A stretch of DNA of 64,000 nt from Muricea muricata (lineage: Eukaryota > Cnidaria > Anthozoa > Malacalcyonacea > Plexauridae), in contig OY979718.1 in assembly GCA_963855995.1 (NCBI GenBank), positions 47,775,559 through 47,839,558 of the forward strand. The letters are read 5' to 3'. The notes under the pieces were generated by a model. The model searched no databases. It saw nothing but the letters and a program-made list of their open reading frames with translations, and was not told the DNA's origin. Positions within the stretch are counted from its first letter, which is position 1. Each line of letters begins with the position of its first letter. Shown here piece after piece: positions 1-64,000 of this stretch. The translations under genes and the position numbers were made by a program.

Positions 1-221
1 ACAGGGTGCATAGAAATTCGCGCAATCATATAGTACAGCTATTTGCAGTGTAAACCAAGTTGTAAAACACAAGAAAAACCGTTTATCATATTAATTTTTG
101 ATTTGATAAAATACGCGTGTTCAAGTGGTTTTAAAACTTATAGGTCTGGTTTAAACTTGGAATTTCCGTCAAGAAATGCAGTCAAGCACTAGTAGTATAA
201 GGATAAATTAAAGAATATTCT

Positions 222-280
222 TTATGTAGTTACGTTTGAATGCTAATTGTTAAAATTGTTATTCAAACGTAGCTGCATAA
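222..280. repeat. Short hairpin (two 20-bp arms)
   Basis: Arms at 222-241 and 261-280 are inverted copies matching at 18 of 20 positions, with a 19-base AT-rich loop. No coding sequence is associated. It may be a tiny MITE or the tip of a larger decayed palindrome. Confidence 0.6.
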
Positions 281-324
281 GGCCGGTTCAGGTTTGAATT
301 TATGCACGTTGCACAGTAGACAAT

Positions 325-874
325 AGAAACCTTTAGCATTGCGTGTTTTTTTTGAACCGCGAACCTCAAGAAATCACGTGACCAGTCGTTGGCGTCGCGT
401 TTGACGTAAATTTCTGGCGTTTTCGACGGCAAAGTATAGGATTTCAGGTAAGTCGATTACCTCAACTTTTGTTTGCCTGAATATTGTTTTTTCTCGTGTA
501 TAGATATACATGTTGTCGGTATAAAGAAGAAAGTGTGTTCTTTCACTTGCAATATAATTTGGTGTTGTAAATATTGCTGTTTAGTTTGAAACTATCACAA
601 ACATCGAGCATCACTTACCATGAATGAAATTCAATATGGCGGCTGTTCTCAAAATTCAACCCTACAATGAGCGTTGCAAATAAAAAAAGTAAAACAATAT
701 AAACAATTGCAATACCTTTTTCCTGCCGCCATGTTTATTGCCCAAAATTCCGCTACACGTTTTGAAAAAAAACCGCTTTGCTAAAATGTTGCAACTTTGA
801 CGGAAAACGTCAAACGCGAAACTGCAGTTTGACGTTTGCGGTACCCCGCAAAAAACGCAATGCTAAAGGTCTCT
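325..874. mobile_element. Non-coding inverted-repeat element (MITE-like), about 550 bp
   Basis: The left end (AGAAACCTTTAGCATTGCG) is repeated in inverted form at the right end (CGCAATGCTAAAGGTCTCT). The similarity continues inward for about 100 bp with interruptions, including shared segments around CGCGTTTGACG. No open frame of note lies inside. A short AAT/AATAG match flanks both ends but is too short to fix the target-site duplication, so the transposon superfamily is not assigned. Confidence 0.6.
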
Positions 875-1509
875 AATAGTAACTCATTTCCTATTGTTTA
901 AAATGATTTAAAGCGAGGAAAATTGAAAGCCTAAAACGGGCCGTTAACATTGCAAAACCATGTTTCAGTGGTCTCTGGGGGCTCTGCACTATGCGCAGAA
1001 AAAGTGCGCAATGCGAAACTGAGGAGTTACCTTCGAAAGGCCATTAAATGACACTGGCTAAAGACCAAAAGATCAAAGACTATATTATGGTTTGTGCTCT
1101 CAAGACTGGCTTGCACATGCTTAACAAAAACAAGACACGATTTTGGTGGAGCCTACTCTATATATACGTTCTACCTGGCCTTATCGGAAACTCGATGTCT
1201 CGATAAAACAAGATAATAGAGAGGTTCAGAATTGACTTCCACTACCACTACTGCTACCTTATCCCGATATTTACGCAATCTGATTGGTCAGTTGGGCAGA
1301 CCAAGCTCTGAGTAAAAGCTTGAGAACACATTATACACATCATATACCAAGCTTACAAACTACACTGTTTACTAACATTAACATTTGCTATCACGTCAAA
1401 ATTTCTACTCAGAATTCAGTTTGATAGTGTAGATACACGTGATGTTCCAGTTCGATATTTGTATAAACTACATCAAGTAGACAAACTACTAAAGTATGCG
1501 GATGTCGGG

Positions 1510-1825
1510 TCGGTTAGTTTTGATCGGCGTTTGAAAGCGTATATTTAGCCATCCTGTTTGGATTGAATACGCATAGAAAGCGGACAGCCGTTCCGTTTGG
1601 ATCGAGTGCGCATAGAAACATTAATTCACATATATTTGATGGAGTACGCATGTTAAGACGCACGTTTACAATTACAATACAGCGAAGTTATCACTTGCCA
1701 GATCAGTCGTGATCAATGCGTATATGGTCATTTAGTTTTGATCGGGTACGCCTAGAAAGCGTATATACGGCATGCGTATCGCCGTTTCGTATGGATCCAG
1801 ACGCATAGAAAGCATATGGCGATCT
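1510..1825. repeat. Diverged tandem-like repeats with a GGATYGAGTACGCATAGAAAGCG-type core
   Basis: Five or six irregularly spaced copies of a 25-35 bp motif resembling TTTGGATCGAGTRCGCATAG followed by AAAGCG occur at about 1516, 1557, 1595, 1631, 1734 and 1788. Spacing is irregular (about 40 to 100 bp) and copies are diverged, so this is either an old minisatellite or the decayed terminal region of a mobile element. No coding sequence is supported here. Confidence 0.45.
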
Positions 1826-2027
1826 TTCAAGACTGTAGCTATCGATATTCCGGGCAGAAAACGAAGTTTTGATAAAGTCAATAAAGAGATTATAGCCCAG
1901 ACAACTATTTCAAATAGAGCCATATAAACACTATAGATGAACTGAAATTTGTGACTATATCGCAACCAGGTATATAATCTGACATAATAAGTGCTACTCT
2001 GGTTTTGTTAAATGAATGAAATGAAAT

Positions 2028-3026
2028 GTGTTTGAGGGCACTTATTACAAACAGGTTTTTGGAACAGCGATGGGCTCGCCGGTTTCGGCTGTCATTGCTA
2101 ATTTAGTAATGGAAGATATTGAACATAGAGCCCTAACAACGGCTCCGGTCAGCCCATCGTTCTGGAAGCGATTTGTTGATGATGTGATCTCTGCGGTTTC
2201 TCAAGATGAGATTGTTGTTCTTTTGCAACATTTGAATTCAATTGAGCCTTCTATACAGTTCACCGTAGAACGTGAGAAGTTGCCCTTTTTGGATACTTAT
2301 GTTAAGAGAACTACTGATGGGAAGTTGGAAACTGTTGTTTATCGTAAACCAACTCATACTGATAAATGTCTGTCATTTAACTCGCATCACCCGAGAAGCC
2401 ATAAAAGGTCTGTTGTTACAACTTTGTTTCAGAGAGCGGAGAATTTAACATCGAACAACGATGCTAGGGAAAACGAGTGTCAATATGTAACCAATATTCT
2501 GAAAGAAAACAATTATCCTAAGAGCAACTCTCCAGAGGGTGATTCCGCTGTGAAAGGTTTTGCAATAGTCCCGTACATTCAAGGGATTGCGGAACCAATC
2601 AGGAGAGTTCTTAATAATTGTGGTATCAAGGTTGCCCTGATACCCTTTCAGACATTGGGACATATTTTTGCGAAACCCAAGAATCGCGTTCCGACTGATC
2701 AGAAAACACATGCTGTATACTCTATACCATGCGGTGATTGCGAGAAAGTATATCTGGGTCAAACAAAACGCCAGTTTTGCACACGTCTGAAAGAACATCA
2801 AAGGGCCGTTTCTAATTTTAACAGCTCAAAATCAGCTTTGGCTGAACACGTGTGTGAAACAAGCCATAACATTGCGTGGGAAGACTCTAAAATCATCACC
2901 ACTAACAATCGTTATGGTCAAAGGCTTTGTTTGGAAGCCTGGCATATCAATGCCAGCCCTTGTGCCTTAAGTAGGGATGACGGAAGTCATTTACCACAAG
3001 AGTATTTACATCTTGTTGGTAGATGA
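2028..3026 (+). pseudogene. PLE polyprotein fragment: reverse transcriptase C-terminal half plus GIY-YIG endonuclease
   Basis: The open frame has 332 codons but begins with GTG and has no ATG at its start, because the element is truncated; a full PLE protein is usually well over twice this length. Visible RT motifs are FGTAMGSPVS (motif B type), RFVDDV (catalytic motif C, about residue 48) and KLPFLDTYV (motif D/E region, with YRKPTHTDK following). The C-terminal third contains YSIPCGDCEKVYLGQTKR and TRLKEHQRA, the GIY-YIG nuclease core with its preceding Cys pair, followed by AEHVCETSHNIAW. The encoded enzyme would nick target DNA and reverse transcribe from it. The frame has no internal stop, so truncation, not decay, is the main defect. 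Confidence 0.88.
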
Positions 3027-3071
3027 CGTCACCTTGACAGCATATAAGGTCGTGAGTTTCAACATCAGACA

Positions 3072-3114
3072 ACCCCTGATGAAGACACTAGACCGGAGTG
3101 TCGAAACGTTGGGT
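3072..3114 (+). ncRNA. Hammerhead-ribozyme-like motif of PLE type, helix III reduced
   Basis: Downstream of the PLE stop, CTGATGA (3076-3082) and GAAAC (3103-3107) flank a 5-bp helix II: GACAC (3084-3088) with GTGTC (3098-3102), loop of 9. ACCC immediately before CTGATGA can pair with GGGT (3111-3114) as helix I, putting the scissile site after GTT (3108-3110). Helix III would be only the self-complementary ACGT (3106-3109), too short to close in one molecule. Small hammerheads lacking a usable helix III, acting as dimers, are known from PLEs. One extra A (3083) between the core and helix II departs from the canonical core. Activity is inferred. Confidence 0.65.
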
Positions 3115-3650
3115 CGTGAATGTAATCTTTGTTCGGTGATTTCATTCATTTAACAAAACCAGAGTAGCACTTATTATGTCGGACTATAGATGGAGTTTAG
3201 ACAAAAATGTTATTGGAGCTAACGTTGCGTTGCTATTCGCAACATCTTCAGAGCATCATGAAATTATCTAATGTGTAGCTTCAATAAAATTTTTGTTTAA
3301 ACTTCATCTATAGTGTTTATATGGCTATTTACTATAATCTTTTTACAAAGCATGCGTTGCAACTTGCCAGTCCGTCGTGATCAAAAACAGGAAGTCGAAT
3401 GAGATGAGAAACTCGTGACTGTAGCCTGCGAATATTCGTAGGCTACAGAGGGCTACAGTATGTATACAGTATTCGCAAATTCGCAGGCTCAGGAGCTACT
3501 AATGATATAATAAGCTTAAAGTGGCCGCGGGGAAAAATAAGTCTTGCGCGAAAAAACAGACCGAAATTGGGACTCTAAATATAGCTTGAGTAATTAAAGG
3601 ATACTATTCAAGATCCGGTTACACTGGCCTTGACCTGATCATTTGAATAC

Positions 3651-3660
3651 AACCTTGATC
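3651..3660. repeat. Target-site duplication (left), AACCTTGATC
   Basis: The 10-mer immediately left of the foldback element is identical to 7168-7177 immediately right of it. A 9-11 bp duplication is typical of Mutator-like (MULE) insertions. Confidence 0.85.
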
Positions 3661-4974
3661 GGCCACTACTAAAAAGCGATACAGCGATACAACGATACAG
3701 CGATACACGGAGCCGGAGCCGGAGCCTGGAGCCGGAGCCACGCATAAATTATTCAAATTAATTAATTATTTAATAAATTATTGCTTTCAATCACCACAGA
3801 AGACATTAGTTATTATATTTTCGGGGGGGGGGGGGGGGGGCGCATATACTTAAGAATACCTATTATAAAGTTAAAATGCGAAGACTTAATTAAATAGATT
3901 TAAATTCTAGCATATGCAAAACAATAATTTGGTATATTTCTTTCCATACTATGTGGTTGACAATAATATTCATATAGATTGTGGGTCACTTCAGACATTC
4001 AGACTAACAGAAATTCCTCCAATGCCCTACGTCGATCGGTGCTTTGTATTTCACTGTTGACAGTAATAGGCCTCGATTCACTTTAATGTTAAGGTATTAT
4101 AGTCTGGTGGATTTCAAAATACGTAAAATACCAGCTTGACGAAAAAGCAAAAGACACGCGATAAGTAAAAAAGATGCGTAATAAAGATGCTTGACCCCGG
4201 ATTATTGACCCCCAACTCTTTATTATAGCCACCCAAAGTTGAATGCTCAAACGCGTGACACGGTGACACGTTCGCCCCAATAAATGAATGAGCCTTCTAG
4301 AATCTAGAAAACTGCAAACAAAGCTTAAATTGGCAGCAACGTTGAACATGGAAGGAAATAGTTGGCAGAATTTGATCGCTGTTCCAACAATAATGAGCAT
4401 GATATGATTGTAGCTTATGAGAACCATAGCTAAAAGTTACCAATGATAGAGCTTAATTACATGTTATTTTTTGCTACGTTAAGAGCATAATTGTGTTAGC
4501 GGTTGGACGCTGGTGAAATTTTTATATGGTTAGATATAAAGATATCGATATCAGTTATGATTATATGACATGTGATTAAATAAAATAGAACGCTGTAACA
4601 TGAACGGAGATATATTTATGCCCCCATAAAGTGGAAAAGACGGAGTCTGTTTAAAAGTCACTGCCAAGTCTGGGGAAACACTTTACAGACAGACTCCGTT
4701 TTTTCCACTTTTAAGACGGAGTCTGTTTAAAAATCACCGCCAAGTCTAGAAACACACTTTACAGAGAGACTCCGTACTCCGTACTCCGCACTCCGTCTTT
4801 TCCACCATGCCACGCGATAAGGCAATGCTGACTAACAAAGTCGAGGGTTTGATGAGTATTTCCTTCCCCTCCCTTAGGTGTTTTTATAAGCGCATCATAA
4901 GTCAACACCACATGCACAAAATGCAGCATGGTTATCTAAAATTTACACTTTTCACGATAAGGACGTTTGTCGTT
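3661..4974 (+). repeat. Left arm of foldback element
   Basis: It contains, from outside in: GATACAGC-type short repeats, GGAGCC repeats, an AT-rich stretch, a homopolymer G run at about 3823-3840 (17-18 G here, shorter in the mirrored copies), and a hairpin module rich in GACGGAGTC at about 4618-4807. The difference in G-run length between arms is the main visible mismatch. Confidence 0.85.
4618..4809. repeat. GGAGTC hairpin module inside the left foldback arm (mirrored at about 6032-6225)
   Basis: The module opens with GTGGAAAAGACGGAGTCTG and closes with CCGTCTTTTCCACCATGCC, an inverted pair, with an internal repeat of the same palindrome. The same words build the free-standing 390-bp MITE at 59071-59460 (ends GACATGGTGGAAAAGAC and GTCTTTTCCACTATGCC). 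This module therefore appears to be a related MITE captured inside the foldback arm before the arm was duplicated. Confidence 0.65.
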
Positions 4975-5394
4975 TAAGCGAAAGAAATAATTAATTATAA
5001 ATTAGCCTTCGTGAGTGACGCTTGCGTGCTAAAGAATGCCATTGTGGGGAAACGCATATCATATTCGTGAAACGTTGTGGCAAACATATTTTGTGAGCGT
5101 GCGCACACTTTAATAAGAGGCACGACCACGACCTAGCGTGCTGGTAAAAGTTGAGAAGTCGCCTGTATATATGTAGTCAGTACACTGTACATGAATGAAT
5201 TACACTTGTACTCACAAAGCAAATTTACGAGTTTATGAAAATAACAGCAAGGAAAACACATATAATTTTTAACATCATATTGGGTTGTATATATAACTCC
5301 AGTTAATATTCTTGCGTTTAGAATTTAAAGCCATGATTGCTAAGTAAGTGAACGTGGGCCGGTTCGAAGTATGGTATCATATCATGGGGGACAA

Positions 5395-5870
5395 ACAAAC
5401 CCTCGACTTTATTAGTCAGCATTGCCTTATCGCGTGTCTTTTGCTTTTTCATCAAGCTGGCATTTTACGTATTTTGAAATCCACCAGACTATAATACCTT
5501 AAAGAATTTACACTTGAATTAATGTAACATTAAAGTGAATATCCACAGTTGCTCTTTTCACACCACGACTTCGTGCGAAGCCTATTACTGTCAACAGTGA
5601 AATACAAAGCGCCGATCGACGTAGGGCATTGGACGAATTAATATTTCTGTTAGTCTGAATGTCTGAAGTGACCCACGTCCCACAATCTATATGAATATTA
5701 TTGTCAACCACCTAGTATGGGAAGAAATATACCAAATTATTGTTTTGCATATGCTAGCATTTAAATCTATTTAATTAAGTCTTCGCATTTTAACTTTATA
5801 ATAGGTATTCTTAAGTATATGCGCCCCCCCCCCCGAAAATATAATTACTAATGTCTTCTGTGGTGAAAAC
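5395..5870 (+). repeat. Third, diverged copy of foldback arm sequence within the spacer
   Basis: This stretch runs in the same orientation as the right arm (about 6680-7045) and repeats it with small indels: for example GTCAGCATTGCCTTATCGCG, GACTATAATACCTTA, ACTGTCAACAGTGAAATACA and ATTCTTAAGTATATGCG all recur in order, ending in the homopolymer C run at about 5824. It differs by short insertions such as the AAGAATTTACACTTG block near 5504. The three copies show that arm modules have been shuffled within the element. Confidence 0.75.
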
Positions 5871-7167
5871 GACAAACGTCCTTATCGTGAAAAGTGTAAA
5901 TTTTAGATAACCATGCTGCATTTTGTGCATGTGGTGTTGACTTATGATGCGCTTATAAAAACACCTAAGGGAGGGGAAGGAAATACTCATCAAACCCTCG
6001 ACTTTGTTAGTCAGCATTGCCTTATCGCGTGGCATGGTGGAAAAGACGGAGTGCGGAGTACGGAGTACGGAGTCTCTCTGTAAAGTGTGTTTCTAGACTT
6101 GGCGGTGATTTTTAAACAGACTCCGTCTTAAAAGTGGAAAAAACGGAGTCTGTCTGTAAAGTGTTTCCCCAGACTTGGCAGTGACTTTTAAACAGACTCC
6201 GTCTTTTCCACTTTATGGGGGCATAAATATATCTCCGTTCATGTTACAGCGTTCTATTTTATTTAATCACATGTCATATAATCATAACTGATATCGATAT
6301 CTTTATATCTAACCATATAAAAATTTCACCAGCGTCCAACCGCTAACACAATTATGCTCTTAACGTAGCAAAAAATAACATGTAATTAAGCTCTATCATT
6401 GGTAACTTTTAGCTATGGTTCTCATAAGCTACAATCATATCATGCTCATTATTGTTGGAACAGCGATCAAATTTTGCCAACTATTTCCTTCCATGTTCAA
6501 CGTTGCTGCCAATTTAAGCTTTGTTTGCAGTTTTCTAGATTCTAGAAGGCTCATTCATTTATTGGGGCGAACGTGTCACCGTGTCACGCGTTTGAGCATT
6601 CAACTTTGGGTGGCTATAATAAAGAGTTGGGGGTCAATAATCCGGGGTCAAGCATCTTTATTACGCATCTTTTTTACTTATCGCGTGTCTTTTGCTTTTT
6701 CGTCAAGCTGGTATTTTACGTATTTTGAAATCCACCAGACTATAATACCTTAACATTAAAGTGAATCGAGGCCTATTACTGTCAACAGTGAAATACAAAG
6801 CACCGATCGACGTAGGGCATTGGAGGAATTTCTGTTAGTCTGAATGTCTGAAGTGACCCACAATCTATATGAATATTATTGTCAACCACATAGTATGGAA
6901 AGAAATATACCAAATTATTGTTTTGCATATGCTAGCATTTAAATCTATTTAATTAAGTCTTCGCATTTTAACTTTATAATAGGTATTCTTAAGTATATGC
7001 GCCCCCCCCCCGAAAATATAATAACTAATGTCTTCTGTGGTGATTGAAAGCAATAATTTATTAAATAATTAATTAATTTGAATAATTTATGCGTGGCTCC
7101 GGCTCCAGGCTCCGGCTCCGTGTATCGCTGTATCGTTGTATCGCTGTATCGCTTTTTAGTAGTGGCC
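5867..7167 (-). repeat. Right arm of foldback element
   Basis: Reverse complement of 3661-4974, near-identical apart from homopolymer length. It ends in CGCTTTTTAGTAGTGGCC directly before the TSD copy at 7168. Confidence 0.85.
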
Positions 7168-7177
7168 AACCTTGATC
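7168..7177. repeat. Target-site duplication (right), AACCTTGATC
   Basis: Identical to 3651-3660 on the other side of the foldback element. Confidence 0.85.
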
Positions 7178-7295
7178 AACAATTGTTTGGTGTCGTGATA
7201 AACAATTTTACACATTTTTGAAAACATTTCTACGAGCTTTATTTGAATATAATTACACTGAATACTATTCACTAATCATATTTTCTCCTAAGTTA

Positions 7296-7301
7296 TTTAT
7301 T
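7296..7301 (-). promoter_or_regulatory. Candidate poly(A) signal for the NPC2-like gene
   Basis: AATAAA on the minus strand lies about 80 bases past the stop of the ML-domain gene, a usual position for 3' end formation. Confidence 0.45.
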
Positions 7302-7378
7302 TGTGTGATTATATGAACACAATACTTCAACCGACTATGTTCTGTTCTAGAATTCTCTGGTTGTCGTCATTCTTATCC

Positions 7379-7867
7379 TCATACTTGTAAATTATTGCCA
7401 TCTTCAATTTTACCAAGAAATTTCAGGCACATGTAACTTGTTGATGACCCACTGGAAGGTTTAATTTCAAACACCGCCACTAAGTCAGTGGTTGGCGCTA
7501 ATGATGGCACTTTCAAGTCAATGGTCAGGACTTCATTTGCTTCAGCTGCCATAGGACAAGTGAGATTGTGACGCGAACATATATTAGGATCATCAAATGG
7601 GAATGGCAACTTCACGCTTCCTATGATTGCATGTAGAACAATTGTACCATTGGTAATTTTTTCTTCTGTGGTAAAACTGATTTTGCCGTAGTATGTATGG
7701 CCTTTAAAGAATATGCAAGGTTCAGGTACGCCTTCCTCACAATCGAGGTCCAAATTTGTCACAGTAACCGCCGTTGATCCACAGTCTGAAAATGGTACGG
7801 TGATTGCTTTCACGTAAACTCCAATACAAAAAACGAAGAACATCAAAACCACGCAAGAACGAGACAT
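7379..7867 (-). CDS. NPC2: NPC2-like sterol/lipid carrier (ML domain), single exon
   Basis: The predicted protein has 162 residues, starting at the ATG at 7867 (an upstream in-frame ATG at 7954 would add 29 residues and displace the signal peptide, so the inner start is preferred). A hydrophobic signal peptide (CVVLMFFVFCIGVYVKA) is followed by an ML domain: FSDCGSTA near the mature N-terminus, CEEGVPEPCIFFKGHTY, VPFPF-like LPFPFDDP, a paired CSRHNLTCP, and the closing CLKF. The six expected disulphide cysteines of the family can be placed. Family members bind cholesterol or other lipids in the lysosome lumen or outside the cell; NPC2 hands sterol to NPC1. Length and cysteine pattern fit NPC2, though a paralogous ML-domain secreted protein is possible. 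No intron interrupts the coding region, unusual beside the intron-rich neighbours. Two NxT sequons (NGT, NLT) are visible. Confidence 0.85.
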   Translation of the reverse strand: MSRSCVVLMFFVFCIGVYVKAITVPFSDCGSTAVTVTNLDLDCEEGVPEPCIFFKGHTYYGKISFTTEEKITNGTIVLHAIIGSVKLPFPFDDPNICSRHNLTCPMAAEANEVLTIDLKVPSLAPTTDLVAVFEIKPSSGSSTSYMCLKFLGKIEDGNNLQV

Positions 7868-8273
7868 CCTGAAAGTGTTTGTTACGCTTGCGGCTTGTCC
7901 TACTGCGTACCGAGAAATGAGCTTGCAAGTAAAAGGAATACAGGATAGTTTCACTGACCTTTGATTTGCCTTTGATCACGCCACTCGTGACGTAAATAGA
8001 AATGCAAATATTATGCGCCATGTACAATGTGCTACTATACAAATAGTCAAGTACTAATAAATATGAGTACCCATATGTGACTCAGACATGTAAACTCAGT
8101 GTGAGTGCGCAAGGGATGATGGATTATTGCTTATTTTTACCTCTAAACTCAGAATTATTTCTTTCAAACAGCTTCGAGGACACATAGGAAACTTACGAAG
8201 GCAAATTTACTTACCGAGTATCAGCGCCTTAAAAAACAGTAATCGATCATCCCTTGACCCTTGCGCGTTCATA

Positions 8274-8512
8274 CACAGCAAAAAACGCACAACCTGTTCT
8301 GGCCTGATGAAAACAGCATTGAACAATGTTGTGCTGCCTACATTGTTCAAGGTTGTCAACAATACTGAACAAGTTGATGAGCCTGAATTAGCCTGCAATC
8401 AGGTATAACAATGTTGAACAATGTTGATGACAACCTTGAACAATATTGGCAGCAAAACATTGTTCAATGCTGTTTTCAACAGGCCAGAACAGGTTGTGCG
8501 TTTTTTGCTGTG
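8274..8512. mobile_element. 239-bp palindromic MITE
   Basis: The first 33 bp, starting CACAGCAAAAAACGCACAAC, are repeated exactly inverted at the right end, and the palindrome continues inward through AACATTGTTCAATGC-like words. Short frames on both strands (for example 8207-8398 minus and 8127-8408 plus) are mirror artefacts of it. A related, diverged member lies at 34882-35533. No clean TSD is visible; the CA...TG ends would suit a hAT-like origin, but this is inference. Confidence 0.75.
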
Positions 8513-11059
8513 TAGTTCACAGTTCACTGGCTTTTGGAAAGACAACATTGGACCGTTGAGATACTTCATATTATAATAGTGAATTTATTAATAGGTTACA
8601 CATGATTTAATTAGGGAATGATTGACATTTGCACTGTAATTTGACGCACTTAATGTTGTTAAGACAAAACGCACATGCATGCTACCCTGGATTTATGAAA
8701 GAGTTTTATCTGTTGCTAACCTGGACAAAAGTATTGATTTGTAGATCGTAAAGACCCGGCAAAGAAGTAAGTTAGTTATAATTCAATTTAAGACACCGAA
8801 AGATTTACGCACAGGTATATTCAAACTCATAATTTTCATTGCACAATTATATTCATTATCCTTCACATTTATTTATTAGATCGAATAGAAAACATTAAGA
8901 AATTATTCGAAATAAAGCACAAAACCTTAATGTGAGTTATACGATTCCGTGTCTTGCGAAACTGTTGCTACCCTGAGAATCCAAACATTAAACTCCATAT
9001 TCTGCGTATGATACTCCAAAAAACATCTGAAACAAGTAAATTATCAAGTGATAACTTTTCATAGTGTTTAGAAGCTAGATGTGAGATGTTCTCGAAATTT
9101 ACTTCACGTACTCAGCCGTACACTGTACAGACAATGCAGAGGCAATGGCGCAGGCTAAAGCGGTGACTGTTGCGTTCAAGTGCGCTGGCATAAGGACCGG
9201 GGAGAGGGAAGCGGGGCACAATGGGGCCGTTGAGCACCAGGTTAAATTAAAAGACCAAAAAGTGCCATTTTCGTGGTGAAAAGTGCCGTGCCCTAATACT
9301 GTTTCCTGCCGCGTGTAACGACTGCTTGTAACATGAGGTAGTGAAAAATCCTCTGGTTTTGTATACATTAATAGTAGCTTTTGTTTCTAAAAAAATATTC
9401 ATGCCCGGGCGAGCACTCTAAATGGCCGTATAAAATCAATCCACCAGCAATTTTGTAATTGGACCCAGCTACATATCCAACTGCGCCAATTGTTCAAAAG
9501 CTTGTCAGTACTAGTTTTCCGAACTGCTTGTCTATTATTTTTGAAATATTTTTGACAAATCTTGTCGTTCTTGTCTGCATGCATCGATGTTGTTTCGATT
9601 TGACGGAAACTTCAATAGTGGGCTCAGGGGCCTGGTAGCAAGTGACCAAAAGGAAAATTTGGAAACATGGCGTCCAAAACAGATCTTTGCGGATAATGCG
9701 GAAGTGTATGGTATATATATCACCCGTCTGGTGTTTCTGTACTGCCCAAAGAGTAAAATATTAAAAATAAAACAAAGAAATTATGTTTGCAATTAATGAA
9801 GCAGATTTTAAGGTAAATATAAAACCTCAGTTGAGTGTTAATGTTTTTATAACTACACTTTCAGTTTTGTCACTGCGCGCAAATTTTATACTTTTATCAA
9901 TACTATTATTGAAAAACATATAATTCAAATTCTCTGTGGTAGTAATAAATATATTGTCCATTCTTAAAGGGTATTCGCGTGTTTTGGACTTTTCTCAGCA
10001 AATCGGTGTCAAAACGTATGGGGCAACATTTAATACCAATTTGATGTTTTAAACATACCACATGATTGGATATTATTAGGGGCATGGGGCTTTCAGAAGG
10101 TCTTGTTAAAGTTGGGTTGTCAAAATGTGGTTTCTATAAATGTTTTCAACTCAACCATACTGGAAAGTTCCTAATAATGTTATGCCACATACAACCACTA
10201 TATAATTGACTCATTTATGCCAAATTTGGTATACTTTTGAGTTTTGCCTGTTTATTTGGCTATATCAAACTGGTGTCACAAGAACAGGTTGTCTCAACTG
10301 GCCTCAAAATTGTTGCAATTAATTATAACAACATTTGTAATAGACTTAGTTTACTTAATTATGTTAAGCATCGTGAGAATGTCACACGCAAGTATAAATT
10401 AAGGTAAAAAAAACAGTTGGTAGAAATATGTCCAGTGTGTAAATTGCAAACTTTCCAGTATAACTTTTCCATGCTTCTAATTTTTTGGATTTTATATAAA
10501 AGTCTTTTTACTTGCTCCTCTACTAGTTCATGGAGTTGATAGAATGATAGAAGGACTGATCGTTGCTATACCAACAAACAATGTTAAAATCCCATATTGA
10601 TAGCAGTAGTAAAACTGATGTGGTTACCCTGTTTAAATATGTATATTTATTATTATTATTATAAGAAGATAAAGCATTGGTTATTCGAAAACCCCAACCC
10701 TCCCACATTTGCGAGACCAGGGGATATTAGTGAATTCCATTTCATGAGGGCGAAATGACAAACTGATTGCCTCTGCCTTCTTGTTTCAACAAGCCAAAGG
10801 TATAATTTCAAGATTACCCTGAAATTCCAGTATTGAATTACTTAGAGCCGTTATGTGCATTCTTAGTTTCAAAAGTTTTATCTCACCATTTTCACTGTAT
10901 TACGTCTATTACAGATTCAGTTTATCAAGAAGATTGTGAAATCTTAGTAAGGGTCTTGAGTAAGATTGTGAATCTTTATGGTATAAATGTTTACTAATAT
11001 CAACTTTTCAAAACATAAAAATAAGTTGAAATTTAAAATAATACAAGCTTTAAGGCCCT
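8513..11059. other. Intergenic stretch with no supported gene
   Basis: Only short frames without recognisable domains or codon-like composition occur (for example 9099-9368 minus, 9587-9796 plus). I see no RNA gene or intact repeat here. Confidence 0.5.
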
Positions 11060-11247
11060 GTCACACAGTGCAATTTTTCTTGCAACTTGCAATGCAATTC
11101 TACTCTTGGGAGATGTAAAATTGTGAAATACATGTTTCCATCACAGTTTGCCAATATATTTTTAACATACCAAACATTTGTCACAAAGTTACATCTCTTA
11201 AGAGTAGAATTGCGATGCAAGTTGCAAGAACAATTGCACCGTGTGAC
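11060..11247. mobile_element. 188-bp palindromic MITE
   Basis: The arms GTCACACAGTGCAATTTTTC (left) and its counterpart ending AATTGCACCGTGTGAC (right) are inverted and continue through CTTGCAACTTGCAATGCAATT and TACTCTT-type blocks for about 60 bp. The two overlapping 65-71 residue frames on opposite strands share the string HCKLQE/RCKLQE because of this symmetry, so neither is a gene. Confidence 0.75.
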
Positions 11248-12271
11248 TTTTAGAGCATTAACCAATGAACATACGTTGAATTAGGAATATACGGCAGGTA
11301 CTGTGTGCGATGTCAGCTTGACATAAAATCATGAGCATTACTGATCTCAACAAATAGTCCATAATGTGCATCACCCCATCATACATTTGCCAATATCTTT
11401 ACCAGGGTGTGCAAGCAAGTGTCGTCCCTGATCAAGTGGGCTGAAAAAATGATGAAAACACAGTGATTGTCCCAAGTTTACTTGGGGTATCCCTGAGATG
11501 GGAAGGGGGGGGGCAGATTTTAAATGACTGATGCATACTTTTTACTCCTTTTTTACTTCTAACTACTCTCATCTAAGGAAAGGCAATATAATGCCAATGT
11601 GAAAGCTATGATAGTCGTAGGCTACTTCCCCACTACACTTCCCTAAATGAATCAAAAAGGTCATTCGAACTTGCTTAGAAGATATAAAACCTGCCAAAAC
11701 TCTTGACATAGCCAGGAGTCTTACAATATGATATACAGACCTGTGATTTTCAAATCTTGTAGTAAAAAAATCTCCCGGTGTTTGGGTATTGGTGACTTTG
11801 TACAATTATCCTGATTTCCTGTTGACCTTGTCAATCAAAATTTAACTGCAGAATAAATTCAAAAGTAGATATGTTATATGAACGTTTTTTCACCTAGGTG
11901 ATGCTGTCTGAACTATATAGATTTGCTTTATTTGGTTTCCATTATTAATTTCCTTTTCGTAATTTTGAGATTTTTCATCAGTCATGTATAATTGGAATTA
12001 CGAGGTTTCGTTTTATTCATTTGTTGTAATGTGTAATTATAATGAACAGCGTTCAGCAAAGTACTCCAATTTTTAACCTAACTAAAAGTAAAAGTAACAC
12101 CTCGATTTTTACATAAGTACTTTGCCAAAGTATAACAAAAGTATAACATGTTAGAAAAGAAGCTTTTTCATTGGTTGAAACGCGTGCTCAATAGCAAGAT
12201 TGGGCACGGCCAAAAAGCGCGGCAGTATTCCCCGTTGTTTTTTTTTTGTGTAAATTGTATATTAAAAAACT

Positions 12272-12442
12272 ATTTTGTCATGAGTTGACGTGCTCAATCA
12301 AGTTATTGAGCACGTGGGAAGTTGGGAGAGTACTCAAACGAGAACACTCGGCTATCGCCTCGACCAACTCATACGCTTTTTTGTTCTCTCCCGACTTCCC
12401 GCGTGTTCAATAACTCTATTCAGCACGCCAACTCATGAAAAA
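12272..12442. mobile_element. About 170-bp palindromic element
   Basis: CATGAGTTGACGTGCTCAAT at the left is mirrored by GCACGCCAACTCATG at the right; GTTATTGAGCACGTGGGAAG is mirrored by CTTCCCGCGTGTTCAATAAC. The central loop carries GAACACTCGGCTATCGCCTC. Weak symmetry may extend outward on both sides through AT-rich sequence. Confidence 0.65.
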
Positions 12443-12638
12443 TTCTTAAATATTAAACAAAAATCGTAATTCATTAGAAGTAAAAAGCAATTCATAAAAA
12501 CTTTACGTAAGTAAAGTAACGAAGTTATTTGCTTCGTTACTGGATAACACTGCTAATGACTTCATGAGGAATGGCGTTTTTCTCTTGCTTTCAGTATGAC
12601 ATGTAAAAAATTGGAGTAAAGGCGTTGTTACGCAATGC

Positions 12639-14140
12639 AACTTGCCTTGTTTAGTAACTTGCCTTGTTTAGTAACTTGGCTTGTTTAGTAACTTGCCTTG
12701 TTTTGTAACTTACCTTGTTTAGTGACTTGCCTTGTTTAGTAACTTGCCTTGTTTAGTAACTTACCTTGTTTAGTAACTTGCCTTGTTTAGTAACTTGCCT
12801 TGTTTAGTAACTTGCCTTGTTTAGTAACTTACCTTGTTTAGTAACTTGCCTTGTTTAGTAACTTGCCTTGTTTAGTAACTTGCCTTGTTTAGTAACTTGC
12901 CTTGTTTAGTAACTTGCCTTGTTTAGTAACTTGCCTTGTTTAGTAACTTGCCTTGTTTAGTAACTTGCCTTGTTTAGTAACTTGCCTTGTTTAGTAACTT
13001 GGCTTGTTTAGTAACTTGCCTTGTTTAGTAACTTGCCTTGTTTAGTAACTTGCCTTGTTTAGTAACTTACCTTGTTTAGTAACTTGCCTTGTTTAGTAAC
13101 TTGCCTTGTTTAGTAACTTGCCTTGTTTAGTAACTTGCCTTGTTTAGTAACTTGCCTTGTTTAGTAACTTGCCTTGTTTAGTAACTTGCCTTGTTTAGTA
13201 ACTTGCCTTGTTTAGTAACTTGCCTTGTTTAGTAACTTGCCTTGTTTAGTAACTTGGCTTGTTTAGTAACTTGGCTTGTTTAGTAACTTGCCTTGTTTAG
13301 TAACTTGCCTTGTTTAGTAACTTACCTTGTTTAGTAACTTGCCTTGTTTAGTAACTTGCCTTGTTTAGTAACTTGCCTTGTTTAGTAACTTGCCTTGTTT
13401 AGTAACTTGCCTTGTTTAGTAACTTGGCTTGTTTAGTAACTTGCCTTGTTTAGTAACTTGCCTTGTTTAGTAACTTGCCTTGTTTAGTAACTTGCCTTGT
13501 TTAGTAACTTGGCTTGTTTAGTAACTTGGCTTGTTTAGTAACTTGCCTTGTTTAGTAACTTGCCTTGTTTAGTAACTTACCTTGTTTAGTAACTTGCCTT
13601 GTTTAGTAACTTGCCTTGTTTAGTAACTTGCCTTGTTTAGTAACTTGCCTTGTTTAGTAACTTACCTTGTTTAGTAACTTGGCTTGTTTAGTAACTTGCC
13701 TTGTTTAGTAACTTACCTTGTTTAGTAACTTGCCTTGTTTAGTAACTTGGCTTGTTTAGTAACTTGCCTTGTTTAGTAACTTACCTTGTTTAGTAACTTG
13801 CCTTGTTTAGTAACTTACCTTGTTTAGTAACTTGCCTTGTTTAGTAACTTGGCTTGTTTAGTAACTTGGCTTGTTTAGTAACTTGCCTTGTTTAGTAACT
13901 TACCTTGTTTTGTAACTTGCCTTGTTTCGTAACTTGGCTTGTTTAGTAACTTGCCTTGTTTAGTAACTTGGCTTGTTTAGTAACTTGCCTTGTTTAGTAA
14001 CTTACCTTGTTTAGTAACTTGGCTTGTTTAGTAACTTACCTTGTTTAGTAACTTACCTTGTTTAGTAACTTGCCTTGTTTAGTAACTTGCCTTGTTTAGT
14101 AACTTGCCTTGTTTAGTAACTTACCTTGTTTAGTAACTTG
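12639..14140. repeat. Minisatellite, 17-bp unit AACTTGCCTTGTTTAGT, about 88 copies
   Basis: The unit repeats without break for about 1.5 kb. Nearly all variation is at two neighbouring positions in the CTTGCC word, giving three main variants: TTGCC (commonest), TTGGC and TTACC; a few units also read TTTTGT, TTTCGT or TTTAGTG. Both edges contain GCAATGCA-type sequence (TACGCAATGCAACTTGCC on the left, AACTTGCAATGCACTT on the right), suggesting the array grew inside a preexisting sequence. No reading frame is maintained. Confidence 0.95.
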
Positions 14141-15622
14141 CAATGCACTTCAGGCTTAAGCTCAATCAGATGTTATTTGAAATGCAGTGCTAAAAATCGT
14201 GAGGTTCACATTCTGCTTTATAGTTCTGACAGTAACTGTATAAAGTATCGTCTTTAAGAGCTGAATTACAACAGAAATGCTGGGAAAACGTCTGCCAGAG
14301 GACCATACTTGTAGCTTCTTCCGACTACTGTTCACATAACATCAGCCTAAGTCAGAATGCCTTTGCAAGTTGAAAGAGAAGTTGCAGCATGTAACAGCAC
14401 TATAATAGACCTTCTTGAGAAAATACACGGTCAAACATGTTACAGTCAAACAATTGTATTGTTATATAAATTATATTGTAAACGATTATATTGTTGTGGA
14501 TTTATATTAGTTTAACAGATTAGTTACACAGGACAAGTTCTGAAGCCTACCTAATGGACGCAGAGTATTTTTATTTGCTCTTAGATTTTCTTTCCTTTAA
14601 AACTCAGTTTGATTTCTTGTATTATGTAAAATTGTCATTAGATTGAAATACGAGTAAAAATATATGATGGTTGGTTCCAGGCAGAGACTAGGATACAGAC
14701 ATTAGATGGTACAGACATTAAATTTGAAGTTAATAAAACAAAGCTATAGAAGTTACTGTCGATGACCTGCTAAAATGTATTCACACTGCCTCGTTCCCAG
14801 TCGCTTTTTATGTATATAGCTCGAAGTAGAACTGGCCAATCATGTGATGTCAGATCTAAAGATATATTACTATAGGTAGAATTAATCTGGCAACCATTCA
14901 TGGAAATGTAGGGGAACAATAAGACGATATTGATGTATAAGGTTGCGAGTGGTGAATACCTAGAAAACATCTCAAACTTGCATGTTCGTCGTAAAAAATG
15001 ATGCTGATTATAATTTACGCAATATCTTGGTGATCTGAAAACACGGAAAAGAACTGGCACTAGTTGTCAAATAGAAATCCATTTTTAGAGCCAAACTAGC
15101 GAATTTTTCATCAAGTATAATTTACTTCGGTTCCAAATTTCTGGTGGACTTATAATTTTCTTTACTGAACATGATTACAAAGTTTCAACAAGTTTCATGA
15201 AAGAAAACAAAAGATATAAGTGATTAACAACAGCAAAATTGATTTTTATTTGGTGGTTAGTTCCAGGCCTTTTACTCACGGTCAGATCAGCTAGATGATA
15301 ATGTCGATTTGAAAAGCCAAGAACAAGTTTTTTTAAAAAAGACAGTTATTTTGGTGCAAAATGTGGAATGAGCTACCAACCGATCTGAAGGGCAAGAGTT
15401 TGTCTCAAGTATAAAGCGTCTTTGCTGAAGGGCTACCGTTGTTTTTAAAAAAGATTAAATGATCCAAAAGTAACAACAATAATGGTAATAACAATAATTT
15501 AAGCTTCATTAAATTATTTTCTATTTGGGGTACAAGCAATTGTAAATCTTGTTATTAAGGCAATTTACAACCGGCTACTTGAAATCATGACTCTAGTAAC
15601 TAAAGTAAACAAGAATACATAT
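14141..15622. other. Intergenic stretch, one possible LINE tail
   Basis: No host gene is supported. At 15361-15455 the plus-strand frame reads MWNELPTDLKGKSLSQV followed by a stop and a further hydrophobic/basic stretch; WNxLPxxL words are common in the C-terminal part of non-LTR reverse transcriptase ORFs, so this may be a small LINE relic. Evidence is one short match only. Confidence 0.3.
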
Positions 15623-16506
15623 TTACAGGCAAATAACGTATAAACCATTATAAAAAACATCAATGTAGAAGACTAGTAGTTGGGGATCACTCCATTTCTT
15701 ATTACGGCAGCAAAAGATGTAATATGATGTTCTGATAGCAATAGTCATCATTTTCCTAATACAGTATATTTTGAACTTATCTTCAAAACCAATATCATCT
15801 AGCACCTTCCAAAACGTGGAGCTCTTTTTCGCAAAAACATCCAACGAGCTGATAGAAATATTTACCAATTTAACATCGTTAAAATATTTTCGTTGCTGTT
15901 TGATAAGTTCCTTCAAGTTTTTAATATTTTTCGTCTGATGTTTGACGCAAACTTCGTAACGCTGGAGAAGAATGATCCTTGGCAGGATAATTGGTTTTTG
16001 AGTTTATCTTCCTGTCCAGCACGAAAATCGTTCAGTACTTTCTTAGTAGATTTGAAACCGTCATATTGAATATTAGTGTAGTTATTAGTTGATTTCCACA
16101 AGTCCGTAATTGATTCATTAGGAGAAGATTTCAATGCTATACGTAGGACCGATTGACACTGGATAAATTTGACTGATGGGGGATAAAAACTGAATCCAAA
16201 TTTGATATTTGTCAGAAAGATTGTACTTAGTGTTCCTAATATATTGTTACTTCGAGCCATTTTCTTATACACTGGTTGACAATTGGATCGATGTTTTCGG
16301 TAAACCATGTTTAGGGAGTGTTGCAATGGCGAACTGCCATGATAATTTGGATAGGACAGTGGCTTTAAGTCAATATCAGTCATTAGTTCATTGACGAGAA
16401 TTGCTAGTTTCTCTTTATGATTGGTGTTCCTCTTTATGGTTATACATTTCAAAATCAAACGTCTCAAATATTGTAATTGTTCTCCAATTTTGATTGCCGG
16501 CTGCAT
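15623..16506 (-). pseudogene. Unrecognised minus-strand protein in two overlapping frames (apparent frameshift)
   Basis: The first frame (16506 down to 15913, 197 codons) starts with a true ATG and ends SSVTKFASNIRRKILKT. A second frame continues without a stop from the same spot (about 15930 down to 15623, about 100 codons) with similar Lys/Ser/Ile-rich character (QQRKYFNDVKLVNIS, SSTFWKVLDDIGFEDKFKIY). The switch lies at an A-rich run, so one ancestral frame of about 300 residues with a one-base indel is more likely than two genes. I recognise no domain and no signal peptide. It lies directly upstream of EXOC5 on the opposite strand. It could be a degraded transposon protein or a lineage-specific gene; nothing in the sequence decides this. 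Confidence 0.35.
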
Positions 16507-16974
16507 GAAATTTTGGCAAGAACTGAATTGATTTCGTGGCGGCCTTTTTAATTTCGAAAGTACTACATTTGTCCACTCGAATTATGAGGGTCGTACAGGG
16601 GTATTTTTTATATGATATTTGCTTTGGTTGTCTTAGGTTTATTTTTGTAGGCAGTCGAGAACCTTTGCAGAGACCCGTAATCGCCCTATTCCTTATGCGT
16701 CAATTTTTCAGTCTGTGAACCGTGACCCCCCCCCCCCCCCTTGCCTGTACGACACTCAATAATCATATTAGACTATTGGCACCATACAGAGAAACGGTTC
16801 AAAAGATGAATAATAATAATGATAATAGTAATAATTAGATATGTCTAATGAGTCACCTTAAGTGTGGCTCTTGAAGTGCCTAAATGAAAATTAACGTGTT
16901 CACAAGTGCCCTACGTAAGATTTCTGTAAGCATGTGAGACAAATTCTGAAGTCGTTGCCCTATGTCTTTCGTAG

Positions 16975-31118
<14,144 letters not shown>

Positions 31119-31145
31119 CCTTGTGAATGAAGTTATACATGTATT

Positions 31146-31151
31146 ATTAAA
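31146..31151 (+). promoter_or_regulatory. Candidate poly(A) signal of EXOC5
   Basis: ATTAAA occurs 28 bases after the EXOC5 stop codon at 31116-31118. The next element (MITE at 31158) starts almost immediately, so the native 3'UTR is either very short or runs into the MITE. Confidence 0.4.
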
Positions 31152-31157
31152 GTGCTC

Positions 31158-31610
31158 ATGAAACGAAATTTTGTCCAACTATTTCTGGTCGCATTGCAAA
31201 GATGCTTAGAATCACAGTGTAACTTCCTTGGTAGAAATTCGCCTTCTCGAGATATTAAACTTTATTTGATATGCAAATTACACAACTTATGACTTCACAG
31301 CGCAAAATAACTTTTTAACTTTTTAATTTGCAATGTGATTGATGATATATTGCGTACAAATGTGCAGACACCAAGCGTTTAATCGTTCTTTACACACATA
31401 CAGCACAGTTTTAGTTGTTTCTTATCGTTATATGCTACAAAATTCGTAATCTCAAAGATACTCATTATGCACAGTGATGTCATAAGTTGTGTAATTTACG
31501 TATTGAATATCTCGAGAAGGAAGAGAGCTGGAGAAATTGTACCAAAGAAGTTACACTGTCATTTTAAGCGATCTTTGCAACGTAAATAGTTGCACAAAAT
31601 TTCGTTTCAT
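31158..31610. mobile_element. 453-bp palindromic MITE directly after EXOC5
   Basis: ATGAAACGAAATTTTGT at the left is exactly mirrored by ACAAAATTTCGTTTCAT at the right. The arms continue for about 170 bp each with shared blocks such as CTCGAGATATT, TTACACAACTTATGA and AGTGTAACTTC. No TSD is clear. It begins 40 bases after the EXOC5 stop codon and may lie in its 3'UTR. Confidence 0.8.
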
Positions 31611-34600
31611 ATATATTCATTAAAATGAGTGTAAAGTATGCCTGAGATAAAGCTAGGTTCCAGCTGCCCGTTGGTTAGGATAATCAGGGGCATATTGAGG
31701 CCATTCTGACCTGAATCTACTGAACATATGGTCTGTTGGCAAATTTCCCGATGATTTCCAATCCATTGACCTACAAATCTCGTTTTATACCTACGGGTTA
31801 AGAAGGGTAGCGGGGTAACATCATCCACAAAACCCCGAGTCAGTACGCCCCTAGAAATTTGACCTATATGATGCGGGATGCGTGGTGACAGGTTCCGACC
31901 ACTGATATGAAACTACAACTGGATAAAGCTTCTACCATGCAGAAATGAAGCCAATGGTGGTGGCCATATTGGACTATCCACTACAGTATAAATCTATACT
32001 CGTACTATTGGCGCTGTAGAAGAGGTTTTTACAGTTTTAGGTTATCAGTGGGAATGGATAAACATTGTGTGAATAAAAGTGTTTCATAAATAATCTCTGG
32101 TTCCTTTTAAATTTGCTTGTGAATAACTAATGAGGATAGTCCAAGATGGCCGCCATGAGTTCATTATTCATTATCAAGTGTTTTAAACGTTCTCGAAAGT
32201 CGAAACCACTAGAAAAGTTGTGGCAAGCTATATCTTCACATTAAGTATGAAAAAGACATTTGCTTGGTAATTTGCTCAGCTTTTACACGTCGCGATTTGA
32301 TTTGCAGTTTATCATTTCATTTTAATGCTCACAGATATTGGACTTTAAATTGGTCACTGAATTCAAAAGGAGGCTTTATCCAGTTTTATTCAGATCAGTG
32401 GTGCCGACTCGAGTGGCTCTGCTGTTTATTTTCTATTCTGTACCTCAGCGCCAGAAAACAAAGGAAAATAAGGCTCCGCTGACATGGTACACGTTTATTT
32501 CAGAAAAGACTTTTTAACTTGGTTCAGTGTATAGACTTTTTACTGGTGATTGCAACTGGTAACGCGCCGCGCGCCGAACTGTACGCGTTCTTTATCTCGT
32601 TTTTCAAGGTACATTCTGCAACGTTGACCTATTTTTCACGAATCGGCGTCTAATGGTAGTTTACGATAGGGTCATATGGGACATTTCTTGATTAACGCGA
32701 TGAATTTTTAAACGGGATCATGGTCATGGACTCTAAATTGTAATTTTAGTTACTCGGTGATATATCACAAATCGAAATGTATTGTATTAAAACAAACTTT
32801 TTTTACAAACCACTTGATCACTCGCGATTGCGTTACACATTTACCACTACATTTTCCACTACATTTTCCATATTCTGCGAATAATATTGCATTCATTTTG
32901 TACTTACAGCCGATATATGGATATTTCCGTTTGACCGTGAAACAACAAGCGTTCGCAACGCCCATTGGGCTATTCAAAATTGATGGTTTCTAACGGTTAA
33001 ACGACTTGTTTCTAAGGGCAGGGTTTACGTTGGCATTATTATTACCATTTGCATTCAAGTTTCACTGAAGCGCTAAACGATTATCGATTTGTTGTTATAA
33101 GTACTCTTCACAGATATACAAGGTTTTCCGAGTTTATTCGTTTTAAAATTATCCATTTGCTGGTTTTCCATGTAAATAGAATGTATAATACTTGAGCATC
33201 TCAAATTGAACACTTGCGCTGAAATTGTTGCTGTGGTCTTATTACTTGCTTCAAGTAGTCAAGGAAGGCAAATGAACAAGCCATAAAACTGAGAAATAGT
33301 CGCTCTATATAATTAAATTTTCATTCAGCTATCGTTTTTTTTGGGACCTGCATCCAATTGTCAGGTTTACACTTTTTGCAAAATGATATATAAAGTACCT
33401 CTCAGTGTATAAAAGATTAAAATTACATGTTGCTGTATGGTCAGGACAAAGTTATTGACATACAGTCAGTCTGCTCATTCAAATAAAAGCTTTATTACTT
33501 TGGTTATGGGTTTTTTTGTGAAATTACTAAAAATTACATGATGAATCAATGGTACAAACGTTTAAAATTTGAACAAAAACCCCACAAAAGCCATAGGAAT
33601 AATAATCCCAATTTTCTGAGCAAACCAGGCATTCCGTATCACAACATATCCACATCACAACATATCCACAGCACATCACAATTTGGACTATTGTCTCGTG
33701 TTTCTGGCGTATTTTCCTTGTCATACTCAAAACACACTTTTGTTTCGTTGCTGTCCACTTGTCTCTTCGGATTTCCTTTCGGTTTGGTCTTTGATGGCTT
33801 TGACCCGGTCTTTTTTTTTCTTTGATGCAATGTTCTTGATTTTTTTCTTTGCCCCACTAAAACGGTTTTCATGAACCTGGCGCAAATGGGCACACCCATT
33901 CTTCTTTCCTCGGATGAAAGGAGTATTTTTTTTATATTTTAAGAATCTGTTCCTCGTCAGGTATTTTATATATATGTTGCAATTTCTTCATTGTGACAGG
34001 CAACTCTCGGAGGTTTTACTCCTTTGTAATCCGTTGATGAAAGCTCGTTTTAGTGGTTCCGGTTTCGATAGTGTCCAGAACATTGTGAATTACACTGAGG
34101 ACAAGCATCTTGTCCAAAGGGTCGCGCAGGATCAAGAGATGGAAGTGGCCATTAGCTTCTGCTTCTGAGGGGGGGGGGTGCTTAAAACGAGGGTGCATGC
34201 AATTTTTCTCGCAACAACATCGCAAGTAAAAAATGTACATTCATGGAGGGAATGTGCAATCAATGTTTACAATGATGGCTTTCTTGAAGATCTAATATTT
34301 TATTAATCCTTTCATACATTTCTTGGTGTTCTTTCTTAAAGTTTCCTTTTAATTCGATGGTTCCTTTCAGAAAATGTTCTCATTCTGATATACTTGACTG
34401 TCAGCTCCACGATACACATCGATTTCGATAGAAGCACAAGGTGACCGTCAAGCAAGACCCTGAGAATCAGGTTGGCCGTCAAGTCGATTTACGTAAACAA
34501 CAATTGCCCACAAAAGGTTTTCTTTGTAACTTGCACACTAATGTGTTGACCAATGAACAAGGAGATTAGGGCAGCCTTTACCAGGGTCATCTAATTCCTC

Positions 34601-34881
34601 ACCGCGCCCACAAAGATGACCCTGGGGACGAGGTTGCGACAACTCTGGATAAACTGTACTAGAACGAGACATAGCGATATAACCATAACTCAAACTCGGG
34701 CTCGCAAATAAAGGCTCGGGCTCGCTGCAGACTCGCATTGTAGCAACCCCCAATTTCAAGTAGCTACTATTAATTATTTTGGGGGTAAGGATTGGGAAAT
34801 GTGATAGGTATTATAATCATATTGACACATGACATTTTGCACAATCTTTGAAGGAAAAAGATTTGGAAAGAGATTTGGAAC
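31611..34881. other. Intergenic stretch with no confident gene
   Basis: The only coding-like patch is on the minus strand around 34168-33700: HLLILRDPLDKMLVLSVIHN in one frame, then in another frame GCAHLRQVHENRFSGAKKK and a run rich in Lys, Arg and Glu. The composition resembles a charged linker or a retroelement relic, but stops and frame changes interrupt it and I recognise no family. The rest is AT-rich with poly-G runs. Confidence 0.3.
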
Positions 34882-34988
34882 GAAGAGCAAAAGAGTTGAT
34901 GACAGCAGGATTGAACAATGTTTTGCTGGCCACATTGTTTAACCTTGTTGTTAATTAAACCTGATTGCGGGCAGTTCATTTCAGGCCA

Positions 34989-34995
34989 ACAGTGC
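34989..34995. repeat. Target-site duplication ACAGTGC (left; right copy 35420-35426)
   Basis: The 7-mer ACAGTGC stands directly before 34996 and directly after 35419, flanking the inserted element. Confidence 0.6.
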
Positions 34996-35419
34996 CATAG
35001 ATTAAGGATACATAGATGTGCAACTCGGGGTATTCATTGTCTTACGTGAATGGCTTGGGTACGTCATACGGCACTCATTTCTTGCAAGTACACATGCGAG
35101 ATTTTATGAGGAATTAGGGAAATTTCAAGCAAATGGAAATTTTAAGAAAACTTAATTCCACTAGATTGCCTTGATTCACCGAAATATATAAAAAGAAGTT
35201 GTCCTATATGTTTCAAGCAACAAATAAAGTTGTGTTTTTGTCATGGTCGCTTATAAAAAGGCAGAAACCATTTTCTTGTAATACATTTATATTGAAATTC
35301 ATACAAATGTACTTGCTAGAAATGCGTATGGACCTGGACACAGTGGATAAGACGTAATCCGTGAGACAGCGAACTCATAGGCAAAGTGTCCCCAGTTGCC
35401 CATCTATGTATCCTTAATG
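34996..35419. mobile_element. 424-bp MITE inserted into an older MITE
   Basis: ATTAAGGATACATAGATG near the left end and CATCTATGTATCCTTAAT at the right end are exact inverted copies; GCAACTCGGGG and CCCCAGTTGC continue the arms. The arms are short (about 30 bp) and the interior is unrelated AT-rich sequence. The 7-bp flanking duplication does not fit one standard superfamily cleanly; a hAT-type 8-bp duplication with one changed base is possible. Confidence 0.7.
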
Positions 35420-36708
35420 ACAGTGCTGAACAATATATTGCTGACAATATTGAACAATGTTGGCAGCAGTTGACATTTTCCTGTTCAAGCCTGTTTTGAT
35501 CAGGCGGGAAAAGGTTGTTCATTTTTTGCTTCAAATTCTTGTTTGGCTCAGTGTTTGGCTCTTAATTCTGTTTTGCTCCTTGGTAATACTTCATCTAGCA
35601 TTTGTTCCTCTGAGGTGGTCCAAGCAGGTGCCAAACTGGTCTTGTTCCAGGGAAATAGGGGCTAGTAACAGTATAAAAAATGTGATCAATGCCATAATAG
35701 ATAATGAATGATGTATTTTTAAATATTAAATTGCATTGTGGTAACAAAGCTTTGATAATCAATATCATGCATGAAATCCTTGGCCCTTCACAACAAGGAA
35801 TTATTTGAACAATACAATAAAGCACATCCTGAAATAACGCATATGCCTATCCCTATTGCTTGGCCTTTGGTTTCCGTACTGAAGTTCCTTTCATACAACC
35901 ATGGTTTTGAATATAATATTAAAATCCTACGCAATCTTAACGGCGTAAAGGTTCAGTTTCCTTTATAGCAAATTTGGCACAAAAGATTGTAGTCGTGGCA
36001 ATAGGTGGCACATCCATTCTAATAAGACTTTCTATATTTGATGAAATAGGATTTGACGAAGATTGACTTTTAAAGTCTCTTTAATATTCTAGACTTATAG
36101 CGTGACGCACAGTTAATTATGTGACCCCAAATAGTGCAAAAAGTAAAATGCGTATCCACAGAACGTATTACCTTGTGTTCCTGACGAGTATTATAATATA
36201 TTAGCGTATATTGACACATGCCTAGCTTGTTGATTATGTTTACTACGGTTGTACGAACACTATACGAATAATAATAATAATAATAGTGATCAATTGACAA
36301 TTGGCCGTAAAACTTAGAAAAAATAATAATTTCCCAGCAAGAATCCGGATATATTCTGATATGTGACCTTCGCCTTTATCGATATTCTCCTGACACGCGT
36401 TGAATAATTTATCGAGCGTAGCCAATCAAAAAGTGTGTTTACATAGTGCCTATTATGGATAGCCAATCACAAGCGAAGCAAACTTTACCTTGAGCTTGAC
36501 CTTTGTGAAGTGTGTTATTAATTGAGATTCGGATGACCTTCAGACCCATCATCTAGTGGCGATATTTTGCTGTTTGTAGTGGTCGTAGGATTTCCCATTG
36601 CGGTATTAGAATAAACCCACTTCAGCCGAGTGAGTTTATGAGTATTCAGTGATGGCGTAGAGTTATTTGATAACAAGAAAACCAAACATATTGAGTCTAC
36701 CTACCTTT

Positions 36709-36819
36709 GGTAAGTACTATTGTTGGTTCGGCGGGAATAATTTTTTTATCAGAATTTAGAATATTTATACAATTTTAAGTTTCATATCTACGACTTACGT
36801 TTTTGTGTCTTTTATTAGC
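36709..36819 (+). other. 5'UTR intron of the nuclear receptor gene
   Basis: CTACCTTTG|GTAAGTACT at 36709/36710 is a strong donor, and TTTTATTAG|CC at 36818/36819 a good acceptor, 27 bases before the start ATG at 36846. This suggests a non-coding first exon ending at 36709. Confidence 0.55.
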
Positions 36820-36845
36820 CTTTAAATAGTGAATTTGGTTGAGAA

Positions 36846-39800
36846 ATGGCGAGGTCGAGTGAAGCAGAGAGACAGATTGTTTTGATAAATAGCGAACATG
36901 TAGTACTACAAACGTGCCTTGTTTGTGATGACATAGCGACTGGAAGGCATTATGGCGTTATTTCTTGCGAGGGATGTAAAGGGTTTTTCAAAAGAAGTAT
37001 AAGAAGAGACATGCGTTATACTTGCCGTAGCGGAGGTGATTGCCCGATCGATAGATCGCAGAGGAATCGTTGTCGGCTTTGTCGACTTAATAAATGCTTA
37101 AAAATGGGTATGAAGAAAAGTGGTAAGTTTTTTTTATAAATAACTGATTGAATTGACCTTCGTTAACATTGAACCATTTCTTGTGGTTAATAAAAGTTAG
37201 CGCAGTCCAAATATGCAAAGTTTTAGTCGGCTTTCTTATCATCCAATATGGTCTAAATATTTTAATAAGCACAAGGGAACCAACAAGGGTAACTTCAAAT
37301 ACTGAAAAGTGAAAACATTTTTTAAATCCAGCCAAAACGTACGAATAAAAACGTTTTCTTTTGTTAAGAATGGACTGTTTCGTTTATTTTGTGAAAAGCA
37401 GTTCACATAATATCTGGACTCATCCCAGTAGCTTTTAAAACCACCCATACCTCTAAAAATTGTGTAGTATTGATATATGGATCACAGTAATAGAGAAATT
37501 TTATTTTAAAACTCATCATCCACTGTTTTAGTATTTCAGGGTGATTATGTAACATCATCACAAATATAGGACTGTTCATTTTTTGAGGGGTGGGTGGGTG
37601 GGTTTATTTTTAAATTTTTAATTTTCCTGTCTCTTGCTCACTAATGATCATTCCAAAAACTTCAGGTCCCCGTTTTGATAGCAACAATTTTTTTAACCTC
37701 CCACCTTGAGAAATAACTATGAAATTTTAAATAAACAGTACCATAAATGGTTTGTTGCAATTATATTTCAAAAATGCATTTCTCTAAGACACCGCAACTC
37801 TGTTGCTTCGAGTTGTTGTTAGAAGCATGTGACTATCAGATGATGAGAAATCTCCTTCTGAGCTTTGTACTTCCACTTCATCTTCAGTGGTTTCTATTTA
37901 TCCTCTCACCACCTCTTCTCCATAACTCTCATTACTACTACTATCTGTGACTGGCTTTGCAATTTGTCCTTGTTTTGAAGCAACCAAAGGCAGTGTTTCT
38001 GCACTTTAGGAAACATGACAGATGATGCATTTTACTTTATCTGGCTTTCTGCCTCTAAGCAACAAACTTAAGCAACACTAAAAATCAAGCAATGCCTGCC
38101 TAGTTGTGAGTAGAGATAGTTGTATTCCAGCAAACCCACCTTACGTTTCTGTACTTATTCCTAATCCACATTCACCAAGACTGACATACTATACGGTATG
38201 AAATCATGCTGATCCTTTACACTGAAACTTTTAGTGTAGAAAGATGTCGACATTATTTAATTACTCAAAGGAGATAGATATGATAATAGCAATTTGATTT
38301 CTGGATTCACTTTTACTGATAATATTGTCAACAATGAGTCAGGTGATCACAGTGGACCAAGGCAAAATGTTATTAGACATCAAAGTGTGCCTAGCAACCT
38401 CAAAAGTTGTGATGTAAATCACTGTAGTAACACTATTTCAACACTAGGGAACAGATTCTCAGAAGGTGAGAAAATTAAAAATTAATTGCTAGAAGAAAGG
38501 AAAACCTGTTATTCACTCGACATGAATGTTCTCCCTGGGGGAAACAACACCCTGCAGTTGAAGCACTTATCTGTAAAGGCAAATGAAGTTTACAATTACT
38601 ATGCATGAAGTTTGATAAGACGTCTGCTGAGAAATCTGAACAAGGAAGAAACAAAGAAAAAAGAACAAAACAAAACAAAAAGAAAAGACAAAAACGACAG
38701 AGGAACCTAGAGAAACATACCATAAACTTACTGTCAGTTATTTTAATTGGGCCTCCAAGCATTTTGAGCCATTTATAACAAAAGACTCTTTAAATCATAG
38801 CAACTTGAATTCAGATTCCTTAAAACCAAGATTTCACCGCAAGACCATAAAACAATTTCTTGAAAAGGGTGTGTTTGCAGAGGAAAGCATGAAGTCTTTC
38901 ATGTTAAGACTAGTTTCAAAAAAAGGAAGAAAGCCGAAAAGAATGGTGAAAAAAGATGAAAACGAGCAAGATTAGCGCTCAACCTGCTTTGCCTTCTTAC
39001 TTCAATAAGCCAGCTAGAGATACATGCAAAGATGATCAGGGATGCAGCACTGACTCATCATGGTGTCAGGACAGTAGCAATAAATAGTTACAAAAAAACA
39101 GTGAAAGCTGACATTTGTGATTTATGAGGAAGGATATCTTTATCTTAAATATGGACCAGTTTACCACTCAACCTTAGCTTCCTCACACACTAGTCCACTA
39201 CTCGCTTCAATATATCCGATCAACCCTGTGCGATCTTTGTAAATCTTTAACCTTCTGATCATCCTACTACAACAGAATAATTGGCAGTTTGTTGTGATCA
39301 ATCATTCTGATTGGCTTTTATTTTACTTTTATAAAACATGCCTATATCAACCCTTGTAAAGATCCTATGTTGTTGTGTGTTTTATATAAAATGTTTTTTA
39401 TTTCAGCTGTTCAAGTAGAGAGATGTCGGCCAGCAGTGAAAGATGATGAGTTGGCATCATTAGGCCCATTTAAGTCAAAATTAGTTGAGAAGTGTGATTT
39501 TGGCTTCAATATGGAGTTCCCTGAAGACAAGAAACTGACTATGGAATATGTTTACGAACTTGCTACCCGTCTTCTCTTTCATTCAATTGATTGGGTTAGA
39601 TTTGCTCATTCTTTCAAAACATTGAATCGAAGTGACCAAATTATCCTTTTGCGAAATTGCTGGACTGACATTTTCCTGCTAGGCTTTGTTCAATGTTCTA
39701 AAGTCTGTCCCTTAGAGGCTACATTAAGTTTGATGAAACAGAATATAGAGAAAGTTGGCAATGAAATAGAAAAAACGGAAGTAGTTCAAGTGGAGCACAT

Positions 39801-40959
39801 TTATAAAGTTAAAGATTTGCTTCTAACATTAGAGAGACTGGAATTAACAGCAACAGAATTTGCCTTGTTAAAACTTATATGTCTTTTCAATCCTGGTATG
39901 TCATTCACTCTTTGTTTTTTTAATCGCGCATTAGAAATGTCACATTTTGGTAATAATTCCATGTTCTCAGTATGGCAAATATAAATCTTAATCCAAACCC
40001 TAACCAACGTTTTGGATTGAAGATTTAAAGATTTCATTAGATTTAGGCTTGGATTAAGATTTAATTTCGCGTACTGAGAACATGGAATTATTACCCGTAT
40101 TTTAGTGTTCGTCATTAAAGTGGCGAATACGAGTTTCGGCTTGACGACTCATTTCCATGCACCAAAATGACAATCGTATCGTGAAGGATGGCCTTGATTG
40201 CAGAGACGTAAATAGAGCGGTAATTGCACGAGGGGGAGGGGGAGGGGGTGTTAAATTCATATATTCGTGTTCTGCCCGACGAAGATCTTCAGGCTGAATG
40301 CTAATATATGCACACCCCCGGCCCAATTAACGCTATAGTTAGTCCCTGCTTAATTTTTACACGGAAATGCGGTGACTTACTTTTACCCAAACGCAGGACA
40401 AAAGTACACTTTACATTAAGACTTAATATGTATTTATAGTGATGTAATTATATACCCAGTCAGTAATTGATATAATTGATATTTATAAATAGATTATATT
40501 TGTTAAATAGTTAATTATATCATAATAGGGAGTTGTTTGCGAGATGCGTGCGAGGCCACACTAAATACGCTAATAGAGACAAAATCCGGAAATATTATAG
40601 TATTTTAGTTAAACATTTTAAATTCTAAATTTAACTTTGAACAGTATAGTTACATGTCCAAGTAGATTGTATTATTTTGTTTTCTAATTATATAGTTCTT
40701 TCTAGACGTTTCAGGTTTGAGTGGTGTACATGAAGTGGAGCAAATGCAAGAAATTGCTCAAAGTGAACTTCAGGAATTTGTCAAGGAGAGTCCGTGGTCA
40801 AACCAAAGTCGTTTTGCCAAAATTTTGCTACGACTTCCTGCAATAAAAACAATCAGCTCGATGAAAGTCGAAGAAATGTTTTTTTCTCCTCTTATAGGAG
40901 AAGTAAAAATTGATCACATCCTACCAACGATATTAAACAACGCAAATAGTCAACAGTAG
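36846..40959 (+). CDS. NR2C: Nuclear receptor, NR2C (TR2/TR4) type, three coding exons
   Basis: Exons 36846-37122, 39407-39895 and 40706-40959 join in phase (1, 1) to 339 residues. Residues ~19-92 are the two-zinc-finger DNA-binding domain: [18 protein letters not shown], then P-box [11 protein letters not shown], second finger with [20 protein letters not shown] and [11 protein letters not shown]. The P-box EGCKG predicts binding of AGGTCA-type half-sites. The ligand-binding domain has [40 protein letters not shown], and the last exon [26 protein letters not shown] and [16 protein letters not shown], all in TR2/TR4 order. A hinge of only about 30-40 residues and an almost absent N-terminal domain make it shorter than the roughly 600-residue vertebrate TR2/TR4. 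An activation-helix motif of the usual LLxEM type is not seen, consistent with repressor-biased orphan receptors. It acts in the nucleus. Confidence 0.9.
38060..38975 (+). other. Coding-like segments without a gene model in the nuclear receptor intron
   Basis: Within the 2.3-kb intron, the plus strand holds stop-free segments with protein-like texture: around 38090-38180 ([20 protein letters not shown]), 38294-38485 ([20 protein letters not shown]) and 38640-38975 (111 codons with no initial [43 protein letters not shown], ending in a Lys/Arg-rich tail). They lie in different frames. They could be alternatively spliced or decayed hinge exons of the receptor, since vertebrate TR2/TR4 hinges are much longer, or a dead retrosequence. 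I recognise no family. Confidence 0.3.
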
Positions 40960-41129
40960 TTTTATACAGCAAGAATATTTGTCAAGCTTTGGTTCCATGG
41001 GTGTATTCCGCGTCTATAATCTGAATGTTGTAAGATATGATTTAATATAATTCTGTAATATAGTAGTCTAACTTTTAGGGCAGAATTAAGACATGAAATG
41101 TAATGTTTGAACTTTGTAATGGGATATTT

Positions 41130-41135
41130 ATTAAA
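41130..41135 (+). promoter_or_regulatory. Candidate poly(A) signal of the nuclear receptor gene
   Basis: ATTAAA lies 171 bases past the stop at 40957-40959, the first convincing poly(A)-type hexamer downstream. Confidence 0.35.
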
Positions 41136-41601
41136 CATATATGGGTCTTCACACAATACATGAAATATATTTTTTTACACAATACATGAATTGGACAGTT
41201 AAAGCAAAATTCGACTTTTGAGCGAAAGCCGTGCGTCGGGAAATTAGTAATGAATTCCCTAACGAAGGGCCTTGAAACGTCGAATTTTATGTGCGATCTT
41301 TTTACATTGCCAAGCTCTCAGACAGATTTACATCTTTATGTTTTATTGGAGAATTCGATTAAGATTTCAACTTGTATGTTCAGCGAAGAGAATGGCTCTC
41401 ATGTATGAATATGATACCCTAACAGTTAAAGGGATATAATAATACGATTTAATTTAATTTAATTAGCTTTTCCCACGACCTGCGAACAGGTGCATGTCCG
41501 CAATGTTTGGGTACCGAGTAGCGCGAAGAGCGAGATGGAAAACACGACAAAAGTTGTTTTTTAAAAGCAAACTACAATGTTGGAAAGGAAAGTCAGCAGC
41601 C

Positions 41602-42088
41602 TTGTTTATTTCTATTTTAGTTTTGTTTTTGTTAAGTTTTAGCTAATATTTACTGTAGCCAGAGTCAAATCATCATGAAACTTGTTGAGTCAATGCGGCC
41701 GTGTCACGATCATGATTTAAAAACAACAAAAAAAACCTTTAAATTTTTGTACTAGTGTCTTGTTTTTACCGAATCCAGATGCAGAAACGGTCCATGATAA
41801 ACATGTACCAAATTATATGACCTTAGGTGTAGTAGAATTGACATAGCTCGGATTTGAAAACCCAGCAATTGAGTACAAAAATGTTCTCACCTTGAATTGG
41901 CTCCTCGCTCGTTCAAAATCATTATAATTCGTGAACTCCGGTCGAAATATATGAGAATACAAGTTGTATGGCTTTACCTGAATGTGCTTTGGACCACAAT
42001 TCAACCCCAGGGTACCCCTGAAAGTAAAATGTGTCATGTCGCTATCTCTATAGCAACGCGTTTTCATAATGCACCTGTGGCTTTTTTA
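41602..42088 (+). repeat. Left inverted arm (DIRS ITR plus flank)
   Basis: Mirror of 46475-46961 with very few mismatches. It includes GGTCGAAATATATGAGAATA and AAAGTAAAATGTGTCATGTC. The portion outside about 41925 is not repeated in the internal complementary region and may be flank, not element. Confidence 0.75.
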
Positions 42089-42218
42089 CCTTGTGCTTCA
42101 GACGTAAATCGGGTAAGTTTTTTAGCTTGTGTATTTTTTCGTATTTTTATCACCTTTTTAGGTCGATTGTTCGTTATCCGACTTCGTTCCTTACTTCTGA
42201 CCGTATTTAAGGTCAACA

Positions 42219-43400
42219 ATGTCGTCTCGTCATCGTCATAAACGGTCACACTCGAGAGATTCTCGCAAGGAAGCTTCTCCTTCCAAGAGAAGGAAATCCT
42301 CAGAAAAACAAGACAAATTAGACGCAATTCTAGCTTCCTTGACAGACTTGAAGTCAGACATTTCGTCCTGCAACGCGAGAATTTGTGAAATTGAGGCAAA
42401 GAACGCAGTTTTCGAGGCTGTTTTTCGTAACCATCCGAGCCCTGCCGAACACGCGGTCGAGGAAGATACTGATGACCAACTCTCGTTTGTGGCGGTCAAC
42501 GAATTTAACGATGACATTAATGAAGATGCACAAGCATTGGATACGGGCACTGAGCCCTCACACACGGTTAATAAACCACCTATTAAGCCACCAAATAAGG
42601 CTATTAAGCCAACCAATTCGCCACATGCGATGTCTCCAGTAGACGGTCAAATACACACCGACGAATCGGCCTCGGTCATGTTTGATCCAGAAACGCAAGC
42701 TAACTCGTGGTCTCCATCACCGGTTTTCCATAGTTTCCTGGAGAAACAGTTTCGTAGGAAACTCTCATATGAACAGGTGTGCGACATTTTAGAACAACAA
42801 GCAATACCTGCCGTCGATTCTCTTGTCGCTCCTACACTTGATCATAGCGTGATTAACCGAATTCCCGCCCAGAACAGAAAATACGTTCAGGAACGCGATA
42901 AGGAATTAAGCGTTATTCAGCGTTCTATGTTGAATGCAACGGGTCCTTTATGTTCCCTCCATGACCGCCTCGAGAACAATTTTGACCTTAATCCATCTGA
43001 AATAAAACTTGTAGTAGAACAGGCTCTTTGCCTATTGGGCTCAGCAAACAATCAATTGTAAGTCTTGCGCCGCAAGAAAGTTTTAGCTTCAGTAAACAAA
43101 TCAAAAATAGAACTTGCTAATCAACCCTTGCCAAATGCAAAGAAATGGCTCTTTGGCGAAGAGTTTCCAGCAATTGCCTCGAAGGAGGCAGATTTAGCTA
43201 GGGGATTAGCCAAGAATTTGGGACAAAATGGCTCAACAAATTACACAAAACCTACGGACTTTAAAACGGGTACGGGAAATAATTCCCAGCCAAGTTATAA
43301 CAAATATCAAAGTTTTCGAGGCAGGAACAAGTTTTTTCGGCCCCGCCGCGGTCTACCGCGGCAAAACTACCCCTATACCTCAAACAATGGGAAACAATAA
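42219..43400 (+). pseudogene. DIRS ORF1 (gag-like), interrupted by one in-frame stop
   Basis: The frame starts MSSRHRHKRSHSRDSRKEAS, a basic Arg/Ser-rich N-terminus, followed by a coiled-coil-like KLDAILASLTDLKSDISS and a conserved C-terminal region (LEKQFRRKLSYEQVCDIL, NRIPAQNRKYVQERD). A TAA at 43059-43061 stops it after 280 residues; the same frame then runs on for about 110 codons (KVLASVNKSKIELANQPLPN, KWLFGEEFPAIASKEADLAR) to 43400. The two parts together match the usual single ORF1 layout of DIRS elements, so the TAA is a nonsense change. ORF1 products of these elements are thought to bind nucleic acid and form particles. Confidence 0.75.
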
Positions 43401-45408
43401 CTTCAGATCCGGAGGTTCTAGCTATTGTGAAGGGTTTCAATATCCCTTTTCGTCAAATTCCTTACCAAAAATTTCAACCAATAACAAGGACACCTCAAGG
43501 GGTGCAACCAATTTTAGATATGGAAATACGAAACTTATTAGCAAAGGGGGCAATCACCCAGACACCACTTTCGAAGGACGGCTATTACAGCCGAATTTTC
43601 CTTGTTCCGAAGAAGGGCGGCGGTATGCGTCCAGTTATCGACCTAAGCTCCCTGAACAACTTTGTGGAACACTTCCATAGTCAACACTTGCAAATGGAAA
43701 TGAAGCTTCCAAATGAAGCCAACACTTCCAAATGGAAAATCTGAGCTCAATCAAAACCTTGCTCAAGCAGGGAGACTTCATGACGAAACTGGATCTGAAA
43801 GACGCATACTTGACAATAGCAATGAACCCTCAATCGCAGAAGTTTCTTCGTTTCATTTGGAAAGGCAAAGCATATCAATTCAAAGCCCTTCCATTTGGCC
43901 TGAACGTAGCGCCTCTAGTGTTTACCAAACTATTAAAACCAATCGCAGCATTTTTAAGAAAACAAGACATTCGTCTTATCCTGTATTTAGACGATATGCT
44001 AATTATCGGCTCCTCTGCTCAAGAGACAATGCAGTTTACTCAAATAGCGATGAACTTGCTTGCCTCTCTGGGGTTCACTATTCACAAGGAGAAATCATTA
44101 ACAACTCCAACTCAAATCATCACCTTTCTGGGATTCACCATCAAATCTATCACAAGACAAATAAGCCTGCCCCCAGAGAAAGTAACAAAAACCTTGATAC
44201 TTTGCCGCCAAATTTTGACAGCAGAGACGGTATCTCTTCGGTCGCTTGCCCAACTTCTTGGGCTGCTGAAGTCTCACCGCCCAGCCATCTGGAAAGCTCC
44301 TCTACATTTTCGCCACCTGCAAGCACAATTAATTCAGGACTTGCAGAAACACAACCACCAATACAACGTCTGCACCCCCCTAACACGGGCTTCCAAAACG
44401 GAATTAACATGGTGGCTGACAAACCTGCAGCAAGTAAATGGCAGCCAAATGGTGCCAACACCTCCAGATATAATAATATTCACGGATGCTTCAAAAAAGG
44501 GTTGGAGTGCGATTTGCAACAACGTCAGAACGAACGGCAAATGGTCTTTTCAGGAGGTCCAGTTACATATAAATCTTTTGGAATTGAAAGGGGCATTATT
44601 AGCGGTGCAATCTCTACTGAAGAACCATCGCCACGTGACAGCCAGTCTGAATATGGACAACTCAACGGCTGTCTCGTATATCAATCACAAGGGAGGAACA
44701 CGCTCCCCGGAACTCACCCAGATAACACTAGAACTCTGGAACTGGTGCATACAGGGGGACATTTATCTGGTTGCACACCATGTCCCCGGGAAATCAAATG
44801 TCCTAGCAGACCAAGAATTAAGGGTATTTCAAGACGACACAGACTGGAAGCTAGACCCTCAAGTGATCAAACCCTTTCTGTCTCAATGCAGGACAGACCT
44901 CTTTGCAACCAGACTGACTTGTCAGCTCAAGCAGTACATCAGCTGGCGACCAGACCCGAAGGCTGTCCACACCGATGCTCTAAATGTGAACTGGCATGCC
45001 CTCAAGGGATATGCTTTCCCTCCATTCAACTTGCTGCCTGTTGTCCTAAACAAAGTTCTAGCAGACCAGACCGAGCTAGTCCTTGTTGCCCCAGTATGGC
45101 AAGCACAGCCATGGTGGCCACTCCTCTTAAGTCTTCTAACTCAAGAACCGGTGCTTCTTCCAAACAAGAAATATCTTCTGATAAACCCGAGCAACCCAGA
45201 CCAGGTCCACCCAATGTACCCACGCCTCCATCTAGCCGTGTATCATGTCTCATCCAACGCTACGAAACAGAAGGATTTTCTAAAGACGTTGCCAACCTAC
45301 TCGTCGCAGCAACTCGTTCCTCCACATCTAAGACATACGAATCCAGCTGGCGTCGTTGGTGCGGCTGGTGTTCTGAAAGGAAGATTAATCCGCTTTCAGC
45401 AATTCTAA
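43345..45408 (+). pseudogene. DIRS reverse transcriptase / RNase H, frameshifted by a 38-bp duplication
   Basis: The RT opens around KQWETITSDPEVLAIVKG and reaches YYSRIFLVPKKGGGMRPVID. The frame is lost at about 43690-43735, where CACTT(G/C)CAAATGGA occurs twice 38 bp apart; a 38-bp duplication shifts the frame. Downstream the new frame continues MTKLDLKDAYLTIAMNP, ALPFGLNVAPLVFTKLL and catalytic LILYLDDMLIIG. RNase H follows: IIIFTDASKKGWSAICN, INLLELKGALLAVQSL, SLNMDNSTAVSYINHKGG (D, E, D residues) and HHVPGKSNVLAD. A DIRS-typical tail (DLFATRLTCQLKQYISW, HALKGYAFPPFNLLP) extends to 45408. Only one lesion is visible. Confidence 0.8.
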
Positions 45409-46220
45409 CAAACATCCTTTCATTTTTTGCGGACTGCTTCAAGGAAGGTCTTCAATATCGGACCATAAATGTCTTACGTTCTGCTCTATCATCTATTCAT
45501 TCTAAGGTTGACAATTTTTGTGTTGGACAACACCCCTATGTTGTAAACATTTTGAGAGGGATCTTGAATAATAGACCTCCTAAACCACGATACACATACA
45601 CGTGGGACCTACACGCAGTCACAGAACATATAAAAAAAATGGGGACAAATAATTCACTGTCCCTAAAACACTTGAGCTGGAAGCTTGCAACTCTATTTGC
45701 CATAACATGTCCAAAACGGGTTTCCTCACTTACCAGTTTAAATTTAAACTACTACAAAATGGTACCTGAAGGTGTCGTGTTTACTCTTACCGTGCCAACA
45801 AAGGGAACTCGCCCAGACGAAACAATTCAAGCCTTCTTCACCCGCTATCCTGCTGATCCATATTTGTGCCCAGTACATTGTTTTACACACTATCTGCTAC
45901 TCACAAAAGAAAAACGAGCTGTTCAAGAAGGAAAACCAAATAATTTATTCATTTCCCATATCAAACCTCACCACCCGATTACGAAAGCGACACTTGCTAG
46001 TTGGATCCTGTCCCTTATTAAAGAGGCAGGCATTGACACAAAAATTTTTAAAGCTCATTCCTTAAGAGTTGCCTCTACTACAGTAGCTGCTAATGCCTTT
46101 GTCCCCCCTCTTCAAGAGATTATGAACATGGCTGACTGGTCCAATGTCTCTACGTTTCGTCAACATTACTATAAACCTGTTCATTCCTCCACCTTTGGAG
46201 AAACTGTACTTAGTTCCTAG
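45096..46220 (+). CDS. DIRS tyrosine recombinase (YR), intact frame
   Basis: The frame overlaps the end of the RT/RNase H frame by about 310 bp in another phase, as is usual in DIRS elements. The ATG at 45096 (MASTAMVATPLKSSNSRTG) is a reasonable start giving 374 residues; the frame is open much further upstream only as a shadow of RT. A SAM-like N-terminal core (SKTYESSWRRWCGWC, PLSAILTNILSFFADCF) is followed by the catalytic domain: first Arg in ITCPKRVSSLTSLN, the HxxR box in FKAHSLRVASTT, and the nucleophile in TFRQHYYKP. The enzyme is believed to insert the circular cDNA by site-specific recombination. No stop or frameshift interrupts it. Confidence 0.85.
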   Translation: MASTAMVATPLKSSNSRTGASSKQEISSDKPEQPRPGPPNVPTPPSSRVSCLIQRYETEGFSKDVANLLVAATRSSTSKTYESSWRRWCGWCSERKINPLSAILTNILSFFADCFKEGLQYRTINVLRSALSSIHSKVDNFCVGQHPYVVNILRGILNNRPPKPRYTYTWDLHAVTEHIKKMGTNNSLSLKHLSWKLATLFAITCPKRVSSLTSLNLNYYKMVPEGVVFTLTVPTKGTRPDETIQAFFTRYPADPYLCPVHCFTHYLLLTKEKRAVQEGKPNNLFISHIKPHHPITKATLASWILSLIKEAGIDTKIFKAHSLRVASTTVAANAFVPPLQEIMNMADWSNVSTFRQHYYKPVHSSTFGETVLSS

Positions 46221-46474
46221 TTGATATTGTATTTTTAATGTTGATATATTTTGATCACAATACATAATACATGTATGTTTTTGTACTACATGGTGTTGAA
46301 TTCTACCACTTGTATTCTCATATATTTCGACCGGAGTTCACGAAATATAATGCCAATTATACGAGGGCTGATAAGCCCGCTGATATAATTGGGGTTATAT
46401 GAGTGAACGAAGGGAGAAATATATGAGCCCACCCGAACTACTCGTTCTCCCATCCCCTTTTCCTTGTTTTGGCG

Positions 46475-46961
46475 TTAAAAAGCCACAGGTGCATTATGGG
46501 AACGCGTTGCTATAGAGATAGCGACATGACACATTTTACTTTCAGGGGTACACTGGGGTTGAATTGTGGTCCGAAGCACATTCAGGTAAAGCCATACAAC
46601 TTGTATTCTCATATATTTCGACCGGAGTTCACGAAGTATAATGATTTTGAACGAGCGAGGAGCCAATTCAAGGTAAGAACATTTTTGTACTCAATTGCTG
46701 GGTTTTCAAATCCGAGCTATGTCAATTCTACTACACCTAAGGTCATATAATTTGGTACATGTTTATCATGGACCGTTTCTGCATCTGGATTCGGTAAAAA
46801 CAAGACACTAGTACAAAAATTTAAAGGTTTTTTTTGTTGTTTTTAAATCATGATCGTGACACGGCCGCATTGACTCAACAAGTTTCATGATGATTTGACT
46901 CTGGCTACAGTAAATATTAGCTAAAACTTAACAAAAACAAAACTAAAATAGAAATAAACAA
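46475..46961 (-). repeat. Right inverted arm (DIRS ITR plus flank)
   Basis: Reverse complement of 41602-42088. The sequence ATGATTTTGAACGAGCGAGG marks the presumed element/flank boundary near 46641. Confidence 0.75.
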
Positions 46962-47269
46962 ATCATCTGCTTACTTAGTCATAAATCTGCATTTTTAGGA
47001 GTAAGTGTCCGAAATTTTAGACGTTCGAAAACGGGCTTTTGTAGTAATAACGCCAGCAATTATATCCTTTGCAGTAGGCGGTACATGTGCTGCTTTTGAA
47101 AGTGCTCAAATTTGATATACGTGCAGTAGCTCACATTTAAGAATTTATGGAAATTTTGTATAACAACTTACAACCTTTTTTGGTCTTTATTTTGCTTGGG
47201 TTCAGAAAATATTACTATATGAGGAACAAAACGTTAAATCGTCGAGTCAATATCGCGATCATGTTTTAA

Positions 47270-47472
47270 AAACAAAAAAAACCTTTAAATTTTTGTACTA
47301 GTGTCTTGTTTTTACCGAATCCAGATGCAGAAACGGTCCATGATAAACATGTACCAAATTATATGACCTTAGGTGTAGTAGAATTGACATAGCTCGGATT
47401 ATTTGAAAACCCAGCAATTGAGTACAAAAATGTTCTCACCTTGAGTTGGCTCTTCGCTCGTTCAAAATCATT
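47270..47472 (+). repeat. Third copy of the arm segment 41738-41925
   Basis: It shares TTTTTGTACTAGTGTCTTG, ACGGTCCATGATAAACATG and GCTCGTTCAAAATCAT with the left arm, in the same orientation, but then diverges (TTTTCTCTTTATATTTTGC) at the point where the DIRS sequence starts in the left arm. This copy may show the sequence without the insertion. Confidence 0.7.
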
Positions 47473-47871
47473 TTTCTCTTTATATTTTGCAAGTTTGACA
47501 CCAGAATTTCTCCAGAATGAAGGTAAGTGTACTTTTTACTTAGCAACGAAAGATCAAACCGCCTGCTTATTTTTAACCATTTAAAACTTCAACTCCAACA
47601 TTGTAGTTTGCTTTTAAAAAACAATTTTTGTCGTGTTTTCCATCTCGCTCTTCGCGCCACTCGGTGCCCCAAACATGGCGGACATGCACCTGTTCGCAGG
47701 TCGTGAGAAAGGCTAATTTACACTTTGGCGTAAATTGGCGATTGGAAACCGCGACAGCCAATTACTGCGGTGCCATTACAAGAATTAACACGTACAACAA
47801 ACAATTGACATAGACATACATGTAAGGAAAAGTAGTATACAAATAATGAATGTTTATGAGTGCAATGGTAT

Positions 47872-47971
47872 AAGAATATTTTCATGAGGTGAAGGATTGA
47901 TTGTTCCATTCATCGAAGCGATAGCCGAGTTGAATGGAACAATCAATCTTTCACCGAACGAAAATATTCTT
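47872..47971. repeat. 100-bp hairpin element
   Basis: Arms 47872-47912 and 47932-47971 are inverted, including AGGATTGATTGTTCCATTC mirrored by GAATGGAACAATCAATCTTT. A smaller hairpin (GAGTGCAATAG...CTATTGCACTC) occurs at about 48149-48177. The 136-codon frame spanning 47897-48307 includes these hairpins and has no recognisable domain, so I do not call it a gene. Confidence 0.6.
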
Positions 47972-48379
47972 ACTATTGAATACCAGACTATCGTTTTTCA
48001 AAACCAATTTATTCGGCATTTGAAACAACACGCATTTGAGTCGTATTTTAGTTTTTGGATTATTTCGCATTCATCTCAAGACCGAAACCAGCCTAAAGTA
48101 GACTACGAAGACCGTACGAAGAGCTTTTTGACGGATGGGAATTGTAAGAGTGCAATAGAGAAAAAACTATTGCACTCCTGGGAATGCAATGGAATTACGC
48201 TTTCCATTAAACTCTTGGAAAATGGAACTTTTTACCATAATCAACCAATTAAACGACCAGAATTTAATGAGGTATTATATAAACATAGACATACTACAAA
48301 CCTTTAGGACAAACATTTAGCAAACACGTAAAAACAACAAGCGGTCAAGAGGCCCCGAGGAGAATTACACTCAACTCAA

Positions 48380-49300
48380 ACTGACTTCCATGTCCTCGCA
48401 TCCTCACTACCTCAGCATCGTAACACACTTTGTTGGGTTGAAAGCAAGTTTGCTGGACGTAGACCACTGTTCCAGGGTGTTTACGTCCTCATGTAGGCGA
48501 TGTAGCTTGTTGGAATCGGTATTAGTTGCGATACGTTTGAATAATTTTGTGTCATCTACGAAGGTTACTATTGTTGACGAAGATATTGCATCTGGTAGGT
48601 CATTGACGTATAGAAGAAAAAGAACTGGTCCGAGGATAAATCCTTTAGGAGCACCTGAATTTACTGGTAAAGTAGAGGATGTTGAACCAAGGGCCGTCAC
48701 TGCTGACGGCGATGGTGGAGGTAAGATTGAAACCAGTTGATTAAGTTTGTTTTGCTGACGGCGATGGTAGAGGTAAGATTAAAACCAGTTGAGTAAGTTT
48801 GTTTTGCTGACGGCGATGGTGGAGGTAAGATTGAAACCAGTTGAGTAAGTTTGTTTTGCTGACGGCGATGGTAGAGGTAAGATTGAAACCAGTTGAGTAA
48901 GCTTGTTTTGCTGACGGCGATGGTGGAGGTAAAGTCACAGTAAAGTATACGAATTCAATTCTCTCCTCGGTCAAGGAATTTTCTAATCTTGTCCAAAACA
49001 CCCACAAGTTGTGAAGTGCTAGATATCTGCCTGGCATCAAACCGTGCTGATAGTCATTGATGATCTCTTGTAGTTGTTCCCAGATGTGATTTAATGCGCA
49101 TCTCTCCAGTACTTTTGAGACGATACAGAGTACAGAAATGGTCTGTAGTTTTGAACATGTTCTTTACTACCACCATTAAAGAGAGGAACACGTTTGCTAA
49201 CTCCTCTTTTCCGGAGAAACTTTTTCTCAGAGCTGTCAAGGAACAAAAATTCAATGAATTTTGAAGATCTTTTGAATATATTGCTGCACATATGCAGTGA
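48380..49300 (-). pseudogene. LINE (non-LTR) reverse transcriptase remnant
   Basis: On the minus strand, from 5' to 3', are VPLFNGGSKEHVQNYRP with a following SSQKYWRDA (RT finger motifs, 49170-49080), NWFQSYLHHRRQQ (48930-48700), and GAPKGFILGPVLFLLYVNDLP with TIVTFVDDTKLFK, where FVDD is the catalytic motif, then LAFNPTKCVTML. The order is that of a jockey/CR1/Rex-type LINE RT. Frame changes between the blocks and a 52-bp tandem amplification in the middle show it is dead. Confidence 0.8.
48702..48935. repeat. 52-bp tandem repeat, about 4.4 copies, within the LINE RT remnant
   Basis: The unit begins GCTGACGGCGATGGTGGAGG and repeats at 48702, 48754, 48806, 48858 and 48910 (exact 52-bp spacing); the last copy is partial. 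Reverse-complement translation gives the LINE motif LLNWFQSYLHHRRQQ, so an RT segment was amplified. Because 52 is not a multiple of three, each copy moves to a new frame. Confidence 0.9.
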
Positions 49301-50209
49301 ACAATTCTTGCAGTCTTATGGTCGATACAGAGAGCGGGAGAACTTAGGGGAGTTTATTTATAGCAAGGATCCACGGACGTCCAGACAATTCTTCCCTCCC
49401 ATATAAAAATAGCATATCAGTTCACAATTATTAAGTGGGATTTTGCATACTTAATTATAAGGTAAGTCTAAGCAGTACTGCATCGGCTGGAGGCTTGTAT
49501 ACTTATAATTCAGTCTTGCTAGACCATAATAATTAAAGCTGGCGATTGACCTTGAGTATCTAACTGTACATTGAGTATCTAACGTAAACGTACTCGTTTT
49601 AAACTCTTTGTACACTCTGCTCTTTGTACAGCAATATCAGGCAGCAAAGGGCCTGCAAGGATCATGCCAGACCTCTAGATAATCCAGTTTGAAACGTTCC
49701 AGCAAAGATGTAGTTTCGATTCGATAACTACCAGACGGCGCACTTAAAGCTTATTCAGAACTAAGGTGGGATGAAATGGATAGATGATTTCATTAATACT
49801 TGTACTGTTTTTTCAAAAGTTCTCTTTGTCGTCTGGTAGGTCGGACGGCTGTAGTAAAGACTGGATAGTGATTGGCAGAAAACCTCTTCATCTGTTAAGT
49901 GGTGCTAAACTAGTAGAAACATGATGGCTGTAGGCATTTGAAGATGGCCAGATGGCAATAAGTAAACAGTTGCTAAAGAAGGAAAGGTCATGATCATTAA
50001 AGAGGAGGCTGGTATTCATGCAGATAAATAATGCACTATCTTATCTAGTTGACCACGGACTGTCTATGGAATGCTAACATCAATTAGGTTGCCGTCGGCC
50101 TACTTCCATAACATGACCATCAAGTCTAACAGATTTTTTATGTCGAAAACAGATGTTTTCAACAAAAGTTACGCTCTGACAACATATAAGTTACGCTCTG
50201 ATCGACAAC
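49301..50209. other. Intergenic stretch, nothing recognised
   Basis: No frame with a recognisable product, no clear inverted or tandem repeat. Confidence 0.4.
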
Positions 50210-50545
50210 ATATATACAGAGGGTTGTCAGAAAAACGGAGTCTCCCATCACAAATGGCTTAGCTGATTTATACTGATCGATTATAAATAAGGAGAATGTT
50301 AACAAAAGTTGTGTTTTTGTACTTGTATAGGTACCCGTGTCTAAGTGCAAGCATTAATTGCAATTCTCACTTAAATATTTGAAAAACAGGTGCATTTAGT
50401 GAGTTTTTAGAGTAAATTCGTAATGGTGACTTTGAAATATAACTTTTGTTAACATTGATTCTCCTTATTCATAATATTAGAAACCATGTAATTTATAAGC
50501 CATTTTTGATGGCGGGGGGGGGCAACCCTCTGTAACACTGTTACT
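50210..50545. mobile_element. About 335-bp palindromic MITE
   Basis: ACAGAGGGTTG on the left mirrors CAACCCTCTGT on the right; ATAAGGAGAATGTTAACAAAAG mirrors CTTTTGTTAACATTGATTCTCCTTAT, and the CATCACAAATGGCTTA block mirrors TAAGCCATTTTTGATG. The homopolymer G run at about 50513 sits in the right arm. Confidence 0.7.
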
Positions 50546-51216
50546 TTCAAACTCATTAGATAAACGCATTAGAACAGTCGATTATCGAATGGCATTGTAA
50601 TATATGAATTTATATGACCTCCTTGGCAGAAATTCCACCGGTTTTAAAAAATAACATTGTTTATGAAAATAATCAATTTGCCTAATAATGTGGAACATAC
50701 TGTATATTGTATAATTAACTATTTTTCATTTTGCTCATTTCAGTTATTTGTTTTGGTGGGTTGTCAATTAAGTCGCGGCACAAAAAATGAACCTGAGTTT
50801 AGCTACGTATGTCACATTACTTAGTGATTGCTTTCGTGTGAGAATTTTTCCCTCCTCACCATGAAATTCCATCTTTGTATACTCAATCACAGGGAATGAT
50901 AATGAATTAAATCACATACTGTCATGGATGACCAGTATGGTATAACTACACAAAGCGAAATATTCTGCGCTACAATAGATTGTGCTTGCACTAGGTGGCT
51001 GTGACACTTGCGTGGTTTGTGGTGATCACCACGTGATAAGCCCACTTTCCTTATTCTATTCCTAGCTCAAGGAATAGAATGATCGTATTACTGCTGCATG
51101 ATCACATCCTTGCGCATATAATGCTCCACCGTATTGGCAATGAGATGGTTGGTGTTGTATCCAGACCATAATATGAATGTGTCAGGGAATGTGAAAAATC
51201 TTTGAACTGATGTCGG

Positions 51217-51224
51217 AATTAAGG
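51217..51224. repeat. 8-bp target-site duplication AATTAAGG (right copy 51653-51660)
   Basis: AATTAAGG is found directly before CAGGGCC at 51225 and directly after GGCCCTG at 51652. Confidence 0.88.
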
Positions 51225-51652
51225 CAGGGCCTTTTTTAACTATATACGTGGGGGGGCCAAGGACCCCCCACTCCCTGCTTTGGCCCCCCACTGATGGATT
51301 TTGCCCCCCCACCAAGTTGTCATGTTGTTACTTTAGCACGTAGCATGAAATAAAAATGTATGTACTGCTCTTGGCAATGGGTGGGGACAGTTAAATTTCC
51401 GCTTAATTTGCTTAATGTTGTCAGCTCCTCGCTGTTAACGATATATTACACAAAAAAAGAGTGCATTGATGAGCGAAAATGTTAACTAATAATAACTGAT
51501 CGTAACATTTTAAAAATATTTTTCATTCAATAATAAATATAGAAACTATGTCAGCATATCCCACAATTTTCTGGTCCCTTCGGTCATAACCAAAAGGTCC
51601 CTTATGTACACCGCCCCCCCCCCCCAAGGGCAATTTCTTAAAAAAGGCCCTG
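51225..51652. mobile_element. 428-bp hAT-type MITE with 8-bp TSD
   Basis: The ends are CAGGGCCTTTTTTAA and its mirrored TTAAAAAAGGCCCTG, a classical hAT CAGGG-type terminus, and the 8-bp TSD AATTAAGG is perfect on both sides. The interior has runs of G and C (CCAAGGACCCCCCACTCC and CCGCCCCCCCCCCCCAAGG) which can also pair. No transposase fragment is present. Confidence 0.88.
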
Positions 51653-52774
51653 AATTAAGGGGCGGCTTCTTTATATTGTATTTCACCAACACGGCTTTAA
51701 TACCCCTCACCCCCGTCACCTGTCTTTGGATAAACGACTGTCACACAATGTAATATCCAGTGCTGTCTGCATGACGTACATGCTGTTCATATTGTTGGCA
51801 AATTACGTCTACCTATAACCCCCGATGTGCTCGTTTATTGTGCGTCTCTTATATTTAACTTCCCAGTGTTAAAGTGTTTTGATATCTCAAAAAAGCTTTA
51901 TGCCTAGGTATTTTGTAAACATCCAAAGTATGTAAAACGTCCGGATTATATTCTATCAAAATCTACATATCCTGTCTGTTTCAGCTGGTTCATGAAAAAA
52001 TAAGTCCATTTTCTTATAGATTGGTAAATGCGAACTCTTTTAATCTTAACAGTCAATTAAGCTGCACTCCATATGTTCCTGAACATTATTCCTGGGTTTT
52101 TTTTCGACGAATAGTATAGCAATTAAAAGAATTGCTCAAAATAAACCCAAGAATTGTCAAAGCTTCAGTTTATTGATTTAAAGCTTTTATTGCGATGGTA
52201 GCATACGAAACGACTAAAACACAAAATTTGACCAAAACATAGCAGCGCCAGCTCTAATGGAAAGCGCAATAATGCACTTTGCTGAAACAATGTGGCCACC
52301 TGTATTATAGGCACTAAATGTTTGATGCAGCTGAGGAGGCTTGTGGTGATGGATGACCTCCCCAAAATACCCAAATGCCTTTGCATGTCTTGACCTGTAA
52401 TTAAAGTGTGATAATCATGACCATGGGAATTCCCTGCATTAAAACTTTTATCTCTTGCTAATCAAGATTACTAAACGTAGGTTGTATTGGAGGGCGATTG
52501 ACAGGACGCAGACAATGTATATATATTATATATAATCGGTGCAAAATACCGCAAAAACTTGCCACTACAGTCTGTTTAATCTTCAGTGTGAGTTTTGGTT
52601 TGTGATCTCAATGTCATATAGATAGATATAATCCTGATAGCTATATGCACGAGATCAACCATTAAAAATACATGTACATATACCACTCACTAGCAAAATG
52701 GTGGTAAAATACTTATTGAATTAAGAAATTCAGGAATGCGTAACATCTTCACCTAATGGCGTCGTTCCCAGCTT

Positions 52775-52847
52775 GTCCTCGTAGCTCAGTGGGTAGAGCA
52801 TTGTTCTAGAAATACGGAGGTCGCAGGATCGGTTTCCAGCCGTGGTC
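52775..52847 (+). ncRNA. tRNA-like sequence, probable tRNA-derived SINE head or tRNA pseudogene
   Basis: TAGCTCAGTGGG matches the internal A box of tRNA genes, and GGATCGGTTTCC about 30 bases on is a decayed B box (GGTTCGANTCC). GTCCTCG at the 5' end pairs only partly with CGTGGTC at the 3' end, and the anticodon arm is not convincing, so a functional tRNA is unlikely. The TGGTCA followed by AAGAACTGACAAG suggests a SINE tail. Confidence 0.4.
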
Positions 52848-53995
52848 AAGAACTGACAAGTGGAATTTATTTTGTGCTGTGGTTTGCTTTACTCGTATAA
52901 AATATCATAAAAACTTAGATTTACGTTTACGCGTATTCAGGGTGTATTTTTAGGGATTTTACTTGATATACATATGCTTAGATTTCTAAAAAGATATGTC
53001 TCATGTGTATAATAAGAAATAACTTTTCGTCACAAATCTCAGTAACTGAACTTGAGACAAACTGTGGACAAACCAAACATTCAACTAAAAAAATCTATTT
53101 TTATTATAAACACAGACTATTAACAGTGATTTCATTTCTTTGTGATGATCAGTTTTAATCTGATGGAATATAAAGTTATTATAAACCATCATCCTTTATT
53201 TACAGAGCACATACTTTAATGTTCATGTCATGGCTAATAGCTCCACTTTAAATCATTGTATAAACATGTCCACACGCTAGCATGAAATAATTTCAAAGTG
53301 TGGAGATTGATGATTCAGAAATTTTATTCAAAGATAGTCCGTTGAATCAATTCAATTTTGGACAATCAGTTACCGACACACACTGTCACGGGGGCCTAGT
53401 ATCAAGAAATATTTGTACCGCATAAAGTAGCAAGTGATCCAAAATTATATATATTCCAATAACTTACTGGGATTGTATTTTCGTGCATGCAAATTTACTG
53501 GAACAAATATTTTACTGGCTTACAAACATCGTAAGGATTGGCAAAATGACAATCTCGTACCCAACGTCTTGACAGATTGGGTTACAGTGGTCTGTGGTTA
53601 TATTATACCAGTGAACACAATATTTTCAATATTGACTTCACTGTATTATACAGGAAGTGCGCATGCGTTGCGGAAATTCGACCTTAGCGGGGATGTACAT
53701 ATTCAATACGGGCGCATACAATTATCAAATCATAAAATCACACCAGTGTTGAGCTCAACAACGTCAGTAGATTTATGTTCGTACTACGATACATTGCTAC
53801 TTGATTGTTACAATTTCTGTTAAGCGAAGAGGCGAAGAATACATTGTATAGCATTTTATTCATTAATATGATTCTCGGCGATCCGCTTTAGCGTTTTTGT
53901 ACTCAGCGGAGAAATCGGCTTTACTGCTTTGGACGCTCAGACTACATCTGACTCCTGTCAGTGTTCACTATAAAAGCATATTTCAGAGGCAGAAT

Positions 53996-56900
53996 ATGGA
54001 TGCTTTAGCTGTAATTGAAGGGCTTGATTGTTCAGTATGTCTAGAGCGTTTAGATGAGACGTGCAAGGTTTTACCCTGTCAACATACGTTTTGTAAGGGC
54101 TGTTTAAAAGCTATCGTAGCTTCCAGGCAAGAATTACGTTGTCCTGAATGCCGCCGTCTTGTGACTAAAAATGTGGACGAGTTACCAGGGAATATCATGC
54201 TTATTCGTCTTTTGGAAGGAATAAAAGACCGCCAGTTAAGGAAAGAGGTAGCGCCGCCGACAAGATCTAAGGTTAGTGTGGCATATTAAAAATGTAATTG
54301 GTCTGTTTTGAATTCTTTTGTATAAAGCCTTTGTGTATTCGTTTTAATATAATGTGATAACCTGCACAATTTTGAAAATTTTCGTCAAAAGTTATCCTGC
54401 TCAACAATACAGTTTGTGTGAGCTATTTATCGCCAAGGTTAATGAACCGCACCGTAACCTGATCAACGACGGTGTGTTGACATCGGTATCCTCGAGAAGC
54501 TTTTAATTTGTTTTGGTATGTTTCAAGAATTCGCAAGAGCAAAACAAAATTCTAATTAGCATGACTATTTTTCTAATTGGAAAACCTTGATTTCATGCCT
54601 GTTTTATGTTTCCATAGGTCAATGTTAACCTTAGATAGCAGCGGAAATTTTTCAGGCTTTCAGGCACCACTATTAGACGAACGGCGACCGAGAATGCCAT
54701 AATTGGAATAGATTAGCTAAATGTAGCGCGCTTGTTGGCTCATAATACCCCACAAAAATAAACTTTGTGACATGCGATTTAGACTTTTGTCATTGTTACA
54801 TGTTGATAAATAAACACATCTGTGATACATGCACAAGAATACAGAGCCTGCAACCCTAATGACATGTCTGTCTTCGCTTTTCTTTATTCTTTGACCCAAT
54901 TATTAATGTAAGTGGTTTATAAAGAATTAATTCACCCAAAATTGGCAGATCAAAGGAGCAGTGTATTATTGTAAAACTGTAAAAAATCTGTTGAACATCT
55001 TTTAAAAAATTGAAAATAAGGTCTTTGTATTAAAAGATTCTCTCTTTATACAGTAATTCACCCACATTCTAGTAGTTATTTATGTTGTTAAGATCGTAAA
55101 AATGTTCTACCTAAAATTTTGAACTTTGTATGTAATAAGTAATAAAAATTATCAAGCAGAAATCTTCGGATCTCTGAATGCATGAAGACTGAAGAGTTTG
55201 GAAATATGTGTAGATTTTAATCTCACAGAGGCCACAGTGCCAATTGTGCCAGACTAGAAAGCTTGCTATAAAGTTTGTGTTGACCAAGAGTTACACAGGT
55301 TGCACATACATGTTTTGTTGTTTTCTGTACAGATCTGCAATTTCCAAACTTTCTGTTCAATGACAAGGGTAAATCAAACAAATTTGATGACACACGTTGT
55401 GGGATAAATTTAAAGGGTTAATGTTTTGGTAATTTTTATTGTAAATTATACACATTCAAAATCTAATCTAGGTCCTCGTACTGTTGTAACTTCTGCTCTA
55501 AAGATTTTAGCAGAATGGGAAATTTTACCTGATGTAGATAAATCTAAACTTAAAACTGTGTTTTACTTACTTTTATTTTGTTTGCGAGCTTTATGATCAG
55601 CAGCCAGATCTTTGGCCTCCATACAGTCAGGGAGATGTATACAGTCATCATATAGCCATAGGCTTCAATTCCATCTAGAATATTCTTTAAGCTGTTATCT
55701 AACTGCAGTGGTGTAGGCAACCTTTTAAAGTATGAATATAAAAAGGCTCAACTGTACAATATTACTAAATTAATGGTTGTAAGTAACATTAAAAGTAACT
55801 TAGGCAAATAGGCAATGGTACAAAATTGTACTATAGAAAATCTAGGAAAATCTACTTGCATTAAATTGTTCACCAGTTTTTGATTATTGTTTGCTATAAT
55901 AATAAGCTTGCCCTTATATTATTGGTCTATTTTCTGAGCACCACACCAAAATTTCTTCAATGACAGACCTAACATGCCCACTGACTAACTATTATGTCTA
56001 ACTAAATTAACTGCTATTATGTTATGTTATAAAGCAAATTATGTTAGAAGATTTTGTAATCTAACAGAAGAAAATGGGCTCCCCTGGGCATATTTGGTAA
56101 CTGAGCCCCTTATTGCCCAGACCATAGTCTGCAGGTCATTTGGCTATTATATTGTTACTAATATTTCCTACTAATGCGTAATGTATCCTAAATTTGTCTT
56201 TAAATTTGCTACACTTTGCTTTACTTTGGGGTATTCTAATTTGCTATATTATGATATCATATATTTGGTGTTATGCATCAATAATTAAGTATCCTATTTG
56301 TAGGTCTGAGTAAAGCTTTGCAATAATAAGTTATTAAATTTTAATGGTGTTATACAGTCGATTCTTGTAGTAGAATCCAAAAATAGTTAATACTGAGCGG
56401 GTGCATGTTTTGTCTGACTGTGTTGTCTGAGGTTGTGTCAGAATAAATGCTACCTCATCTGATTGCTTTAGTCCTAACACGAATTTATCTTGTCAGCACG
56501 AAGTTTTCTTGTAGTTTTGCCATATTTAATTATCTTACGTTCATTTTTACCGACAAAGGTTTCCTTTGGATTTGTGATAATGTTTCTTAGGGGTTTTTTC
56601 ATTCTGGAGTCCAACACGAACAGTTAGCTATTTCAGGGTGTTAGCTGGAAAACCAAAGTTAAGTCCGTTTTTGGTAAATTGGGAAAATGTTGTTTTTATT
56701 TACAGTATTTTCTTTGTAATATGAATAACGATAAAAGTAAACAAAAATATACACAGTCACATTCATCTTATAAAATAGAAACTTCCAACTTCTGATTGGG
56801 AAAGTTCCTTAGTTATCTCAATTGGGAAGAGTCCGTCAAACGGACACGATATATAGCTGGGCTAGCTAACACTCTGTATTTGTATTAAAACACTGATCTG

Positions 56901-59900
56901 GTAAACATAAGATGTTCGTCGTTAAAAATCACAAATGCGTTTTTTCCAGCCCAGGAAAACATATAATATATTTCTCTACTGCGGATCTCGAATCAAACAG
57001 ACAGTCGGACACTACATAGTCGGTTTATTAATTTACACCCAGCAGTATATTCCTTGGACTGCTGTGTGTGATATACGAGACTGATTATTTTACCCTGTGT
57101 TCTGCGTCTGACAGAGTTTAACCGTTGGCGTTGGCCAACTTTTGTAATGTACTCCTGCATGTTGTTGATATTTTCATTAGTGCATACGGAATGTAACAGG
57201 TGTCAATGAGGTCGACTTTTATAAGAACATGCACACTGTATACTTCCTTAATACTTTGGTCTTGGTATCATACATTCATAATTATTTGATTTAAGTTTAT
57301 TGAATTTATCACAAAAAAGTGAATATACAGTATGAACCAAATCAGTCATCCAAACCCTCTATGATACACTGCCTATAGTTAGCTGTTATATTTACAATCC
57401 CGGGATTTCTATGAGGTGATAGTTGGTAAAGATAGAGAATCGCTAAAGCCTTTCCCTTGGCCTTTTTCTTTCCCCATCTTCCCTTTTCGTTTGGGAACAG
57501 ATTAATGATTTTTTGCAGAGAGAGTGAGATATACTATGTTGCATAGCCATGAGAATTCAAAATATCTCCGAGACAACACGTGAAAAACATCGCGCATTCG
57601 CGTACATCTTCAAGTCGCATGCGTCAGTTTTAATGAGTTGGGAGAAGAAAAAATGTTGACCTCAGTCCCGCAATCCTTTCACATGCCGTCTTACGTACTG
57701 TAGTCACAGTGTTTTTTTCCGTTCAGATTGATTAAATAGCGCGTTTTTCTTGGTTTTCTAAACGGTATCTAAATTTTCGCATGTGTAATGCGTTTTATAT
57801 CTTCACACAGAAATATCATTCATTGGCTACAACAAGAGAATAATTTCGAACGATGCCATTTAAGGTTTTCCCGATTGTGCTTAGCAAAGTTTTTGACGTG
57901 CTGATTTCCAAAAACGTATTTTTCTATTCATCAATAGCATATAGATTATAGGAAACAAGAAATACGGAGCTGCTTCTAGCATTTTATGCTAATTAACTAG
58001 CACAACTGCCCAATCGAGAAAAGCATAACTTTAACTACGTGTAATATTGTATAAAGTATTGCACTATTGCATTTCAGACGTACTAAAAGAAGGATGTTCG
58101 TCATTAAATATATAAATTGTTTCGTTTCCTGTCCGACAAAGTAGATTCCAAAGACTGGGCGTCGGTACATAATAACGTTTTTAAGTTGAATAGTAATAAT
58201 TACAGCTCACTTTTTGACACAAATTATACAAATTTTAACAGCTGTTGTAATTGTTTAAAGTTGATTAAAAAGGCAGGGGTCGGGCTTCGGTACGACAACA
58301 AAAAGTTAAGCTCATTGTTAGTAAATAATTGGCAAGATGCTAAGCCCTATTCTATTTCCTGTTCTTTAAGGTAACCCATTGTGTATAAACATTATAAATG
58401 TTTAAAATGACTTGAAATGACAACAAAAGACGTGTTCCATGCAAAGTTCCTGCCATCCCACATGGCTCAGCATGGCTCTATCTATTGCTGTTCTGTGCTG
58501 CAAGGCAATTGCAGCAAAGGCTGCATGCCCTTTGTCTTGTTTGTGAGAATTTGTACTCCTACTGATCAGTCTCAAATGCATGAGTACCCCGGCCCAGTTC
58601 GGTCGGGTGCGTGCATATTTTGATTTCACTTTGAAAGTAGTTGGTTTCAGTCTGTATTTTTATATGTTTGTTAAAAAGGGAAACCATAATATTTGTATAA
58701 TGACTTAACGCATGCTCTCACGATACTTTTATTCATACTCGTATTCAGCGCGTTTGTTTAATTACATGCCGGCATCTGTTGGTAATGGCGATAGCATACA
58801 CTATAATCACGAGAGAACAAGTGTAATAAAATTACATTTATTTACATTTCATCTATTATCATTTATAAATCAATGCTTGTTCGGTATTTCATACGTGGAC
58901 ATTCATTGTCATTTGCCTAGGTTAGCCATTACCTGTACAGTATATGGGAAAGATATTGTGGTTTTTCTGAAATTAATATTAAATCAAACAAATGTCCTTT
59001 AAAAACCGATTTATTTAATTACTGTCACCTTTAGCGCCCAAAAGTCTGAAAGCCTTGCTCTCAAAAATCAGACATGGTGGAAAAGACAAGAGTCGGAGTA
59101 CGGAGTCGGAGTAGTGACTACGGAGTCATGTTTTTAAAGCGATATTTTATCAGACTCCGTCTTTTCCACTTTATGGGACCAAAAGTGGAAAGACGGAGTC
59201 TCGTTGTAGTCGCAAAATCACAGCAATCGCTTCTTAACGAAAGTAACAGAATAGAAATTCGCTCTTTTCTCAGTGCAGACATTGATAGACTTTATCGTAA
59301 ACGATTCGCGCGCGTTTATTTTCAGACTCCGTCTTTTCCACTTTATGGGGCATAATATGCTCCATAAAGTATCGCTTTAAAAACATATCGCTTTAAAAAC
59401 ATATCGCTTTAAAACATGACTCCGTACTCCAACTCCGCACTCCGTCTTTTCCACTATGCCCAAAAATCATTACACTAAGACATTATCTCAAACAAACAAG
59501 TGGTTTCGTGCAGGTATTTGCCAACTGTGCAAAGCACTTTTAATTTAAAACGGCTTCATGAAATGATATATATCCTATTTCAACTTTTTTTCGAACTTTC
59601 TCGTTGTAAGTGAACTGCATTGTGTATGGAAGAGAAAGTGTGATGAGTGAGAAGGAAATGAAACGTTTGTTATAATTATCACGGGCATTGTTGTCATTGA
59701 TGGTCTTTCGTCAACCTCCGCTTGTACTGTACGGACTGCAATAATTTCAGTATGCAGATTTAGCATTTAGACTTGATACGATTTGAGTTTAGTGTGATAT
59801 TGATCTAGCGCTGTGGCAAATGGATTGCACGTGAAGTAGTTTCAGTCAAAATTTCATGAAATAGGGCACGAATTTGTCAGCAATACTCTTGTGCTTGTTT

Positions 59901-62900
59901 AGTTTCTCCGACTCCACTCAATATCGGTGTAGGTTGAGTTATTTCATTCAAAAAGTATGAAACTATTGACTACTGGGATTTGAGCTGTAGTAGTTCAGTA
60001 AAAACACTAGAAAGTCGATTGAAATAGAGTTGGAGATGCGCTGTGCTGTTCAATATAATTTTAATTTGAAGTTTTGACTGTTGCTGCGCTGAGATATCGC
60101 CAGCAGGACCATGCCAGAACACTTTGAATATTTCGTTCGAGTGGTAATATTCGACTAATTCGAGCAGACTCGAGTGATAATAATGCTACCTCGTACCCAG
60201 GGTCTTTTTAGACAGGGATAGTCAAACACATTTTACGAAAAGTTCGTGCTTGAATTTGCATGCATCAACTAGAAGCATATATAATAGAATTGACGTTAGT
60301 GGAACATCCTACCGTAACGGAAGTGCAGTCGAAAGCACACGAAAATATAGATTTTTTCGCTATACCTGAGACGATAAAATATAATTGGACGTTTCGAGCA
60401 AAAGTTCTTCGTTCAGATTTTTCTAGAGAATTTTTATGCCGTGAAACGGCTCAAAGAACTAAGTCTACTCACCAAAACGTTCAGGGGTGTTCAAATGAAT
60501 TTGTTTGAGTTAAAGTTAGAGGGGGGGGCAGTCACTTCAAACCCCCTACACTTCATTTAAGCTCGATCTTCTTTGCAAAAACGGACCGAAGGGAAAAGCA
60601 TGAAAGAAATCCTGCCTTCGTCGGAAAGTTAGTAGTGACACTACTGGATGATTCCATTTAGAGTTACAAAAGTTTAAGCAAGAAGAATCGGGAGATGGCT
60701 ATAGTAGATAACTAAATAGAATTAAATAACACATAAATGTGCAAAATTTTTGGCTGAAAGTATTGATTAATGTGAAACTTTTAATTGGTTAATTTTTTAA
60801 ATGTTGAATTTTAGTTTAAGTTAGTGGAACATCATATGGTATTACAGCATAAATATGTGATTGTTTTGGCCTATTTTTAACGTTACTAAATTAGAAGCAT
60901 TCTTTAACAACAAAGATTTATATATTCTTTATGTCATGCACTAACTATAACAGCATAATTTTGTAACTCTTTTTTTTTAATCTACACATTGCAATTTTTT
61001 ATTTTTAACGTCCATCACGAAACATCCAAATTGTTCATGAGAAATGCTAAAAATTCGCTTAGTTGTGATTTTTTACGTTGCTAAATGTATAATGGATACA
61101 CGATAAATTAATTTATTGATTCGCTTTATAAATAGACGTTTAAAATTTTCACTCGGGAACTGCAGATGAGTGCATGACCGTGTAGCTGTGGAGGTCCAAC
61201 TGTATTATGACCACACGCTTTGCTAATAATATTTTAAAAAAATCGAAATAAAGTTGAGTTTCAGTTATAGTATAACGTAAATTATTTGTGCTGAAGTTTT
61301 CACTAAGGTTCTTAATCTACTCTACTTCATGCTCGTCAAGTCAAATGGGAGAAACAGCATGATGGAAACACATCCATTTCAAGTCATATTTATGCAAATC
61401 GACGTTATGTTACAATGGTTTTCGATTTTTGGTACTTAGATACCATTTGACGAGCCATGTGCGCGGGCAAGATACAGCTACGACGCTAGAGAACCTGGGT
61501 AAGTATTTTTGTCAGCTACACTGAAAGTACAACCTATGGTACAGCTGAGACGCGCATGTATGTGTGTATGTATGTCTGTAAGAATTGGATAAGCTGTGAA
61601 TTTGTTCATGTATACCAGGGTCGCGTTGCCTTTTTAATTTGCTTAATTCATATCTAGACAGGGGAGCCAAACAATATGTATATTTAAATTTTCCTCGGGG
61701 AGCATTCGTGAAATAATCCGCCCAGATAAATACAGGAAACATTGATGGAGGTCTTGATAGAAAAACTTCCTGAAACGGTCGTCTCCTAGTCCGTGGGAAA
61801 TTTCAAAGCGATACCAACTGTAGGCCAAACAATGTTAGCAGGAAAAAAAAACTATTATCATTCCTCGCATGAGGAAAAAAATGCAATGCTCACTCGAAAG
61901 CTGTTGTGTTAGTTGTTGTTTTAGCATTGACAATAAAGATTTTTTATTTACAAGAATAATACCTTGTTTGATCTAGCATGATACGTTTGCAGCTGTGAAA
62001 GTGACATAGTTTTCAAGCACTTGCCATAACATTTTACCTGAAAGCATTCATTGATTGTAGACTTTTTATGCATATAGGGATTTAAATTTAAAGAAAGGTG
62101 ATTTGGTTGTACTTCTGCAAAGGATTGATGAGAACTGGTTTATTGGTGAAATCTCCGGACAGCAAGGTTATTTACCTGCCAATTTTGTGGAGGTAAATGA
62201 TTGACGTGTTCATAATACATAACATTTTGGCCAGCAGATATGAAGTAAAATGCGTAAACATACCCAACGGTGATAAGTACCTGAGACCCAAAGAAACTTT
62301 TCAATCAGCTTGTTTTACATTTACTTAAAGAGTTAAAGTTCAACTCGGGGTTAGCTCTTACCCAGTTTTTAGCACTGGTCCTTGACGAATATTAGTTGTT
62401 TATAGGTGATCAATCCATTACCAAAATTTGACGAAACAAAGCGAGCACTTGCAAGAGGTCTTTACGACTTTGAAGAAGAAGACGAAGACGATTTACTTCA
62501 TTTTAAACAGGTTTGATTATTCTTAATACTATTTGAATTTATTTTGTGTTTCCATGAGATGCTTTCTCCCTTATGTTCAATTATTTGTATTTAGGGTAAC
62601 ATTATAACAGTTTTACAAAGAGTGGATGCCAATTGGTGTGAGGGAGAAATTGGTGGTCGATGCGGCATTTTTCCTGTGAATTTTGTAGAGGTATAAAATT
62701 TTACAACTGTAACGATATTTCTTCGTGACTGTTGGATCACAGTTGCATCAGAGCTGATCATCACAGCTGCGCCTGCACATAAAAATCTTTGCCACTGTCT
62801 TAATCACCACCGATATGTGAGTTGTGTCTTGACTGGTACTTCATAACATAACGAGTATAATATAACATTCTATGGAACTAACTACGTACGTATGCATATC

Positions 62901-64000
62901 AAGACAATAGTTTTTGTAAGTTCATAAATAAGCGACACTGTATATGCTGCCTATATGCACTGTATATTGGTGAGCATAGGGGTTCAAAGCATAGCACTAT
63001 TGCTGGTGACAGTGCAAGATATGTTTTAACTTGTAATTACTACATTTTAACAGCTTAATCGTGCAGCATCATCAATGGTCAGTACAAATAAAAACCCGGA
63101 ACCTGAAACACGACGTCAACCAAGTATTCCTGAAAGGACATCAGAACTACGTCAGCCTCGACAGAAAGCCCAACTACACAAAACTCTCAGAAGATCTCGT
63201 TCTATTCCTCGAGAAAACTTGGAAAACATCCGCAGACGGGCTCGCGACTTTAGTGAAACAAGTGACTGTAATGGACAGAGTAGTCATGTTCCCAATCAAA
63301 TTAATCGACATTCTTTTGATGCTCTCACAGTCGACCGTTCTCGTGATTTTAATTCTCGGGACGAACCATGTGATACATTACCAATGACGACAACCACAGT
63401 CGCAGCAGAATCAAGACAGATGCAGGTAAAAATAAGCAATGTGCCGGAGCCGTCACAGAATAAATGGTGGAGATCGGGAAATACTGTACTGTAGGAACCT
63501 GAAATAGCGTTTAACGTAATATTTCGTTTAGTTTCTTTTAGTCATGATCAGCTTACATTTTCTAATTTATTTAATTGCATACATTGCTGTTACTGTTTTG
63601 CCAATGATTATGACTATTCCTAATTTTAGGAGGTCAAACCTGTGTCCATCTGTGCAACGGCCAGTCGATCCAGCCCAACAGGATTCCAGACAAGAGAAGC
63701 ACCAACTTCAGAATTGTATGAATAGAATTTTATCCAGTTAGAAAAACTTGTCAAGTTTCAATCATTTTTCTTAATATTTATCTTTTGTTTTCTTGTTACA
63801 TAGGTACATAGCTTTGTACAATTACAGGCCCCAAAAAAATGATGAACTAGAGTTATGTTCTGGAGAACATTATACAGTTCTAGAAAAAGGAGCGGATGGT
63901 TGGTTTAAAGGTTTTCCTGTTTTAAGAAGACAACAAGTTGGGCACTTCCCAGGAAATTATGTACGGTGAGTTTGGTTCATCCCTCTGTATTTGATAAATT
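53996..64000 (+). CDS. SH3RF1: SH3RF (POSH) RING-finger E3 ubiquitin ligase with SH3 domains, 3' end beyond window
   Basis: Exons 53996-54271, 61440-61498, 62078-62192, 62406-62510, 62595-62690, 63054-63425, 63630-63715 and 63804-63965 join in phase; GT follows at 63966 and the gene runs out of the window. The start [20 protein letters not shown] is preferred over an upstream in-frame ATG at 53897 because family members begin here. Domains: RING residues about 11-52 ([27 protein letters not shown]3HC4 complete); SH3-1 ([39 protein letters not shown]); SH3-2 ([39 protein letters not shown]); a basic/Ser-rich linker ([20 protein letters not shown]); SH3-3 ([32 protein letters not shown]). POSH proteins are JNK-pathway scaffolds and E3 ligases at the Golgi/endosomes. 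A fourth SH3 would lie past the window. The ~7.2-kb first intron is unusually long for this region. Confidence 0.92.
59062..59070. repeat. 9-bp target-site duplication CAAAAATCA (right copy 59461-59469)
   Basis: CAAAAATCA directly precedes 59071 and directly follows 59460. Confidence 0.85.
59071..59460. mobile_element. 390-bp MITE with 9-bp TSD, related to the foldback module
   Basis: Ends GACATGGTGGAAAAGAC and GTCTTTTCCACTATGCC are inverted at 15 of 17 positions. The interior repeats GGAGTC/GACTCC words and AAAGTGGAAAGACGGAGTC palindromes. A 9-bp TSD is usual for Mutator-like elements. The same words form the module at 4618-4809 and its mirror at about 6032-6225. Confidence 0.85.

What the first reader, a model, noticed from the sequence alone, without database searches (positions are those of the whole stretch)
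3072..3114. Penelope-like element ends in a hammerhead variant whose helix III is only self-complementary ACGT
Directly read: CTGATGA, 5-bp helix II, GAAAC, and GTT before a strand that can pair as helix I. Helix III cannot close in one RNA, so cleavage would need two molecules. Established: PLEs carry hammerheads, and small variants that act as dimers are known. Inference: this copy would cleave at GTT. The extra A before helix II and the 4-bp helix I are departures that could weaken it.
Basis: partly seen in the sequence, partly recalled or inferred. Interest (0 to 1): 0.7.

Follow-up and report, generated by a model that had tools for sequence, protein, structure and literature searches.

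The report
Retroelement tail with minimal hammerhead ribozyme
A short, probably self-cutting RNA motif sits near the end of a broken copy of an animal retroelement; the motif is real and recurs beside related elements in the same genome, but elements of this kind are already known to carry it.

Summary
The motif is real: a complete type I hammerhead core with helix I of 4 bp, one extra A, helix II of 6 bp (not 5), loopless ACGT as helix III and a GTT triplet, 45 bases after a 5'-truncated Penelope-like ORF. The genome has 823 matches to CTGATGAN{8,20}GAAACGTY, against 11 for the reversed pattern. The 30 loci fetched with it fall into several families whose different helices still pair: 87.5% of cells, 24-43% when slid. 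The extra A is no local defect: 80 of 82 listed matches with helix II of 3 bp or more have one extra A or T. The mechanism is known in outline: PLE hammerheads without helix III that act as dimers (cited title and reviews) or with their protein (PMC11167929). The element does not end at the ribozyme: most copies run about 40-50 or 74-84 nt beyond 3138, so I infer that their templates were uncut here. Cleavage and dimerisation were not tested; predicted energy does not favour helix III. Verdict: an ordinary new member of a known kind.

The parts
1930..1941 (.). left target-site duplication (ACTATAGATGAA)
   Evidence: 10 identical bases (12 with one mismatch) repeated directly at 3183-3194
1940..2022 (-). 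inverted long tail (about 84 nt) of the element, left end of the insertion
   Evidence: the same tail follows the ribozyme in genome copies
2025..3026 (+). 5'-truncated PLE ORF: reverse transcriptase remnant and GIY-YIG endonuclease region
   Evidence: RVT_1 E 4.8e-4 and GIY-YIG E 0.1 for the whole ORF; 1.2e-4 and 0.026 for the pieces; all below Pfam's own cut-offs
3072..3075 (+). hammerhead helix I, 5' strand ACCC (3069-3070 can add two pairs beyond a mismatch)
   Evidence: covaries across families
3076..3082 (+). catalytic core CTGATGA
3083..3083 (+). extra A before helix II
   Evidence: extra A or T in 80 of 82 listed genome matches with helix II of 3 bp or more
3084..3102 (+). helix II: GACACT / AGTGTC, 6 bp, loop AGACCGG
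3103..3106 (+). core GAAA
3106..3109 (+). helix III ACGT, loopless and self-complementary
   Evidence: direct reading; invariant in the 9 chosen rows of A1
3110..3110 (+). predicted cleavage after this T (GTT triplet)
   Evidence: inferred from the hammerhead consensus; not assayed
3111..3114 (+). helix I, 3' strand GGGT
3115..3182 (+). sequence after the ribozyme, with the short tail that ends the insertion
   Evidence: shorter of two common ends
3183..3194 (.). right target-site duplication (ACTATAGATGGA)

Best explanation
This is a minimal type I hammerhead ribozyme at the 3' end of a 5'-truncated Penelope-like element. Helices I and II form in one RNA. ACGU has no loop, so it could close only as a 4-bp helix between two copies (two transcripts, or two units of one tandem transcript), or the core is held by the element's protein. 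Cleavage would fall after U3110 and would trim or separate unit-length RNAs. Shown here: anatomy, covariation across families, PLE-type ORFs upstream of part of the copies, insertion ends beyond the cleavage site. Inferred: cleavage, dimerisation, role, and that templates of copies which keep the ribozyme and its tail had not been cut at this site. The odds given here and for the rivals are not exclusive; this one is mainly for identity and family.
For: One structured match in the window, 0 in 300 Markov sequences. 823 genome matches against 11 for the reversed pattern. Over 36 distinct rows from the window and L096-L145, 87.5% of 288 cells pair, against 24.0-42.9% with partners slid by 1 to 3 columns; further pair types 21 against 8-15. 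For 15 representatives 75.8% against 26.7-42.5%, and helix I pairing was reached in 0 of 2000 shuffles of the 3' strands. PLE-type ORF upstream on the same strand in 15 of 30 loci, same strand downstream in 0 of 30, with five queries of which four came from these upstream regions; with the window's protein alone 7 of 30 upstream and 0 of 30 downstream at E up to 0.01. Reviews: PLE hammerheads usually lack helix III (PMC6155905, PMC7761336, passages) and are named among double hammerheads (PMC6466107, passage).
Against: No cleavage data. The predicted minimum-energy monomer fold keeps helices I and II but also pairs core bases 3078-3081 with 3107-3110, which would block the core. Adding helix III to the dimer gains nothing in nearest-neighbour energy (-26.3 with it, -26.6 without), and the best dimer fold, -37.7, is a different long duplex. 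Pairs with a two-sided change are 7 of 8, but 4 to 6 of 8 also when slid, so that measure alone is weak. Ten of 33 distinct rows have helix I under 3 bp and ten have helix II under 4 bp. 15 of 30 loci showed no PLE-type ORF upstream on the same strand, among them the four loci centred on the GTTGC/GCGAC family. The Anolis ribozyme was inactive without protein, and its mutants still inserted in vitro (PMC11167929).
Confidence: 0.88

Rival explanations
1. The ribozyme of this family works as a protein-assisted monomer: the PLE protein holds the core and no dimer is needed.
For: Anolis PLE (PAc): RNA cleavage only when protein was added, and unaffected by endonuclease mutants (PMC11167929). Helices I and II are in the predicted monomer fold, and helix III adds no dimer energy.
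Against: The same paper notes self-cleavage of PLE hammerheads at 3-25 mM Mg in earlier work. ACGT is self-complementary, as dimers would need; but the search pattern fixed ACGT, so its constancy among matches is no evidence.
Confidence: 0.35
2. The motif is a fossil: this copy is 5'-truncated and the ribozyme is inactive or unused here.
For: The copy is truncated. Mutated cores exist in the family, such as the L097 minus-strand copy. The lowest-energy monomer fold pairs core bases.
Against: Core intact in the window. Of 41 other matches to 3020-3180, 40 are 98-99% identical and one 91%, so the family looks young.
Confidence: 0.4
3. Chance hammerhead-like pattern.
For: The 47 pattern matches in viral contigs look like chance; 7 of 47 even had helix II of 4 bp or more.
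Confidence: 0.01

Closest known systems
Small hammerhead variants of Penelope-like elements that cleave as dimers (Lunse, Weinberg, Breaker 2017; Cervera and de la Pena 2014)
   Same: PLE association, minimal type I core, no proper helix III. The two papers are not held; seen as cited titles and through reviews.
   Different: Whether they describe the extra A or T before helix II could not be checked.
PAc, Poseidon element of Anolis carolinensis (PMC11167929, main-text section read)
   Same: Hammerhead with helices I and II only; insertion ends at two RT start sites, which gives the tail.
   Different: PAc's ORF starts at stem II. Here an ATG lies inside the core (3079-3081), but its frame stops after 24 codons, at 3151-3153 (read).
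Chrysanthemum chlorotic mottle viroid plus-strand hammerhead (PMC3705267, passages)
   Same: One extra A between A9 and the first pair of helix II.
   Different: A plant viroid ribozyme, not a retroelement.
Metazoan retrozymes and newt satellite hammerheads (PMC7229834, passages)
   Same: Type I, weak helix III; dimeric action in amphibians.
   Different: Short non-coding tandem repeats; here a coding element precedes the motif.

Membership tests
Hammerhead ribozyme, type I | CUGANGA and GAAA core with helix II between | tested here: met
   one extra base before helix II
Hammerhead ribozyme, type I | helix I open, with NUH before its 3' strand | tested here: met
   ACCC/GGGT, GTT
Hammerhead ribozyme, type I | compensatory changes in helices I and II | tested here: met
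   across families; none within the window's own family
Hammerhead ribozyme, type I | closed helix III in one RNA | tested here: not met
   ACGT without a loop; reviews describe this for PLE hammerheads
Hammerhead ribozyme, type I | self-cleavage | not testable with these tools
   no assay
Small PLE hammerhead acting as dimer | association with a PLE ORF | tested here: met
   window and 15 of 30 loci; 7 of 30 with the window's protein alone
Small PLE hammerhead acting as dimer | helix III self-complementary between two copies | tested here: inconclusive
   ACGT is self-complementary by reading, but it adds no predicted dimer energy
Small PLE hammerhead acting as dimer | rate depends on RNA concentration | not testable with these tools
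   no assay
Penelope-like element | telomerase-like RT with GIY-YIG endonuclease | tested here: inconclusive
   weak Pfam hits in the expected order, below cut-offs; motifs AMGSP, FVDD and CGDC..YLGQT recognised from recall; copy is 5'-truncated
Penelope-like element | inverted terminal repeats with optional tail and short target duplications | tested here: met
   11 of 11 hand-chosen copies (of 21 held) have a direct repeat of 8-15 bp, one shorter end (39-52 nt of tail matched) and one longer end (76-84 nt); 0 of 110 mismatched flank pairs reach 8 bp
Retrozyme | short non-coding tandem repeat around the ribozyme | tested here: not met
   no same-strand second copy seen beside the ribozyme in the window or the 20 fetched regions; coding element upstream

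The most novel reading that the evidence does not exclude
In this animal genome PLE hammerheads carry, as a rule, a one-nucleotide insertion (A or U) between A9 and helix II, kept across several diverged PLE families. It would be a functional core variant tuned for loopless, dimeric or protein-held ribozymes, rather than noise.
Probability: 0.25. Interest if true: 0.45.

Novelty: new member of a known kind. Interest (0 to 1): 0.27.

Why it matters
It shows, within one genome, PLE-linked hammerheads that keep their fold while both helices change. Among the listed matches a core insertion known from a viroid is the rule. Insertion ends beyond the cleavage site suggest that templates were not cut at the 3' ribozyme, which bears on the open question of what PLE ribozymes are for.

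Tried and rejected
Rfam scans gave no hammerhead. Viral-contig scans gave no match or no relative. Two further pattern scans listed 47 and 50 stretches; those were checked for helix II and look like chance (7 of 47 with 4 bp or more); those were not checked. Six bacterial genome matches had helix II of at most 4 bp. Covariation inside the window's family: none to count. Idea that two ribozyme families sit on opposite strands of one element: rejected, because those loci are related segments over 90% alike. Not achieved: a genome count of helix III forms other than ACGT (search busy), a second pattern, and a predicted structure of the endonuclease piece (interrupted; tool off).

Counts and controls: the pattern fixed CTGATGA, GAAACGT and Y; only the helices and the extra base were free. 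One search listed 100 of 823 matches. One search used those 100 (46 distinct) and compared offsets 0 and 1 only: 47 with an extra A, 33 with an extra T, 2 without, 18 with no helix II of 3 bp; 33 distinct rows of 67; helix I of 3 bp or more in 23 of 33, against 150 of 890 cross-partners; helix II of 4 bp or more in 23 of 33, against 6.3% of shuffles. One search assumed one extra base for every row. Some rows and loci are copies of one another, not independent.

Full report
Observation. The sequence at 3072-3114 is as described, with corrections. Helix I is ACCC/GGGT, plus two pairs beyond one mismatch; the core is CTGATGA; one extra A follows at 3083; helix II is GACACT/AGTGTC, 6 bp with a 7-base loop; then GAAA, ACGT sharing its A with GAAA, and GTT ending at 3110. 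A scripted scan finds this one structured match in the 64 kb and none in 300 first-order Markov sequences when a helix III of 2 bp or more is asked. With helix III free, 6000 Markov sequences gave 11 matches with helix II of 6 bp or more and helix I of 4 bp or more. Rfam finds no hammerhead here.

Surroundings. The ORF 2025-3026 shows weak RVT_1 and GIY-YIG matches in PLE order, below Pfam's cut-offs. The window lies in a 453 Mb genome, where a search with 3020-3180 listed 42 matches: the window itself, 40 at 98-99% and one at 91%; only 40 of 510 candidates were scored, so this is a lower bound. Of 20 fetched regions, 12 carry two ribozyme copies in opposite orientation, the minus-strand copy to the left. 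The 33 ribozyme copies in the window and these regions have tails that match the window's 84-nt inverted tail for 74-84 nt (17), 39-52 nt (13), 60 nt (1) or not at all (2) (sequences). Eleven hand-chosen copies (of 21 held) were tested for target duplications: 11 of 11 have a direct repeat of 8-15 bp, one shorter end (39-52 nt) and one longer end (76-84 nt), while 0 of 110 mismatched flank pairs reach 8 bp. In the window the repeat is ACTATAGATG, 1930-1939 and 3183-3192. So the arms 1940-2022 and 3139-3182 are the element's own tails, and the insertion spans about 1940-3182. Published PLEs have inverted pLTRs, an optional tail at one of them and short target duplications (PMC3846280, passages), and two RT start sites that define the tail (PMC11167929, main-text section).

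Covariation. Within the window's own family the ribozyme hardly varies: 33 copies, 15 distinct, no pair with a two-sided change. The pattern CTGATGAN{8,20}GAAACGTY gave 823 matches in the genome, against 11 for the reversed pattern; 100 were listed. The 30 loci given with it include these families: ACCC..GACACT/AGTGTC..GGGT (the window's); ATTC..GACT/AGTC..GAAT; TTTC or AATC..GACTA/TAGTC..GAAA or GATT; CTCA..GCC/GGC..TGAG; AGCT..GTTGC/GCGAC..AGC; and TATC..GATA in L142. Not every row folds: 10 of 33 distinct rows have helix I under 3 bp and 10 have helix II under 4 bp. Counting four pairs of each helix over 36 distinct rows from the window and L096-L145, 87.5% of 288 cells pair, against 24.0-42.9% with partners slid by 1 to 3; further pair types are 21 against 8-15; pairs with a two-sided change are 7 of 8 against 4-6 of 8, so that last measure alone is weak. 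With 15 representatives the paired share is 75.8% against 26.7-42.5%, and helix I pairing was reached in none of 2000 shuffles. Some rows come from related segments. The core and ACGT were fixed by the pattern, so their constancy proves nothing. A covariance model of the window's family alone finds members of other families, from E 1.6e-6 upward.

PLE association. With the window's protein as query, 7 of 30 loci have a match upstream on the ribozyme's strand (two of them, L129 and L134, only at E 0.007-0.009) and none downstream on that strand. With four more proteins taken from upstream of ribozymes as queries, own locus excluded, 15 of 30 have one upstream on the same strand (L121 only at E 0.001) and 0 of 30 downstream on the same strand; 4 of 30 have one downstream on the opposite strand. 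Since four of five queries came from upstream regions, the second comparison leans towards upstream. The four loci centred on the GTTGC/GCGAC family had none upstream.

The extra base. Of 100 listed matches, 82 have helix II of 3 bp or more; 47 have one extra A, 33 one extra T, 2 none. A viroid hammerhead has an extra A at the same place; a review says that it causes a moderate decrease of the trans-cleaving rate and that U there raises it 3-4-fold (PMC3705267, passage). Whether the PLE papers report the extra base could not be checked; one literature search for such an insertion in retrotransposon hammerheads listed five papers, none on PLEs by title.

Mechanism. The hammerhead fold of the monomer scores -12.5 to -14.0 kcal/mol. 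The minimum, -14.6, keeps helices I and II but also pairs core bases 3078-3081 with 3107-3110. The dimer scores -26.3 with helix III and -26.6 without, and the best dimer fold is a different duplex at -37.7. So energy alone does not argue for the active dimer. Dimer action rests on literature: reviews say that PLE hammerheads usually lack helix III and may cleave as dimers (PMC6155905, PMC7761336, PMC6466107; passages). In Anolis the PLE ribozyme cleaved only with protein, and ribozyme mutants still inserted (PMC11167929). The copies here fit that last point: most retain the site and the tail beyond it, from which I infer that their templates were not cut there.

Verdict. A real but ordinary member of a known class. 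Left open: whether the extra A/U matters, and whether helix III acts between molecules.

Noticed in passing
window 3661-4999 and 5840-7167: 1.34 kb inverted repeat, 98% identical
   Followed up: no
window 12639-14141: long tandem repeat array, seen in the self-comparison
   Followed up: no
window 43704-46220: reverse-transcriptase ORF (PF00078, E 5e-23) overlapping a second long ORF without a Pfam match, between inverted repeats 41602-42089 and 46474-46961; resembles a DIRS element (recall)
   Followed up: partly
window 39298-39984 and 7379-7975: nuclear receptor ligand-binding domain and an ML-domain protein; suggests an animal genome
   Followed up: partly
G000:C1:15090110-15121667: six degenerate hammerhead motifs on one strand, about 3.5-11 kb apart
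   Followed up: no
L129, L130, L133, L134: related segments over 90% alike; in L133 and L134 two ribozymes of different families face each other about 1 kb apart
   Followed up: partly
window 3079-3153: ATG inside the ribozyme core opens a 24-codon frame ending in TAA (read; the same frame in copies)
   Followed up: partly
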